A stretch of 64,000 nucleotides of DNA, taken from NCBI RefSeq assembly GCF_004328075.1, contig NZ_SJFN01000011.1, positions 62,001 to 126,000 on the forward strand. The letters are read 5' to 3'. A model generated the notes under the pieces. The model ran no database searches, had not been told where the DNA came from, and was given only the letters and a program-made list of their open reading frames with translations. How positions within the stretch are numbered: position 1 is the stretch's first letter; each line of letters begins with the position of its first letter. The DNA comes from Siculibacillus lacustris. Lineage in GTDB: Bacteria > Pseudomonadota > Alphaproteobacteria > Rhizobiales > Ancalomicrobiaceae. The position numbers were made by a program, and so were the translations under genes. Shown here one piece after another: positions 1 to 64,000 of the stretch.

Positions 1-1
1 C

Positions 2-742
2 GAGGTCGACACCTTCTTCGAGACCGAGATGCCCAACGCCGCGACGCTGCCGCTGTTCGAGCGCGCTCGCGCGCTCGGCATCGGCTTCTCCTTCGGCTTC
101 GCCGAGAAGCTGGAGATCGGCGGTCGCATCCGCCGCTTCAACACCGCGATCCTGGTCGACGGCGAAGGGCAGATCGTCCACCGCTACCGCAAGATCCACT
201 TGCCCGGCCACACCGAGAACGAACCCTGGCGCGCTTTCCAGCATCTCGAAAAGCGTTATTTCGAGCCCGGCGAAGAGGTCTTTTCGCCGGTGACGGCGCT
301 CGGCGGCGAGATCGGGCTGGCCATCTGCAACGACCGCCGCTGGCCCGAGACCTACCGCGAACATGCGCTGCGCGGCACCGAGATGGTGCTGATCGGTTAC
401 AACACGCCGGTCCACTATCCGCTCGCCCCCGAGCACGATCATCTCCAGTGCTTCCACAATCACCTGAGCCTCCAGGCCGGGGCCTATCAGAACGGCCTAT
501 GGGTGGTCGGCGTCGCCAAGGCCGGCAAGGAAGAGAACTGCGACCTGATCGGCCAGAGCTGCATCGTCGCCCCGACCGGCGAGATCGTCGCTCAGGCCTC
601 GACGCTCCACGACGAACTGGTGATCCACGACTGCGACTTCGACCGCTGCACCGAGATCCGCGCCAACATCTTCGACTTCGCCAAGCATCGGCGCCCGGAG
701 ATGTACCCGCTCCTGTCGGCGCCGATCGCCACCCGTCGCTGA
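2..742 (+). CDS. N-carbamoyl-D-amino acid hydrolase (D-carbamoylase), 5' end outside window
   Basis: Nitrilase-superfamily amidohydrolase that would release a free D-amino acid, CO2 and NH3 from an N-carbamoyl-D-amino acid. The reading frame is open from base 2, so the N-terminus (including the catalytic Glu) lies upstream of the window; the internal ATG at 29 is not the true start. Visible family hallmarks are ETEMP near the left edge, the catalytic-Lys block YRKIHLPGH, the substrate-side FQHLEKRYFEPG and the nucleophile block ICNDRRWPE containing the catalytic Cys. GYNTP, HDHL and AGAYQNG match the D-carbamoylase subfamily of Agrobacterium type closely, which favours it over beta-ureidopropionase. 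The hydantoinase gene begins 31 bp downstream, so the two probably form an operon doing hydantoin ring opening and then decarbamoylation. The subfamily call is from remembered family motifs. Confidence 0.88.
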   Translation, partial: EVDTFFETEMPNAATLPLFERARALGIGFSFGFAEKLEIGGRIRRFNTAILVDGEGQIVHRYRKIHLPGHTENEPWRAFQHLEKRYFEPGEEVFSPVTALGGEIGLAICNDRRWPETYREHALRGTEMVLIGYNTPVHYPLAPEHDHLQCFHNHLSLQAGAYQNGLWVVGVAKAGKEENCDLIGQSCIVAPTGEIVAQASTLHDELVIHDCDFDRCTEIRANIFDFAKHRRPEMYPLLSAPIATRR

Positions 743-773
743 CGCTGCGATCTCGGATGAAGGAGAAGACCCC

Positions 774-2237
774 ATGGCGGAATTCGATCTGACCATTCGC
801 GGCGGCACCATCGCCACCGCCGCCGACGTCACGCGCTGCGACATCGGCATCCGCGACGGACGCATCGTCGCCCTCGCCGAGGCGCTGCCGCCGGGGATGC
901 GCGACATCGACGCCACCGGCCGGCTGGTGCTGCCGGGCGGCGTCGACGGCCATTGCCACTTCGCCCAGCCGGCCGGCGACGGCAGCCGCATGGCCGACGA
1001 CTTCCTGACCGGCACCCGCTCGGCGGCCTTCGGCGGCAACACCACGGTCATCCCCTTCGCCGCCCAGGCCAAGGGCCAGAGCCTGCGCGACGCCGTCGCC
1101 GCCTATCACGCGGAAGCCGACGGCCGGGCGCACATCGACTACGCCTTCCATCTGATCATCGCCGATCCGACCCCGGACGTGCTCGAGCGCGAGCTGCCGG
1201 AGCTGATCGCCGAAGGCTACACGTCGTTCAAGATCTACATGACCTACGAGGGCATGAAGCTTAACGATCGCCAGATCCTCGACGTCTTCACCGCCGCCCG
1301 CGCCCATGGCGCCATGGTCATGGTCCACGCCGAGAATTCCGACTGCATCGCTTGGCTGACCGAGCGGCTGGAGGCCGAGGGCAAGACCGCGCCGTTCTTC
1401 CACGGCGTGTCGCGGCCGCAAGTTGTCGAGCGCGAGGCGACCCACCGGGTGATCTCGCTCGCCGAACTCGCCGATCTGCCGATCCTGATCGTCCACGTCT
1501 CCGGACGCGAGGCGACCGAACAGATCCGCTGGGCCCAGGGCAAGGGCCTGCGGCTCTACGCCGAGACCTGCCCGCAATATCTGTTCCTCAGCGCCGACGA
1601 TCTCGCCGCCCCCGGATTCGAAGGGGCGAAATGCGTCTGCTCGCCGCCGCCGCGCGACAAGGCGAACCAGCAGTACATCTGGGACGGGCTGGCAAACGGC
1701 GCCTTCCAGGTGTTCTCGTCCGACCACGCGCCGTTCCGCTACGAGGATCCGCAAGGCAAGAAGCTCGGCGGCGAGAGCGCCCCCTTCCGCACCGTGCCGA
1801 ACGGCGTGCCGGGGGTCGAGACGCGGCTGCCGCTGTTGTTCTCCGGCGGCGTCGGCGAGGGGCGGATCGAGCTCACCCGCTTCGTCGAACTGACCTCGAC
1901 CAATCCCGCCCGGATGTACGGCCTCTATCCGCGCAAGGGCACCATCGCCGTCGGGTCGGATGCCGATCTGGCGATCTGGGACACCGAGCGCGAGGTGACG
2001 ATCACCAACGACCTGCTCCACCACGACGTCGACTACACGCCCTACGAGGGTCAGGTGGTGCGCGGCTGGCCGATCACGGTGATCTCGCGCGGCACGGTGG
2101 TCTGCGACGACGGCGCGCTGCACGTCGCGCCCGGCCAGGGCCAATTCCTGCCCTGCGATCGCCCCGATCCGGCGCGGCCGTCTTCGCGCCGCGCGATCCC
2201 CCGCGACTCCGGCCGGTTCAAGGCCGAAGCGGTCTGA
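774..2237 (+). CDS. hydA: Dihydropyrimidinase / D-hydantoinase
   Basis: Cyclic-amidohydrolase of 487 aa that opens dihydropyrimidine or 5-substituted hydantoin rings to N-carbamoyl amino acids. All expected binuclear metal ligands are visible: the HxH pair (H60, H62 in DGHCHF), the carboxylated lysine K153 (SFKIYMTYEG), H185 (MVHAEN), H241 (IVHVSG) and D317 (SSDHAPF). The length fits the family. The start ATG at 774 follows an AAGGAGA ribosome site 8 bases upstream. It lies directly behind the D-carbamoylase, and that pairing suggests D-specific hydantoin use rather than simple pyrimidine catabolism, for which a preTA dehydrogenase pair would be expected nearby. The substrate itself cannot be told from sequence. 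A C-terminal tail of about 25 residues rich in Arg and Pro looks lineage-specific. Confidence 0.93.
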   Translation: MAEFDLTIRGGTIATAADVTRCDIGIRDGRIVALAEALPPGMRDIDATGRLVLPGGVDGHCHFAQPAGDGSRMADDFLTGTRSAAFGGNTTVIPFAAQAKGQSLRDAVAAYHAEADGRAHIDYAFHLIIADPTPDVLERELPELIAEGYTSFKIYMTYEGMKLNDRQILDVFTAARAHGAMVMVHAENSDCIAWLTERLEAEGKTAPFFHGVSRPQVVEREATHRVISLAELADLPILIVHVSGREATEQIRWAQGKGLRLYAETCPQYLFLSADDLAAPGFEGAKCVCSPPPRDKANQQYIWDGLANGAFQVFSSDHAPFRYEDPQGKKLGGESAPFRTVPNGVPGVETRLPLLFSGGVGEGRIELTRFVELTSTNPARMYGLYPRKGTIAVGSDADLAIWDTEREVTITNDLLHHDVDYTPYEGQVVRGWPITVISRGTVVCDDGALHVAPGQGQFLPCDRPDPARPSSRRAIPRDSGRFKAEAV

Positions 2238-2243
2238 CGGCAA

Positions 2244-2270
2244 CGGGGCAGGGCGCCTGCGGGCGCCCCG
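2244..2270 (+). terminator. Possible hairpin after the hydantoinase gene
   Basis: Seven bases after the hydA stop a GC-only stem forms between CGGGGC..GGCGCC and GGCGCCCCG with a small bulge. No T-run follows, so it would be a weak or Rho-assisted terminator at best. Confidence 0.35.
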
Positions 2271-2451
2271 CCGCGCTGCCCGATCCCAGGCCCGGCCCGC
2301 ATCGTTCGAGCCGCTGCACCCGCGGCTCGGGCTTTGCCGAGAGCGCCGGCCGGGGTCGGAGACTCGGCCGCGGGGTCGCGTCCGGCAAAGTCGGTCTCAC
2401 GCCGAATCCGGGTTTGGCGATGATATCGGACGCACCGTCGCCGCAAGCGAC

Positions 2452-2903
2452 CTAGTACGATTTGAAATGCGAATTGATATTCTGAGCGGCCCGTTCGAAT
2501 ATTTGCGTCTTTACTTCATCGCCATACGCGTCGGGAGCGACAGATCTGGAATCGGTGAATGAGAAGCACTTCGTCGCGAACGACGCGACGACTTCGACGT
2601 TTGCTCCGCGATCGATCGCTCGTTCGATTCCTTCATTGTCCGAGGTGACGGGATCATCAGACCCGCCGATGCGGTACTCGTGAGCCGGATGAATGCCGGA
2701 ATCGCGATGAAAAACCTGATCGTCTGAGATCTCTTTTCGAAATATCCGAAAACCCGACTCTCGGATTTCGATCTCGTCGACACCTTCACGACCCGGCCGG
2801 GAGCCCTCGCCCGGTCCCCGGGCCCCGAGGCGGCGAGCGCGGCGGCGAACCAGCCGCCGACGATCAGCGCCCCCCCAATCGTCATCCCCCTGGGTCTCCG
2901 CAT
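2452..2903 (-). pseudogene. Probable frameshifted gene for a small exported protein
   Basis: On the minus strand an ATG at 2903 begins a peptide resembling a signal peptide or membrane anchor (MRRPRGMTIGGALIVGGWFA). Shortly after, near 2790-2850, the protein-like reading moves to another frame. From about 2790 to the TAG at 2454-2452 that frame encodes an acidic, well-mixed sequence (for example EISDDQVFHRD, YRIGGSDDPVTSDNEG, CFSFTDSRSVAPDAYGDE) that looks far more like real protein than the frame continuing from the ATG. The second frame has no ATG, GTG or TTG of its own, so a single indel in the run-rich GGGGCCCGGGGAC area would explain the break. No family is recognised. It may be a decaying gene or a sequencing error in a live one. 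Confidence 0.45.
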
Positions 2904-3333
2904 GTCCCGCCCACCGGCTCCGCCGGTACTCGTCACGCCGGGTGCGGCGGAGTGGACCCGTTCGCGGCCACCGAGTGACGATCGGTGGCGGATTTGCAAC
3001 AGAAACGGGTATTTCTTCCTCCTCCCCCGGTTGGGGTATGCGCCGTTTCGGCCCCGGCCCGAAGATCTTCCGAGACTGCCGTGTACGAGCCGGGGGGATC
3101 GGGCTCGATCTATTCGAAATGCGGTCGCGAGACCGGTGTGCGCCGGCCCGTGATCACTTCGGTCTCGACAACATCGGTGATGTGCCGAGCTTCGACCTTT
3201 ACCGATCGTCGACCAGCGAGATCGCATGCGCGCGACATCGTGAAGGGGGCTCGTTCATCTCTGGCATTCGTCGAGATGTTCGCGTCATCGGGCCGCGATC
3301 CTGAGAATTCTGCGTTTTGGTTTTGGGGGATAC

Positions 3334-6300
3334 ATGTTCGATTTGACGGACACTGGTTCGCGCGGCCGTTCGCGCATCGGCGCTCTCTCGAGCGGCACCG
3401 CGCTGGGTCTCGGGTTTCTCTCGACGACACTGCTGTCGTTCTCGACCGCGGCCTTGGCCGATTGCGTCCCCGGAGGCGGAAACATCGTCTGCGACGGTGG
3501 CAGCGGGCCGGTTTCCTTCGCCGGGGCGGTCGGTGCCCTCACCACCTCCTTCGTCAACGCCGAGACCAGTACCCTGGGTTTCGCCGCCACCTCCGGCGGA
3601 GCGGCCCAAGGGCTGAACGTCTTCCTGGACGCCACCTCGTCGATCACCTCGACGACCAATCCTGCCGTCGTGATCGAGCCCGGCCTGACGCTCGACGGCA
3701 CCGCCCTGATCCTGCGCAACACCGGCGGTGACATCGGCACCACGACGCCGTCGGGCGCGGGGATTCTCGGCAACCTGACCTCGACCGTGGCCGACGGTCT
3801 GCGCGCCACCACCGTGGGCGGAAACGGCGACATTCGCCTGACCCAGGGCGCCGGCTCGACGATCTCCGGCGTCACCGCCGGTCTGCGCGCAACCAGCGAC
3901 GCCGGCAACATCTTCGTCCTCGGCCAGGGCACTCTGGTCGCCGGCACCAACGGCACCGCCCTGATCGCCACCGCCACCGGCGGCAGCGTCGTCGTCGACC
4001 ACGACGGCACCGTCGTCGGCGGCAACGGCATCGCCGCCACCAGCACCACCGGCGGGGTCTCGGTCTCCGTCAAAGGAACCGTCGTGACTTCCGGCGCGCC
4101 GACCGCTTCGACCGGCGTCGATGCCGCCATCCTCGGGGCGGGGGCCACCAACGGCGTCGGGGTCGACACCCAGGGCGCCACCATCGCCGTCGTCGCCCCC
4201 GACACGGCGATCGGCATTCGCGCCGCCAACGCCGGCACTTCGGGCACCTCCAACGTGTCGGTGATCGCCGACGTCACCAAGGCCACCGCGACCAATGTGC
4301 TCGGCTCGGCGACCGGAATCGTGGCGACCTCCGCCGCGACCTCGACCGCGGCGATCCTCACCGTCACCACGGTCGGAACCGTCACCGCCACCGGCAAGGC
4401 CGTGAGCGGTGCCGGCGTCGATGCCACCTCGACCGACGGCAAGATCACCGTCGGCGGCACCGGCGCCATCACCGGCGCCACCGGCATCCGCGCGACCTCG
4501 ACCTCGGGCGACATTCGGATCACCGGGGCGGGCACCACCACCGGTCTCGACGGCGTGGCGATCGACGTGACCTCGGGCGGCACCGTCACCATCGATCGCT
4601 CCGGCACGATCACCGGCTCGGTCGTCGTCCAGGGCGGCAGCGGCACCGATCTGAAGCTCGGCGACGTCGCTCAGACCGCCGGCGGAGCGACGGCGATCGC
4701 CACCGGCATCTCGACCTCCGCCGCCTCCGCCGCGACGACCATCACCGCCTTCGCCGACGTCGTCGCTGCGGTGACCGGTGGCGGTGGCGCCCCGTCGGTC
4801 TGCGGCAACGGGGTCGGCCTGAGCGGCGGCACGATCTCCCTCTCGGCCGGCAACGTTTCGGGATGCGCCGACGGCGTCCACGTCCAGGCGTCGACGGCGG
4901 CGACGGTCACGGTCACCAGCGCGACCGGCACCGGCGGTGACGGTGTCGACGTCACCGTGACCGGCGGGGCGGCGAAGATCACCGTGAACGGCGCCGCCAC
5001 CGGCGGAACCGGCAACGGCATCGTCGTCGTCGCCCAGACCGGCTCGACCATCACCGCAAACGGGCTGGCCACCGGTTCCGCGGCCAACGGGATCTCGTCG
5101 ACCGTCACCGGGGCCGGTGCCGTCCCGAACACCGTCCACGCCAACGGTGGCGCCCTCGGTCAGACCAACGGCATCTTCGCCGCCGGCGGCGACATCGTCA
5201 TCGACGGGGCCGGCACGGTCACCGGCACCACCTTGCGCGGCATCGATGCGTCGACGGTCCGCTCGATCGACATCGAGACCACCGGCGCCGTGACCGGCAA
5301 GTCCGGCGGCATCTCGGCCGTCAGTACCGGCACCGATGCCAAACTCGCGGCCGTCGTCGTGAACGGCACCGGCGCGATTCTCGCCGGTACCGGCACGGGC
5401 ATCGTCGCGTCGTCGCAGGGCGGCAACGTCACGGTGACGCCGGCCTCGACCGTCACGGCGACCACTGGCGCCCTCGCCATCGACGCTTCGACCAAGGCCG
5501 CGGGCACGATCACCGTGACCACCGTGGCCACGGTTTCGGCCCCGACGGGCGGCGGCATCCGCACCTCGGCGGTCGACGGCGCCACCACCATCGTCGCCGC
5601 CTCGATCGCCACGGCGACCACCGGAACCGGCATCGCGGCCACGGCGACCGGCACCGGTACGATCGACGTGACCCTGTCCGCCGGCCGGACGATCGGCACC
5701 AGCCTCGCCGAGGCCGGCAAGGGCATCGTCACCGCGGCGACCACCGGCAAGACCACCGTCACGGTCGACGGCGACCTCTTCGCGGTCGCCACCGGCATCG
5801 CCGGCACATCGACGAGCGGGGCGATCGACGTGACCATCGCGACCGCCGCGACCATCGATCCGCTGGTCGGCGTCGATCTCACCACCGTGTCGGGGGCGTT
5901 GACCGTCACCAATGCCGGCGCGATCGTCGCAACGACCACCGGCGTGAAGCTCACGGCGTCCGGTGACGGCACGCTGACCGTGACCAACGGCGGCACCATC
6001 ACCTCGCAGGCCCTGGTCGATCCGGTGGCGATCGCGCTCGACCAGAAGGGCAGCAAGACCGCCACCGTGACCAACGAGGTCGGCGGGGTGATCAATGGCG
6101 GCTTCACCACGACCGGCGGCACCAACGCCTTCGTCAACAAGGGCATCTGGAACCTGTTGCCGACCGCGGCGCAGAACGGGGCGGGCAACGCCACCACCGG
6201 CACCTGGACGCTGGCCGGCGTCAACACCTTCGACAACAGCGGCACCTTCCGGATCGGCGTGGCCAATCCCAATGCGACCGCGACGATCAATGGCCCCCTG

Positions 6301-7719
6301 ACCTTCACCAACACCGCCACCGGTACGGTGGCGCTGTCCGCCGGTTCGACCCTGACCCTGACCAACGGCAACTTCGTCAACCAGGGCCGGATCGATCTGA
6401 ACAACGGCACGGTCGACAACGTGCTGAAGATCGGCGGCACCTTCTCCGGTTCCGGCGCGAGCACCATCGCCGTCGACATCGATCGCTCCAGCACCGCCTC
6501 CGCGGCCCAACGCGCCGACCAGCTGCAGGTCGGCGGCACCACCTCCGGCACGACCGTCGTCGAGTTCCACGACGTCGGCGGCCGCGGCCTGTTCTCCAAT
6601 CCGATCGTGGTGGTGCAGGACGGCGGCACCAGCGCCGGCTTCGTCGCCGCGCCCGGTACGCTCCAGTCGTCGGGCCTGATCGACTACGCGCTGACCCGCG
6701 TCGGCAGCGCCTGGGCGGTCGTCTCGACCCTCAATCCCAGCGGCTCCGCCGCGGCGGCCGGCAGCGTCGCCGCGACGCTGACCTCGATCAGCACCGGATT
6801 CATCGAGCCGACCAGCGCCTTCATCACCGGGCCGACCGATCCCAAGGTCGACCAATTGGCGCTCGCCGTCTGGGCGCGGACCAAGGCCGGCCGCTACGAC
6901 GTGTCGAGCGACACCGCGACCCGGGCCGGCGGCGTCGCGGCGACGAACGGCGCCTCGCGGTTCCGCACCACCTTCGCCGGTTTCCAGGCGGGCGTCGACG
7001 GCAGCCTCTCCGACATCTCGGAGAGTGGCTGGAACGCCCATTTCGGTCTGACCGCCGGGTCGGTGACGCTCTACGACGCCGATCGCCTGTCGGCGACGAC
7101 CTCGAAGGCCAAGGTCGATGCGCCGTTCTTCGGCGTCTACACCGCCCTGACCGGGCACGGCGTCTTCGCCGACCTCCAGATCCAGCGCAACTATTACGAC
7201 ATCCGCCTGACCAATGCGGTGGCCGGGCTGAACGGCAAGAAGGTGGCGGGGCAGGGTTACACCGCCGTCGCCTCGACCGGTGCGGTTCTGCCGATCGACG
7301 CGACCTGGTTCGTCGAACCGTCGGTGGCGTTGAACTACGTCCGCGCCTCGGTCGGCGACGTCGGCCTGCCCGGCGGCGGCACCATCGCGGTCGCCGACAT
7401 GGACAGCCTGATCGGCAGCCTGCGCCTGCGCGTCGGGGCGGTCTTCCAGGCGACCGAAAAGCTGGTTCTGCGTCCGTCGGTCCAGGCGAGCGTCTGGCAC
7501 GAGTTCGCGGGCAACGCCACGGCCCTCTACACCGACGGCCCGGCCGGCCCGACCGCGTCGATCTCGACCAGCCGCGTCGGCACCTTCGGCCAGATCGGCG
7601 CCACGGTGGCGGGTCAGATCCTCGACACCGGCGCCACCGGCTTCATCCGCGCCGACTATCGCTTCGGCGAAAAGATCGCCGGCGAGTCGATCACGGCAGG
7701 GCTGAGGTACCAGTTCTGA
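3334..7719 (+). CDS. Autotransporter (type Va secretion) with repetitive passenger
   Basis: Surface protein of 1461 aa. The ATG at 3334 follows a GGGGGAT ribosome site. A signal peptide with a basic N-region and hydrophobic core ends near AALA-DC at about residue 43. The passenger (about 45-1160) is built from Thr/Gly/Ala-rich imperfect repeats such as GIRATSTSGDIRITGAGT, typical of a right-handed beta-helix adhesin. The last 285 residues or so (from about 1175) form the outer-membrane beta-barrel, ending in the canonical C-terminal Phe (GLRYQF). Cysteines are few: a pair at the mature N-terminus (DCVPGG..VCDGG) and a pair near residues 489 and 510. BamA, needed for barrel insertion, is encoded at 55805. 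No protease motif was seen, so an adhesin or biofilm role is likelier, but the ligand is unknown. A small AT-richer gene follows after 19 bp. Confidence 0.9.
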   Translation: MFDLTDTGSRGRSRIGALSSGTALGLGFLSTTLLSFSTAALADCVPGGGNIVCDGGSGPVSFAGAVGALTTSFVNAETSTLGFAATSGGAAQGLNVFLDATSSITSTTNPAVVIEPGLTLDGTALILRNTGGDIGTTTPSGAGILGNLTSTVADGLRATTVGGNGDIRLTQGAGSTISGVTAGLRATSDAGNIFVLGQGTLVAGTNGTALIATATGGSVVVDHDGTVVGGNGIAATSTTGGVSVSVKGTVVTSGAPTASTGVDAAILGAGATNGVGVDTQGATIAVVAPDTAIGIRAANAGTSGTSNVSVIADVTKATATNVLGSATGIVATSAATSTAAILTVTTVGTVTATGKAVSGAGVDATSTDGKITVGGTGAITGATGIRATSTSGDIRITGAGTTTGLDGVAIDVTSGGTVTIDRSGTITGSVVVQGGSGTDLKLGDVAQTAGGATAIATGISTSAASAATTITAFADVVAAVTGGGGAPSVCGNGVGLSGGTISLSAGNVSGCADGVHVQASTAATVTVTSATGTGGDGVDVTVTGGAAKITVNGAATGGTGNGIVVVAQTGSTITANGLATGSAANGISSTVTGAGAVPNTVHANGGALGQTNGIFAAGGDIVIDGAGTVTGTTLRGIDASTVRSIDIETTGAVTGKSGGISAVSTGTDAKLAAVVVNGTGAILAGTGTGIVASSQGGNVTVTPASTVTATTGALAIDASTKAAGTITVTTVATVSAPTGGGIRTSAVDGATTIVAASIATATTGTGIAATATGTGTIDVTLSAGRTIGTSLAEAGKGIVTAATTGKTTVTVDGDLFAVATGIAGTSTSGAIDVTIATAATIDPLVGVDLTTVSGALTVTNAGAIVATTTGVKLTASGDGTLTVTNGGTITSQALVDPVAIALDQKGSKTATVTNEVGGVINGGFTTTGGTNAFVNKGIWNLLPTAAQNGAGNATTGTWTLAGVNTFDNSGTFRIGVANPNATATINGPLTFTNTATGTVALSAGSTLTLTNGNFVNQGRIDLNNGTVDNVLKIGGTFSGSGASTIAVDIDRSSTASAAQRADQLQVGGTTSGTTVVEFHDVGGRGLFSNPIVVVQDGGTSAGFVAAPGTLQSSGLIDYALTRVGSAWAVVSTLNPSGSAAAAGSVAATLTSISTGFIEPTSAFITGPTDPKVDQLALAVWARTKAGRYDVSSDTATRAGGVAATNGASRFRTTFAGFQAGVDGSLSDISESGWNAHFGLTAGSVTLYDADRLSATTSKAKVDAPFFGVYTALTGHGVFADLQIQRNYYDIRLTNAVAGLNGKKVAGQGYTAVASTGAVLPIDATWFVEPSVALNYVRASVGDVGLPGGGTIAVADMDSLIGSLRLRVGAVFQATEKLVLRPSVQASVWHEFAGNATALYTDGPAGPTASISTSRVGTFGQIGATVAGQILDTGATGFIRADYRFGEKIAGESITAGLRYQF

Positions 7720-7738
7720 GGGCGATTGGGAGACGGTC

Positions 7739-8344
7739 ATGGCAGAGGCAAGTGATGGTTCAAAAAAGCAGAAATCAATTGGCGAAGTATTGATGAGTTC
7801 TGGTGGTAAAATCGGCACCGAAGCTGTGAAGAATTTATTGAAGGAGTCGGACAAATACGAATTTTTTCATAGCATAGTCAAGAAAGGTGGAGCCGAGGCC
7901 CTCAAGATCGGTGTGATCAGTGCGGGTCAGATCAGTCCTCAATCGGAACATTTGGCTGACGGGTTGTCCGATCATTTTACCGTGGTCTACGAGATCGGGC
8001 GGTCCGGTTTGAAACTCAATCCTTTGAAGATAGCTCAATTGTCAGGTCAATTTGGAGTTGGAATTGGGAAGATCATGGACAAGGACAGCAAGCACAGTTG
8101 CGCGATCTCGGTCGGCGTGGTGGGAATCGGCGTCTTGAAGGCATCAGGAGCGCTTCTGGCCGCCGAACCGACGCTCGGAGCCTCCCTTGTTGAAGTTGGA
8201 AGCCTTGGTTATGATGTATACAAGATGGACGAACAATGCGGGATAAGCAAGGAAGTCAATAAAAAGATCGAAGAAAAAGCAATGCCTATGTATATGTGGT
8301 TCAATGATGGAATAGAAAAGTGGATTCGATCTGGCGGAAATTAG
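7739..8344 (+). CDS. Unknown 201-aa protein encoded directly behind the autotransporter
   Basis: No family recognised. The ATG at 7739 has a GGGAG ribosome site and lies 19 bp after the autotransporter stop, so co-transcription is likely. The N-terminal half is polar and charged (Lys/Ser-rich start). Residues about 122-162 are rich in Gly, Ala, Val and Leu (ISVGVVGIGVLKASGALLAA), possibly one or two membrane-interacting helices with GxxxG-like spacing, and the C-terminus is charged again. There is no signal peptide. Codon use is markedly less GC-biased than in all neighbours (many AAA, AAT, TTT, ATA codons), suggesting recent acquisition. It could be an accessory or immunity-like partner of the autotransporter, but that rests only on position. 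Confidence 0.7.
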   Translation: MAEASDGSKKQKSIGEVLMSSGGKIGTEAVKNLLKESDKYEFFHSIVKKGGAEALKIGVISAGQISPQSEHLADGLSDHFTVVYEIGRSGLKLNPLKIAQLSGQFGVGIGKIMDKDSKHSCAISVGVVGIGVLKASGALLAAEPTLGASLVEVGSLGYDVYKMDEQCGISKEVNKKIEEKAMPMYMWFNDGIEKWIRSGGN

Positions 8345-9102
8345 CATAATACGATTTTATATTTATGATCGCGGTCGATTCCGTCGATGTCCTGTAGTCC
8401 TCGCGATCGATCTTCGGGGCCGTAGAAGGATCCCATCGGTTTCTCCGAACCTCCCGTGGTCGCTCGCCGCGGTTCGGAGGCTCGGACTGCTGCCGGTGGT
8501 CGAGACCTCGCCGCCGCCGCCGACCTCGCCACCCGCATCTTCCGCCGGTTGGCGCCGCCCGGCGCCCGAGGCGCTCGCCGCGTGCCGAGGGGGCTCATCC
8601 CCGACGTCGAACGCGCGTCCTTGTCCGGCTTCGCAGCGCGGCTCGGGCGTCACGGCGCGGGGGTCGCCGATCGCGCATCGGCTCGGCCGGCGGACGTCCC
8701 CGGGGCGGGGTGGGGTTGATCGGAGGCCGACCTGCACGGGGCGCCGACGCGCCGACCTTCGGCGCAGCGGGGCGAAATTTCGATATCGACAATATTGTGA
8801 AGTCGCACCAGCATCGGTGGCGACTTCGAGCCGACGCGATCGCCCCCATTGCCGTCGGGATAGACGTCCGAGTTGCGAACGAGTACCACGCCAGATTTGA
8901 ACTCGGCTGAAATACACCTGCTTACATGAGCACCCGCACAACTTATTCCACCGTGCAGAGCACAATAAATTTCGAATTTATGAAAAGTTTACCACGAAGC
9001 ACGCACATTATTCTGCGTGATGAGCGATCGAACCGATTGACAACCGGGGCGATGTCGAAGCACGGAAGTACTCCGAACATCATTACCTTGGGGAAACAAT
9101 AA
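8345..9102. other. Intergenic region with no recognisable gene
   Basis: About 760 bp. Its two ends (8345-8375 and 8900-9100) are AT-rich and the middle is GC-rich. The open frames in it are short and Arg/Ala/Pro-biased, as expected from chance in high-GC DNA. The right end must contain the promoter of the chemoreceptor gene; a GGGGAAAC ribosome site is visible at 9090-9097. Confidence 0.6.
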
Positions 9103-10785
9103 GTGTCTATCAACAACATTTCAATCGCCATGAAGATCTTGTCCGCCTTCGGGCTCGTCCTCGCCGCCAACATCGTCACCGGCGGTGCCGTTCTCTATTC
9201 CAATACGAATGTGGAAAAGAACGTCGGGTGGACGGTCCACACCTATCAGGTCTTGGAACAGACCGACCGCATGATGGCGTCGATGGTCGATCAGGAAACC
9301 GGCCTGCGCGGCTTTCTGATCACCGGCAAGGACGCCAACCTCGACCCGCTGCGAGCTGGCGAGAAGACCTTCGGCGAGTCCTGGAGCAAGATGAAGTCCC
9401 TGACGAGCGACAATCCGGCTCAGCAGACGCGGCTCGACGAGATCCGCAGGGAAGTCGACGAGTGGCAGCGCACCGTCGCCCACACCGCGATCGATCTGAT
9501 GAACAAGCCGGGCTCGGAAGACGCGGCGCGCGAGATCGAGCGCTCCGGCAAGGGCAAGAAGAACTTCGATCAGATTCGCGCCGGCGTCGCCGAGGTCAAG
9601 AACGCCGAGTCCTCGCTCCTCGGCGCCCGCAGCGACGCCATGGCGTCGGCTCAATCGACCATCGTCTATTCGGTCGTCCTGTCGATCGTCGCCGGTCTGG
9701 TCTTGGCGATCGGGGCGGCTTTGGCGTTGAACAAACTCGTCGCCGCCCCGATCCGCACCACCGTCGGCATCATGGACCGGCTGCGCAGCGGCGACTATGC
9801 GGCTGCGATCTCCGGGACCGAGCGAAAGGACGAAATCGGCCTGATGAGCAACGCGCTCCTCGCCTTCCGCGACGGCTTGGCGGCGGCCGAGCAGACCCGG
9901 AAGGAGCAGGCGGCGCGCGAAGCGGCCGAGCGGCAGGCACTCGCCCGGCGCGAGAAGCTCGCCTCCGACTTCGTCGGGCGGATGCAGGGGCTCGCCAGCG
10001 GCTTTGCTCAATCGTCGGGCGAAGTCGCCGACGCCGCCAAGAACCTCTCGGCCACGGCGGAAGAAACCTCGCGACAGGCGCAGTCGGTCGCCGCGGCGGC
10101 CGAACAGGCGGCCTCCAACGTCCAGACCGTCTCGGCGGCGTCCGAAGAAATGGCTGCTTCGGTGCGCGAGATCGGCTCCCAAGTCGGCCACTCGGCACGG
10201 GTCGCCGATACCGCCTTCTCGGAAGCCGAGACCTCGAACGTTCGCATCGGAGCGCTCGCCACGGCGGCCTCGGCGATCGGCGACGTCGTCAACCTGATTT
10301 CCAACATCGCCGCACAGACCAATCTCCTCGCGCTCAATGCGACGATCGAGGCGGCGCGCGCGGGCGAGGCCGGAAAGGGCTTCGCCGTCGTCGCCGCCGA
10401 GGTCAAGCAACTCGCCGACCAGACGTCGAAGGCGACCGGCGAGATCGGAGCCAAGGTCCAGGAGATCCAGAAGGCGACCGGCGAGAGCGTCGCCTCGATG
10501 AGCGAAATCGTCCGGGTCGTCGCCGACATCAAGCAGATCTCGTCGGCGATCGCAGGAGCCGTCGAAGAACAGGGCGCGGCGACCGCCGAAATCGCCCGCA
10601 ACTGCCAACAGGCGGCGAGCGGGACGCAGCAGGTCACCGAGAACATCTCCGGCGTCGGTCACGCGGCGGAAATGACCGGGACCGCCTCGACCCAGTTGAT
10701 GACGCTGTCGACGGGGCTTTCGGGACAGGCGGTCGACCTCCGGCATGTGGTCGAGAGCTTCGTCAAGGATTTCGCTGCGGCCTGA
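9103..10785 (+). CDS. Methyl-accepting chemotaxis protein (CHASE3-like sensor)
   Basis: Transmembrane chemoreceptor of 560 aa that signals through CheA/CheW. It starts at a GTG (9103) behind a GGGGAAAC site. A first membrane helix lies at about residues 9-30. The periplasmic helical domain contains [20 protein letters not shown], the typical CHASE3-type block. A second helix is at about 185-210, then a HAMP domain and a long cytoplasmic coiled coil. The hairpin tip is recognisable in [20 protein letters not shown] followed by [15 protein letters not shown]. No C-terminal CheR-docking pentapeptide is seen. It stands alone with no che genes nearby; a hairpin terminator follows. Its signalling domain closely resembles that of the receptor at 20305, so the two are paralogues with different sensor domains. 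Confidence 0.95.
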
Positions 10786-10838
10786 TCCGAACGCCCGATC
10801 CGGCCCGATCGGACCCCGGTCGGAGTCGACGATACCGA

Positions 10839-10865
10839 AACGCCCCGGAGGATCTCCGGGGCGTT
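10839..10865 (+). terminator. Hairpin terminator after the first chemoreceptor gene
   Basis: Perfect 12-bp stem AACGCCCCGGAG / CTCCGGGGCGTT with a 3-base loop, 53 bases after the stop codon and between convergent genes. It may act in both directions, although no long T-run follows. Confidence 0.7.
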
Positions 10866-11071
10866 CGAATTCGCGGCGACGGCTGCGGAGGGGCGCTCGT
10901 GGGTTTCGCTGCCGATCGCCGGGCGGGTTCTGCCGTTGGGATCGGCAACCACCACCGGCCCCGACGCCGAGGGCGATCGTATCGCGTGGCGGTCCGATCC
11001 CGTCGCGGCGTGCGCATCCGTCCTCGTCGCGGTCGGCGGTGCCGAGGCCGGCGGCCGCGGGGCTCGGTCTC

Positions 11072-11335
11072 TCAGTGCCGCGCCATGGCCGCTTCGGCCG
11101 CCAGGGCCGCGTCGCGCGCGGTCGCGGCGAAGCCGTCGCGGACGACGATCGCGCCGCTGACGTGCCAATGCCAGGGCAGACGACCACCGGCCTGCGCGTC
11201 GAGGAAGATCCGCGCGTAGCCCCCTTCGGGATCACAGGTCATGAAGTCGTCGTCCTTGCCATCGGCAAAGGACGGACCCCACACCATACAAGCCGGCACT
11301 TCGCCGGATTCGTCGAAAACGATCTTGGCTGACAT
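11072..11335 (-). CDS. Unknown 87-aa protein with HWHVSG motif
   Basis: Short soluble protein with no recognised family. The ATG at 11335 is preceded on the minus strand by a strong GGAGG site, which favours it over an in-frame ATG 30 bases further out. The sequence reads as ordinary acidic protein: MSAKIVFDESGEVPACMVWG, an Asp-rich KDDDFMTCDPEGGYARIF stretch, then LPWHWHVSG and an Ala-rich helix at the C-terminus. Two Cys (CMVWG, TCDPEGG) and two His (HWH) could bind a metal, but this is a guess. An inverted repeat lies in its leader at 11363-11389. The gene stands alone. Confidence 0.65.
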   Translation of the reverse strand: MSAKIVFDESGEVPACMVWGPSFADGKDDDFMTCDPEGGYARIFLDAQAGGRLPWHWHVSGAIVVRDGFAATARDAALAAEAAMARH

Positions 11336-11728
11336 GGCTCCATCCTCCCGTCCGGCCGACCTCACGGGTGCCGAAGACGAGCACCCGTGCAGGTGCCGAA
11401 TTGAGTACGGCCAACGAATACATCAATTTTGCTGATTCGAACAGAATATTAACGATTCGGTAACTTCACGACTTTCTCTCGCCCGATCTGGGTGCCGGCG
11501 AATCGGGAGACGGCCGATCGATGCCGCGTCGGCGCGTCCGGCCCGCGGCGGCGTGGCGCTGGCCGCGGCGAGCGAACCGGGCGAGCCGACGGGGAAGAGG
11601 TCAGGAACTCGTGGCGGCGAGGTCTCGCGACACCTGGAGCCGGCCGGAGACGGTCGACGGGCGTCGGGACGGGGTTCGCCGACGGTGACGGAGGTGCGTA
11701 ACCCGCGAGGCGGGTCGACCGGGGGCAC
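11336..11728. other. Intergenic region between two minus-strand small genes
   Basis: Apart from the inverted repeat at 11363-11389 and the AT-rich segment at 11401-11470, which probably carries the promoter of the 87-aa gene, nothing with coding character is seen. Bases 11480-11720 are uniformly GC-rich. Confidence 0.5.
11363..11389 (-). promoter_or_regulatory. Inverted repeat upstream of the 87-aa gene
   Basis: Perfect 9-bp inverted repeat CACGGGTGC / GCACCCGTG separated by 9 bases, 28 bases upstream of the start at 11335 and next to an AT-rich, promoter-like stretch at 11401-11470. It could be an operator or a leader-RNA hairpin. Confidence 0.45.
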
Positions 11729-12157
11729 TCAGTGGAAGGCGCCGCCGATGGCGTTGACGCGGTCGACCGAGGCGAGGCCGGGCTTGCCGAACTGGGCCGC
11801 CATCGGCACGTCGTTGCGGTCCACGGTGCCCTGGATCCGCGTCGACTTCTGACCGAGTTCCATCTTCAGGAGCCGTCCCGCCCCATCGGATCGATAGAGG
11901 ATCGTGTCCGGTTCGGCCTGCGCGGTCTGTGCACCGCTCGCTTTCGTTCCGGGATCGCCGGCCGGGCCGTAGAAGAGCACCGCCCCCGTCATGGCCACCG
12001 CCAGACAGGCCGCCACGATCACCGCCGGCCACGGTCCGACGCCCGGCTTGTCGCGCCGCACCTTCGATTGCGCCTTCGCCGAGCCTTCCGAATGTCCGGC
12101 AGGACGCGTGGCCTTGGGGGGCGGGGAACCGACGGGACGCGGGGCGGTAGACTGCAT
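11729..12157 (-). CDS. Unknown single-span membrane protein, 142 aa
   Basis: The start ATG at 12157 has GAGGA 9 bases upstream; an in-frame ATG 24 bases earlier lacks a good site. The protein has a Pro/Lys-rich cytosolic N-terminus (about 42 residues), one strong membrane helix (PWPAVIVAACLAVAMTGAVL) and an exported C-terminal domain of about 75 residues with TILYRSDGAGRLLKMELG and RIQGTVDRNDVPMA. This bitopic topology is clear, but no family is recognised. It is transcribed away from the DUF4280 gene, sharing a 344-bp divergent region. That leaves open a functional link, for instance in secretion, but nothing proves it. Confidence 0.65.
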   Translation of the reverse strand: MQSTAPRPVGSPPPKATRPAGHSEGSAKAQSKVRRDKPGVGPWPAVIVAACLAVAMTGAVLFYGPAGDPGTKASGAQTAQAEPDTILYRSDGAGRLLKMELGQKSTRIQGTVDRNDVPMAAQFGKPGLASVDRVNAIGGAFH

Positions 12158-12501
12158 CTGCACGATTCCTCGATCCGCCACGGGAGATATCGATCAATAT
12201 CGATTCAAAGACTTTCGTTTTCATGAAAGCGACTGTCGGGACGCGCGAATTGATCTGGGAACCATCTTGGTTTCGCGCGATCGCGCCGCCGCCCGGGGTT
12301 CGATCGACCGTCGCGCCGCCGGAATCGTCGCGCGCGGGCGCTGCAGATACCTGCCCGCAGGGCGCGCGCTCGCCCAGGTCTCGCCGTGTTCGGCCGTCAT
12401 CCTCGGTTGGACATCAGGAAAAGCCCGTGTTTCAATCACACGGCGACGATCACCGGGGCGGGTTCCCTTCGCCGCCGATCGTGGAACGGGGAGGTTTGGC
12501 C
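12158..12501. other. Divergent promoter region
   Basis: Lies between the minus-strand membrane-protein gene and the plus-strand DUF4280 gene. Bases 12185-12235 are AT-rich, with two ATCGAT-type repeats and a short CTTTC/GAAAG inverted repeat, a plausible promoter for the minus-strand gene. A ribosome site GGGGAGG at 12488-12494 serves the plus-strand gene. No coding frame is convincing. Confidence 0.5.
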
Positions 12502-12894
12502 GTGCCGGTACCCGAAGTCACCCATGGTGCGATGCTCATGTGTTCGTTCGGCGCGGCGCCGTCGTCGCTGGTGGTCCTGCCGGTCAACCGGGTGTTGGTC
12601 GAAGGCCCGCCGGGGGCCAACATCAACGACCACGTTCCGATGGTGAACATCATGCCCTTCGGCGTGTGCATGACGCCGAGCAATCCGGCCGTGGCCGCCG
12701 CGACGACCGCCGCCTTGGGGGTGCTGACGCCGATGCCCTGCATCCCGGTCACGCCGTCGCCGTGGACGCCGGGCGGCGTCACCGTCAATCTCGGACCGGT
12801 GCCGGTGCTCGATCAGCCCTCGGTCTGCATGTGCACCTGGGGCGGCGTCATCACCATCGCCTTCGCCGCGACCACCCACACGCTGGTGCCCTGA
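12502..12894 (+). CDS. DUF4280 / PAAR-like protein
   Basis: A 130-aa protein matching the DUF4280 (PAAR-like) family over its full length. Hallmarks are THGAMLMCSFGAAPS at the N-terminus, HVPMVNIMPFGVCM in the middle, the LTPMPCIPVTP block, and CMCTWGGVITI near the C-terminus, with the family's conserved cysteines. I chose the GTG at 12502 because GGGGAGG lies 7 bases upstream and the family begins just here; an upstream ATG at 12223 would add an unrelated 93-residue tail. Such proteins are thought to cap secretion spikes (type VI or related) or to sit next to toxins. Here no VgrG, Hcp, toxin or immunity gene is in sight, so it is an orphan in this window. Confidence 0.88.
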   Translation: MPVPEVTHGAMLMCSFGAAPSSLVVLPVNRVLVEGPPGANINDHVPMVNIMPFGVCMTPSNPAVAAATTAALGVLTPMPCIPVTPSPWTPGGVTVNLGPVPVLDQPSVCMCTWGGVITIAFAATTHTLVP

Positions 12895-12932
12895 ACGCCA
12901 CGCCGGATCACGACCGTTCGAATCGCGATGCG

Positions 12933-12956
12933 GCGGCCGAGCCCGGGCTCGGCCGC
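12933..12956. terminator. Perfect palindrome between convergent genes
   Basis: Perfect 24-bp palindrome GCGGCCGAGCCC / GGGCTCGGCCGC in the 93-bp gap between convergent stop codons. As RNA it forms a strong hairpin on either strand, so it probably serves as a bidirectional terminator although T-runs are absent. Confidence 0.6.
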
Positions 12957-12987
12957 ACGCCTGTCGTCTCGCTGCGGACCGCCGGCG

Positions 12988-15987
12988 TCACAGCAGCCCG
13001 GGTTTGCCGGCCTTCCAGCGGGCAAATTCGGTGGTCAGCAGATCGACGTGTTCGCGTTCCTCCGCCGCCAGCTCGAGGTAGAGCTGATGCTCCGGCGCGC
13101 CTTGCGGGGCCGCCGCGCTGCGCTCGGCGAAGAACGCCACCGCCCGCTTCTCGAGGCCGATCGCCGTCTGGAACAGCATCGCCGGATCGTCCGGCGAGCC
13201 GGCCACGCCGCTGTAGAGCGAGAGGACCTCGAGCTTCAACGTGTCGGAACTCTCCGGCACGGTGGCGTGATAGCGGCGCGACAGCGTCCGCATGTGCTCG
13301 TCTTCCATGTCGGCGAAGCGGAAGAAAAGGTCCTTCAGGATCGGATCGGCGGAGCGTTCGGCGGCACGGCGATAGAAGGCCCGGCCGCCCAGTTCGATCT
13401 CGAAGGCGGTTCGGATCGCCGTGATCGCCTCGGCGTTCTCGGCGATGCGGGGCGAGCGCACGTCGAGCCGGCCGCCGCAGTGCGGGCAGGAGCCATAGGG
13501 GAAGGCGAAGCCTTCCGAGACCTTGCCGCAGTCCTGGCAGCGCCATTCCAGCGTCTCTTCGGCGCAGCAGATGTAGCTCTCGGTGCCTTCGAGCGGCCGA
13601 TGGCACTTGGGGCAGAGAGCTGCGACCGCCGCCTCCGTCGGGGCCTCGGCGTCCTCCTCCTCCTCGTCTTCGGCCGGTTTGCCGAAGCGCGCGGCGACGT
13701 GTTCGGCGCGGATCGGCCACACCGACTTGCCGCCCTCGAGCCAAGTGGTGATCGCCTTGGCGGCGCGCCGCCCGGCGCCCATCGCCAGAATGACGGTGGC
13801 GCCGCCGGTGACGATGTCGCCGCCGGCGAAGACGCCGGGGAGGGTGGTCGCCTGGGTCTCGTCGTCGGCGACGATGTAGCCCCATTTGTTGAGGCCGAGC
13901 CCCGGCGTCGCCTGACCGATGATCGGGTTGGCGTTGGTGCCCAGCGCGTAGATCACCGTGTCGCAGTCGAGCTCGACGAATTCGTCGACCGGGATCGGCT
14001 TGCGCCGGCCCTTCTCGTCGGGCTCGCCGAGTTCCATCCTCTGGACGCGCATGCCGCGGACCTCGCCCTCGGCATCGACCCGGATCTCCACCGGCGAATG
14101 CAGGAAGTGGAAATCGATGCCCTCTTCCTTGGCGTGGCGCAGTTCCTCGATACGCGCCGGCGCCTCCGCTTCCGAGCGGCGGTAGACGCAGCGCACGGTC
14201 GGCACCCCGAGCCGCTTGGAGACGCGCAGGCAGTCCATCGCGGTGTTGCCGGCGCCGATCACCACGACGCTCTTGCCGACGCTGATCGGCGTGTCGAGGA
14301 ACGGGAAGCGGTCGCCGCCCATCAGATTGACGCGGGTCAGGAACTCGTTGGCCGAATAGACCCGGCCGGCGTGTTCGCCGGGAATGCCGAGGAACGACGG
14401 CGCCCCGGCGCCGGCGGCGACGAACACCGCGTCGAAGCCCTTCTCCTCCATCAGCTGCGGCACGGTGAAGGTCTTGCCGATGACCTTGTTGGTCTCGAAG
14501 TGGACGCCGACGTCCTTCAGCCGCTCGACCTCGCGGTCGATGATGTCGCGCGGCAGGCGGAACGACGGAATGCCGTAGCGCAGCACCCCGCCGACCACGT
14601 GCAGGGCCTCGTAGACCGTGACCTCGGCGCCGAAGCGGGCGAGATCGGCCGCAGCCCCCAGGCCGCCGGGGCCGGAGCCGACCACCGCCACCTTGCCGAG
14701 GCGTCCGGCACCGATCGGCGGACGCGCCTTGGGCGGACGGGCATGGTCGCCGACGAAGCGTTCGAGCCGACCGATCGCCACCGGCTCGAGCTTGCGGCCG
14801 ATCACGCACTGCGCTTCGCACTGGCTCTCCTGCGGGCAGACGCGGCCGCAGATCGACGGGAAGATCGACGATTCGTAGATCGTCGCGATCGCCGATTCGA
14901 GATCGCGGACCAGCAGGTTGCGGATGAAGCCGGGGATGTCGATGCCGACCGGGCAGCCGGCGACGCAGGTCGGATTGCGGCACTGCATGCAGCGCTCGGC
15001 CTCGGCATAGGCGTCTTCCATGCTGTAGCCGAGGTTGACCTCCTTGAAGTTGGTCGCGCGCTCGGCCGGATTGCGCTCCGGCATCGGATGCTGATGCGGG
15101 GCGATCTGGGTGATCTTGCGGAACGGCCGCTTGCCCTCGCCGATCAGCTGCTTCTCGAGATTGCAGACGTGGGCGTAATCGGCGTTGGCCGCGTCTTCCT
15201 CGGTCTTGAAGCGCTTCTGGCGCGCCTTCAACTCGACGAAGTCGACCGCATGGCCGTCGAAGTCGGGGCCGTCGACGCAGGCGAACTTGACCGCGCCGGC
15301 GACCGTGACGCGGCAGGAGCCGCACATGCCGGTGCCGTCGACCATGATGGTGTTGAGCGACACCATGGTCTTGACGCCGAAGGCGCGGGTGACCTCGACG
15401 CAGGCGTGCATCATCGGCAAGGGGCCGATGGCGATCACCAGATCCGGCGGATCGCGCTCGAGCACGTCCTTCAGCGCGTCGGTGACGAAGCCCGGACGGC
15501 CGTAGCTGCCGTCGTCGGTGCACAGGATCAGCTCGTCGCTCTCGGCGCGGAAGCGGTCCTCCCAGAACACCAGATCGCGGTTGCGGAAGCCCATGATCGA
15601 GGTGGTGCGATTGCCGGCCGCCTTGAAGGCGCGCAGTTGCGGGAACACCGGCGCGACGCCGAGGCCGCCGCCGACCAGCACCACGTGGCCGACCTTGGCG
15701 ACGTGCTGCGGCAGGCCGAGCGGCCCGACGAAATCGTCGAAGTCGTCGCCCTCGCGGTAGTCGTCGCGCATCTCCCGGGTGGTCTTGCCCAGCGCCTGGA
15801 CGACGATGGTGACGGTGCCCTTGTCGCGGTCGTAGTCGGCGACGGTCAGCGGAATACGCTCGCCGCCGTCGTAGAGCCGGGCCATGACGAAATGGCCGGG
15901 CTGCGCGGCACGGGCGACGTCGGGGGCGAGAACCTCCCAGAGAAACGAGGTCTCGGAAAATTGTTCACGGCGGACGATCGGATACAT
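12988..15987 (-). CDS. NfnA/NfnB-like flavoprotein fused to a zinc-ribbon rubrerythrin domain
   Basis: A 999-aa fusion of three modules. Residues 1 to about 285 match the FAD/NAD(P)-binding small subunit of NfnAB/SudAB-type oxidoreductases, with a [2Fe-2S] block DGTGMCGSCRVTVAG followed by KFACVDGP. Residues about 290-755 match the GltD-like large subunit: Cys motifs CMQCRNPTCVAGCPV and CGRVCPQESQCEAQC for two [4Fe-4S] clusters, then GSGPGGLGAAADLARFGAEV and GAGNTAMDCLR nucleotide-binding folds. After an acidic linker, residues 792-844 carry CxxC knuckles (CPKC, CQDC, CPHC), and 845-999 a four-helix ferritin-like domain with two ExxH motifs (EDEH, EREH), so a complete diiron site. It probably moves electrons between NAD(P)H pools or to the diiron centre for peroxide or O2 reduction. 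It stands alone, with no partner gene. Confidence 0.88.
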   Translation of the reverse strand: MYPIVRREQFSETSFLWEVLAPDVARAAQPGHFVMARLYDGGERIPLTVADYDRDKGTVTIVVQALGKTTREMRDDYREGDDFDDFVGPLGLPQHVAKVGHVVLVGGGLGVAPVFPQLRAFKAAGNRTTSIMGFRNRDLVFWEDRFRAESDELILCTDDGSYGRPGFVTDALKDVLERDPPDLVIAIGPLPMMHACVEVTRAFGVKTMVSLNTIMVDGTGMCGSCRVTVAGAVKFACVDGPDFDGHAVDFVELKARQKRFKTEEDAANADYAHVCNLEKQLIGEGKRPFRKITQIAPHQHPMPERNPAERATNFKEVNLGYSMEDAYAEAERCMQCRNPTCVAGCPVGIDIPGFIRNLLVRDLESAIATIYESSIFPSICGRVCPQESQCEAQCVIGRKLEPVAIGRLERFVGDHARPPKARPPIGAGRLGKVAVVGSGPGGLGAAADLARFGAEVTVYEALHVVGGVLRYGIPSFRLPRDIIDREVERLKDVGVHFETNKVIGKTFTVPQLMEEKGFDAVFVAAGAGAPSFLGIPGEHAGRVYSANEFLTRVNLMGGDRFPFLDTPISVGKSVVVIGAGNTAMDCLRVSKRLGVPTVRCVYRRSEAEAPARIEELRHAKEEGIDFHFLHSPVEIRVDAEGEVRGMRVQRMELGEPDEKGRRKPIPVDEFVELDCDTVIYALGTNANPIIGQATPGLGLNKWGYIVADDETQATTLPGVFAGGDIVTGGATVILAMGAGRRAAKAITTWLEGGKSVWPIRAEHVAARFGKPAEDEEEEDAEAPTEAAVAALCPKCHRPLEGTESYICCAEETLEWRCQDCGKVSEGFAFPYGSCPHCGGRLDVRSPRIAENAEAITAIRTAFEIELGGRAFYRRAAERSADPILKDLFFRFADMEDEHMRTLSRRYHATVPESSDTLKLEVLSLYSGVAGSPDDPAMLFQTAIGLEKRAVAFFAERSAAAPQGAPEHQLYLELAAEEREHVDLLTTEFARWKAGKPGLL

Positions 15988-16248
15988 CGACTTCCCCTGC
16001 AGTTCGTCGCGGTGTCGGCCCGGACGTGAGATCGCGGCGAGGGCCGCGGTCGGAACGCTCGATGATTACTCGTCTCGGCGCTTCGGTGCGACACAGATGG
16101 GCACCGTCCGTAGGCGTGCGTATTCGGTTCGTCGCGCCGAAGCGATGGCCGCCCCCGCGACCCGTCGTCGCGCCGCGTCGCCGGCGGTTCGGCGAGACGG
16201 TCGCCGACGGCGAGGCCGAGGCCCCGTCGTCGGCCGTGATCGGAGGCG

Positions 16249-17613
16249 TCAGGCGACCTTGGCTTCGCCGCCGACGCGTTCGATCTTGCCCATCACGAAG
16301 AGGAACAGGAACGCCGCGACGATGCAGTGGGCGCCGACGAAGAACAGCCCGGCGCCGTAGCCGCCGGTCGCGGCGACGATGTAGCCGAACACGATCGGGG
16401 TGACGATGCCGGCGATGTTGCCGACGCAGTTGAAGATCGAACCGGCCAGCCCGATGGCGTCCTTCGGTGCGGTGTCGGAGACCACCGCCCAGGTGCCGGC
16501 GCCGGCCGCCACGCCCTTGCCGTAGAAGGCGAAGGACATCAGCGCGATGACCATGACGTTGCTGTCGGAGACGGCGGCGAGCACCAGGGTGCCGGCGACC
16601 AGCATGCCGACGATGTAGGGGGTCTTGCGGGCCCAGGACACCGACCAGCCCTGCTTGATCAGCCAGTCGGAGATGATGCCGCCGGAGATCCCGCCGAGGA
16701 AGCCGAACAGCGACGGGGCGACGGTGGCGAAGCCGGCGTTGAGGATCGACATGCCGCGGGCCTGGACCAGATAGATCGGGAACCAGGTGATGAAGAAGTA
16801 GCTCAGCGCCACCGCGCAGTACTGACCGATGTAGGCGCACCACAGCATGCGGTTGTTGAGCAGGCTCTTGACCAGCGGCCAGCTCACCCGGGTCCGGCTC
16901 TTCAGTTCACCGGCGTCGTCGACGTCGATCAGCGCCCCGCCTTCGATGATGTAGGCGAGTTCGGCGCGGCTGACGCCGGGGTGATGGCGCGGCGTGTCCA
17001 TCACCTTCTGCCAGACGAAGAAGGCGGCGAAGCCGATGCCGCCGAGCACGAAGAACGGCCATTGCCAGCCGAACTGCGACACCAGCCAGCCGGCCAGCGG
17101 CGAGAAGATGCCGACCGCGAAATACTGCGACGAGGCGAACAGCGAGGAGGCGCGCCCGCGCTCCGACTTCGGGAACCACATGGCGGCGACGCGGGCGTTG
17201 GCCGGGAAGCTCGGCGCCTCGATCAGGCCGAGCGCCAGACGCAGCACGAAGAACACCGTCACCGCGCCGGTGACGCCGACGCCGAACTCGGCGACGAAGC
17301 CCATCAGGAAGGTCGACAGCGACCACAGCGCCAGGGTGACGCCGTAGACGGTCTTGGTGCCGAAGCGATCGAGGATCAGCCCGCCGGGGATCTGCCCGAC
17401 CACATAGGCCCAGGAGAAGGCCGAGAGGATGTAGCCGAGCTGCACGGTCGACAGGCCGAACTGCTGTTTGATGCCCGATCCTGAGATCGACAGGATCGAC
17501 CGGTCGGCATAGGCGACGGTCGACAGGAACAGGATCAACATCAGGATCCAGATGCGGACCCGCGTTCTCTTCTCCGTCAGCGCGACGGCGGGGGTGGCTG
17601 TCATGTCGGTCAT
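16249..17613 (-). CDS. MFS permease of the anion:cation symporter family (sugar-acid type)
   Basis: Inner-membrane transporter of 454 aa with about 12 hydrophobic segments. Family marks of the hexuronate/aldarate (GudP, GarP, ExuT-like) group are YADRSILSISGSGI after the first helix, GLIEAPSFPANARVAAMWFP, ERGRASSLFASSQYF, GWQWPFFVLGGIGF, and DTAPKDAIGLAGSIFNCVGN in the second half. It begins 33 bp after the stop of the D-2-hydroxyacid dehydrogenase gene, so both are likely on one transcript controlled by the GntR regulator upstream. The substrate is probably a sugar acid or small hydroxy acid; the exact compound is not readable. The ATG at 17613 fits the usual short cytosolic N-terminus. Confidence 0.88.
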   Translation of the reverse strand: MTDMTATPAVALTEKRTRVRIWILMLILFLSTVAYADRSILSISGSGIKQQFGLSTVQLGYILSAFSWAYVVGQIPGGLILDRFGTKTVYGVTLALWSLSTFLMGFVAEFGVGVTGAVTVFFVLRLALGLIEAPSFPANARVAAMWFPKSERGRASSLFASSQYFAVGIFSPLAGWLVSQFGWQWPFFVLGGIGFAAFFVWQKVMDTPRHHPGVSRAELAYIIEGGALIDVDDAGELKSRTRVSWPLVKSLLNNRMLWCAYIGQYCAVALSYFFITWFPIYLVQARGMSILNAGFATVAPSLFGFLGGISGGIISDWLIKQGWSVSWARKTPYIVGMLVAGTLVLAAVSDSNVMVIALMSFAFYGKGVAAGAGTWAVVSDTAPKDAIGLAGSIFNCVGNIAGIVTPIVFGYIVAATGGYGAGLFFVGAHCIVAAFLFLFVMGKIERVGGEAKVA

Positions 17614-17646
17614 GATGGGACCTTTCGAGGAGCCTGGCGACGTGCG

Positions 17647-18621
17647 TCAGATGGGGTTGAGGGCGGGGCGTCCGGCGAGGACGGCGTCGATGTTGTCGAG
17701 CGCGTCGAAGCCCATGCGGTCGCGGGTCTCGACCGTCGCGGAGGCGGTGTGCGGGGTCAGGAAGATGTTGGGCATGTCGCGCAGGCGCAGGTCGAAGTCC
17801 GGCTCGTTGCGATAGACGTCGAGGCCGGCGCCGGACAGATGGCCGGAGCTCAGCGCGGCGATCAGGGCGTCCTCGTCGACCAGCGAGCCGCGGGCGGCGT
17901 TGACGAAGACCGAGCCGGGCCGCATCAGCGCGAACATCTCGGCGGTCATCACCGTGCCGTTGCCGCCGGGCATGTGCAGCGAGAGGATGTCGACGTTCGG
18001 CAGCATCTCGGCGAGCGAGGCGTGGAACTCGGCTCCCTCTTCGACCTCGGCCGGCAGCCGGGCGATGTCGGTGTAGTGGATGGTCATGCCGAAGCCGCGG
18101 GCGCGGCGGGCGACGGCGCGACCGATACGGCCCATCCCGGCGATGCCGAGGATCGATCCCGAGACGCGCTTGCCGAGGTTGTCGGGCATGCCGAAGCTGC
18201 GGCGCCACCCGGTCCGCATCACCTCGGCGTTGGGGCCGGCCCGGCGGCAGGCGGCGAGGATCAGCAGGACCGCGAGATCGGCGGTGCATTCGGTGAGGCC
18301 GTCGGGCGCATTGGTGACGACGATTCCGCGCGCCTTGCAGGCGGCGACGTCCATGTGGTCGAAGCCGGCGCTGGGGTTGGCGATGATCTTGAGATGATCG
18401 GGCAGGCGCCACATGTGGGCGGCGGTGAGCCCCACCTTGTGGCCGATCAGGATGGCGTCGGCGCGGTGGGCGATCACTGCGGCGATGGCCTCCTCGACGT
18501 CGAGGTCGTGGTCGGCGATCAGGGCGTCGTAGTCGCGGGCGGCGCGCTCGGCGACCGCCGCGGGGACGCGGCGGGCGACGACCAGACGACGCTTCTTCGG
18601 GGTCTCGATCTCGGCGGGCAT
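17647..18621 (-). CDS. D-2-hydroxyacid dehydrogenase (glyoxylate/hydroxypyruvate reductase type)
   Basis: NAD(P)-dependent cytosolic enzyme of 324 aa interconverting a 2-keto acid and its D-hydroxy acid. The substrate domain contains IIANPSAGFDHMDVAACKARGI. The Rossmann motif is GIAGMGRIGRAVARRARGFG. Catalytic residues are the Arg in NAARGSLVDEDAL, the acidic residue in DVYRNEP and the His in LTPHTASAT. The start at 18621 is supported by AAGGAAGG upstream and by homologous N-termini; the frame stays open to 18780 but that extension is Arg/Ala-rich without a site. It is first gene of a pair with the MFS permease, which suggests it acts on the imported compound or a product of it. Confidence 0.88.
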   Translation of the reverse strand: MPAEIETPKKRRLVVARRVPAAVAERAARDYDALIADHDLDVEEAIAAVIAHRADAILIGHKVGLTAAHMWRLPDHLKIIANPSAGFDHMDVAACKARGIVVTNAPDGLTECTADLAVLLILAACRRAGPNAEVMRTGWRRSFGMPDNLGKRVSGSILGIAGMGRIGRAVARRARGFGMTIHYTDIARLPAEVEEGAEFHASLAEMLPNVDILSLHMPGGNGTVMTAEMFALMRPGSVFVNAARGSLVDEDALIAALSSGHLSGAGLDVYRNEPDFDLRLRDMPNIFLTPHTASATVETRDRMGFDALDNIDAVLAGRPALNPI

Positions 18622-19169
18622 CGGTTTCCTTCCTTCGGGGGTATCTCGGGATTGCGGGCACGAGCCGACGAACGCGGGCGCGACGAGGCATCCGGCGGGC
18701 GCGGCAAGGGCAGGTTCGGGGCGAAACGGCACACGTCGACCGGCGCGCGGCGAAACGCCGAGCGGGTACGGACGGGCCATGTCGGGGTCGGTCGTTACGC
18801 CCTCGCGAGGAGGGGTCGCGACCGAAGGAGCGACGCGATACGCGTCAGACGTCGTACGTCTTCATGCGGAGTTCTCCTCGTCTCGGGCAGGATCGTCGCG
18901 GCATGCGTGGTCTTCCGCCGCCGCATCGCCGACGCGGCAGCTTCGCCGGTCCTCCGAAGAGCAACGGCGGTCGTGGCGCCGGATGTCCGGCACGTTCTGG
19001 AGGTCGATCCGGGGAACATGCCCCGAGCGGCCCGGTGTTTCGTCCCTGGTCGCGACGACCACCTCTGAGGGGCGGTGCATCGCGTCTCTGCCGATCGTCC
19101 GAGTGCGGGATCGCGCGCGTCGGCGGCGCTTACGATCCGTCGTCCATGGCCGCCGACCGCCGAAGCGGA
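18622..19169. other. Intergenic region between the GntR gene and the dehydrogenase operon
   Basis: A 548-bp region that should contain the operon promoter. It holds a tiny reading frame with a strong ribosome site at 18845-18865 (separate entry). No longer coding frame has protein-like composition. Whether a gene was deleted here cannot be told. Confidence 0.5.
18845..18865 (-). other. Six-codon mini-ORF with strong ribosome site (possible leader peptide)
   Basis: On the minus strand GAGGAGAA precedes ATG AAG ACG TAC GAC GTC TGA (MKTYDV) by 6 bases, 223 bases upstream of the dehydrogenase start. The same bases form a 15-bp palindrome AGACGT-ACG-ACGTCT. It may be a leader peptide, the remnant start of a lost gene, an operator, or chance. 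Confidence 0.3.
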
Positions 19170-19844
19170 TCAGCGCGCCAATTCGATGGCGGCCACGTCG
19201 ACCGACCGGCCGGTATGGGCGCGCATCAGCGCCTCGGCCGTCTCGGGATCGCCGTCGATGACGGCGGCGACGATGGCGGAATGTTCGGCGAGCGAGGCGG
19301 AGACCTCGTATTTGCTGGTGAGGATCACCCGCGTGCTGATGTGGTAGTAGGCGTTGACCGCCTGGAGGCTGCGGATCAGCAGGGCGTTGCCGGTGATCGC
19401 GTGCAGGGTCTCGTGGAGCGAGGCGTTGACCGCCGCCAGCCGGCGTTCGTCGCCGGAGGCCGATGCCGATTGCACGGCGATCAGACGGGCGCGCAGGGCG
19501 GCGATGTCGATCGGGGTGCGACGGCGGGCGGCGATGCCGGCGGCGACGCCTTCCAGCGCCGAGCGGATCCGGCCCATTTCGAGCAGACGGTCGATCGACA
19601 GTTCGGCGACGTAGGTGCCGCTGCGCGGCCGCGACTCGGCCATGCCCTCGCCCTCGAGGCGTCGCAGCGCCTCGCGGACCGGCTGCGGCGAGACCCCGAG
19701 CATGGCGGCGAGGCCGCGCTCGGAGAGCTTCATGCCCGGGGCCAGCGTGCCCTCGACGATCGCCTCGCGCAGGCTGAGATAAGCCCGGTCGGCGAGCGTC
19801 GGCGGATCGTCTTGGAGGAGGGGCGGCAGCTTCATCGTCGTCAT
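19170..19844 (-). CDS. GntR-family regulator, FadR/FCD subfamily
   Basis: Transcription factor of 224 aa. The N-terminal winged helix-turn-helix (about 20-75) shows ADRAYLSLREAIVEGTLAPG, LSERGLAAMLGVSPQPVREA and LRRLEGEGMAESRPRSGTYV. The C-terminal all-helical FCD ligand domain (about 85-215) includes RSALEGVAAGIAARR, NASLHETLHAITGN and EHSAIVAAVIDGDPETAE, with the Asp/His positions typical of metal-assisted carboxylate binding. The start at 19844 (MTTMKLPP) is preferred over a longer frame because the upstream part covers an operator-like palindrome. It probably represses itself and the dehydrogenase-permease operon downstream on the same strand, released by an organic acid. Confidence 0.9.
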   Translation of the reverse strand: MTTMKLPPLLQDDPPTLADRAYLSLREAIVEGTLAPGMKLSERGLAAMLGVSPQPVREALRRLEGEGMAESRPRSGTYVAELSIDRLLEMGRIRSALEGVAAGIAARRRTPIDIAALRARLIAVQSASASGDERRLAAVNASLHETLHAITGNALLIRSLQAVNAYYHISTRVILTSKYEVSASLAEHSAIVAAVIDGDPETAEALMRAHTGRSVDVAAIELAR

Positions 19845-20304
19845 GGCCAAACTGCTATCGCAGTTTAGCAGTCTGCGCCATCGGTAGTTCCTCGGGCCGG
19901 CCGAAATTCGTTGCTGCAGGGCAGCATTCGGGCGGCCGACCACTTGGTCGCGCAGCGGTCGATCTCGGCATCGCGGTGATGCCGGAGGATTCGTCCCCCC
20001 CGGTCGGTCGGTCGCGCCCGATGGCCTTCACAGAAGACTTCCGCGGCGTAATAAAGACGGCGTATTCCCGAATGATTTGTTCGTTGGAATTCGGTCATTC
20101 TGCGTAGAGCGCGTCCCATGACGACGCATCTCGCGTCTGAAATTCTCTCGAGAGGCACAATTCGCCGGTTCATTCGATCGAATTCATGCGAATTCAACCG
20201 GTTCATTTCGGGTGATCGCGATTGGTTAATCGAAAATTAATTCCGCGCTCCCAGCGTGCCATCGACGCCGCGTCGAATGAATGTGCGTCCGGGGGAATAA
20301 TTCG
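19845..20304. other. Divergent intergenic region, GntR gene and second chemoreceptor
   Basis: About 460 bp. The left edge holds the operator-like palindrome. Bases 20040-20290 are AT-richer than the surroundings and probably carry the chemoreceptor promoter. A minus-strand frame at 19865-20206 (113 codons) has no ribosome site and an atypical composition, so it is not called. Confidence 0.5.
19849..19872 (-). promoter_or_regulatory. Operator-like palindrome at the GntR gene start
   Basis: Perfect inverted repeat AAACTGC-TATC-GCAGTTT (19849-19866), nested with ACTGCT / AGCAGT (19851-19856 and 19867-19872). It lies only 5 bases upstream of the regulator's ATG, as expected for autorepression by an FCD-type GntR protein. 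Confidence 0.55.
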
Positions 20305-22002
20305 ATGTCGTTCAAAAATTGGCCGATGATCTGGAAGGTCGTCAGCCTGCTTCTGTTGCTCGCAACCGTGGGTCTCGGCGGGGCGGTCTATTCCGGATCG
20401 CAGATGCGGGCGATCAGCGGCAGCTACGTGGCGCTCCTCGACGGACCGAGCCAGGCGGTGCTGGCGCTGGCGCGGGCCGGCCGTCTGATCTACCAGACCG
20501 AAGTGGCGATCTACCGTGACGCCGTGGCGACCTCCGACGCCGACAACGCCGCGGCCGCCAAGGCCTTCGCCGAGGCCCGGCAAGGGTTCAAGGACCGGAT
20601 CGCCGAAGCCATGAAGTTCGCCCCGATCCAAAGCACTGCCATGGCCGCGGTCGGCCGCTCTTTCGAGTCGACGCTGGACGGCGCCTGCGGCGAGACCATC
20701 CGGCTCTCGCGGGCGGCGACCGACGCGACATCGGTCGGCAAGGCGGCGGCGGCGATGCAGTCCACCTGCGCGCCGGCACTCGAAGAGGTCTTCGGTCAGG
20801 CGGCCAAGGTCTATGGCGAACTCGCCAAATTCCTCGAGGCGGAGTCCGCGGTCGCCCAACGGAAAGTCACCTTCGCCGTGACCCTGACCATCGCTCTGAT
20901 CGCCATCGGCACCATGTCGGTGATCGGCCTCGCCGTGGTTCTGGTGCGCGGTCGCCTGGTGGTGCCGATCCGTCGGATGATGGGCACGATGGCCGCGATG
21001 GGTCACGGGGACCTCGGGACCGCCGTCGACGGCACCGAGCGCCTCGACGAGGTCGGCGCCATCGCCAAGACGCTCGAAGTGCTGCGCGGTCAGCTCGGCG
21101 CGGCCGAACTTGCGCGCGTCGAACAGGCGCGGGCCGACGCGGCGGCGCGGGAGATGACGGCGAAGCGGGCGAAGCTCGCCGACGCCTTCGTCGCTCGCAT
21201 GCAGGCGCTCGCCGCCGGTTTCGCCCATTCCTCGGGCGACGTCGCCGACGCCGCCAAGAATTTGTCGGTGACGGCAGAGGAGACCTCGCGCCAGGCGCAG
21301 GCGGTGGCGTCCGCTGCGGAAGAAGCCGCCACCAACGTCCAGACCGTGGCCGCCTCCTCGGAGGAACTCGCCGCCTCGGTCCACGAGATCAACGGTCAGG
21401 TGACCCATTCGGCCCAGGTCGCCGACAGCGCCTTCACCGAGGCCGAAGCCTCCAACTCGCGCATCGCCGCGCTCGCCACCGCCGCCGCGGCGATCGGCGA
21501 CGTGGTCAACCTGATCAAGGGCATCGCCGACCAGACCAACCTGCTCGCCCTCAACGCGACGATCGAAGCCGCGCGCGCCGGCGAGGCCGGCAAGGGCTTC
21601 GCCGTGGTCGCCTCCGAAGTGAAGCAGCTGGCGGCGCAGACGACCAGCGCCACCGGCGAGATCTCGTCGAAGGTCGCCGAGATCCAGCAGGCGACGCAAG
21701 CGACGGTGCAGTCGATGGACGAGATCGTCCGGACCATCTCCAGCATGAAGGCGATCGCCGCGTCGATCGCCGGCGCGGTCGAGGAGCAGGGGGCCGCGAC
21801 CGACGAGATCGCCCACAACTGCCAGCGCGCCGCGCAAGGTACGGCCCAGGTGACCAGCAACATCGCCGGCGTCGGCCAAGCCGCGGAATCCACCGGCACC
21901 GCGTCGACGCAGCTGATGACCCTGTCGGGTGGTCTGGAGACCCAGGCATCGGAACTGCAGAGGACGGTCGAGAGCTTCGTCGTCGATCTGAAGTCGGCCT
22001 GA
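20305..22002 (+). CDS. Methyl-accepting chemotaxis protein (helical-bundle sensor)
   Basis: Chemoreceptor of 565 aa. The start at 20305 ([12 protein letters not shown]) follows GGGGGAA; an in-frame ATG 24 bases earlier lies upstream of that site. Membrane helices are at about 10-30 and 190-215. Between them is a periplasmic helical domain of about 155 residues with two cysteines (DGACGE, QSTCAP) that could form a disulfide; it resembles four-helix-bundle ligand domains, not CHASE3. HAMP follows at about 215-265, then the signalling coiled coil with the tip [20 protein letters not shown]. No CheR-docking tail is seen. The cytoplasmic part is closely similar to that of the receptor at 9103. It stands alone and ends at a bidirectional hairpin shared with tyrS. 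Confidence 0.95.
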
Positions 22003-22058
22003 GGAGATCGGCCGATCGGACCCGCGCGGTCGATGGGTCGGTCGTCCGGATGACGAAA

Positions 22059-22090
22059 CGGGAGCGAGGATCGCACGATCCTCGCTCCCG
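22059..22090. terminator. Bidirectional terminator between chemoreceptor gene and tyrS
   Basis: Near-perfect stem of 14-15 bp, CGGGAGCGAGGATCG / CGATCCTCGCTCCCG, between convergent stop codons. On the minus strand it is followed by TTTCGTC, which suits termination of tyrS. Confidence 0.8.
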
Positions 22091-22136
22091 CCCGTTCAGA
22101 GTGGGTGTCTGGGTCGGGCCGGTGGCGGCCCGCCGC

Positions 22137-23384
22137 TCACACCGGCTTCAGCAACACGTGCTTCTTCTTGCCCGACGAGAGCTTGATCGTGCCGTCGGCG
22201 GTCAGATCGTCGAGGCTCAGGCGGCGCTTTTCGTCGGCGACGGCGAGGTCGTTGACCTTCACCGCGCCGCCGGTGACCAGACGCCGCGCTTCGCCGTTGG
22301 AGGCGGCGAGGCCGGCGCGCACGAAGGCGGCGAGCACCCCGAGCCCCTCGGCGAGTTCCCCGCGCGGCACCTCGATCGACGGCAGGTCGGCGGCATGCGC
22401 CCCTTCCTCGAAGGTCTTGCGCGCGGTCTCGGCCGCGGCCTCGGCGGCCGGGCGGCCATGCACCAGGCTGGTGATCTCGGTCGCCAAGATCTTCTTGGCG
22501 TCGTTGATCTCGGCGCCGCCGAGCGCCTCGAGCCGGGCGATCTCGGTCATCGGCAGCTTGGTGTAGAGCTTGAGGAAGCGGCCGACGTCGGCGTCCTCGG
22601 TGTTGCGCCAGTACTGCCAGTAGTCGTAGGGGGCGAGCAGATCCGGCTCCAGCCACACCGCGCCCGAGGCGGTCTTGCCCATCTTGGCGCCCGACGAGGT
22701 GGTCAGCAGCGGCGTCGTCAGGCAATAGAACTGGGCGTCCTCCATGCGGTGACCGAGATCGATGCCGTTGACGATGTTGCCCCACTGATCGGAGCCGCCC
22801 ATCTGCAGGATGCAGCCGTGGCGGCGATAGAGCTCGACGAAGTCGTAGGCCTGGAGGATCATGTAGTTGAATTCCAGGAACGACAGCGACTGTTCGCGGT
22901 CGAGCCGGAGCTTCACCGAATCGAACGACAGCATCCGGTTGACCGAGAAATGCCGGCCGACGTCGCGCAGGAACTCGACGTAGTTGAGGCTGCGCAGCCA
23001 GTCGGCGTTGTTGGCCATGATCGACCGGCCGCCGTCGAAGTCGAGGAACTTGGCGAAGACCCGCTTGATCCCGGCGAGATTGGCGTCGATGTCCTCGACG
23101 GTCAGGAGCTTGCGCGCCTCGTCCTTGAACGACGGGTCGCCGATCATCGTCGTGCCGCCGCCCATCAGGGCGATCGGCCGGTGCCCGGTCTCCTGGAGCC
23201 AGTGGAGCATCATGATCTGGATCAGCGATCCGGCATGGAGGCTCGGGGCGGTGGCGTCGAAACCGATATAGGCGGTGATCGGACCCGCGACACAGGCGGC
23301 ATCGAGGCCTTCCGCATCGGAAATCTGGTGTACGAAGCCGCGTTCCGACAGAACGCGTAGGAAATCGGACTTGAATGCGGTCAT
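22137..23384 (-). CDS. tyrS: Tyrosyl-tRNA synthetase
   Basis: Class I aminoacyl-tRNA synthetase of 415 aa charging tRNA-Tyr. Visible features are the HIGH-type motif as HAGS (50-53, in [10 protein letters not shown]), the tyrosine-site block [24 protein letters not shown], and the KMSKS-type loop as KMGKT ([11 protein letters not shown]). A C-terminal S4-like RNA-binding domain contains [17 protein letters not shown]. The ATG at 23384 gives the expected N-terminus ([17 protein letters not shown]). The minus-strand frame stays open far upstream to 24599, but that part lies antisense to anmK and is not coding. It is monocistronic and convergent with the chemoreceptor gene, with which it shares a hairpin. 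Confidence 0.97.
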
Positions 23385-23504
23385 GATCGGCGAAACCCTG
23401 GGACGAGCGGTGGGGGCGACCCCTCGCTTCGGCTCATAGCATCTCGCGGCGCGGGATGGCACCCCCGGGCGCGGATCGGCGGCGGCGAAGAACGGAGATC
23501 GAGG

Positions 23505-24632
23505 ATGAGTGGCGTACGGGTGGCGATCGGGCTGATGAGCGGCACGTCGATGGACGGGGTCGACGTCGCGGCGATCGAGACCGACGGGCGACGGGTCGCC
23601 GGCTTCGGCCCGACTCTGTTCCGCCCCTACGGCGACGGCGAGCGGGCGACCATCCGCCGCGCCGTGGTGGTCGCCGCCCCCGCGACCGATCGCGCCGCGC
23701 GGCCCGACGATCTGCGCCGTGCCGAAGAGATCGTCACCGCCGCCCATGCCGATGCGGTCAAGACCTTCCTCTCCGACAACGGCCTGACCGCCGCCGACGT
23801 CGCGGTGGTCGGTTTTCACGGCCAGACCGTGCTGCACGCCCCCGAGCGGCATCTGACCATCCAGCTCGGCGACGGCTTGGCGCTGGCGCGGGCGAGCGGC
23901 ATTCCGGTGGTCTACGACTTCCGCGCGGCGGACGTCGCGGCGGGCGGGGAGGGGGCGCCCTTCGTGCCGATCTATCACGCCGCGCTCGCCGCCTCGCTCG
24001 CGGTCGACCGGCCGATCGCCGTGCTCAACGTCGGCGGCGTCGCCAATCTCACCTGGATCGGCACCGCGGCCGGGGCGGAACCGACCGCCGAAGATCTCGT
24101 CGCCTTCGACTGCGGCCCCGGCAACGGATCGATCGACGACTGGTGTCTGGCGCGGGCCGGCCGGGCGATGGACTTCGAGGGCCGCTTCGCCGCCGCCGGC
24201 CGGGTCGACGAGGCGATCGTCGCCCGCCTGCTCGCCGATCCGTTCTTTCATCTGCCGGCGCCGAAGTCGCTCGACCGCAAGGCCTTCGGATCGGACGCCG
24301 TGGCCGGGCTCTCCCTCGAGGACGGCGCGGCGACGCTGACCGCCTTCACCGCGGCGGCGATCGCCCGCGGCCTCGACCTCCTGCCGACGCGGCCGGCGAG
24401 CCTGATCGTCGCCGGCGGCGGCGCCCACAATCCGACCTTGCTGGCGATGATCCGCGCGCGCACCGACGCCGCCGTCACCACCGCCGACGCGGTCGGCTGG
24501 TCGACCGACTTCCTGGAGGCCCAGGCCTTCGCGCATCTGGCGGTGCGCCATCTCGAAGGCCTGCCGCTGAGCTTCCCCCGCACCACCGGCGTGCCGCATC
24601 CGATGCGCGGCGGGGTATCGGCACGCTGGTGA
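23505..24632 (+). CDS. anmK: Anhydro-N-acetylmuramic acid kinase
   Basis: Recycling enzyme of 375 aa that hydrolyses the 1,6-anhydro ring of anhydroMurNAc and phosphorylates it to MurNAc-6-P. The phosphate-binding start [12 protein letters not shown] (residues about 9-20) is diagnostic. Other family blocks are [58 protein letters not shown] and [15 protein letters not shown]. It is transcribed divergently from tyrS, an arrangement common in Alphaproteobacteria, with only about 120 bp between the starts. Its 3' end is 3 bp from the convergent dapB homologue. Confidence 0.96.
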
Positions 24633-24635
24633 GGA

Positions 24636-25445
24636 TCACCCGACCAGCAGCGGATCGAGCCCCCGCGTGAGCCCGACCCGCTCGACCACCCGGCGGGCGG
24701 CGAGCAGCGTCCCGGCGACATAGGGCGTCGGCGAGGAGCCGGCGTCGTGGCGGATCACCAGCCGCTCGTCGGGGGCGCCGAAGATCGCTTCGCAGGACAG
24801 CACGAAGGACGGCAATCGCAGCGAATGGACCTGGATCGGCGTCGGCTCGGCGATCGTCGCGCCGCGGGTCGCGGGCAGGCCGGCCAGCGTCTCGGGCGGC
24901 AGCGAGGTGGCCGGGCGGCGCACCTCGGACAGCGCTTCGGCGAGTTCGCGCGCCGTGCCCGACGGCGTGTCGGGCTTGCGCGGCGAGGCGTAGTCGATCA
25001 CTTCGACGTCGTCGACCCAGCGCGCCGCCTCGAGGGCGAAGCGCTTCAACAGCGTCGCGGTGATCGAGAAATTGCCGGCGGCGACCACCCCGCGGCCTGC
25101 GGCGCGGGCGGCGGCGTCGATCGCCCCGTAGTCGGCCGAGCCGAGACCCGACGTGCCGACCACCACGTGGCGGCCGGCGGCGAGCGCGGCGTGGACATGG
25201 GCGGCGACAGCGTCCGGGGCGGTGTAGTCGATCACCACGTCGGAGGGCACGGTCAGCGCCTCCTCGAGGCTGCCGACCAGGGCCACGCCGAGGGGCGCGC
25301 CGCCGGCGACCGTGCCGGCGTCCTCACCGGCGCGGGCCCGCGACACCGCGGCGGCGAGTTCGAGGTCCGGGGCCGCGGCGATCGCGGTGATCAGGGCGCG
25401 GCCGACCCAGCCGGTGGCGCCGGCGACGACGATGCGAAGGCTCAT
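24636..25445 (-). CDS. DapB-family reductase lacking the usual catalytic His pair
   Basis: A 269-aa protein of the 4-hydroxy-tetrahydrodipicolinate reductase fold, expected in lysine/diaminopimelate synthesis. It has the N-terminal nucleotide motif VAGATGWVGRALI, VIDYTAPDAVAAHV, VVGTSGLG and the substrate loop PDTPSGTARELAEAL. In canonical DapB the loop is preceded by a His-His-Arg-His-Lys run. Here the aligned residues read ASPRK (153-157), so the catalytic histidine is absent while the Lys is kept. The start at 25445 (MSLRIVVAGATG) is taken because the fold begins there. It may be a divergent but working DapB, or a paralogue acting on another imine, with the true dapB elsewhere in the genome. 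It is convergent with anmK. Confidence 0.75.
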   Translation of the reverse strand: MSLRIVVAGATGWVGRALITAIAAAPDLELAAAVSRARAGEDAGTVAGGAPLGVALVGSLEEALTVPSDVVIDYTAPDAVAAHVHAALAAGRHVVVGTSGLGSADYGAIDAAARAAGRGVVAAGNFSITATLLKRFALEAARWVDDVEVIDYASPRKPDTPSGTARELAEALSEVRRPATSLPPETLAGLPATRGATIAEPTPIQVHSLRLPSFVLSCEAIFGAPDERLVIRHDAGSSPTPYVAGTLLAARRVVERVGLTRGLDPLLVG

Positions 25446-25603
25446 GGAACGGCTCCCGAGGGTTGATTTGCGCCGAGACTGCCGCAGCGCGGCGACGGCG
25501 GCCATCGAATTCGACGCACCGATCGATCACGTCGCGCTGATGTGACGACGCCGGCGACCGCGTGGGTCGCCGGCGTCGGACGAAACGGACGGTGGTGGGA
25601 CGG

Positions 25604-26260
25604 TCAGGCGCTCTCGGCGTTGGCCGCCAGCCGCATGTCGACATATTGCTCGCAGTTGGCGAGCAACTCGTCGACCTTGCCTTCGAAGAAGTGGTTGGCG
25701 CCTTCGATGATGCGCTGATCGATGACGATGCCCTTCTGGGTCTTCAGCTTATCGACCAGGGTCTGGACGTCCTTGATCGGCACCACCTTGTCGATGTCGC
25801 CGTGGATGATCAGGCCGGAAGACGGGCACGGGGCGAGGAACGAGAAGTCGTTGAGGTTGGCCGGCGGGGCGATCGAGATGAAGCCCTCGATCTCCGGGCG
25901 GCGCATCAAGAGCTGCATACCGATCCAGGCGCCGAAGGAGAAGCCGGCGATCCAGCACGAGCGCGCGTCGGGGTGGATGGTCTGGACCCAGTCGAGGGCC
26001 GAGGCCGCATCCGACAGCTCGCCGGCGCCGTGGTCGAAGGCACCCTGGGAGCGGCCGACGCCGCGGAAGTTGAAGCGCAGCACCGCGAAGCCGCGCTTGG
26101 CGAACATGTAGTAGAGCTGATAGGCGATCTGGTTGTTCATCGTCCCGCCGAACTGCGGGTGGGGATGAAGGATCAGGGCGATCGGCGCGTTGCGCACCTT
26201 GGCGGGCTGGAATCGCCCTTCGATGCGACCGGCCGGTCCGTTGAAGATCACCTCGGGCAT
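25604..26260 (-). CDS. Alpha/beta hydrolase
   Basis: Cytosolic serine hydrolase of 218 aa in the short COG2945-like group. N-terminal HPHPQFGGTMNN is typical of that group and supplies the oxyanion area. The nucleophile elbow is GFSFGAW (Ser108), the acid is in HGDIDKVVP (Asp155 or Asp157), and the catalytic His is in GANHFFEG (His190). The start ATG at 26260 gives MPEVIFNGPAGRIEGRF, which matches the group's N-terminus. The substrate is unknown. It is divergent from the SUF operon with a 244-bp shared promoter region, a placement I recall from other alphaproteobacterial suf loci. Confidence 0.88.
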   Translation of the reverse strand: MPEVIFNGPAGRIEGRFQPAKVRNAPIALILHPHPQFGGTMNNQIAYQLYYMFAKRGFAVLRFNFRGVGRSQGAFDHGAGELSDAASALDWVQTIHPDARSCWIAGFSFGAWIGMQLLMRRPEIEGFISIAPPANLNDFSFLAPCPSSGLIIHGDIDKVVPIKDVQTLVDKLKTQKGIVIDQRIIEGANHFFEGKVDELLANCEQYVDMRLAANAESA

Positions 26261-26504
26261 GGATAGGATCGTCCTGTGATCGGGAGGACCGGACGTCGGC
26301 CTCGTGGCGGCGATCGACCCCGATCGACCCCAGGCGCGTCGGCCACATCCCCTGGGGTATGTGGTGGCGTCGGGCCATCCGCCCGACCGATCGCCACTGT
26401 TAGCATGACCGGGGGGGCGACTTTCAAGCAATTCCGTCGAGCCGAGCCTGCGATCGCTCCGCCGCCCCGCCCGCGTCCTCCTCCTCCCGCCGATCGGTAC
26501 CGCC

Positions 26505-27656
26505 GTGACCCGTCTCTACCTCGACCACAACGCCGGTGCGCCGGTCCGAGCCGATGCCCTCGCGGCGGCGGTGGCGGCGGCCGAAGCCGGCGGCAACCCG
26601 TCGTCGGTGCACGGCGAAGGCCGCGCCGCGCGGCGGCGGATCGAGGAGGCACGGCGCGAGGTGGCCCTGCTCGGCGGCGTGGCCCCCGCCCGGGTGGTGT
26701 TCACCTCCGGCGCGACCGAGGCCAACGCCACGGGGCTGTCGCCGCGCCTGCGCCTCGGGGCGGCGGAGATCCGGGTCGACCGCCTGCTGGTCGGGGCGAC
26801 CGAACACCCCTCGGTGCTGGCCGGCGGCCGTTTCGCGGCGCAAGCGCTCGAGCCCTTGCCGGTCGACGGCGACGGGGTGATCGATCGCGCCCACCTCGCC
26901 CGTCGCCTCGCCGAGTGTCGCGCCGCCGGCGAGACGGTGCTGGTGGCGGTGCAACTGGCCAATTCCGAGACCGGAGTGATCCAGCCGATCGCCGAGATCG
27001 CCGGCCTCGTCCATGCGGCCGGCGCACTGCTGCATTGTGACGCGGTCCAGGCGGCCGGGCGCATCGCCCTCGACGATCCCGCCCTCGACGTCGACATGCT
27101 GTCGCTGTCGGCCCACAAGATCGGCGGATTACCGGGCGTCGGCGCGCTTCTGCTCAGGCGGCCCGACCTCGAGTTGGCGCCGTTGCTGCCCGGCGGCGGC
27201 CAGGAATCCAACCGCCGCGCCGGCACCCAGAACACCCCCGGAATCGTCGCCTTCGGGGTCGCCGCGGCGGCGGCGCGGGCTGGCATACGGGAAATTACGC
27301 AGACAGTTGAGAAGCGGGACTGGTTGGAGACGCAGTTGCGTATTATATCTGGCGATGTGAAAGTCTTCGGCGCCGGTGCGCCGCGCATCGCCAACACCAC
27401 CATGGTGGCGGTGCCGGGGGTCGCGGCGGAGACGGCGGTGATCGCCTTCGATCTCGAAGGCATCGCGGTATCGGCCGGCTCGGCCTGTTCGTCGGGCAAG
27501 GTCGGACCGAGCCACGTCGCGCAGGCGATGGGATTGGGGGCGGATCTGATCCGCTCGGGGATCCGGATCTCGCTGGGGCGGGAGACGACCCGCGCCGATC
27601 TCGAACGCCTGGTCGCGACCTGGGCCGAGGTGATGGGACGGTTGGCGCGAACGTGA
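26505..27656 (+). CDS. iscS: Cysteine desulfurase (IscS/NifS type), head of the SUF operon
   Basis: PLP enzyme of 383 aa that takes sulfur from cysteine for Fe-S cluster assembly. It starts at GTG 26505 (MTRLYLDHNAGAPV). The PLP lysine is K205 in LSAHKIGGLPG, the cofactor His lies in TEHPSV, and the persulfide Cys is C328 in SAGSACSSGKVGPSH. It is the first gene of the suf cluster, 85 bp before sufB; a second, group II desulfurase (sufS) lies in the same operon. Bases 27285-27365 (residues 261-287) use AT-rich codons quite unlike the rest of the gene, although the frame is intact and the residues are plausible. Confidence 0.92.
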   Translation: MTRLYLDHNAGAPVRADALAAAVAAAEAGGNPSSVHGEGRAARRRIEEARREVALLGGVAPARVVFTSGATEANATGLSPRLRLGAAEIRVDRLLVGATEHPSVLAGGRFAAQALEPLPVDGDGVIDRAHLARRLAECRAAGETVLVAVQLANSETGVIQPIAEIAGLVHAAGALLHCDAVQAAGRIALDDPALDVDMLSLSAHKIGGLPGVGALLLRRPDLELAPLLPGGGQESNRRAGTQNTPGIVAFGVAAAAARAGIREITQTVEKRDWLETQLRIISGDVKVFGAGAPRIANTTMVAVPGVAAETAVIAFDLEGIAVSAGSACSSGKVGPSHVAQAMGLGADLIRSGIRISLGRETTRADLERLVATWAEVMGRLART

Positions 27657-27741
27657 GCGACGGCCGCGCCGAGATGGACTAGAGTGACGACGGCTTCTCG
27701 AACCCGCGGTCCTTGAAACCGCGCTGCGAAAAGAGAGCAAG

Positions 27742-29211
<1,470 letters not shown>

Positions 29212-29252
29212 CCGACCTCTGCGTCGCCTTCGTCTCGAGCCTCTGAGGGGTG

Positions 29253-29373
29253 GTCCTCTCCCCCCTTGTGGGGGAGAGACAGAGAGGGGGGTGAGAGCTC
29301 TCCTCCTCCGCAGCGATCGAATGGGGCGCCGCATACCCCCCTCCCTGTCCCTCCCCCACAAGGGGGGAGGGAC
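29253..29373. repeat. Inverted-repeat element between sufB and sufC
   Basis: Two arms of about 40 bp (29253-29292 and 29335-29373) are near-perfect reverse complements. Each arm also holds its own hairpin CTCCCC..CTTGTGGGGGAG. The 42-bp centre has no repeat. This is the layout of small palindromic intergenic repeats common in Rhizobiales genomes. It lies inside the suf operon and would fold into a strong RNA structure, perhaps acting as an mRNA processing or stability element. Confidence 0.75.
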
Positions 29374-29448
29374 GACGTGGCGAGGTGGGCGAAAGAACAC
29401 ATGAATTCGCTGGATCGCCGATTGCGATCGCGACGAAAGGACGACGCG

Positions 29449-30204
29449 ATGCTCGAAATCACCAACCTCCATGCCGAGATCGAATCCGAGGGTCGCGAGA
29501 TCCTGCGCGGGCTCGACCTCGTGGTGAAGCCCGGCGAGATCCACGCGATCATGGGGCCGAACGGCGCCGGCAAGTCGACGCTCAGCCACGTGCTGGCGGG
29601 CAAGCCCGGCTATCTCGTCACCGAAGGCACCGCCACCCTCGACGGCGTCGACCTCCTCGGCCTCGATCCCGCGGCGCGCGCCGCGGCCGGGGTGTTCCTG
29701 GCCTTCCAGTATCCGGTCGAGATCCCCGGGGTCGGCAACGTCACCTTCCTCAAGGCGGCGCTCAACGCCCAGCGCCGCGCCCGCGGCGAGGGCGAGATCT
29801 CGACGCCGGACTTCATGCGCCTGCTGCGCGGCGCCGCCGGCCGCCTGGAGATCTCCCAGGACATGCTGAAGCGGCCGGTCAACGTCGGCTTCTCCGGCGG
29901 CGAGAAGAAGCGCAATGAGATCCTGCAGATGGCGATCCTGCAGCCGAAATTGTGCATCCTCGACGAGACCGATTCCGGCCTCGACATCGACGCGCTGAAG
30001 GTCGTCGCCGAGGGCGTCAACGGGTTGCGCTCGCCGGACCGCGCCTTCGTGGTGATCACCCATTACCAGCGCCTGCTCGACCACATCGTGCCGGACTTCG
30101 TCCACGTGCTCGCCAAGGGCCGGATCGTCAAGTCGGGCGGGCCGGAGCTGGCGCTCGAACTCGAGGCGAAGGGCTATGCCGACTTCGCCGAAGAAGCGGC
30201 GTGA
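29449..30204 (+). CDS. sufC: Fe-S assembly ATPase SufC
   Basis: ABC-type ATPase of 251 aa powering SufBCD. Walker A is GPNGAGKST (36-43), the Q-loop region is AFQYPVEIPG, the signature is SGGEKKRNE (149 on) and Walker B is LCILDETDSGLD (168 on). The H-switch is in VITHYQRLLDHI. The start ATG at 29449 with a GAAAGG site gives the standard N-terminus MLEITNLHAEIE. An earlier in-frame ATG at 29266 lies inside the repeat element and is rejected. sufD begins 10 bp after the stop. Confidence 0.97.
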   Translation: MLEITNLHAEIESEGREILRGLDLVVKPGEIHAIMGPNGAGKSTLSHVLAGKPGYLVTEGTATLDGVDLLGLDPAARAAAGVFLAFQYPVEIPGVGNVTFLKAALNAQRRARGEGEISTPDFMRLLRGAAGRLEISQDMLKRPVNVGFSGGEKKRNEILQMAILQPKLCILDETDSGLDIDALKVVAEGVNGLRSPDRAFVVITHYQRLLDHIVPDFVHVLAKGRIVKSGGPELALELEAKGYADFAEEAA

Positions 30205-30214
30205 AGGAGCGGAC

Positions 30215-31567
30215 ATGACCCTGGTTCCCGCCGCGCTGAAACGCCGGACCCGCGCCGAAACCGCGATCGACGCCGCCTTCGCGGCGGTGCGTGCCGATCT
30301 GCCCGGAGCCGGTCGCTCCGAGGCCTTCGCGCGCTTCGCCACCGACGGTCTGCCGCATCGGCGGATCGAGGCCTATCACTTCACCGACCTGCACACTCTG
30401 GTCACCGCGGCGCCCGAGCCGGCGCGCCGGCCGAGCCCGGAGGTCGCCCGCGCCACCGCGCTCGCCGCCGGGGTCGACGCCTTCGCGGCGGCCGGTGCGG
30501 CGCGCTTCGTGCTCGTCGACGGCTGGTTCTGCCCCGATTTGTCCGATCTCGCCGGCCTCGGCGACGGCGTGAGCGTATCCTCGGTCGGCGCCGGCCTGCT
30601 CGGCGGGCGGCAGCTCGCCGGCCGCGGCCTCGACGGGCTCGGCGAGCGCCTCGCCGACGGCGGCGCGGCGGCCGATCCGCTGGTGGCGCTGGCCTGCGCC
30701 TTCTACACCGACGGCGTGGTGCTGCGGGTCGCCCCCGGCACGCGGATGGCCCGGCCGCTGGAGATCCGCCATCTCGCCTCCGGCGCGTCGGTGTCGGCCC
30801 ATGTCCGCCACCTGATCGTGGTCGGCGACGGCGGCGCGGCCGAGGTCCTCGAGACCCACGCCAGCCCCGACGGCGTCGAGATCCATGCCCATGGCCTGAC
30901 GGAGGCGACGATCGGCGCCGGCGCGACCCTGTCGCTGGTCGATCGCCAGTGCGAGGGCGACCAGGCGATGCGCTTCTCGACGCTCGCGGTGGCGGTCGCC
31001 GACGACGCTGTCCTCGACCACACGGTGGTGACGTTGGGTGCGCGGCTCGCCCGCACCCAGGTCTTCGCCCGGCTCGGCGCGCGGACGCAACTGACCTCGC
31101 GCGGCGCCACGCTGGTGCGCGGCCGGGCGCACGCCGATGCGACGCTGGTGGTCGATCACGTCGGCGAGGACGCGGTCAGCCGCGAACTCTACAAGTCGGC
31201 GGTCGACGACGAGGCGCGCTCGGTGTTCCAGGGGCGGATCCGCGTCGATCCGGTCGCCCAGGGCACCGACGGCCGGATGGGGGCGCACGCCGTGCTGCTC
31301 TCCGATCGCGCCGAGGCGATGGCCAAGCCCGAGCTCGAGATCTTCGCCGACGACGTCGCCTGCGCCCATGGCGCCACCGTCGGGGCGCTCGACGACGCGC
31401 TGAAGTTCTATCTGATGAGCCGCGGCATCCCCGCCGCCGAGACCGAGAAGCTGTTGATCCGCGCCTTCCTCGGCGAAGTCACCGATGCCGTCGCCAGCGA
31501 GCCGGTGCGCGCGGTGATCGAGGCCGACGTCGAGGCGTGGATCGACGGACGGGAGAGAAGCGCATGA
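30215..31567 (+). CDS. sufD: Fe-S assembly protein SufD
   Basis: A 450-aa partner of SufB in the SufBCD scaffold. Although less conserved than SufB, it shows the SufD blocks FATDGLPHRRIEAYHFTDL near the N-terminus, RSVFQGRIRVDPVAQGTDG, LSDRAEAMAKPELEIFADDV and CAHGATVGALDDALKFYLMS, and a C-terminal helix LIRAFLGEVTD. The start at 30215 follows AAGGAGC. Its stop overlaps the sufS start (ATGA at 31564-31567), so the two are translationally coupled. Confidence 0.95.
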   Translation: MTLVPAALKRRTRAETAIDAAFAAVRADLPGAGRSEAFARFATDGLPHRRIEAYHFTDLHTLVTAAPEPARRPSPEVARATALAAGVDAFAAAGAARFVLVDGWFCPDLSDLAGLGDGVSVSSVGAGLLGGRQLAGRGLDGLGERLADGGAAADPLVALACAFYTDGVVLRVAPGTRMARPLEIRHLASGASVSAHVRHLIVVGDGGAAEVLETHASPDGVEIHAHGLTEATIGAGATLSLVDRQCEGDQAMRFSTLAVAVADDAVLDHTVVTLGARLARTQVFARLGARTQLTSRGATLVRGRAHADATLVVDHVGEDAVSRELYKSAVDDEARSVFQGRIRVDPVAQGTDGRMGAHAVLLSDRAEAMAKPELEIFADDVACAHGATVGALDDALKFYLMSRGIPAAETEKLLIRAFLGEVTDAVASEPVRAVIEADVEAWIDGRERSA

Positions 31568-32805
31568 ACGTGAACGCCGGTCCGATCGCGACCTACGACG
31601 TCGAGGCGGTGCGCCGCGACTTCCCGATCCTCGCCACCACGGTCAACGACCATCCGCTGGTCTATCTCGACAACGGCGCCTCGGCCCAGAAGCCGAAGGC
31701 TGTGATGGACGAGATGGTCGACGTGATGAGCCGGCGCTACGCCAACGTCCATCGCGGTCTGCATCACCTCGCCAATGCCGCGACCGAGGCCTACGAAGGC
31801 GCCCGCGAGATCGTGCGCGGCTTCATCGGTGCGGCGTCCGTCGACGAGATCGTGTTCACCAAGTCGTCGACCGAGGCGATCAATCTGGTCGCCAATTCGC
31901 TCGGTCAGTCGATCGGCGAGGGTGACGAGATCATCCTGTCGATTCTCGAACATCATTCCAACATCGTGCCCTGGCATTTTCTTCGGGAACGCAAGGGCGC
32001 GGTGATCAAGTGGGCGCCGATCGCCGACGACGGCAGCTTCCTCCTCGACGAGTTCGAGAAGCTGCTGTCGCCGCGGACCAGGATCGTGGCGATCACCCAC
32101 ATGTCCAACGTCACCGGCACGGTGGTGCCGGTCAAGGAGGTCGCCCGCCTCGCCCATGCGGTCGGCGCCAAGGTGCTGGTCGACGGCAGCCAGGGCGCGG
32201 TGCATCTGCCGGTCGACGTGGTCGATCTCGACTGCGACTTCTACTGCATCACCGGCCACAAGCTCTATGGGCCGACCGGCATCGGCGCGCTCTACGGCAA
32301 GACCGAAGTGCTCGCGGCGATGCCGCCGTTCCTGGGCGGCGGCGAGATGATCCTCGAGGTCGCCGAGGACCGGGTGACCTACGGCGCGCCACCGCAGCGC
32401 TTCGAGGCCGGCACGCCGCCGATCGTCGAAGCCGCCGGGCTCGGCGCGGCGCTGCGCTACATGGAGAAGCTCGGGCGGGCGGCGATCGCCGCGCACGAGG
32501 CGGATCTCGCGGCCTATGCCCATCGCCGGCTGTCGAGCCTCAATTCGGTGCGGATCTTCGGCAATGCCCCGGGCAAGGGGGCGATCGTCGCCTTCGAGAT
32601 GACCGGGGCCCATGCCCACGACGTCGCGACCATCCTCGATCGCTACGGCATCGCGGTCAGGGCCGGCACCCACTGCGCCCAGCCGCTGCTGAAGCGCTAC
32701 GGCGTGTCGTCGACCTGCCGGGCGTCGTTCGGCCTCTACAATACCCGCGACGAGGTCGACCAGCTGGTCGAAGGCCTCGCCCGGGCCCAGGCCTTCTTCT
32801 CGTGA
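31564..32805 (+). CDS. sufS: Group II cysteine desulfurase SufS
   Basis: PLP enzyme of 413 aa supplying sulfur to the SUF scaffold. The PLP lysine is K233 (CITGHKLYGPTG) and the active Cys is C371 (VRAGTHCAQPLL), within the short loop typical of SufS. Other blocks are VYLDNGASAQKPKAV, ANVHRGLHHLANAAT and FTKSSTEAINLVANSL. SufS enzymes normally need a SufE or SufU sulfur acceptor; none is encoded in this window. The operon thus has two desulfurases of different groups (with the one at 26505), which is usual in this bacterial class. Confidence 0.96.
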   Translation: MNVNAGPIATYDVEAVRRDFPILATTVNDHPLVYLDNGASAQKPKAVMDEMVDVMSRRYANVHRGLHHLANAATEAYEGAREIVRGFIGAASVDEIVFTKSSTEAINLVANSLGQSIGEGDEIILSILEHHSNIVPWHFLRERKGAVIKWAPIADDGSFLLDEFEKLLSPRTRIVAITHMSNVTGTVVPVKEVARLAHAVGAKVLVDGSQGAVHLPVDVVDLDCDFYCITGHKLYGPTGIGALYGKTEVLAAMPPFLGGGEMILEVAEDRVTYGAPPQRFEAGTPPIVEAAGLGAALRYMEKLGRAAIAAHEADLAAYAHRRLSSLNSVRIFGNAPGKGAIVAFEMTGAHAHDVATILDRYGIAVRAGTHCAQPLLKRYGVSSTCRASFGLYNTRDEVDQLVEGLARAQAFFS

Positions 32806-32861
32806 CCTTCCCACAAGCTCCCCGCGTCGTCGACGCGGGACCGATCGCCAGGGGGCGGACG

Positions 32862-33248
32862 ATGGACTCAGCAGAACCGGACTTCTCGGCGGGACCCGCC
32901 GCGGTGACCACCTCCGGCGGCTCGGCGATCCCGCCGATGGAACTGGCACGGTTGACCGACGACATCGTCGGCGCCCTGAAGACCGTCTACGACCCGGAGA
33001 TTCCGGCCGACATCTACGAGCTCGGTCTGATCTACAAGGTCGACATCGACGACGATCGCAACATCGCGATCGACATGACGCTGACCGCGCCGGGCTGCCC
33101 GGTGGCCGGCGAGATGCCCGAATGGGTCAAGAATGCCGTGTCGGCGGTACCGGGCGTCAACGAAGTCACGGTGGCGATGGTGTTCGATCCGCCGTGGGAC
33201 CAGACGCGCATGTCGGACGAGGCGCGCATCGCCCTCGACATGTATTGA
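32862..33248 (+). CDS. sufT: SUF-associated DUF59 protein SufT
   Basis: A 128-aa MIP18/DUF59-family protein that assists Fe-S protein maturation. The core shows YDPEIPADIYELGLIYKV, MTLTAPGCPVAGEMP (with the conserved family Cys) and VFDPPWDQTRMSDEARIAL. A poorly conserved N-terminal tail of about 35 residues precedes the domain. It lies between sufS and the A-type carrier gene in one operon, and its position supports the SufT role rather than a phenylacetate (PaaD) one. Confidence 0.93.
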   Translation: MDSAEPDFSAGPAAVTTSGGSAIPPMELARLTDDIVGALKTVYDPEIPADIYELGLIYKVDIDDDRNIAIDMTLTAPGCPVAGEMPEWVKNAVSAVPGVNEVTVAMVFDPPWDQTRMSDEARIALDMY

Positions 33249-33268
33249 GCGACCAGAGAGGACGAGGA

Positions 33269-33631
33269 ATGGGACTGTTCGGTGATCTTCCGGTGGTCAA
33301 GCTGACCGATGCCGCGGTGGCCCGGGTCAAGGCGATCGTCGCCGCCTCGGCGACGCCGCTCGCCGGGTTGCGGCTCGGCCTCGAGAAGGGCGGCTGCGCC
33401 GGCATGACCTACACCTTCACGATGGTCGAGACGCCCGATCCGCGCGACGACGTGGTCGCCATCGACGGCGTCCAGGTGTTCGTCGACCCGTCGGCGACGC
33501 TGTTCCTGCTCGGCACCACGGTCGACTTCCAGACCACCAAGATGGCCTCGACCTTCGTGTTCGAGAACCCCAACCAGGTCTCGGCCTGCGGCTGCGGCGA
33601 ATCGGTGGCGATCGAACCCGCCAAGGTGTGA
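33269..33631 (+). CDS. sufA: A-type Fe-S carrier SufA/IscA
   Basis: A 120-aa carrier that passes Fe-S clusters to target proteins. The three ligand cysteines are present: C43 (KGGCAGM), C107 and C109 (SACGCGES). LTDAAVARVKAIVA opens the domain as expected. The start ATG at 33269 follows GAGGACGAGG, 20 bp after sufT. It is the last gene of the suf operon; no clear hairpin terminator follows before the LysE gene at 33743. Confidence 0.94.
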   Translation: MGLFGDLPVVKLTDAAVARVKAIVAASATPLAGLRLGLEKGGCAGMTYTFTMVETPDPRDDVVAIDGVQVFVDPSATLFLLGTTVDFQTTKMASTFVFENPNQVSACGCGESVAIEPAKV

Positions 33632-33742
33632 GGCGAGCAGCGGCGCTTCCGCGCTCTGCCGCGGTGGCGTGTGGCGGCGCCTTGACCGCGTGCGGGCCTC
33701 ATGTCAGCAATCCTGACCTGATCGTCGGGGTCGAGAACCGCC

Positions 33743-34408
33743 ATGTCCGCAGCCGATCCCTTCGTCGCTCTGTTCCTGTTCTCGCTGATCTCGGCCTGCA
33801 CGCCGGGGCCGAACAACGTCATGTTGCTCGCTTCCGGGGTCAATTTCGGCTTCCGGCGCACCGTGCCGCACATGGCCGGGGTGTCGATCGGCTTTCCGGT
33901 GATGATGGCGGCGGTGGCGCTGGGGCTCGGCTCGGCGTTTCGCGCCGAACCGCGGATCCACGACGTGATCGAGGTGATCGGCGTCGTCTATCTCCTGTGG
34001 CTCGCCTGGAAGATCGCCGCGGCGCCGGTCGGCGTCGAGATCGGCCCGAGTGCCCCCGACGCCGCGGATGGCCGTCCGCGCTCGTCGGCGCGGCCGATGA
34101 GCTTCCTCGCGGCGGTCGCCTTCCAATGGGTCAACGTCAAGGCCTGGATCATCGCCATCTCGGCGGTGTCGGTCTACGTGCCCGAGAGCTATACGGCGAT
34201 CGGCGGAGCGGCGCTGCTGTTCGGTGTCACCCTGATCACCGGGGTGATCTCGACCGTCCAGTGGGCGGCCTTCGGCAGTCTGGTGGCGCGGTTCCTGCGC
34301 GAGCCGATGCGGCTTCGAATCTTCAACGTGACCATGGCGGCGCTGCTGATCGTGTCGCTGTGGCCGGCGGCGGTCGACATCGCCGGCTGGTTCGGCATCC
34401 GGGGGTGA
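33743..34408 (+). CDS. LysE/RhtB-family exporter
   Basis: Inner-membrane protein of 221 aa with five to six hydrophobic segments. The family signature CTPGPNNVMLLASG follows the first helix, and FRRTVPHMAGVSIGFPVMM opens the second. AFQWVNVKAWIIAISAVSVY marks the C-terminal half. Such proteins export amino acids or related small molecules; the substrate here is unknown. The TfoX-domain gene begins 4 bp after its stop, so the two are probably co-transcribed. Confidence 0.88.
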   Translation: MSAADPFVALFLFSLISACTPGPNNVMLLASGVNFGFRRTVPHMAGVSIGFPVMMAAVALGLGSAFRAEPRIHDVIEVIGVVYLLWLAWKIAAAPVGVEIGPSAPDAADGRPRSSARPMSFLAAVAFQWVNVKAWIIAISAVSVYVPESYTAIGGAALLFGVTLITGVISTVQWAAFGSLVARFLREPMRLRIFNVTMAALLIVSLWPAAVDIAGWFGIRG

Positions 34409-34412
34409 GGCC

Positions 34413-34793
34413 ATGGACGACGGCACCATCGAATTGTTGCGCGAGTTCTGCGAGCCGCTCGGGCCGGTCGCCTTCAAGCGGATGTTCGGCGGTTGGGGCC
34501 TGATGGCCGAGGGGCGGATGTTCGCGCTGGTCGCCGGCGACGTGTTGCACTTCAAGGTCGACGACGAGAGCGCCGGCTTCTACGAGGCGCGGGGGCTCGA
34601 GCGCTTCGCCTACACCACCAAGGGCGGGCGGCGCACGGTGATGAGCTATGCCCGGGCGCCGGAAGAGGTGTTCGACGACCCTGACGCCTTCGCCGAGCGG
34701 GCGCAGGCGGCGATCGCCGCGGCCCGACGCACCGCGCTGGCGGCGGCCGAACCGCGGCGGCGGGCGCGGCGCCCGGCGTTTCCGGTCGAGTGA
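34413..34793 (+). CDS. TfoX N-terminal domain protein
   Basis: A 126-aa protein containing only the TfoX/Sxy N-terminal domain: LLREFCEPLGPVAFKRMFGG, GLMAEGRMFALVAGDVLHFK, FYEARGLERFAYTTKGG and VMSYARAPEEVFDD. The C-terminal DNA-binding-like half of competence regulator Sxy is absent, and the chain ends in an Ala/Arg-rich tail. Single-domain versions are widespread and their function is not established; a competence role should not be assumed. It is probably in an operon with the exporter gene just upstream. Confidence 0.88.
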   Translation: MDDGTIELLREFCEPLGPVAFKRMFGGWGLMAEGRMFALVAGDVLHFKVDDESAGFYEARGLERFAYTTKGGRRTVMSYARAPEEVFDDPDAFAERAQAAIAAARRTALAAAEPRRRARRPAFPVE

Positions 34794-34931
34794 TCGGCGG
34801 TCGCCGGCGAGATCCTGCGACTTGCGTGGTTGCCCCGATGGCGGTTTCGGTCGATAAGGCGGGCGGCCTCGCGAGGTGCCGCCGTGACGGCGACCCGCGA
34901 GACGGGACACACGAACCAAGGACCGAGCCAC

Positions 34932-35408
34932 ATGAGCGATCTCGACCCGGAAAACACCCTCGTCATCGAAACCACCAAGGGCCGCGTGGTGATCGCCATG
35001 CGTCCGGACCTCGCCCCCAAGCACGTCGCCCACATCAAGACCCTGGTGCGTGAAGGCTTCTACGACGGCATCGTGTTCCATCGGGTGATCGAGGGCTTCA
35101 TGGCCCAGACCGGCTGCCCGAACGGCACCGGCACCGGCGGCTCGAAGTACCCGAACCTGCCCGCCGAATTCAACGCCGAGCCGCATGTCCGCGGCACCGC
35201 CTCGATGGCCCGCGCCCAGAGCCCGAATTCGGCCAATTCGCAGTTCTTCATCTGCTTCGGCGATGCCGGCTTCCTCAACCGTCAGTACACGGTGTGGGGC
35301 GCGGTGGTCGAAGGCATGGAGAACGTCGACAAGATCAAGCGCGGCGAGCCGGTCAAGGATCCCGACAAGATGATCTCGGTCAAGGTGTTGGCCGACATCG
35401 CGGCGTGA
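34932..35408 (+). CDS. Peptidyl-prolyl cis-trans isomerase, cyclophilin type
   Basis: Cytosolic cyclophilin of 158 aa, without a signal peptide, that speeds up proline isomerisation during folding. Active-site blocks are GIVFHRVIEGFMAQTGCPNG, ASMARAQSPNSANSQFFI (catalytic surroundings) and NRQYTVWGAVVEGM. The start ATG at 34932 matches the usual N-terminus ahead of LVIETTKGRVVIAMRPDLAP. A strong hairpin terminator follows. Confidence 0.95.
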   Translation: MSDLDPENTLVIETTKGRVVIAMRPDLAPKHVAHIKTLVREGFYDGIVFHRVIEGFMAQTGCPNGTGTGGSKYPNLPAEFNAEPHVRGTASMARAQSPNSANSQFFICFGDAGFLNRQYTVWGAVVEGMENVDKIKRGEPVKDPDKMISVKVLADIAA

Positions 35409-35447
35409 GCCGAGGGCGCCGCGGCGCCTGCCGATGCGAGTCCTGCG

Positions 35448-35474
35448 ACGGCCGGAGCCTCACGCTCCGGCCGT
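35448..35474 (+). terminator. Rho-independent terminator after the cyclophilin gene
   Basis: Perfect 11-bp stem ACGGCCGGAGC / GCTCCGGCCGT with a 5-base loop, followed by TTGCTTTT. Confidence 0.88.
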
Positions 35475-35605
35475 TTGCTTTTGGAGTGCGTGAATTCTGC
35501 AATCTGCGATTGCTTTTTCCCGCGCCCGGCGCGAGATTCGGTCGGGCGCTCCATTCTTGTAGTGACATTTAATCGGAGTCGGCCTAATCTTCGCGGAGGT
35601 CGATC

Positions 35606-35893
35606 GTGGAGATCACCTGGGATCCCGCCAAGCGCGACGCCACGCTCGCCGAGCGCGGCCTCGATTTCGCCGACGCCGCGCTGGTCTTCGACGGCGTGCA
35701 TTTCGACATCCCGGACCGACGCTTCGACTACGGCGAGGTGCGGATCGCCACTTTCGGCTTTCTGCGTCTGCGGATGGTGTCGGTGGTGTGGACGGCGCGC
35801 GGCGAGAGCCGCCGGATCATTTCGATGAGGTATGCCAATGACCGGGAACGCAGGCGTTTCGAAGAAGCCCTCCGGCGAATGGGTGGATCCTGA
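35606..35893 (+). CDS. brnT: BrnT-family toxin
   Basis: Ribonuclease toxin of 95 aa in the RelE-like BrnT fold. Family marks are ITWDPAKRDATLAERGLDF at the start, VFDGVHFDIPDRRFDYGEVR, and the C-terminal RRIISMRYANDRERRRFEEA with the basic and aromatic residues of the active face. It starts at GTG 35606 behind GGAGG. The antitoxin gene begins inside its 3' end (about 56-bp overlap), the typical toxin-first order of brnTA. The AT-richer leader at 35480-35580 should carry the self-regulated promoter. Confidence 0.93.
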   Translation: MEITWDPAKRDATLAERGLDFADAALVFDGVHFDIPDRRFDYGEVRIATFGFLRLRMVSVVWTARGESRRIISMRYANDRERRRFEEALRRMGGS

Positions 35894-36119
35894 CGACGCG
35901 CCGGAGTGGACCGACGAGATGTTCGAGCGCGCCGATCTCTACGTCGGCGAGACGCTGATCCGGCGCGGCCGGCCGAAATCCGCCACCCCCAAGGTCGCGG
36001 TCAACATCCGCCTGTCGGCCGACGTCGTCGCCCGGTTCAAGGCCGGCGGCCGCGGCTGGCAGACGCGGATCGACGCGGCGCTGAAGGACTGGCTGGCGGC
36101 GCACCCCGAGGCCGGGTGA
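35838..36119 (+). CDS. brnA: BrnA-family antitoxin
   Basis: Antitoxin of about 93 aa. The acidic N-terminal part (WVDPDDAPEWTDEMFERADL) should cover BrnT, and the C-terminal ribbon-helix-helix (VAVNIRLSADVVARFKAGGR then WQTRIDAALKDWL) should bind the operon promoter for autorepression. Two in-frame ATGs (35832, 35838) lie inside the brnT gene; the second is preferred only slightly. The pair sits between a terminator and queA in an otherwise core region, so it is a small accessory insertion. Confidence 0.92.
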   Translation: MTGNAGVSKKPSGEWVDPDDAPEWTDEMFERADLYVGETLIRRGRPKSATPKVAVNIRLSADVVARFKAGGRGWQTRIDAALKDWLAAHPEAG

Positions 36120-36174
36120 GGGCCGGGGCGGGAGGCGCTGGCTTTTCGGCCCCTGCTTCGGGTAAGACACCCCG

Positions 36175-37257
36175 ATGCGCGTCGACCTCTTCGATTTCGA
36201 ACTTCCGCCGGAAAGCATCGCCCTGCGCCCCGCCTCGCCGCGGGAGAGCGCGCGGCTGCTCGTCGTCCGGCCGGGCGCGGAGCCACCGCTCGTCGACGCC
36301 ACTGTCGCCGACCTGCCGTCCTGGCTGCGCGCCGGCGACGCCCTGGTGTTCAACGACACGCGGGTGATCCCGGCCGAACTCCACGGCGTCCGCATCCGCG
36401 AAGAGGCGCGCGCCGGCGTCGCCTTCAACCTGATCGAACGGGTCGATGCCTCGCACTGGCGGGCCTTCGCGCGGCCGGGCAAACGCCTGAAGGCCGGCGA
36501 CCGGGTGCTGTTCGGGGCGACCGGCTCCGCCTGCCAGCTCGGCGAGGCCTGGGCCAGCGTCACCGCCAAGGACGACGACGGGGTGGTCGATCTCGCCTTC
36601 GATCTCGCCGGACCCGATCTCGACGCGGCGATCCGGGCGCTCGGCAGCATGCCGCTGCCGCCCTACATCTCGGCGCGGCGCAAGGCCGATGACGCCGATA
36701 CCCGCGACTACCAGACCATCTACGCCCGCGAAGAGGGGGCGGTGGCGGCGCCGACCGCCGGGCTGCACTTCACGCCGGCGCTGATGGACCGGCTCGCCGC
36801 CCTCGGGGTCGAACGGCACTTCGTCACCCTCCACGTCGGCGCCGGCACCTTCCTGCCGGTCAAGGTCGACGATACCGCCGATCACAAGATGCATTTCGAG
36901 AGCGGCACGCTCGGCGCCGACACCGCGGCGGCACTCAATGCGGTGCGGGCGCGCGGCGGGCGGATCGTCGCGGTCGGCACCACTTCGCTCCGGATCCTCG
37001 AGAGCGCCTGCGACGAAGCCGGGCGGCTCGCGCCGTGGTCGGGGGCCACCGACATCTTCATCACGCCCGGCCGGCGGGTGCGCTCGGTCGACGCCTTGAT
37101 GACCAACTTCCACCTGCCGCGCTCGACGCTGTTCATGCTGGTCTCGGCCTTCTCCGGGCTCGACCGCATGCGCGCGGCCTATGCCCATGCGGTCGCCACC
37201 GGCTACCGCTTCTATTCCTACGGCGACGCCTCGCTGTTGTTTCCGGATCCGACATGA
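36175..37257 (+). CDS. queA: S-adenosylmethionine:tRNA ribosyltransferase-isomerase
   Basis: Queuosine enzyme of 360 aa that turns preQ1 in tRNA into epoxyqueuosine using the ribosyl part of SAM. Family blocks are [20 protein letters not shown] at the start, [55 protein letters not shown] and [19 protein letters not shown] near the end. The length is normal. It is coupled to tgt by an ATGA overlap (37254-37257). Confidence 0.97.
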
Positions 37258-38420
37258 CCGAACTCACCCGTCCCGACGCGGCCCCTTCCGAAGCGCCGGC
37301 CTTCGGCTTCGCGCTACACGCCACCGACGGCACCGCGCGGCGCGGCACGGTGACGACCGCCCACGGCGAGATCCGCACCCCGGCCTTCATGCCGGTGGGC
37401 ACGCTCGGCACGGTCAAGTGCCTCTATCCCGAGCAGGTGCGCGCGACCGGTGCCGACATCCTGCTCGGCAACACCTATCACCTGATGCTGCGCCCCGGCG
37501 CCGAGCGGGTGGCGGGGCAGGGGGGCCTGCACCGCTTCATGAACTGGCCCCATCCGATCCTCACCGATTCCGGCGGCTTCCAGGTCATGTCGCTCGCCAA
37601 GCTCAGAAAAATCACCGAGAAGGGCGTCACCTTCCAGAGCCACGTCGACGGCTCGCGCCACGAGTTGACGCCGGAGCGATCGCTGGAAATCCAGGGTCTG
37701 CTCGGCTCGGACATCCAGATGCAGCTCGACGAATGTGTCGCCCTGCCGGCCGACCGGCGCGAGATGGAACGGGCGATGGAGCTCAGCCTGCGCTGGGCGG
37801 CGCGCTCCAAGGCGGCGTTCTTCGGGCGCCGCGGCCACGGCCTGTTCGGCATCGTCCAGGGCGGCGACGACGAGGAGCTCCGCGCCCGCTCCGCGGCCGG
37901 GCTGGTGGAGATCGGCTTCGACGGCTATGCGCTCGGCGGCCTGGCGGTCGGCGAGCCGCAGGAGGTGATGTTCCGGGTGATCGAGGCGACCGCCCCGGCC
38001 CTGCCGGCCGACCGGCCGCGCTATCTGATGGGGGTCGGCACGCCGCAGGACATCCTCGGCGGCGTCGCCCGCGGCATCGACATGTTCGACTGCGTGATGC
38101 CGACCCGGGCCGGCCGGCATGGGCTCGCCTATACCCGCTACGGCAAGGTCAATCTGCGCAACGCCCGCCACGCCGACGATCCCCGACCGCTCGACGCGGC
38201 CTCCGATTGCCCGGCGGCGCGCGACTGGTCGCGGGCCTATCTCCACCATCTGGTGCGCACCGGCGAGGCGCTCGGCGCGATGCTGCTGACCCACGTCAAC
38301 GTCGCCTATTACCAGAGCCTGATGGCCGAGCTGCGGGTGGCGATCGAGACCGGCCGCTTCGCGGAAGTGAAGGCGCAGATCGAGGCCGACTGGGCGCGCG
38401 GCGACATCGCCGCGCTGTGA
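37254..38420 (+). CDS. tgt: tRNA-guanine transglycosylase with degenerate zinc site
   Basis: A 388-aa enzyme that swaps guanine-34 for preQ1 in tRNAs with GUN anticodons. The catalytic pair is present: D105 ([12 protein letters not shown]) and D279 ([15 protein letters not shown]). [12 protein letters not shown] and [12 protein letters not shown] also fit. However, the zinc site that in E. coli is CxCx2C plus a His reads here SDCPAARDW (S317, C319, A322), and the His position is Val348, with a His one residue earlier. So one of four ligands remains in register. Frame and length are intact and queA is coupled upstream, so the gene is probably functional in a zinc-independent form; I have a weak recollection that related Hyphomicrobiales share part of this loss. 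Its stop is 3 bp from the convergent ATPase gene. Confidence 0.94.
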
Positions 38421-38423
38421 ATC

Positions 38424-40952
38424 TCACGCCGCGAAGCGCGCCCGGAACGGCCGCTTGAGCCCTTCGAGCACCACCAGCACCAGGGCACCGGCGGCGAGCG
38501 TCACCAGAAGATCGTCGCCGTGCAGCGGGCCGAAGCGGAACAGCCGGCTCGCCGGCGGCCAGGTCAGGGTCACCGCCGCGATCGCCGCGATGCCGACCAG
38601 CACGGCGATCAGCGCGGCGTTGGGCCGGATCAGCGCGGTCACCAGCGAGGTGCCGAAGCTGCGGTTGACCAGCGCCAGCCCGATCAGCGCCATGATCAGC
38701 GAGAAGAAGGCGAGCGCCCGGACTTCCGTCTCGGGCATGCCGCGATGGAGGGCGAAGAGAGTGATCGCCGCCACCGTGGCGAAGGCCAGCACGCCCTGCA
38801 GCACGCTCCACACCACCAGCGGGATCGAGAACAGCGGCGCCGCGGGATCGCGCGGCGGCCGCTTCATGACGTTGGCCTCTTCGATCTCGGCCTCGAACAC
38901 CAGCGAGCACACCGGATCGATCACCATCTCCAGCACCGCGATGTGCATCGGTCCGAACAGCAGCGGCAAACCGAGCATCAGCGGCATCAGGGCGAGGCCG
39001 GCGATCGGCACATGGATGGCGAAGATGAAGCCCATCGCCTTGCGCAGATTGTCGTAGATGCGACGGCCGAGCCGGATCGCCCGGACGATCGAGCCGAAAT
39101 CGTCGTCGAGCAGGACCATCGACGCGGCCTGACGGGCGACGTCGGTGCCGCGCCCGCCCATGGCGATGCCGATGTGGGCGGCCTTCAGCGACGGGGCATC
39201 GTTGACGCCGTCGCCGGTCATCCCGACCACTTCGCCGTCGCTCTTCAGGGCCTCGACGATGCGCAGCTTCTGTTCCGGCAGGATGCGGGCGAAGACCGAG
39301 GTGTCGCGCACCCGGAGGGCGAGATCGGCGTCCGACATCTCGGACATCTCGGTGCCGGTGACCACCCGCTCGGCGCCGATGCCGGCGCCGGCGGCGATGG
39401 CGCGGGCGGTCGCGGGATGGTCGCCGGTGATCATCACCACCCGGATCCCGGCGGCGCGGCATTCGGCGACCGCCGCCGGCACCCCCTCGCGCAAGGGGTC
39501 GGCGAGGCCGACCAGCCCGAGGAACGCGAAGGCGACGTCGCCGGGGGCCGCCGGCCGCGCGATCCCGTCGGTCTCGGCCTCGGCCACGCCGAGCACCCGC
39601 AGGCCGGCGGCGGCCATGGTCTCGACGGTGGCGCGGATTTCGGTGCGAGCGGCCTCGGGGAGGCGGCACAGGCCGGCGATCGCCTCCGGCGCGCCCTTGG
39701 CGGCGAGGCGGAAGCCGGGGGCACCCGCGGCGCGCGGCCACAGGTTGGTCACCGCCAGAAGGTCGCGGCTGATGCCCCAGGTGTGGAGCGGTCGCTCGGC
39801 CGGGGTCGCCGCGGCAGCGAGCGGATGGGCGAAGAAGGCCTTTTCCATCGGGTCGGTCGGATCGACCGACGAGGCGAGGCGACCACAGGCGACGAGCGCC
39901 AGCGCCGCGGCATCGTCCTCGGCGGCGGCCGCCGCCCGGCCGTCGGGGTGCAGTTCGGCGATGGTCATGCGGTTGCGGGTCAGCGTGCCGGTCTTGTCGG
40001 TGCACAGCACGGTCGCCGAGCCGAGGGTCTCGATCGCCGCGGCGCGGCGGGTCAGCACCCGGGCCTCGGAGATGCGGCGGGCGCCCATCGCCAGGAACAC
40101 GGTGAGGACCACCGGAAACTCCTCCGGCAGCATCGACATGCCGATGGCGATGCCGGCGAGCAGCGCGTCGAGCCAACTGCCGCGCAACAGGCCGTAGAGC
40201 CCCACCACGGCCAGCGCGACGCCGCCGCCGCCGATGGCGCACCAGCGCACGATCACCAGCATCTGCTGCCGCAGGCGCGGCGGTTCGGTGGTGAGTTCGT
40301 CGAGGGACTTGCCGATGCGGCCGATCTCGCCGGCCGGTCCGGTGGCGATCACCTGAGCGCGGCCTTGGCCCCGCACCACGAAGGTGCCGGCATAGACGTT
40401 GGGCAGATCGGCGCCGCCGGGACGGCGGGCGACCAGGGCCTCGTCCGCCGCGGCGGGGCGCTTGTGCACCGCCACCGACTCGCCGGTCAGCAACGACTCG
40501 TCGACCTCGAGCTCCCAGCCGTCGACGATCACCGCGTCGGCGGCGATGCGGTCGCCGTCGGCGAGCACCAGAATGTCGCCGCGCACCACCTCGCGGCCGG
40601 CGATCAGGCGGACCGCGCCGTCGCGCACCACCCGCGCCTGGGGCGCCGACAGATCGCGGAGCGCCTCGAGCACCCGCTCGGTACGGCTCTCCTGGACCAC
40701 GGTGATCGCCACCGACAGGCCGGCGAAGACCAGGAGCACCAGCGCTTCGGCGAGACTGCCGAGGATCGAATAGATCACCCCGCCGCCGATCAGCAGGGCC
40801 AGCATCGGTTCGCGCAGCACCTCCAGGACGATCCGCAGGATGTCGCGGCGCCCGGCGGCGGGAAGCTCGTTGGCGCCTTCGGCGGCGAGACGGGCGGCAG
40901 CCTCGGGTCCGGTCAATCCGCGGGAGGGATCGACGGCGCTGTCATCGGCCAT
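38424..40952 (-). CDS. P2-type cation-transporting ATPase
   Basis: Membrane ion pump of 842 aa. The actuator-domain motif is LLTGESVAV (TGES 156-159), the membrane motif is PEEFP (276-280) in GMSMLPEEFPVVLTVF, the phosphorylated Asp is D319 in CTDKTGTLT, and the hinge is MTGDGVNDAPSLKAA. About four N-terminal and six C-terminal helices are evident. The architecture is that of Ca2+/Mn2+-like P2 pumps, with PEEFP in place of the PEGLP common in SERCA-type members, so ion specificity is open. N- and C-terminal metal-binding domains of heavy-metal pumps are absent. It lies downstream of opgGH on the same strand with a 129-bp gap and is convergent with tgt. Confidence 0.92.
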   Translation of the reverse strand: MADDSAVDPSRGLTGPEAAARLAAEGANELPAAGRRDILRIVLEVLREPMLALLIGGGVIYSILGSLAEALVLLVFAGLSVAITVVQESRTERVLEALRDLSAPQARVVRDGAVRLIAGREVVRGDILVLADGDRIAADAVIVDGWELEVDESLLTGESVAVHKRPAAADEALVARRPGGADLPNVYAGTFVVRGQGRAQVIATGPAGEIGRIGKSLDELTTEPPRLRQQMLVIVRWCAIGGGGVALAVVGLYGLLRGSWLDALLAGIAIGMSMLPEEFPVVLTVFLAMGARRISEARVLTRRAAAIETLGSATVLCTDKTGTLTRNRMTIAELHPDGRAAAAAEDDAAALALVACGRLASSVDPTDPMEKAFFAHPLAAAATPAERPLHTWGISRDLLAVTNLWPRAAGAPGFRLAAKGAPEAIAGLCRLPEAARTEIRATVETMAAAGLRVLGVAEAETDGIARPAAPGDVAFAFLGLVGLADPLREGVPAAVAECRAAGIRVVMITGDHPATARAIAAGAGIGAERVVTGTEMSEMSDADLALRVRDTSVFARILPEQKLRIVEALKSDGEVVGMTGDGVNDAPSLKAAHIGIAMGGRGTDVARQAASMVLLDDDFGSIVRAIRLGRRIYDNLRKAMGFIFAIHVPIAGLALMPLMLGLPLLFGPMHIAVLEMVIDPVCSLVFEAEIEEANVMKRPPRDPAAPLFSIPLVVWSVLQGVLAFATVAAITLFALHRGMPETEVRALAFFSLIMALIGLALVNRSFGTSLVTALIRPNAALIAVLVGIAAIAAVTLTWPPASRLFRFGPLHGDDLLVTLAAGALVLVVLEGLKRPFRARFAA

Positions 40953-41081
40953 GGCGTCGTCCAGGCTGGCGTCCCGGTGGGGCCGGGACGCCTCAACCTA
41001 GCACGGATGGCGGTCCGATCGGGTGACGTTCCAGTCGCAACGGCAGGCGGCGCGGTTGCGGACGACGAATGTCGGTGGCGT

Positions 41082-43331
41082 TCAGGATGTCGGAAGGGGC
41101 GACGGTGCGGCGGCCGGCGCGGCTTCCGCCGGCACGATCGTCGGGGTCGGCTCCGGCTCGACGATCAGCCGGTCGATGGCGGCGATCAGATGGGGATCGC
41201 ACAGCACCGCCATGCGCTCCTTCTGGCCGAGCCAGGCCAGGACCTCGTCGAAATGGGTCGCCTCGTCGATCTTGGCGGCGGCCATCACCGGATCGAGCTC
41301 CGGCCGGCCGCGGGCCCTGAGCGGGATCGGCAGATGCATGCGCGCATGAACGGCGCGGATCGCCGGCACTTCGACCACCGCGGTCAGCCCGTCTTCGACC
41401 TCCGGCAGGTCGGCCTGGGCGAGGCTCTGGGCGTGCGCGGCGGCCGCGAGGATGGCCGGCGGATCGGTCTCCTCGGGGATCAGCAGCAGGTGGCGGCGCT
41501 TCAGCCACAGACCGGCGGCCAGCGACCCGGAGGTCCAGGAGATCGGCACGGCGAAGAGCAGGCCGATCAGGGTCGGCGCCATCCAGGCGAGGATCGCCGG
41601 CGAGATGACATAGGCCGCGAGCGCCATCATCGCGCCGATCGCCGCGTGCTGCCAGTGATGGCGGATGACTTCGGCCAGCGGAATGCCGCCGTCGTCGCGG
41701 CGCTGGGTCTTCCAGCCGGAATCGGCGCCGAGCAGGATCTCCGCGACGTGGCGGCTCTGCAGCAACATCATCACCGGGGCGACCAGCGCCGAGACCACGG
41801 TCTCGAGCAGCATCCCGACGATGATCGAGACGGTGCCGCCGGAGCGCTTGCGGATGTCGGAGCGCAGGATCGACTCGATGGTGCCGAGCAGCTTCGGCAG
41901 CAGCAGCACCCCCATGGTGATGATGAACAGCTGGAGCGCGCGTTCGCTGTCGAAGCGCGGCCAGGCCGGATAGAGCGAGAATTCCTTGGAGAAATATTCC
42001 GGCCGGATGAACCGGGCCTGCAGGGCGAGCGCCAGGCCGACCATCAGCAGCGCCAGCCAGATCGGCGAGGCGAGGTAGCTCATGATGCCGGTGGCGAAGT
42101 GGACGCGCGACGGCCACACCAGACCGCGGGTCGGCAGCACGGCGATGTGCTGGAGATTGCCCTGGGCCCAGCGGCGGTCGCGGATCGCCACGTCGAGCAG
42201 CGACGGCGGGCTCTCCTCGTAGGAGCCGCCGAGCCACGGCACCATGTAGACCGCCCAGCCGCCGCGGCGGATCAGCGCCGCCTCGACGAAGTCGTGGCTC
42301 ATCACGTGACCCCCGAAGGGCTTGCGGCCCTTGAGCTCCGGCAGGCCACAGCAGGCAGCGAAGGCGCGGGTGCGGATGATCGCGTTGTGGCCCCAGTAGT
42401 TGCCGTCGCGGCCGTGCCACACGGCGAGGCCGCGGGCGATCACCGGCCCGTAGATGCGGCCGGCGAACTGCTGCAGGCGGGCGAACAGGGTGTTGCGGTT
42501 GGCGATCACCGGCAGGGTCTGGATGATCCCGGCCTTGGGATCGTCCTCCATCAGCCGGGCGAGGGTGATCAGCGTCTCGCCCATCATAAGGCTGTCGGCG
42601 TCGAGCACCAGCATGTGCTCGTAGCGGCCGCCCCAGCGGGTGACGAAATCCTCGAGATTGCCTGCCTTGCGCGCGATGTTCTTGTGACGGCGGCGATACC
42701 AGACCTTCATGCGCCCGCCGAGCCGGCCGCGCAGCCGGTCGATCGCCAGTTCCTCCTCGACCCAAACCGTCTGATCGGTGGTGTCGGAACAGACGAAGAT
42801 CTCGAAGTGCTCGCCGGCGCCCAGCGCGATGATCTCCTCGGCCATCGCCTCGAGGGCGCCGAGGGTGCGGGCCGGGCTCTCGTTGTAGACCGGCATCACC
42901 AGGGCGGTGACGACGCCGAGCGGGCGGTCGAGGTCGGTCGGGCGGCGCTCGAAGAAGCCGGCGACGAATCCGGCGATGCCGCTCGCCGCCGACAGGGCGA
43001 TCCACGAGAAGGTCAGGCCGAAGAACACGATCAACGGCCATTCCAGGCCGACGATGCCGCCGGCCGAGACCACTCCGACCATTTCGCGCACGCCATAGGC
43101 CGACAGCAGCGCCGCCACGCCGAACACGAAGATCCGGGTGACCTGCGTCGCCGAGGTCGGCGGGCCGTCGACCTCGGTCGCGCTCGGCCCGGTCCAGCGG
43201 TCGAGACGTTGGACCGGCATCGGGATCGGCGCCTCGGGCGGAACCGGCGACGGGAAGGCGGGCGGCGAAGCGAGGGGCTCGGCGGTCAAAGGGGCAATCC
43301 GGAGGTCGGCGGAAACGGGCAGATCGGTCAT
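41082..43331 (-). CDS. opgH: Osmoregulated periplasmic glucan glucosyltransferase OpgH
   Basis: Inner-membrane family-2 glycosyltransferase of 749 aa that polymerises the beta-1,2 glucan backbone from UDP-glucose. Two N-terminal helices precede the catalytic domain: VMPVYNESPARTLGALEAMA, VCSDTTDQTVW, LVLDADSLMMGETL (DxD), GHVMSHDFVEAALIRRGGW and IRDRRWAQGNLQH (the QxxRW-equivalent). Several membrane helices follow. The start at 43331 (MTDLPVSADLRIAP) overlaps the opgG stop by ATGA, so translation is coupled. The product acts with OpgG and gives envelope glucans made at low osmolarity. Confidence 0.95.
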   Translation of the reverse strand: MTDLPVSADLRIAPLTAEPLASPPAFPSPVPPEAPIPMPVQRLDRWTGPSATEVDGPPTSATQVTRIFVFGVAALLSAYGVREMVGVVSAGGIVGLEWPLIVFFGLTFSWIALSAASGIAGFVAGFFERRPTDLDRPLGVVTALVMPVYNESPARTLGALEAMAEEIIALGAGEHFEIFVCSDTTDQTVWVEEELAIDRLRGRLGGRMKVWYRRRHKNIARKAGNLEDFVTRWGGRYEHMLVLDADSLMMGETLITLARLMEDDPKAGIIQTLPVIANRNTLFARLQQFAGRIYGPVIARGLAVWHGRDGNYWGHNAIIRTRAFAACCGLPELKGRKPFGGHVMSHDFVEAALIRRGGWAVYMVPWLGGSYEESPPSLLDVAIRDRRWAQGNLQHIAVLPTRGLVWPSRVHFATGIMSYLASPIWLALLMVGLALALQARFIRPEYFSKEFSLYPAWPRFDSERALQLFIITMGVLLLPKLLGTIESILRSDIRKRSGGTVSIIVGMLLETVVSALVAPVMMLLQSRHVAEILLGADSGWKTQRRDDGGIPLAEVIRHHWQHAAIGAMMALAAYVISPAILAWMAPTLIGLLFAVPISWTSGSLAAGLWLKRRHLLLIPEETDPPAILAAAAHAQSLAQADLPEVEDGLTAVVEVPAIRAVHARMHLPIPLRARGRPELDPVMAAAKIDEATHFDEVLAWLGQKERMAVLCDPHLIAAIDRLIVEPEPTPTIVPAEAAPAAAPSPLPTS

Positions 43332-44878
43332 GCCACCCACCGATAGAGCCAGGTCTCGCTGACCGGCTTGGTACCGTCGGTCAGTTGCACCCGGAGTTCG
43401 GAGAGCGGCGCGTTGCGCGGATCGAGGTCGAAGGTCACGCGATAACCGCCGGTCACCGGGTTGGGTTTCAGGGTCGGCGCGACCAGTTTGCCGGCCGAGG
43501 CCGTGGCGACCAGTTTGACCTGGGCGGGGGCGGGCATCGGACCGACGAAGTCGATCATCCAGCGCCGCCAGTTGCCTTCGGCGCCCTGGCCCTCGCGGGT
43601 GTCGTCGACCCAGCCGAGGCTGGCGGGCAGGCTGCCGTCGGCGAGCCAGCGCAGCCGGTAGGCGGCGGAAAACTCCTGGCCGGCCGGCAGCTTGGCCTTG
43701 GGGCGCCAATAGGCGACGATGTTTTCGTGGATCTCGCCGTCGGAGGGGATCTCGACCAGCACCACCGAGCCCTTGCCCCAGTCGCCGACCGGCTCGACCC
43801 AGGCGGTCGGGCGCAGGTCCCAGCGGTTGTCGAGGTCGAGATAGTCGGTGAAGTCGCGGGCGCGCTGGACGAGGCCGAAGCCGAGCGGATTCTCGTCGCC
43901 GAAGGCCGAGATCTGGAGATTCTTCGGATTCGCGGTGGGCCGCCACAGGCGTTCGCCCTGACCGGTCTGGACCGCCAGCCCGTCGGACAGATGCACCGCC
44001 TGGCGCACGTCGTCGAAGCGGCTGCGGCCGATGCCGCCGTAGAGGAACATGGTGTTGAGCGCGCCCAGCCCGATGTGCGACATCTCCTCACGCGGAAACA
44101 GCGTCAGTTCCACGTCGATCGAGGTCTCGTCGCCGGGGCGCAGGGTGAAGCGGTAGGCGCCGACCACCGGGCGGCTCTCGAGCAGCCCGTAGAGGCGGAT
44201 CGACTGGGCGTTCTCCTCGGGCTTCTCGACATAGAAGCGGGTGAACACCGGGAAGATCTCGCCCTCGGGATCGGCGGTGTTGATGGCGAGACCGCGGGCG
44301 GTCAGGCCGTATTGCAGGCCGCGGGCCAGCGCCTTGAAATAGGACGCGCCCTGGAACACCGCGAATTCGGGGTTGCGGTTGTTGTCGCCGGGCCGGCGCA
44401 GCTTGAGGCCCGACAGCGGCATGGCGACGACCTCTTCGGGCGCCTTGATCGAGGCGCCCCAGTCGAAGCTGTCGCGGTCGGCGCCGATCGGCAGCGCCTG
44501 ACCGCCTTCCACCAGATAGATGCGGACGGCGCGGTTGTAGACCGAACCGGCGGCCATCGGCTCGAGGCGGAAGCCGACACGATCGTCGCGCCAGATCATC
44601 CGGTCGCGCTTCCAACGGATGTCGCGATACTGATCGAAGGAGAGGTCGCGGAACCGCTGCGGCACATCGGCGCCCGGATCGTTCCAGGCGGCCGCGGCCA
44701 TCTTGCGGGCCTCGTCCTTGAGGCCGGCGAAGGAGAACGCGGCGGGCTGCTCCTGCGGCTCGGGCCGACGCGCGGGCACTTCCGGAATGGGCGCGTCCTG
44801 CGCGGCGGCGGGCGCCACGCCGAGCCCGAGTGCGGCGGCTGCGGCCAGGGACGAGGTGAGAAAGTCTCGGCGATCCAT
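43328..44878 (-). CDS. opgG: Periplasmic glucan biosynthesis protein OpgG
   Basis: A 516-aa periplasmic protein needed for osmoregulated glucan synthesis. The N-terminus MDRRDFLTSSLAAAAALG is a twin-arginine-like signal, cleaved probably near AAAQDAP. The mature part shows FAGLKDEARKMAAA, FDQYRDIRWKRDRMIWRDD, FPVFTRFYVEKPEENAQSIR, LFLYGGIGRSRFDDVRQAVH-type blocks and DFTDYLDLDNRWDLRPTAW, all typical of OpgG/OpgD. It is first in the opgGH pair, with the promoter in the 478-bp region upstream. The Tat-type signal would fit OpgD as well, but linkage to opgH supports OpgG. Confidence 0.93.
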   Translation of the reverse strand: MDRRDFLTSSLAAAAALGLGVAPAAAQDAPIPEVPARRPEPQEQPAAFSFAGLKDEARKMAAAAWNDPGADVPQRFRDLSFDQYRDIRWKRDRMIWRDDRVGFRLEPMAAGSVYNRAVRIYLVEGGQALPIGADRDSFDWGASIKAPEEVVAMPLSGLKLRRPGDNNRNPEFAVFQGASYFKALARGLQYGLTARGLAINTADPEGEIFPVFTRFYVEKPEENAQSIRLYGLLESRPVVGAYRFTLRPGDETSIDVELTLFPREEMSHIGLGALNTMFLYGGIGRSRFDDVRQAVHLSDGLAVQTGQGERLWRPTANPKNLQISAFGDENPLGFGLVQRARDFTDYLDLDNRWDLRPTAWVEPVGDWGKGSVVLVEIPSDGEIHENIVAYWRPKAKLPAGQEFSAAYRLRWLADGSLPASLGWVDDTREGQGAEGNWRRWMIDFVGPMPAPAQVKLVATASAGKLVAPTLKPNPVTGGYRVTFDLDPRNAPLSELRVQLTDGTKPVSETWLYRWVA

Positions 44879-45356
44879 GGTGGAGATCCGTCGGACGAAA
44901 CATGGCCGGAATTACGGCATCGGGAGGGGGGCGAGCTTCGGCGGAGCGGGTCGCCCGCCCTTGGTCGAAGAACGCGCGGCGCCACCGGATCCGCGCGTCC
45001 GGCGAGCGGCGGACCATAGCCCATTCCGATGACCGGTCAAAGACTTCAATCGGTCGCCGCGGGTGGTTTCGACGCTCCCGTGACGGTCGCGCGAGCGTCG
45101 CTGAGCCGGTCGCCGCTGCGACGGTAGCAGGAGCCGACGATCACCGGCGCGACGGGCGGCGGGACGCGAGCCGACGAAGCTTGTTGTGTCTTCGACAATA
45201 CAGCACACCGATGGTCCGCGACGTCCGGTTCGCGACGCGGCGGCCGTGCGACGATCGCCGATAAGGCCCCGATTCGACGGGGGAACGACGGCGCGCACCC
45301 CGCAGCGGGGCGGCACGTGCCTTGCTTGGGGTTGGCCGACCGACGAGGGAGCGACC
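44879..45356. other. Divergent intergenic region between opgG and the molybdenum-hydroxylase accessory gene
   Basis: A 478-bp region. Bases 45175-45215 dip in GC (around TTGTTGTGTCTTCGACAATA) and are the most promoter-like part, although no clear -35/-10 pair can be assigned. No coding frame with protein-like composition is present. Confidence 0.5.
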
Positions 45357-46223
45357 ATGCTGGGATCCGATCTGGCGACTTTTCTGAGCGGGAGGGGGCG
45401 CCCCTTCGCGGTGGTGCTCGGCACCAACGAGATCGCCTCGGCGATCGCCGTGCACCTGACCCGGGCCGGCGACGGGGTGGCTCTGGTCCACGACCCGCAC
45501 CCGCCGGTGCTGCGCCGGGCGATGGCCTTCGACGACGCGCTCTACGGCGATCCGGCGACCGTCGAGGGAATCACCGGCTTGCGCTGCGAGACCACCCTCG
45601 AGGTGGTGGCGGCGTTGGCCGAGCCCCATCGCGTCGCCCCGACCCTGCTCGATCTGTCGCATCTCCTGGCGCTGCGCTCGCCCGCCGTGCTGGTCGACGC
45701 GCGGCTGCAGAAGGACCGCACCGCCCCCGACCTGCGCGGTCTGGCGGCGATCGCCATCGGCGTCGGGCCGAATTTCGCGGTCGGGGTCAATTGCGACGTG
45801 GCCATCGAGACCCATCCGGAAGTGGTCGGGCGGGTGCTGTTCGGCGGCGCGACGCGGCGGGCCGACGGATGCTCGCCGCTGCTCGGCGCGGTCGGCGGCG
45901 ATCGCCTGCTGCGCGCGCCGCAGGCCGGCCGCTGGCACACCCCCCACGACATCGGCCAGCGCATCTACCGCGGCCAGGTGGTCGGGCGGGTCGACGGCGA
46001 GGCGATCGTCGCGCCCTTCGACGGGATCCTGCGCGGTGTGGTGCGCGACGCGACCGAGGTGACCATCCGCGCCAAACTGGTCGAGATCGATCCGCGTGGT
46101 CGCGCGGCGCGCTGGACCGGTATCGACGAGCGCGGCCGGGCGATCGCTTCCGCCGTGGTCGCCGCGGCGGCCCGCGCCTCCGCCGACCGCCGGTCGCCCG
46201 TCGGGCTCGATCAGCTTCACTGA
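45357..46223 (+). CDS. Selenium-dependent molybdenum hydroxylase accessory protein, YqeB-like
   Basis: A 288-aa protein resembling the EF2563/YqeB family linked to molybdenum hydroxylases. The N-terminal nucleotide-fold segment reads VVLGTNEIASAIAVHLTRAG then ALVHDPHPPVLRRAMAFDDA, as in that family. The middle has IGVGPNFAVGVNCDVAIETH, and the C-terminus has RLLRAPQAGRW, IGQRIYRGQVVGRVDG and IVAPFDGILRGVVRD, a lipoyl-like hairpin. The start at 45357 follows GAGGGA. In other genomes the gene lies among xanthine-dehydrogenase-like genes; here no hydroxylase subunit is nearby, so it is an orphan and its client is unknown. Confidence 0.78.
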   Translation: MLGSDLATFLSGRGRPFAVVLGTNEIASAIAVHLTRAGDGVALVHDPHPPVLRRAMAFDDALYGDPATVEGITGLRCETTLEVVAALAEPHRVAPTLLDLSHLLALRSPAVLVDARLQKDRTAPDLRGLAAIAIGVGPNFAVGVNCDVAIETHPEVVGRVLFGGATRRADGCSPLLGAVGGDRLLRAPQAGRWHTPHDIGQRIYRGQVVGRVDGEAIVAPFDGILRGVVRDATEVTIRAKLVEIDPRGRAARWTGIDERGRAIASAVVAAAARASADRRSPVGLDQLH

Positions 46224-46308
46224 GCGCGGGGCGTACGTCCCGGGTCCCATCCGCCGCTTGTCGCGCGGCGGCGCTGCGCTAGAGTGCCGCCGACGCGGGC
46301 GGAGGGAC

Positions 46309-46749
46309 ATGGGCGACATGGCGAACGACGAAGGCTCGGCACGGCGGCGTCGGCGTGGTCGCTGGTGGCTGGCGGCGTTCGTCGTCGCGGCGGCGGCGCT
46401 GACCATCGCTCCGAGCCTGATCCGCGATCGGCTGGCCCGCGACCTGTGCCCGGCGACGGTCACGACCCGCGGCGTGAGCGACGGCGCGGCCTGGGAGGTG
46501 GCGCGGTCGGACTGCGGCGCCGGCCGGGTGGTGTGGCAGTTGCGGATCGTGCCGTCGAAGGGCGTCTCGACCCTGGTCTACGAGGCCGAGGGCGGACCGG
46601 CACCGACCGCCTGGACCCAGAGCGGTCTGACAGGTCGGATCGATCTCGCCGCCCCATTCGACGGGAATGCGACGATTTCGGTGCCGCTCGACCTCAAAGG
46701 ACGTCCGACGACCCCGATTCGCGTGGTCGAAGGACGTCGAATCGAGTGA
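46309..46749 (+). CDS. Unknown small membrane-anchored protein, 146 aa
   Basis: No family recognised. The start at 46309 follows GGAGGGAC. A basic N-terminus (ARRRRRGRWW) leads into one membrane helix (LAAFVVAAAALTIAPSLI) that is an anchor or uncleaved signal. The exported part of about 100 residues has two cysteines (DLCPATV, SDCGAGR) that could pair, and segments such as WQLRIVPSKGVSTLVYEAEG and DGNATISVPLDLKG resembling a small beta-sandwich. It lies 85 bp after the YqeB-like gene and about 130 bp before lipA. Confidence 0.65.
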   Translation: MGDMANDEGSARRRRRGRWWLAAFVVAAAALTIAPSLIRDRLARDLCPATVTTRGVSDGAAWEVARSDCGAGRVVWQLRIVPSKGVSTLVYEAEGGPAPTAWTQSGLTGRIDLAAPFDGNATISVPLDLKGRPTTPIRVVEGRRIE

Positions 46750-46880
46750 ATCGGCGCGATCTGCGGCTTGTTCTCGCCGCGTCTCCCCTATATCTGAAAT
46801 GTCTTGAGTAGGGCCGAAAGTCGAAGTCGGAACGTGGTCCGACCACTCGACCAATGCCCGCTCCACGAGAAAGGCGTTTC

Positions 46881-47837
46881 ATGGTCACCCTGGTCGACAC
46901 GATCGAAGGCCGGCGTCCGCGCCATCCGGAGAAGGCTCATCGTCCGGATCAGCCGGTCGCCCGCAAGCCGGCATGGATTCGCGTCAAGGCGCCGGGATCG
47001 CCGGTCTACAACGAGACCCGCGACATCGTCCGCGCCAACAATCTGGTGACGGTGTGCGAAGAGGCCGGCTGCCCGAACATCGGCGAGTGCTGGTCGAAGA
47101 AACATTCCACCTTCATGGTGATGGGCGACACCTGCACCCGCGCCTGCGCCTTCTGCAACGTCGCCACCGGCGTGCCGCAGCCCCTCGACCCGGCCGAGCC
47201 GGAGAACGTGGCGATCGCCGTCGAGACCCTCGGGTTGCTCCACGTGGTGATCACCTCGGTCGACCGTGACGATCTCGCGGACGGCGGCGCCGCCCACATC
47301 GCCGCGACGATCCGGGCGATCCGGGCGCGCTCGCCGGCGACCACCATCGAGGTCCTGACTCCCGACTTCCTGCGCAAGGAGGGCGCCCTCGAGCTGGTCG
47401 TGGCGGCCAAGCCCGACGTGTTCAACCACAATCTCGAGACGGTGCCCGGCAATTACCTGACGGTGCGCCCGGGCGCGCGCTACTTCCACTCGGTGCGGCT
47501 GTTGCAGCGGGTCAAGGAGCTCGATCCGGAGATCTTCACCAAGTCCGGCATCATGGTCGGCCTCGGCGAGGAGCGCACCGAGGTGTTGCAGCTGATGGAC
47601 GACCTGCGGTCGGCCGACGTCGACTTCATCACCATCGGCCAGTATCTGCAGCCGACCAAGAAGCACCACGAGGTGACCCACTTCGTCACCCCGGACGAGT
47701 TCAAGAGCTACGAGACGATCGCCTACACCAAGGGCTTCCTGATGGTGTCGGCGAGCCCGCTGACCCGTTCGTCCCACCATGCCGGCGACGACTTCGCCCG
47801 CCTGCGGGACGCGCGCGCGGCGAGCCGAGCCCGCTGA
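46881..47837 (+). CDS. lipA: Lipoyl synthase
   Basis: Radical-SAM enzyme of 318 aa that inserts two sulfurs into octanoyl groups of carrier domains. The auxiliary cluster motif is [12 protein letters not shown], the SAM cluster motif is [10 protein letters not shown], and the C-terminal serine ligand region is [10 protein letters not shown], with His where Tyr is common. [10 protein letters not shown] and [19 protein letters not shown] also match. The start at 46881 ([20 protein letters not shown]) follows GAAAGG; an in-frame ATG at 46854 lacks a site. The Coq10-like gene two genes on is often linked to lipA in Alphaproteobacteria. Confidence 0.97.
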
Positions 47838-47860
47838 CGGGCGCGAGAAGGGGGCGAGCG

Positions 47861-48400
47861 ATGCGTCGAGTCGCGGTGATCGGCTGTTCGGGAGCGGGAA
47901 AGTCACATTTCGCGCGGTCGCTGGCGGAGGTGACCGGCCTGCCGCTGGTCCATCTCGACGCCGAGTTCTGGCGCCCGGGCTGGCAGGCGACCGACCGCGC
48001 GGCCTGGCTCGGCCGCCACACGGAACTGGTGGCGCGCGACGCCTGGATCCTCGACGGCAACTACGGCGGCTGCCTCGAGCAGCGGCTGACCCGTGCCGAC
48101 ACGGTGTTCTGGTTCGACTTCCCGACCCTGTTCTGCCTCGGCCGGGTGATCCGGCGAGCGATCGCCGGCTACGGCCGTACCCGCCCGGACATGGCGCCGG
48201 ACTGCCCCGAGCGCTTCGACCGCGAGTTCCTGCGCTATGTCGCGGGCTTCCGGCGCATCCATCGGCCGCGCATCCTCGAGGCGTTGACCCATCACGGCGC
48301 CCACCTCACCATCCATCGCTTCGCCACCTGCGCCGACGTCGCGTCCTATCTCTCGGGTGGGGTCGCGATCTCCGGAAATCGAGTCCATGCCCAGATATGA
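47861..48400 (+). CDS. P-loop kinase-like protein (FlaR/topology-modulation type)
   Basis: A 179-aa NTPase of the adenylate-kinase-like group often labelled DNA topology modulation protein FlaR. Walker A is GCSGAGKSHFAR (8-19). LPLVHLDAEFWRPGWQAT and WILDGNYGG are typical of the group, as is WFDFPTLFCLGRVIRRAI. The physiological substrate is not established for most members; a nucleotide or nucleoside is likely. Its 3' end overlaps the next gene by 14 bases, so the two are translationally linked. Confidence 0.82.
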   Translation: MRRVAVIGCSGAGKSHFARSLAEVTGLPLVHLDAEFWRPGWQATDRAAWLGRHTELVARDAWILDGNYGGCLEQRLTRADTVFWFDFPTLFCLGRVIRRAIAGYGRTRPDMAPDCPERFDREFLRYVAGFRRIHRPRILEALTHHGAHLTIHRFATCADVASYLSGGVAISGNRVHAQI

Positions 48401-48845
48401 GACGTCGCGGCGGGTCCGCCATTCGGCCCGCCAGATGTTCGACCTCGTCGCCGACGTCGAATCCTACCCGCGCTTCCTGCCGCTGTGCGAGGCCCTGAAG
48501 GTCCGCGGCCGCCAGGACCTCGACGAAGGCGCGACCCTGCTCGTCGCCGACATGACGGTGTCGTTCAAGCTGGTGCGCGAGACCTTCACCAGCCGCGTCC
48601 GGCTCGATCCGGCGGCGATGCGCATCGACGTCGCCTATCTGGACGGCCCGTTCCGCCACCTCGACAATCGCTGGCTGTTCACCGCGACCGGGGAGGGGAC
48701 CTGCGACATCGGTTTCCTGATCGACTACGAGTTCCGCAGCCGCACATTGGGCGCCCTGATGGGCGCGGTGTTCGACCGCGCCTTCCGCAAGTTCGCCGAA
48801 GCCTTTGAGGCCCGCGCCGACGCGATCTACGGACGGGCCGCCTGA
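48387..48845 (+). CDS. START-domain protein, Coq10/RatA type
   Basis: A 152-aa polyketide-cyclase/START-like protein. RRVRHSARQMFDLVADVESY, PRFLPLCEALKVRGR, VSFKLVRETFTSRV and DYEFRSRTLGALMGAVFDRA followed by FRKFAEAFEARAD match the Coq10/RatA group. In Alphaproteobacteria near lipA it most likely binds ubiquinone for respiration (Coq10-like). A RatA toxin role was proposed in E. coli, but no RatB-type partner lies next to it here. The ATG at 48387 lies inside the preceding gene. Confidence 0.88.
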   Translation: MPRYETSRRVRHSARQMFDLVADVESYPRFLPLCEALKVRGRQDLDEGATLLVADMTVSFKLVRETFTSRVRLDPAAMRIDVAYLDGPFRHLDNRWLFTATGEGTCDIGFLIDYEFRSRTLGALMGAVFDRAFRKFAEAFEARADAIYGRAA

Positions 48846-48862
48846 GTTTTCCGCCCCGAGAC

Positions 48863-48891
48863 TTGCCAAGCCGGTGAAGCCACCCTATAAG
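48863..48891 (+). promoter_or_regulatory. Sigma-70-type promoter of rpsB
   Basis: TTGCCA (48863-48868), 17-base spacer, TATAAG (48886-48891): near consensus with ideal spacing. Transcription would begin near 48898, giving an rpsB leader of about 134 bases. The leader holds an ATCGGA / TCCGAT inverted repeat at 48925-48944, a possible site for S2 feedback. Confidence 0.75.
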
Positions 48892-49031
48892 CGCGACCAT
48901 TCCACACGCGGGCCGAGGGCGCTCGATCGGATCCCCGGGTCCGATTGTCAAGCGTCCCTACCGGTGTTTCCCGAAGGGGAACCATGACCGGCTCGCGGCG
49001 GTTCAACCGGTGAAACAGGAGATACGGGCCC

Positions 49032-49802
49032 ATGGCTCTGCCCGATTACACGATGCGTCAGCTGCTCGAAGCCGGCGTCCACTTCGGCCACCAGAAGCAT
49101 CGCTGGAACCCGAAGATGGCGCCGTTCATCTTCGGCACCCGCAACAACATCCACATCATCGATCTGGCGCAGACCGTTCCGCTGCTGCATCAGGCGCTGA
49201 AGGCGATCTCCGACACCGTCGCCCGTGGCGGCCGCGTGCTGATCGTCGGCACCAAGCGCCAGGCCCAGGAGCCGGTCGCCGATGCGGCCCGCCGCTCGGC
49301 CCAGTACTTCGTCAACGCCCGCTGGCTCGGCGGCATGCTGACCAACTGGAAGACCATCTCCAACTCGATCCAGCGCCTGCGCAAGATCGACGAGATGCTC
49401 GCCGGTGACGCCAACCTGCTGACCAAGAAGGAGCGCCTGAACCTCGATCGCGAGCGTCAGAAGCTCGACCGGTCGCTCGGCGGCATCAAGGACATGGGCG
49501 GCCTGCCGGATCTGGTGTTCATCATCGACACCAACCGCGAAGGTCTGGCCATCCAGGAAGCCAAGCGACTCGGCATCCCGGTCGCGGCGATCCTCGATTC
49601 CAACTGCGATCCGGAAGGCATCACCTATCCGATCCCGGGCAACGACGACGCCGGCCGGGCGATCGCCCTCTACACCGAGCTGGTGGCCCGCGCCGCCATC
49701 GACGGCCTGTCGCGCTCTCAGGGCGACTCGGGCCTCGATCTCGGCGAGGCCGAGACGCCGATCGAAGAGCCGGTGCTCTCGGAAGAGACCGCCGCCGGCT
49801 GA
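49032..49802 (+). CDS. rpsB: 30S ribosomal protein S2
   Basis: A 256-aa S2 protein of the small subunit. The N-terminus [20 protein letters not shown] is diagnostic, as are [33 protein letters not shown] and [19 protein letters not shown] followed by [19 protein letters not shown]. An acidic C-terminal tail ([15 protein letters not shown]) follows. Start ATG with GAGAT site. It heads the rpsB-tsf pair behind the promoter at 48863-48891. Confidence 0.98.
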
Positions 49803-49808
49803 TCTCTC

Positions 49809-49837
49809 GACCGGCCCGGACGCGCTCCGGGCCGGTC
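49809..49837 (+). terminator. Hairpin between rpsB and tsf
   Basis: Perfect 12-bp stem GACCGGCCCGGA / TCCGGGCCGGTC, loop CGCGC, right after the rpsB stop, with no T-run. It probably trims or attenuates transcription into tsf, allowing different S2 and EF-Ts levels. Confidence 0.65.
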
Positions 49838-50033
49838 GTCATCATGCCGTCGTGGAGTGTCCGGTTCGATCACCGTCGCCGCCCGGGACAGGGGCGCACC
49901 CAGCGTGCGACCCGGCCCCATCGGTGGCATCGATCCTCCCGACGGCGGGCCGCCACGGCCCCGGGTCCCCGGCCGCGAGACCGCCGATCCGATCCCCCCG
50001 AAGATTCTGTCTGAAGCACATTCAGAGGCGAAC

Positions 50034-50963
50034 ATGACGATTTCGGCTTCCCAGGTGAAGGACCTCCGCGAGTTGACCGGCGCGGGCATGATGGACTGCA
50101 AGACGGCGCTGAAGGAGAACGACGGCGACGTCGAGGCGGCGATCGACTGGCTGCGCAAGAAGGGCCTGTCCAAGGCCGCCAAGAAGTCCGGCCGCACCGC
50201 CGCCGAGGGCCTGGTCGGGGTCGTCACCGACGGCACCCGCGGCGCCGTCGTCGAGGTCAACTCCGAGACCGACTTCGTCGCCCGCAACGAAGGCTTCCAG
50301 ACGCTGGTCAAGGGCGTCGCCTCGGTGGCGCTCGACGCCGCCGGCGACGTCGCCAAGCTCGGCGCGCTGATCCTGCCGACCACCGGCAAGCCGGTCGTCG
50401 ATTCGATCACCGACGCCGTCGCCACCATCGGCGAGAACATGCAGCTGCGCCGCACCGCCGCTCTGTCGGTGACCGACGGCGTGGTCGCCTCCTACGTCCA
50501 CAATCAGGCCGCCGACGGCCTCGGCAAGATCGGCGTCCTGGTGGCGCTCGAGTCGACCGGCGACAAGGCCAAGCTCGCCCTGCTCGGCAAGCAGATCGCC
50601 ATGCACGTCGCCGCCCACGATCCGACCCCGGTCGCGGTCCGCACCGAAGAGATCGAGCCGGCGCTGGTCGAGCACGAGCGCAAGTTCTTCTCCGAACAGG
50701 CGCTCGAGTCCGGCAAGCCGGCCGCGGTCGTCGAGAAGATGGTCGAGGGCCGCATCCGCAAGTTCTACGAGGAAGTCACCCTGCTGAAGCAGAACTTCGT
50801 CATGAACCCGGATCTGACCATCGAAGGCACCGTCGCCGCCGCCGCCGCCGACATCGGCGCGCCGATCGTCGTCAAGGCGTTCGTGCGCATGGTGATCGGC
50901 GAGGGCATCGAGAAGGAAACCAGCGACTTCGCGGCGGAAGTCGCGGCGGCCGCCGGCGTCTGA
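50034..50963 (+). CDS. tsf: Elongation factor Ts
   Basis: Nucleotide exchange factor for EF-Tu, 309 aa. The UBA-like N-terminus [20 protein letters not shown], the EF-Tu contact [15 protein letters not shown] (TDFV motif) and the C-terminal [14 protein letters not shown] and [14 protein letters not shown] are standard. The start at 50034 follows AGAGGCG; an open frame reaching back to 49857 is not protein-like. It follows rpsB by 231 bp with a hairpin between. Confidence 0.98.
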
Positions 50964-51123
50964 TCCCCCTGCCGCCGGCGAAGTGCGCGGGCGGCGGTCG
51001 ACCTTCCGATCGGCAGAGACGACGTGGGCGCTGGTGACGAACCGGCGCCCTTCGTGTATCGGCGGGGGGCGACGAGCGAATCCGTTCGGCGGCGACGTCG
51101 ACCTCACACCTCGGGGGCAAGGC

Positions 51124-51849
51124 ATGGGCGAGACACTGGCCTGGAAACGCGTGATCCTCAAACTCTCCGGCGAAGCGCTGGCCGGCGGCGCGCCGTTCGG
51201 CATCGATCCGGAGGTGGTCGGGCGGATCGCCGACGACATCGTCGCGGCGACGGCGCTCGGCGCCGAGATCGGCATCGTCATCGGCGGCGGCAATCTGTTC
51301 CGCGGTGCCTGGCTGGCGAGCCGCGGCACCGACCGCGTCACCGGCGACCACATGGGCATGATGGCGACGATCATGAACGCCCTGGCGATGCGCGAGGCGC
51401 TGGCGGCCCGTGGGCTGGCGGCGCGGGTGCTGAGCGGGCTGGCGGTGCCGACCGTGTGCGACACCTTCACGCAGCGTGATGCGCTCGCCGCCTTCGCCCG
51501 CGACCGGGTGGTGCTGTTCGCCGGCGGGCTCGGCGTGCCGTTCCTGACCACCGACACCACGGCGGCGATGCGGGCGAGCGAGATGCGCTGCGACGCGGTG
51601 CTGAAGGCGACCAACGTCGACGGCGTCTATACCGCCGACCCCAAGAAGGATCCGACCGCCACCCGCTTCGACCGGCTGACATTCGACGAAGCGATCCGCC
51701 GCGATCTCAAGGTGCTCGATACCGCGGCATTCGCTCTTGCCCGCGACAACGGGATTCCGATAATCGTGTTCTCGCTGCAGGAGCCCGGCGCGCTGGTCGG
51801 CGTGCTGGAGGGCGTGGGCCGGGCCACCGTGGTCGCCGGCCGGGACTGA
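51124..51849 (+). CDS. pyrH: UMP kinase
   Basis: Amino-acid-kinase-fold enzyme of 241 aa converting UMP to [17 protein letters not shown] (phosphate loop), [52 protein letters not shown] and [18 protein letters not shown] are all present. The ATG at 51124 sits behind GGGGGCAAGGC. It stands in the usual tsf-pyrH-frr order. Confidence 0.97.
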
Positions 51850-51985
51850 TCCCGCTCCGCCGTCGCATCTGCCCTCTCGACAGCGACGGACGGAGTTCGA
51901 CGGCGCGCGACGTCGCAACCGACGCGTTCCCCGCCGGGAGTGCCGTCGATCCGTCACAACAGAGGGCCATCCTCGAGGAAATCCC

Positions 51986-52543
51986 ATGGCACACAAGTTC
52001 GAAATCGACGACCTCAAGCGGCGCATGACCCAGTCGGTGCAAGTCTTCAAGGACGAACTCGCCGGTCTGCGCACCGGCCGCGCCTCCACCAACCTGCTCG
52101 AGCCGGTGACCGTCGAGGCCTATGGCCAGCGCATGACGCTCAACCAGGTCGCCACCGTCTCGGTGCCCGAGCCGCGCATGCTGCTGGTCTCGGTGTGGGA
52201 TCGCAGCATGGCCCATGCGGTGGAGAAGGCGATCCGCGAGGCCAACCTCGGCCTCAACCCGATCGTCGAAGGCGCCACCATGCGGGTGCCGATCCCCGAG
52301 CTCAACGCCGACCGCCGCAAGGAACTGGTCAAGGTCGCCCACAAATACGCGGAAGCGGCCCGGGTCTCGATCCGCCACATCCGCCGCGACGGCATCGACC
52401 TGTTGAAGAAGGCGTTGAAGGACGGCATGAGCGAGGACGAGGAGAGCCGCCTCCAGGACCGCGTCCAGAAGCTCACCGACGAGGTCATCTCGGACATCGA
52501 CAAGCTCCTGATCGCCAAGGAACAGGACATCACCAAGGTCTGA
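51986..52543 (+). CDS. frr: Ribosome recycling factor
   Basis: A 185-aa factor that splits post-termination ribosomes with [62 protein letters not shown] and [20 protein letters not shown] are standard. Start ATG at 51986 behind GAGGAAA. It is followed 40 bp later by uppS; dxr, which lies here in E. coli, is absent. Confidence 0.98.
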
Positions 52544-52583
52544 GCGCGGTCGATCTCGCGAAGGCAGGGCGGAGGCCCGAGAT

Positions 52584-53354
52584 ATGACCAAGGCCACGGA
52601 AGACCCGGCCGGACACGTGAGCGACGAAGGGCCGGGAGAGATCCCGCGCCACGTCGCCGTGATCATGGACGGCAACGGCCGATGGGCCCAGGCGCGCGGC
52701 CTGCCGCGCACCGAGGGCCACCGTCGGGGCATGGAATCGCTCCGGCGGATCATCCGCCACGCCTCGGGGATCGGCGTCGGCTATCTCACGCTCTACTCGT
52801 TCTCCTCCGAGAACTGGCGGCGGCCGGCCGAGGAGGTCGGCTTCCTGATGAGCCTCTTGCGGTTCTTCATCCGCCGCGACCTCGCCGAGCTCCATGCCGA
52901 GCGGGTGCGCATCCGGGTGATCGGCCTGCGCGAGGGGCTCGCCCCCGACATCGCCGCGCTCCTCGACGAGGCCGAGTCGCTGACTGCCGGCAACGACGGC
53001 CTGACCCTGGTGATCGCCTTCAACTACGGTTCGCGCGCCGAGATCGCCGAGGCGGTGCGCGCCCTGGCGGTCGAGGTCGCGGCCGGGCGCCTCGATCCGG
53101 CGGCGATCGATTCGGACGCGATCGGCGAACGGCTGTTCACCGCCGGCCTGCCTGATCCCGATCTGGTGATCCGCACCTCCGGCGAACAGCGGCTGTCGAA
53201 CTTCCTGTTGTGGCAGTCGGCCTATTCCGAACTGGTGTTCTCGCCCGTCCACTGGCCCGACTTCGACGAGGCCCGGTTCGACGAGGCGATCCGCGAATAC
53301 AACGCCCGTGAGCGACGCTTCGGCGGCGTCGGCGCGCGGCAGGGGGTGCGATGA
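52584..53354 (+). CDS. uppS: Undecaprenyl diphosphate synthase
   Basis: Cis-prenyltransferase of 256 aa making the C55 carrier lipid. The catalytic Asp lies in [17 protein letters not shown]; further blocks are [33 protein letters not shown], and [20 protein letters not shown] near the C-terminus. An N-terminal tail of about 20 residues precedes the domain. The start at 52584 follows GGAGG by 8 bases. Its stop overlaps the cdsA start (ATGA). Confidence 0.97.
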
Positions 53355-54244
53355 ACCAATCTCCGATTCCCCCGGCACCCGCAGGGTCCCGGGAACTGCG
53401 CCTGCGGGTGATCTCGGCGGCGGTGATCGCGCCGATCGCGCTCGGTCTGACCTGGATCGGCGGTTACGGCTTCCTCGCCCTGGTGGTGCACTGTGCGGTG
53501 GTGATGGCGTCGGAATGGGCGACCATCGTCGTCGGCCGATCGACCGCGCCGCTGCGGCTGGCGCTGCTGGCGCTGGTCGGCGCCGGCGTGGCGGCGGTCG
53601 GCATCGGCACCAGGGTCGCGACCGCCCCCGGCCTGGTCACCGGCGGGGTGATCGCCGTCCTCGGCATCGCCGCGGCGCTGGCTCAGCGCGAGGCCCGCGA
53701 GGCCCGCGACGCCCGGGCCGACCCGGTCGCCGTCAAATGGGCACCCTGGGGGGCGTTCTATGCCGGCATCCCCTGCGTCGCGCTGATCTCGCTGCGCGAC
53801 GCGCCGATCGGCCTGTGGCTGGTGCTGTTCCTGTTCGCCGTGGTGTGGTCGACCGACATCGCCGCCTATTTCACCGGCCGCGCGATCGGCGGGCCGAAGC
53901 TGTGGCCGGCGGTCTCGCCCAAGAAGACCTGGTCCGGGGCGATCGGCGGCCTTCTCGCCGCCGGCGTCGCCGGGGCGGTCGTCGCCCATCTCGCCGGGGC
54001 GCCGCGGCTCGCGCCAGTGATCGGCGTCGGCGCGGTGCTGTCGGTGGCGGCGCAGGCCGGCGACTTCTTCGAATCGGCGCTGAAGCGGCGCTTCGGGGTG
54101 AAGGATTCGGGACGCCTGATTCCCGGCCACGGCGGCCTCCTCGACCGGGTCGACGGGCTGGTCGCGGCGGCCGTGGTGGCGCTGTTGATCGCGGTGCTGC
54201 GCGGCGGAGCGGGGAATCCCCAGGGCGGATTGCTGTTCTGGTGA
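53351..54244 (+). CDS. cdsA: Phosphatidate cytidylyltransferase
   Basis: Membrane enzyme of 297 aa making CDP-diacylglycerol for phospholipids. About seven to eight hydrophobic segments are visible. The signature S-x3-KR-x4-KD-x5-PGHGG-x2-DR-x-D is present as [20 protein letters not shown] followed by [26 protein letters not shown] and [12 protein letters not shown] are also typical. It is translationally coupled to uppS. Confidence 0.96.
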
Positions 54245-54350
54245 CGACGGCGGGCGGATCCGGCCGCGCCATTCGCGGGGATGGTTCGTTCACCATTGAC
54301 GTGGCACAATGGCTCCGACGAGCTCCGGCCGTTCGGGGCAGAGGGTGACG

Positions 54351-55484
54351 ATGGAAATCCTGCGCAGTACCGTGTCGATGTTCACAGGTTATGCCCCGCC
54401 ATTCCTGTTCGTCCTGACGATCGTGGTGTTCTTCCACGAGCTCGGACACTTCCTCATGGCCCGGCGCTGCGGGGTCGGGGTCAAGGTGTTCTCGATCGGC
54501 TTCGGGCCGGAGCTGATCGGCTGGAACGACCGCAAGAGCACGCGGTGGCGCATCGCGCTGATCCCGCTCGGCGGTTACGTCAAGTTCGTGGGCGACGAGT
54601 CGGCGGCGAGCACGCCGGACCGCGAAGCGCTGTCGAAGATGGACGCCGCCGACTATGCGGTGTCCTTTCCCGCCCAATCGGTCGGACGGCGGGCGGCGAT
54701 CGTCGCCGCCGGACCGATCGCCAATCTGATTCTCGCCGTGGTGATCTTCTCGGGGCTGTTCGTGACCGCCGGGCGCATGGACATCCTGCCGCGAGTCGGC
54801 GCGGTGACCGTCGGCAGCGCCGCGGAAGCCGCCGGGATTCGCGCCGGCGACGTCGTGGTGGCGATCGAAGGCCACGAGATCGAGTCCTTCCTCGACATCA
54901 TGCGCCTCGTCTCCGGGAGGGCGGGTCTGCCGACCGCGGTCGGCATCGACCGCGACGGCAAGCGCCTCGACGTCTCCGTGACGCCGCGCCAGATCGAGGA
55001 GAAGAGCCGGTTCGGCGTGCAGCGCCGCGGCCTCCTCGGCATCCAGGCGAGCAATGATCCGGCCGATCGGCGGCTGAAGACCTTCGGCCCGATCGAAGGC
55101 CTGACGGCCGGCGTCGCCGAGACCTGGTTCGTCATCGAACGCACCGGCTCCTATGTCGCGGGCATCTTCTCGGGTCGAGAATCGGCCGACCAGCTCGGCG
55201 GACCGCTGCGGGTGGCGCAGATCTCGGGCGAGGTCGCCGGTGTCGGCTTCCTGGCGCTGATCAATCTCGCCGGCCTGTTGTCGGTGTCGATCGGCCTGCT
55301 CAATCTGATGCCGATTCCCATGCTCGACGGCGGGCATCTGGCCTTCTATCTCGCCGAAGCGGTGCGCGGCCGGCCTCTGTCGGAGCGCGCCCAGGACATC
55401 GGCTTCCGCATCGGACTGGCGCTAGTGTTGGCGCTGGTCATCGTTTCGACGTGGAACGATCTCACCCATCTGGCGTCGCTGTGA
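54351..55484 (+). CDS. rseP: Site-2 zinc metalloprotease RseP
   Basis: Intramembrane protease of 377 aa that cleaves anti-sigma factors and signal-peptide remnants. The zinc motif HExxH is FFHELGHFLMARR (29-33), followed by KVFSIGFGPELIGW and ALIPLGGYVKFVGDE. One PDZ domain lies at about 120-200 (AAEAAGIRAGDVVVAIEGHE), where E. coli RseP has two. The LDG motif is in LMPIPMLDGGHL. The ATG at 54351 is preferred; a GTG lies 6 bases earlier. It follows cdsA with no dxr between. Confidence 0.95.
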   Translation: MEILRSTVSMFTGYAPPFLFVLTIVVFFHELGHFLMARRCGVGVKVFSIGFGPELIGWNDRKSTRWRIALIPLGGYVKFVGDESAASTPDREALSKMDAADYAVSFPAQSVGRRAAIVAAGPIANLILAVVIFSGLFVTAGRMDILPRVGAVTVGSAAEAAGIRAGDVVVAIEGHEIESFLDIMRLVSGRAGLPTAVGIDRDGKRLDVSVTPRQIEEKSRFGVQRRGLLGIQASNDPADRRLKTFGPIEGLTAGVAETWFVIERTGSYVAGIFSGRESADQLGGPLRVAQISGEVAGVGFLALINLAGLLSVSIGLLNLMPIPMLDGGHLAFYLAEAVRGRPLSERAQDIGFRIGLALVLALVIVSTWNDLTHLASL

Positions 55485-55804
55485 CCGGCGGCGTCTCGGG
55501 CGAGACGGTCGCGGCGACGACGTTCACGAACTTCCGGGACGAGGGGACCGTTCCAGTATCGCGTTGCTCCCCGGGGTTGGCTGAGATGGACGGGACGGGT
55601 ATGTCTGTTGACGTGGCGATCGGGCAACGGTCGGGTGGAAACCGGCCGGAGGGCTCTCCGGGTCGGGTTGCACCATCGGCAAAAGCCTGTACAACACACG
55701 GTAAGAACGAGCAGATTCAAGAGATCGCCTCGTCCCTCCGGTCGGTTCTTCCCGATCGGTCCGCGAGGGTGGCGACCATGCAGCACAGACGAGGCCCGGA
55801 TACG
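55485..55804. other. Leader region of bamA
   Basis: A 320-bp gap before bamA. TTGCAC (55668-55673) and TACAAC (55690-55695) with a 16-base spacer could be a weak promoter giving bamA its own transcript. The bamA frame stays open through this region but is not protein-like. Confidence 0.4.
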
Positions 55805-58243
55805 ATGAGTTCCCTCACGAAAGTGATGAAGAAGACGTTTCTGGCGGCCGTCTGCCTGACCGTTCTGCCGGTGGCGGGTGTCGACCCGGCGCTGTTCGGA
55901 GCCTCCATCGCCCACGCCGAATCGTCGATCGTCGTCCGGGGCAACAAACGCATCGAGGCGGAGACCATCCGCTCCTATGTCGCCGGCAAGGGCCGCTCGG
56001 CCGCCGACGTCGATGCCGGGCTGAAGGCGCTCTATGCGACCAACCTGTTCAGCGACGTGAAGATCGCCTCCGAGGGTGGGACCCTGGTGATCACCGTCGT
56101 CGAGGCGCCGCAGATCAACAAGGTCGTGTTCGAAGGCAACAAGCGCCTCACCGACGAACAGCTCGGCTCGGTCATCCAGATCAAGTCGCGCGGCTTCATG
56201 TCGAAGGCCTCGGTGCAGAGCGACGTGCAGCGTCTGCTCGAAGCCTATCGCCGCAACGGCCGCTACCGCGCCCAGGTCGAAGCCAAGGTCATCAGTCTCG
56301 CCGACAACCGCGTCAATCTCGTCTACGAGATCGACGAAGGCGACAAGACCGCGGTCACCCGCATCGGCTTCGTCGGCAACCACGCCTATTCGGCGGGACG
56401 CCTGCGCGACGTCGTCAAGACCCGCGAGACCGGTCTGCTCGGTTGGCTGCGCTCGACCGATACCTACGATCCGGAGCGGCTGCAGTCCGACCAGGACCTG
56501 ATCCGCAAGTTCTACATGAAGAACGGCTATGCCGACTTCCGCATCGTGTCGGCGACCGCCGACCTCGATCGCGAGCGCAACGTGTTCTTCGTGTCCTTCA
56601 CCATCGACGAAGGCGATCAGTACAGCTTCGGCGACATCGACGTGCAGACCTCGCTCGCCGGCCTCGATCAGGCCAAGCTGGCGCGGGTGGTGGGTACGAA
56701 GTCGGGCAACACCTATTCGTCCGACGATGTCGAAAAGACCATGGAGGCGCTCACCTACGAGGCCACCCAGGCGGGCTATGCCTTCGCCACGGTGCGGCCG
56801 CGGGCGGTGCGCGACTATGCCACCCACAAGATCTCGATCACCTACTACGTCGAAGAGGGTGCGCGGGTCTACGTCGAGCGCATCAACGTGCGCGGCAACG
56901 ACCGCACCCGCGACTACGTGGTGCGTCGCGAAATGGACATGTCGGAAGGCGACGCCTACAACAAGGCGCTGGTCTCCAAGGCGGAGCGCCGCCTGAACCG
57001 GCTCGGCTACTTCAAGAGCGTCAAGCTCAACACCGAGCAGGGTTCCTCGCCCGACCGGGTGGTGGTCAACATCGACGTCGAAGAGCAGTCGACCGGCGAA
57101 ATCGGCTTCGGCGCCGGTTATTCGACGACCGACGGCGTGCTCGGCGACGTGTCCTTCTCCGAGAAGAACTTCCTGGGTCGCGGCCAGTTCATCAAGGCTT
57201 CGGTCCAACTCGGCCAGAAGCAGCGCGGCTGGGGCTTCTCGTTCACCGAGCCCTATTTCCTCGGCTACCGCATCTCGGCCGGCTTCGACGTCTATCAGAA
57301 GCAGTATCTCGAGAACGATTACCGCAACTATGAGCAGCGGGATACCGGCGGGACCTTGCGCTTCGGTCTGCCGATCACCGAGAACCTGACGTTCGGCGTG
57401 AACTACACGATCAACGATCAGCGCATCAAGCTCAACGCGACCCAGGCCAACGACAACTACTCCGACGGAGAGGCTTCGCTCGCCTACAAGCGTTACGTCT
57501 GCCCGAGCTATCAGCCCGGCAACTCGGCGGCTTGCGGCAACTGGTCGCGCACCCGTCTGACCTCGGCGCCGGGCTACAGTCTGGTCTACAACTCGCTCGA
57601 CAGCCTGCAGTTCCCGCGCGACGGCGCCTACGCCAAGTTCACGCAGGAATTCGCCGGGGCCGGCGGCGACGCCCGCTTCGTGCGGACCACCTTCGACGCC
57701 CGGTACTATCGCGAGATCTGGGCCGACTGGGGCATCATCGGCATGGCCCGCGTCAAGGGCGGCAACATCACCGGCATCGGCGAGTCGGTGGAGTTGTTCG
57801 ACAACTTCTTCCTCGGTGGCGAAACCATCCGCGGCTTCGCCCCGCAGGGCATCGGCCCGCGCGACCAGTCGGTCTCGGGTACCGGCTACAAGCTCAACGA
57901 GAGCCTCGGCGCCAAGAACTACGTCGCCGGTACGCTCGAAGCGACCATGCCCTTCCCGGGCACGCCCGAAGAGTTCGGGCTCTATGTCTCGACCTTCGCC
58001 GACGCCGGCCTTGCCTGGGGCGTCGACAGCAAGTCGCTGCCGAAGAAGGGGACCTACGGCAGCGGCTCGAGCGCCGTCACCTTCAACTACGTCGACGACA
58101 TGGCGCTTCGCTCCTCGGTCGGTGCCGGCTTGGTGTGGCGCTCGCCGTTCGGTCCACTGCGGGCCGACTTCGCGATCCCGCTGTCGAAGTCGAAATACGA
58201 TCAGACCCAGTACTTCCGCTTCAGCGGCGGGACGACCTTCTGA
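55805..58243 (+). CDS. bamA: Outer membrane protein assembly factor BamA
   Basis: Essential outer-membrane insertase of 812 aa. A signal peptide (MKKTFLAAVCLTVLPVAG core, cleaved near AHA-ES) is followed by five POTRA domains, starting with IVVRGNKRIEAETIRSYVAG and KVVFEGNKRLTDEQL. The C-terminal 16-strand barrel includes NFLGRGQFIKASVQLG, FSFTEPYFLGYRISAGFDVY and the lid-locking VRGF-type motif as ETIRGFAPQGIGPRD, ending in GGTTF with terminal Phe. An alternative start at 55778 has a somewhat better GAGGGTGG site and would lengthen the signal by nine residues. A T-rich hairpin terminator follows. Confidence 0.97.
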   Translation: MSSLTKVMKKTFLAAVCLTVLPVAGVDPALFGASIAHAESSIVVRGNKRIEAETIRSYVAGKGRSAADVDAGLKALYATNLFSDVKIASEGGTLVITVVEAPQINKVVFEGNKRLTDEQLGSVIQIKSRGFMSKASVQSDVQRLLEAYRRNGRYRAQVEAKVISLADNRVNLVYEIDEGDKTAVTRIGFVGNHAYSAGRLRDVVKTRETGLLGWLRSTDTYDPERLQSDQDLIRKFYMKNGYADFRIVSATADLDRERNVFFVSFTIDEGDQYSFGDIDVQTSLAGLDQAKLARVVGTKSGNTYSSDDVEKTMEALTYEATQAGYAFATVRPRAVRDYATHKISITYYVEEGARVYVERINVRGNDRTRDYVVRREMDMSEGDAYNKALVSKAERRLNRLGYFKSVKLNTEQGSSPDRVVVNIDVEEQSTGEIGFGAGYSTTDGVLGDVSFSEKNFLGRGQFIKASVQLGQKQRGWGFSFTEPYFLGYRISAGFDVYQKQYLENDYRNYEQRDTGGTLRFGLPITENLTFGVNYTINDQRIKLNATQANDNYSDGEASLAYKRYVCPSYQPGNSAACGNWSRTRLTSAPGYSLVYNSLDSLQFPRDGAYAKFTQEFAGAGGDARFVRTTFDARYYREIWADWGIIGMARVKGGNITGIGESVELFDNFFLGGETIRGFAPQGIGPRDQSVSGTGYKLNESLGAKNYVAGTLEATMPFPGTPEEFGLYVSTFADAGLAWGVDSKSLPKKGTYGSGSSAVTFNYVDDMALRSSVGAGLVWRSPFGPLRADFAIPLSKSKYDQTQYFRFSGGTTF

Positions 58244-58267
58244 TCGGGCGTAACCGCGACGATCACG

Positions 58268-58296
58268 GGCCGCCGCTTCTCTCGCGGCGGCCTTTT
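58268..58296 (+). terminator. Rho-independent terminator between bamA and lpxD
   Basis: Perfect 9-bp stem GGCCGCCGC / GCGGCGGCC with a 7-base loop, followed by TTTT. It separates bamA from the lipid A genes, of which lpxD starts 36 bp on. Confidence 0.85.
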
Positions 58297-58331
58297 CGCA
58301 TTTCCGACAGGGCGAGGCCCGACGGCTGGTC

Positions 58332-59393
58332 ATGAGCGATCCGGACTTCTTCCCCACTCCGAAACCCGTCACCGTGGCCGAGATCTGCGCCTGGACGGGT
58401 GCGACCGTGACCGACGACAAGGCCGGCTACATCGTGCTGCAGGGCGTGGCGCCGCTCGACACCGCCGGGCCCGGCGACCTGACCTTCCTCGACAACAAGA
58501 AATACGCCGAGATGTTGGCGGCCACCCGGGCCGGCGCCGTGCTGATCCACGCCCGCTTCGCCGAGCGGGTACCCGCCGGCGTGGTCGCCCTGGTGGTCGG
58601 CGACCCCTATCGGGCCTTCGCCACGGCGACCGGCCGGCTCTATCCGGCGGCGCTGCGGCTCGAGGGCCCCTATGGCGCCACGGGCATCGCCGCTGGGTCC
58701 CACGTCCACGAGGCGGCGCGGCTGGAGCCGGGCGTGACGGTCGAGCCGGGCGCGGTGATCGGCGCCCGCGCCGAGATCGGCACCGGCACGGTGATTTCGG
58801 CGGGCGCGGTGATCGGCCACGACGTCCGCATCGGCCGCAACTGCCATGTCGGCGCCGGGGCGACGGTGATCCATGCCCTGATCGGCAATCGGGTGATCCT
58901 GCACGGCGGCGTGCGCATCGGCCAGGACGGCTTCGGCTTCGCGATGGGGCCGCGCGGCCACCAGAAGGTGCCGCAGATCGGTCGCGTGGTGATCCAGGAC
59001 GACGTCGAGATCGGTGCCAACACCACCATCGACCGCGGCGCCAACCGCGACACGGTGATCGGCGAGGGCACCAAGATCGACAATCTCGTGCAGATCGCCC
59101 ACAACGTCGAGATCGGCCGCCATTGCGTGATCGTGTCGCAGGTCGGCATCAGCGGTTCGACCCATCTCGGCGACTTCGTCGTCGCGGCGGGCCAGGCGGG
59201 GTTGACCGGGCACCTCAAGATCGGCACCGGTGCCCAGATCGGGGCGCAGTCCGGGGTGATGAACGACGTCCCGGCCGGCGCGCGGATCATGGGCTCGCCG
59301 TCGCGGCCGATCATGGAATTTGCTCGCGAACTCGCGACCCTGAAGAAGTTGGCGCGGCGGGGGCCGTCGTCGGGGTCGGATCACGAAAACTGA
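58332..59393 (+). CDS. lpxD: UDP-3-O-(3-hydroxyacyl)glucosamine N-acyltransferase
   Basis: Third lipid A enzyme, 353 aa, adding the N-linked hydroxyacyl chain. The N-terminal uridine-binding domain contains [20 protein letters not shown]. The left-handed beta-helix of hexapeptide repeats runs from about residue 105 to 310 (for example [20 protein letters not shown]), with [20 protein letters not shown] and [20 protein letters not shown] near the active site. It is the first gene behind the bamA terminator and is followed by fabZ after 20 bp. Confidence 0.97.
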
Positions 59394-59413
59394 TTGCAGG
59401 GGAAGACCGTGTG

Positions 59414-59887
<474 letters not shown>

Positions 59888-60007
59888 CCGCGGCCTCTGC
59901 GCCGACGTCGGCCGCCTTCGTCACAATCCGACACGCGAAGTGATTTCGGGTCGCGACCGGGGATCGGCTAGACCACGTTCGCCAACAACCACGGAAAGTC
60001 GACTGCC

Positions 60008-60808
60008 ATGGCCAAGATCCATCCGACCGCCATCGTCGAGGACGGGGCCGTCCTCGGCGCCGAGACGCGGGTCGGCCCCTATTGCGTCGTGGGTCCCCAG
60101 GTGGTGCTCGGCGACGGCGTCGAACTGGTCAGCCACGTCAGCCTCGCCGGCCTCACCGAGATCGGCGAAGGCTCGAAGATCTATCCCTTCGCCTCGATCG
60201 GCCATCCGCCGCAGGACCTGAAGTACCACGGCGAAGAGAGCCGGGTGGTGGTCGGGCGCCAGACGACCATCCGCGAACAGGTGACGATCAGCCCCGGCAC
60301 CGAGGGCGGCGGCCTCCTGACCCGGGTCGGCGATCACTGCCTGCTGATGGTCGGCGCCCATGTCGCCCACGACTGCAAGGTCGGCGACCACGTCATCCTG
60401 GTCAACAACGCGACGCTGGCCGGTCACGTCTCGGTCGGCGACCACGCCATTCTCGGCGGGCTCTCGGCGGTCCATCAGTGGGTACGGATCGGCGCCCATT
60501 CCTTCCTCGGCGGCCTGTCGGGGCTGGAGAACGATCTGATCCCCTACGGCTCGGCGATCGGCGACCGCGCCCGGCTCGGCGGCCTCAACATCGTCGGGCT
60601 CAAGCGCCGCGGCTTCGAACGCGAGAACATCCATCGCCTGCGCGCCGCCTATCGCATGCTGTTCTCGGAAGAGGGCACGCTGCTCGAACGGGTCGAGGAC
60701 GTCGCGACGATGTTCGCCGACGAGCCGCTGGTGATGCAGGTGGTCGAGTTCATCCGCGAGGGTGGCGACCGCCGCGTCTGCATGCCGCGGTCGGGCCGCG
60801 AAGGATGA
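60008..60808 (+). CDS. lpxA: UDP-N-acetylglucosamine O-acyltransferase
   Basis: First lipid A enzyme, 266 aa, a trimeric beta-helix acyltransferase. IHPTAIVEDGAVLGAETRVG starts the hexapeptide repeats; YPFASIGHPPQDLKYHGE is standard. The catalytic His is H121 (VAHDCKVGDH). The C-terminal helical domain has NIVGLKRRGFERENIHRLRA. It starts 120 bp after fabZ, with GGAAAGTC before the ATG. Confidence 0.97.
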   Translation: MAKIHPTAIVEDGAVLGAETRVGPYCVVGPQVVLGDGVELVSHVSLAGLTEIGEGSKIYPFASIGHPPQDLKYHGEESRVVVGRQTTIREQVTISPGTEGGGLLTRVGDHCLLMVGAHVAHDCKVGDHVILVNNATLAGHVSVGDHAILGGLSAVHQWVRIGAHSFLGGLSGLENDLIPYGSAIGDRARLGGLNIVGLKRRGFERENIHRLRAAYRMLFSEEGTLLERVEDVATMFADEPLVMQVVEFIREGGDRRVCMPRSGREG

Positions 60809-60812
60809 CCAC

Positions 60813-61706
60813 GTGAGGGGCGCGCGGCCGGAGATCGACCCCGCCCGACGGCCGTTGGCGATCCTCGCCGGCGGCGGCGCCTTCCCGCTGCTGGTCGCCG
60901 AGGCAGCTGTCCGCGCCGGCCGGCCGGTGGCGATCTTCGCCATCCGCGGCGAGGCCGATCCGGCGATCGAGGCCCATCGCCATCGCTGGATCGGCCGTGG
61001 CCAGTTGGGCACGCTGCTCTCGGGCATGCGCCGGATCGGCGCGCGCGAGTTGGTGATCATCGGCGGCATCCGCGCCCGCCGCCTGCCGCGTCTCTCAGAA
61101 CTCGATTTCACCGGCATCTGGGTGGTGCTGCGCAACCTGCGCATCCTGCGCCAGGGCGACGACGGCCTGTTGCGCAAGATCGCCAAGCTGATCGAGGCGC
61201 GCGGCGTGACCATCGTCGGCGCCGCGGAAGTCGCCCCGGAGCTCCTGATGCCCGCCGGGCCGCTCGGGCGCCTGGTGCCGAACGCGCGCGACCAGATCGA
61301 CATCGCCGCCGGTCTGCCCGAGGCGCGTCGCCACGGCGCCGCCGACCTCGGCCAGGCGGTGATCGTCGTCGACGGCGTGGTGGTGGCGCACGAGGGCCCG
61401 CAGGGCACCGATGCGATGATCTCGGCCTTCGAGGCCGGCCGCGGCCGGCTGGAGGCGCCGTCGGGCGTGCTGGTCAAATGCGCCAAGCCGACCCAGGACC
61501 GGCGGCTCGACATGCCGGCGATCGGCCCCGACACGGTGCTGCAGGCGGCCCGCGCCGGGCTCGCCGGCATCGCCGTGGAGCAAGGGGCGGCCCTGGTCGC
61601 CGATCGCGCCGCGGTCGCCGGGGTCGCCGACACCCGCGGCATCTTCGTGGTCGGCATCGGCGACGGTGATCCGACGCTCGCCGCGGACGGAGAGGGAGCC
61701 CCATGA
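60813..61706 (+). CDS. lpxI: UDP-2,3-diacylglucosamine pyrophosphatase LpxI
   Basis: A 297-aa DUF1009-family hydrolase that releases lipid X in place of LpxH. PLAILAGGGAFPLLVAEAAV, IGRGQLGTLLSGMRRIGARE, QGDDGLLRKIAKLIEARGV, AHEGPQGTDAMI and CAKPTQDRRLDMPAIGPDTV match the family. The GTG at 60813 is chosen because AAGGA lies 7 bases upstream and it sits just past the lpxA stop; an earlier in-frame ATG lies inside lpxA. Its stop overlaps the lpxB start. Confidence 0.94.
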   Translation: MRGARPEIDPARRPLAILAGGGAFPLLVAEAAVRAGRPVAIFAIRGEADPAIEAHRHRWIGRGQLGTLLSGMRRIGARELVIIGGIRARRLPRLSELDFTGIWVVLRNLRILRQGDDGLLRKIAKLIEARGVTIVGAAEVAPELLMPAGPLGRLVPNARDQIDIAAGLPEARRHGAADLGQAVIVVDGVVVAHEGPQGTDAMISAFEAGRGRLEAPSGVLVKCAKPTQDRRLDMPAIGPDTVLQAARAGLAGIAVEQGAALVADRAAVAGVADTRGIFVVGIGDGDPTLAADGEGAP

Positions 61707-62893
61707 GCGCGCCCCTGTCGATCTATGTGGTGGCCGGCGAAGCCTCGGGCGACGTGCTCGGCGCCCATCTCGCCGAGGCCCTGGCGCGGCGGCTCGGCGA
61801 CGGCGTGGTGTTCGCCGGGGTCGGCGGCCCGGCGATGGCGGCGGCGGGGATCGCCTCGCTGTTTCCCATGGCCGACATCGCGGTGATGGGCATCGGCCCG
61901 GTGCTGGCCCGCCTGCCGACCATCCTGCGGCGGATCCGCGAGACGGCGGAAGCCGCGATCGCCGCGCGCCCCGACGTGCTGGTGCTGATCGACAGTCCCG
62001 ACTTCTGCCACCGCGTCGCGGCGCGGGTGCGGCGGGCACGGCCCGATCAGAAGATCGTCCTGTGGGTGTCGCCGACGGTATGGGCGTGGCGGCCGGGGCG
62101 GGCGAAGAAGATCGCCAAGCTCGCCGATCGCCTGCTGGCACTCCTGCCCTTCGAGCCGGCGGTGCACGCCGTGCTCGGCGGCCCGCCGACCACCTATGTC
62201 GGCCATCCCTTCCTCGACGACCTCGCCGCGGTCCGCCCGGAGGGCGCCCGCGCGCTGCCGCGGCCCGGCGAACGGCCCTTGCGCATCGTCGTGCTGCCGG
62301 GCAGCCGGCGCTCGGAGATCTCGCGGCTGATGGCGCCGTTCGGCGCGGCCCTGGGGCGCGTCCAGGCGGCGCTGGGGCCGCTCGAGGTGACTTTGCCGGC
62401 GGTCGACCATCTCGCCGCCGAAATCGCCGCCAGGGCCGCCGAATGGCCGGTGACGCCGAACCTGGTCGCCGGGCGCGACGCCAAATATGCCGCCTTCCGT
62501 GACGCCGACGCGGCGCTCGCCGCTTCCGGCACGGTGACGCTCGAACTGGCGCTGGCCGGACTGCCGGCGGTCGCCGCCTATCGCCTCGACGCCCTCGGCC
62601 GGCTGGTGAAACACATGATCCGGGTGCCGGTGCCGGTCCAGCCGATCCTCACCGTGCGCTCGGTGCTGCTGCCCAATCTGATCGTCGGCGAGAAGGCGAT
62701 GCCCGAATTCATCGACGACGACTGCCGGCCCGACACGCTTGCCGCGGCGCTCGGCGCGCTGCTCGTCGACGGGCCGGAGCGCAACCGCCAGATCGAGGCC
62801 TTCGCGCGGCTCGAGGCGCGGATGCGCGCGGGCGTGCCCGGCAGCCCCGCCGACGCCGCGGCCGACGCCGTGCTCGAGGTCGCGGGACGCTGA
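61703..62893 (+). CDS. lpxB: Lipid-A-disaccharide synthase
   Basis: Family-19 glycosyltransferase of 396 aa joining UDP-diacylglucosamine and lipid X. VVAGEASGDVLGAHLAEALA near the start, VLIDSPDFCHRVAARVR, VLWVSPTVWAWRPGRAKKIA, YVGHPFLDDL, VLPGSRRSEISRLMAPF and ASGTVTLELALAGLP are all standard. It overlaps lpxI by ATGA and ends the lipid A cluster, convergent with gltA. Confidence 0.97.
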   Translation: MSAPLSIYVVAGEASGDVLGAHLAEALARRLGDGVVFAGVGGPAMAAAGIASLFPMADIAVMGIGPVLARLPTILRRIRETAEAAIAARPDVLVLIDSPDFCHRVAARVRRARPDQKIVLWVSPTVWAWRPGRAKKIAKLADRLLALLPFEPAVHAVLGGPPTTYVGHPFLDDLAAVRPEGARALPRPGERPLRIVVLPGSRRSEISRLMAPFGAALGRVQAALGPLEVTLPAVDHLAAEIAARAAEWPVTPNLVAGRDAKYAAFRDADAALAASGTVTLELALAGLPAVAAYRLDALGRLVKHMIRVPVPVQPILTVRSVLLPNLIVGEKAMPEFIDDDCRPDTLAAALGALLVDGPERNRQIEAFARLEARMRAGVPGSPADAAADAVLEVAGR

Positions 62894-62980
62894 TCCCGGC
62901 CGCCGTCGCGCGGCCCGGACCCGGTCGGACACACGGCGCTCCGCCGAGCGCATCTCTGCACACACCCGGCAAACGAAAGA

Positions 62981-62998
62981 GGGCGCCTCGCGGCGCCC
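62981..62998 (-). terminator. Terminator between lpxB and gltA
   Basis: Stem GGGCGCC / GGCGCCC with a 4-base loop between convergent genes. Read on the minus strand it is followed by TCTTTCGTTT, so it mainly ends gltA and may also serve lpxB. Confidence 0.8.
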
Positions 62999-63025
62999 CC
63001 TCGGATGTCACACGAAAATGATCGC

Positions 63026-64000
<975 letters not shown>

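Follow-up and report, generated by a model that had tools for sequence, protein, structure and literature searches.

The locus raises the question of what a single polypeptide does that joins an Nfn-type flavin reductase to a cysteine segment and a ferritin-like diiron domain, and whether such a fusion is new. We analysed a window of 64,000 nucleotides from Siculibacillus lacustris (contig NZ_SJFN01000011.1, positions 62,001 to 126,000), which contains, on the minus strand at 12988..15987, an open reading frame of 999 residues with an ATG start. The N-terminal part is an NfnB/PyrK-like FAD, NAD(H) and [2Fe-2S] module, residues 1-261 (15205..15987, minus strand), with D217, C222, C225 and C237. 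Next, an NfnA/GltD-like module at residues 299-757 (13717..15093, minus strand) carries two [4Fe-4S] cysteine sets together with FAD and NADP(H) folds. It is followed by Cys knuckles at residues 792-837 (13477..13614, minus strand), composed of C792xxC795..C807C808 and a rubredoxin-like or zinc-ribbon C817xxC820..C834xxC837, and finally by a four-helix ferritin-like domain at residues 851-999 (12991..13437, minus strand). Pfam places DHODB_Fe-S_bind (212-249), Fer4_20 (310-417), Pyr_redox_2 (432-738) and Rubrerythrin (859-909) above their gathering scores, the last with 24.9 bits against 22.8; NAD_binding_1, zinc-ribbon and RUBY_RBDX matches are all below theirs in this protein. An earlier note on this DNA had described one chain with FAD/[2Fe-2S], GltD-like, CxxC and diiron-type modules, and the ORF call, the Pfam matches and the Nfn structure matches bear this out. 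An antisense ORF of 1033 residues (12928..16029, plus strand) overlaps the gene, and all homology reported here belongs to the minus frame.

The architecture itself is that of an already named family, and what is new here is its genomic context. The NCBIfam model NF009413 (PRK12775) has the same parts in the same order and aligns end to end with the protein (residues 1-999 to positions 1-1006 of 1006), which rules out a categorically new architecture. The score, 1875.5 bits, is 1% short of the curated cut-off of 1895, the protein being homologous throughout and not formally named by the model. The search for this exact domain order, proposed in the earlier note as a check on novelty, ends in this existing model, whose name, “putative trifunctional 2-polyprenylphenol hydroxylase / glutamate synthase beta / ferritin-domain protein”, comes without a tested function. 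The fused Nfn model NF009414 (PRK12778) matches residues 1-751 with 996.1 bits, below its cut-off of 1103, and has no tail, unlike the window protein. Fused Nfn is also described in PMC6405883; the statement that Nfn normally consists of two subunits holds for most homologs, but not for these. In the open literature searched, with subscription papers outside it, no publication on the fusion was found, and a word search of PMC13289028 gave no occurrence.

Among solved structures, Nfn subunits come closest: 4ylf_B for residues 299-757 (505.9 bits) and 5jca_S for residues 1-261 (302.8 bits). Fold alignments of the window protein with 4ylf_B, 5jca_L, 5jfc_L and 5jca_S show 47-53% identity. The cofactor-ligand motifs of NfnAB/NfnI (4ylf, 5jca) line up with it, although NfnAB/NfnI are two polypeptides without the Cys4/diiron tail and the window protein is one chain that has it. 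Conservation was read from 38 Nfn-part sequences, that of the window and those of 37 out of 53 loci; at the remaining loci no ORF match began ahead of residue 50 and also extended past 700. D217, C222, C225 and C237 are invariant in all 38, as are C333, C336, C341, C345, C380, C384, C390 and C394. The Nfn-type cofactor motifs, including two [4Fe-4S] cysteine sets, are present in the window protein and across the set (38/38); these residues are presumably the cluster ligands, an assignment we take from the Nfn structures.

For the tail, 51 sequences were compared: that of the window and those of 50 of the 53 loci, which had been fetched by the patterns FADME[DQ]E or CPKCH[RQ]PL; three loci are cut off. 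Seven cysteines (C792, C795, C807, C817, C820, C834 and C837) and the putative diiron ligands E865, E895, H898, E946, E977 and H980 are invariant in 51/51; for C792, C795 and E895 this is partly by construction, because the fetch patterns include them, while the others fall outside the patterns. Both ExxH motifs named in the earlier note, E895xxH898 and E977xxH980, are thus intact in every member. The E/ExxH/E/ExxH pattern of a rubrerythrin four-helix domain is found in all 51, four helices appear in the model of the tail alone (pLDDT 82.7, pTM 0.77), and PF02915, above its gathering score in the window protein, matches all 51 members at E <= 0.05.

To this extent the label “rubrerythrin-type” stands, as a four-helix diiron-type domain with a Pfam Rubrerythrin match. 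However, at the place of rubrerythrin's seventh Glu ligand, which we take to be E97 of D. vulgaris, the tail has A949, an Ala in 51/51 (the equivalence of the positions is a reading of the helix motif). It is therefore not a canonical rubrerythrin. Its best sequence and fold matches, among the matches listed, are COG1633-type, ferritin and bacterioferritin structures, and by profile the helical domain is closer to 2fzf and 2oh3 (COG1633) than to rubrerythrin. No chain described as rubrerythrin is among the best 50 matches in each of two listings, which says nothing by itself, and Foldseek with the tail gave no match reaching E 0.001. Rubrerythrin and reverse rubrerythrin share with the window protein the combination of a Cys4 segment and a four-helix diiron domain. 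The four cysteines of a putative rubredoxin-like Fe(Cys)4 or zinc-ribbon site are invariant, and the segment W.C..CG...EG...P....CP.C presumably resembles the rubredoxin segment of rubrerythrin; its profile match to 1b71 (rubrerythrin) has an E of 0.33 only. The whole-chain model (pLDDT 72.0, pTM 0.43) was dropped as a source for an electron path, because none is readable at this pTM. In terms of plasmid-borne spread, tblastn of the tail against a plasmid collection gave no match.

Many genomes encode the tail as a polypeptide of its own. Burkholderiales have these modules in two adjacent genes, and the diiron gene is often fused to a benzoate-CoA-ligase-type domain, whose nearest solved chains are benzoate- and anthranilate-CoA ligases. 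In 25 of 26 split loci, no more than 60 bp, in either direction, lie between the Nfn stop and the start of the aligned tail region. The Burkholderiales split genes lie near 4-hydroxybenzoyl-CoA reductase genes. Among the 41 non-fused loci, HcrA-, HcrB- and HcrC-like genes occur in 13, 15 and 14, a PaaK-like gene is present in 15 and a benzoate-ligase-like sequence in 28. Near the fused loci there are no Hcr genes (0/12), and no benzoate-ligase-like sequence was found within the stretches around them (0/12). Of 18 split genes examined, 7 have FNR-like boxes upstream; the window gene and the 11 fused loci examined have none, their best sites having 3-4 mismatches. A scan for sigma-54 sites in front of 30 genes gave no best match with a frequency below 0.2 in shuffles.

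Analysis of whole genomes reveals the same association. Of 50 carrier genomes, 28 have benzoyl-CoA reductase B above cut-off, compared with 2 of 398 genomes sampled from the phylum, and HcrA gives the same figures (28/50 against 2/398). The carriers are related to one another and include many MAGs of unknown completeness, so these counts are not independent. The background positives for both are the same two genomes, one of which (G245) is itself a carrier. Only 3 of 13 fused-chain genomes have benzoyl-CoA reductase. The window's own genome differs here from the AadN type described below, which goes with a benzoyl-CoA reductase: searches of it for benzoyl-CoA reductase (TIGR02260, E <= 1e-20), IOR (E <= 1e-100) and HcrA (above cut-off) found none. 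RnfC is above cut-off in only 5 of 50 carriers, and another ferredoxin reducer is therefore likely needed. As for nitrogenase, the window's own genome has two nifH genes, and NifH is above cut-off in 12/13 fused-chain genomes and in 14/50 carriers against 38/398 phylum genomes. NifH is also above cut-off in 15 of 60 fusion-less relatives, including 10 of 14 of the same family, so the link may be only taxonomic, and nitrogenase as an established client was set aside. Visual inspection of the ORF starts from four 16-20 kb stretches of the window's genome, two of them around nifH genes, brought up no FixABCX.

The reading we prefer, with chances that we judge about even, is that the protein uses NADPH to reduce ferredoxin on behalf of oxygen-sensitive ATP-dependent reductases, while its tail handles O2 or peroxide. 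The protein would be a single-chain Nfn-type flavin-based transhydrogenase. Its N-terminal 757 residues most likely accept electrons from NADPH and would bifurcate them at the large-module FAD, one stream going to NAD+ and the other to a low-potential ferredoxin, or the reverse. In relatives, this ferredoxin would serve ATP-dependent oxygen-sensitive enzymes: in bacteria that degrade aromatics this would be benzoyl-CoA reductase, and in diazotrophic alphaproteobacteria, the window's organism among them, it may be nitrogenase. For the tail, a Cys4 segment and a ferritin-like domain with a putative diiron site, the most likely role is that of an O2/H2O2 reductase or guard built into the protein, which would draw electrons from the same chain. 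Gene context favours ferredoxin reduction as the role and the diiron tail as an accessory to it, nearer to the option of a transhydrogenase with a protective centre in the earlier note. The Nfn homology, the split gene pairs, the aromatic-CoA gene counts, the scarcity of RnfC, the FNR-like boxes of split genes and the genetics of AadN (below) speak for this reading. Against it stand the missing benzoyl-CoA reductase, IOR and HcrA of the window's genome, the fused loci without Hcr genes, the few fused-chain genomes with benzoyl-CoA reductase, the absence of FNR-like sites at the window gene and fused loci, and a nitrogenase link that may be taxonomic. The question of how Rnf-less bacteria supply very low-potential electrons to benzoyl-CoA reductase and nitrogenase becomes directly testable with a family that has an Nfn core, a conserved diiron-type tail and linkage to aromatic-CoA genes; the family could explain how facultative bacteria sustain such chemistry close to oxygen. 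A rather improbable extension is that the tail acts as an oxygen gate, with O2 or peroxide draining the Nfn core before low-potential ferredoxin forms. In Burkholderiales such a gate would be tethered to the aryl-CoA ligase, so that a single device would activate the substrate, supply ferredoxin and sense oxygen on behalf of benzoyl-CoA reductase.

The main idea of the earlier note, a putative self-contained NAD(P)H peroxidase or O2 scavenger in which the Nfn part mainly reduces rubredoxin-like and diiron centres to destroy H2O2 or O2, is doubtful in our view. All its parts are in one chain, with invariant tail ligands, and the Cys4 segment separates the reductase from the diiron domain, a Cys4-first order known from reverse rubrerythrin; 8 of 41 non-fused loci have a hemerythrin-like gene, and 8 a second small ferritin-like one. 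However, the Ala at the seventh Glu place argues against it, it has no obvious need for an Nfn core in which every cluster residue is invariant, and the associations found concern aromatic-CoA reduction, in a search with oxidative-stress genes as a class outside it. A tail that is structural or iron-binding only, with zinc ribbons and a ferritin-like bundle for oligomerisation or docking (e.g. to a CoA ligase) and no redox chemistry, would agree with the sub-threshold zinc-ribbon and rubredoxin models in the window sequence, the mixed matches among the 51 members (Zn_ribbon_8 in 17, RUBY_RBDX in 15), the ferritin, bacterioferritin and COG1633 folds among the best matches listed, and the separate polypeptide of many genomes. 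Structure alone does not demand six invariant diiron ligands, and this reading is unlikely. BoxA/BoxB is a pair of reductase and oxygenase, and the diiron domain could in that manner oxygenate or hydroxylate aryl-CoA substrates, the Nfn part acting as reductase. The Burkholderiales ligase fusion speaks for this, as do 11 of the 51 tail sequences that match COQ7 weakly, but it is very unlikely given the stretches around 12 fused loci, which lack ligase sequence, and carriers enriched for the anaerobic benzoyl-CoA reductase, Box genes being outside the search.

Lastly, a SudAB-type sulfide dehydrogenase, or a plain transhydrogenase without ferredoxin, plus an unrelated tail would fit the annotation of a related protein, AadN (RPA0678, WP_011156245) of Rhodopseudomonas palustris. 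According to PMC9973337, AadN is a fused Nfn homolog of “pattern B”, annotated as sulfide dehydrogenase, and bifurcating activity is not seen in all Nfn homologs. This alternative is extremely improbable in view of the association with ferredoxin-dependent benzoyl-CoA reductase and of AadN genetics: in PMC9973337, anaerobic growth on benzoate and 4-hydroxybenzoate requires AadN, and mutated AadN can feed nitrogenase. The role of AadN in aromatic degradation (PMC9973337) is the one that context suggests for the family of the window protein. The words ferritin, rubrerythrin and diiron do not occur in the main text of PMC9973337. Residue 38, if the numbering agrees with that in PMC9973337, is Cys in AadN and Leu in 38/38 sequences here.

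We observed that the single-chain oxidoreductase claimed in the earlier note is a real open reading frame of 999 residues, on the minus strand at 12988-15987. Along the chain, Pfam reports a PyrK-type [2Fe-2S] domain, Fer4_20, Pyr_redox_2 and Rubrerythrin, all above gathering scores. Its PDB relatives are Nfn enzymes, with the small subunit aligned to residues 1-261 and the large subunit to 299-757. When the whole-chain model is compared by fold, Nfn entries again rank at the top, with TM-scores to the query of about 0.3 because the predicted domain arrangement is poor.

The fusion itself is not new. The NCBIfam model NF009413 (PRK12775) aligns across the entire chain at 1875.5 bits (cut-off 1895), therefore the exact architecture is already catalogued, as a putative trifunctional protein. 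The tail-less counterpart, NF009414, scores 996.1 bits (cut-off 1103). A review of Nfn gives three fused patterns, and neither “ferritin” nor “rubrerythrin” occurs in its main text (PMC6405883).

The tail comprises Cys-knuckles and a ferritin-like helical part. Seven Cys and six putative diiron ligands are invariant in all 51 sequences, as are the Nfn cluster residues in 38 of 38, with conservation biased at CPKCH and FADME, which belong to the patterns used for fetching. The description as a rubrerythrin-type diiron domain holds for the Pfam match and the six ligands, but not for the extra Glu of rubrerythrin, replaced by Ala in 51/51. Such invariance of the ligands speaks for redox or O2 chemistry in the tail. 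Without the seventh Glu, a peroxidase role like that of rubrerythrin is less likely. In a profile search the helical part is nearest to 2fzf (E 5.4e-10), then 2oh3 (5.9e-7). Modelled alone (pLDDT 82.7, pTM 0.77), the tail resembles COG1633, ferritins and bacterioferritins, with a best Foldseek E of 1.9e-3 and a best Z of 14.7, values that a common helical-bundle arrangement may by itself produce. The Cys sites match RUBY_RBDX (15/51) and Zn_ribbon_8 (17/51 members), both weakly, and may hold either Fe or Zn.

In terms of distribution, no full-length match to the chain was found in 60 relatives. Tail matches occur in 14 of 398 phylum genomes, counting the window genome (G000); this one and G245 are strong, and the other 12 weak (E 4e-6 to 9e-4). 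Two tail patterns run against a species-genome collection gave 53 loci, most of them labelled Alpha- and Betaproteobacteria, with a few others. The one-chain form is present in 12 of them, one missing its start. Most remaining loci with both parts have the Nfn part and tail as two ORFs, and in 25 of 26 split loci the aligned tail region starts within 60 bp either side of the Nfn stop. A tree built on the Nfn part of 38 sequences requires three changes between fused and split forms, two forced by well-supported branches, and places the window protein with Telmatospirillum and two MAGs. Among same-family genomes without the fusion, three (G002:C43, G008:C175, G009:C23) have a GltD-like match followed by an adjoining PyrK-like match, an order as in the pattern C fused Nfn.

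In Burkholderiales, the tail ORF often extends beyond the tail to encode an AMP-binding domain (25 loci in ORF cluster c1, two of them read), giving a Cys-knuckle and diiron module fused to a CoA-ligase-like domain, as at L056:9998-12121 and L087:9995-12130. One such fusion was scanned, and its AMP-binding domain scores best, though under the cut-offs, with models for 3-hydroxybenzoate- and benzoate-CoA ligases; its closest PDB chains are benzoate- and anthranilate-CoA ligases. Among neighbours of tail loci, one alpha and one beta representative of 4-hydroxybenzoyl-CoA reductase (HcrA, B and C subunits) pass NCBI cut-offs, with the gamma representative at 252.0 (cut-off 257.8) and a PaaK-like ligase at 581.6 (cut-off 646.3). 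DMSO-reductase-type subunits, presumably PadB/PadC, are also found, and an indolepyruvate:ferredoxin oxidoreductase (IOR) over cut-off occurs in one locus.

Comparing 41 non-fused with 12 fused loci by tblastn, we found HcrA in 13 vs 0, HcrB in 15 vs 0, HcrC in 14 vs 0, PaaK in 15 vs 0 and the ligase domain in 28 vs 0, all lower bounds because many contigs are short. Four fused loci of the Telmatospirillum group (L049, L050, L051, L101) have XdhC-like (4), MocA-like (3), SufS-like (4) and metal-transport-like (4) neighbours, suggesting molybdenum-hydroxylase maturation close by. Near split genes (L073, L084, L098 and others), a hemerythrin-like gene occurs in 8/41 loci and a second small rubrerythrin/ferritin-like gene (L073:13743-14237) in 8/41.

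Across the 50 genomes carrying the tail, HcrA is over cut-off in 28, benzoyl-CoA reductase B in 28, IOR in 35, NifH in 14 and RnfC in 5, IOR and Rnf being counted in carriers only. The 398 phylum genomes have 2 with HcrA, 2 with benzoyl-CoA reductase and 38 with NifH; both positives for the first two are G245, a carrier, and G286, without tail match. Fisher values (1.5e-28 for HcrA, 1.5e-28 for benzoyl-CoA reductase, 6e-4 for NifH) are only descriptive, because the genomes are related and the sets drawn differently. By tally, 45/50 carriers have at least one of the three over cut-off, and G452, G455, G487, G489 and G493 have none. Considering only one-chain genomes, NifH is in 12/13 and benzoyl-CoA reductase in 3/13. 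The window genome has two NifH over cut-off and no benzoyl-CoA reductase match; none of HcrA, IOR or Rnf is over cut-off, with one RnfC-like match at 209 bits (cut-off 246). NifH is also over cut-off in 15/60 relatives without the fusion, 10 of them among 14 same-family genomes, therefore it is not specific to fusion carriers.

Nfn catalyses 2 NADPH + NAD+ + Fd(ox) -> 2 NADP+ + NADH + Fd(red). Since Rnf is missing from most carriers, this reaction could plausibly supply ferredoxin to the ATP-dependent benzoyl-CoA reductase, and perhaps to nitrogenase. The simplest role for the tail would be protection of an oxygen-sensitive pathway. FNR-like boxes (at most 2 mismatches, shuffle fraction at most 0.03, no correction for the 30 tests) were seen upstream of 7/30 Nfn ORFs, namely 7/18 split and 0/11 fused, with none at the window gene, which fits expression under low oxygen for only a subset of the split forms.

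A published relative is AadN of R. palustris. This fused Nfn homolog, encoded near the hba genes, is required for growth on benzoate and 4-hydroxybenzoate and dispensable on cyclohexane carboxylate; when mutated, it can feed nitrogenase (Lewis, Sarne and Fixen 2023, PMC9973337). It shares a fused Nfn with our chain, and its aromatic-degradation role is the one that gene context independently suggests for relatives of the chain; it strengthens the Nfn half of this probable link. The main text of that paper mentions no ferritin-like tail. The two Rhodopseudomonas carriers (L061, L065) have no benzoyl-CoA reductase match, and their fused gene is not beside Hcr genes. The chain is ordinary in that its architecture is catalogued and its Nfn role has this relative; the interest is in the tail, its existence as its own gene and the aryl-CoA ligase fusion, which connect a fold of diiron type with the supply of low-potential electrons.

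Lastly, upstream of the window gene are an MFS transporter and a D-2-hydroxyacid dehydrogenase, a context that tells little. On the opposite strand, the gene adjoins a DUF4280 protein (PF14107; 12223-12894, plus), which we take to be of a PAAR-like secretion family. Two window ORFs at 9103-10785 and 20281-22002, both plus, cluster (c34) with ORFs of L050 and L079 and look by eye like methyl-accepting chemoreceptors. Elsewhere in the window genome, a small candidate ferritin-like ORF (L102:12111-12707, minus) sits next to nif genes, upstream of a nifH-like ORF at L102:13659.
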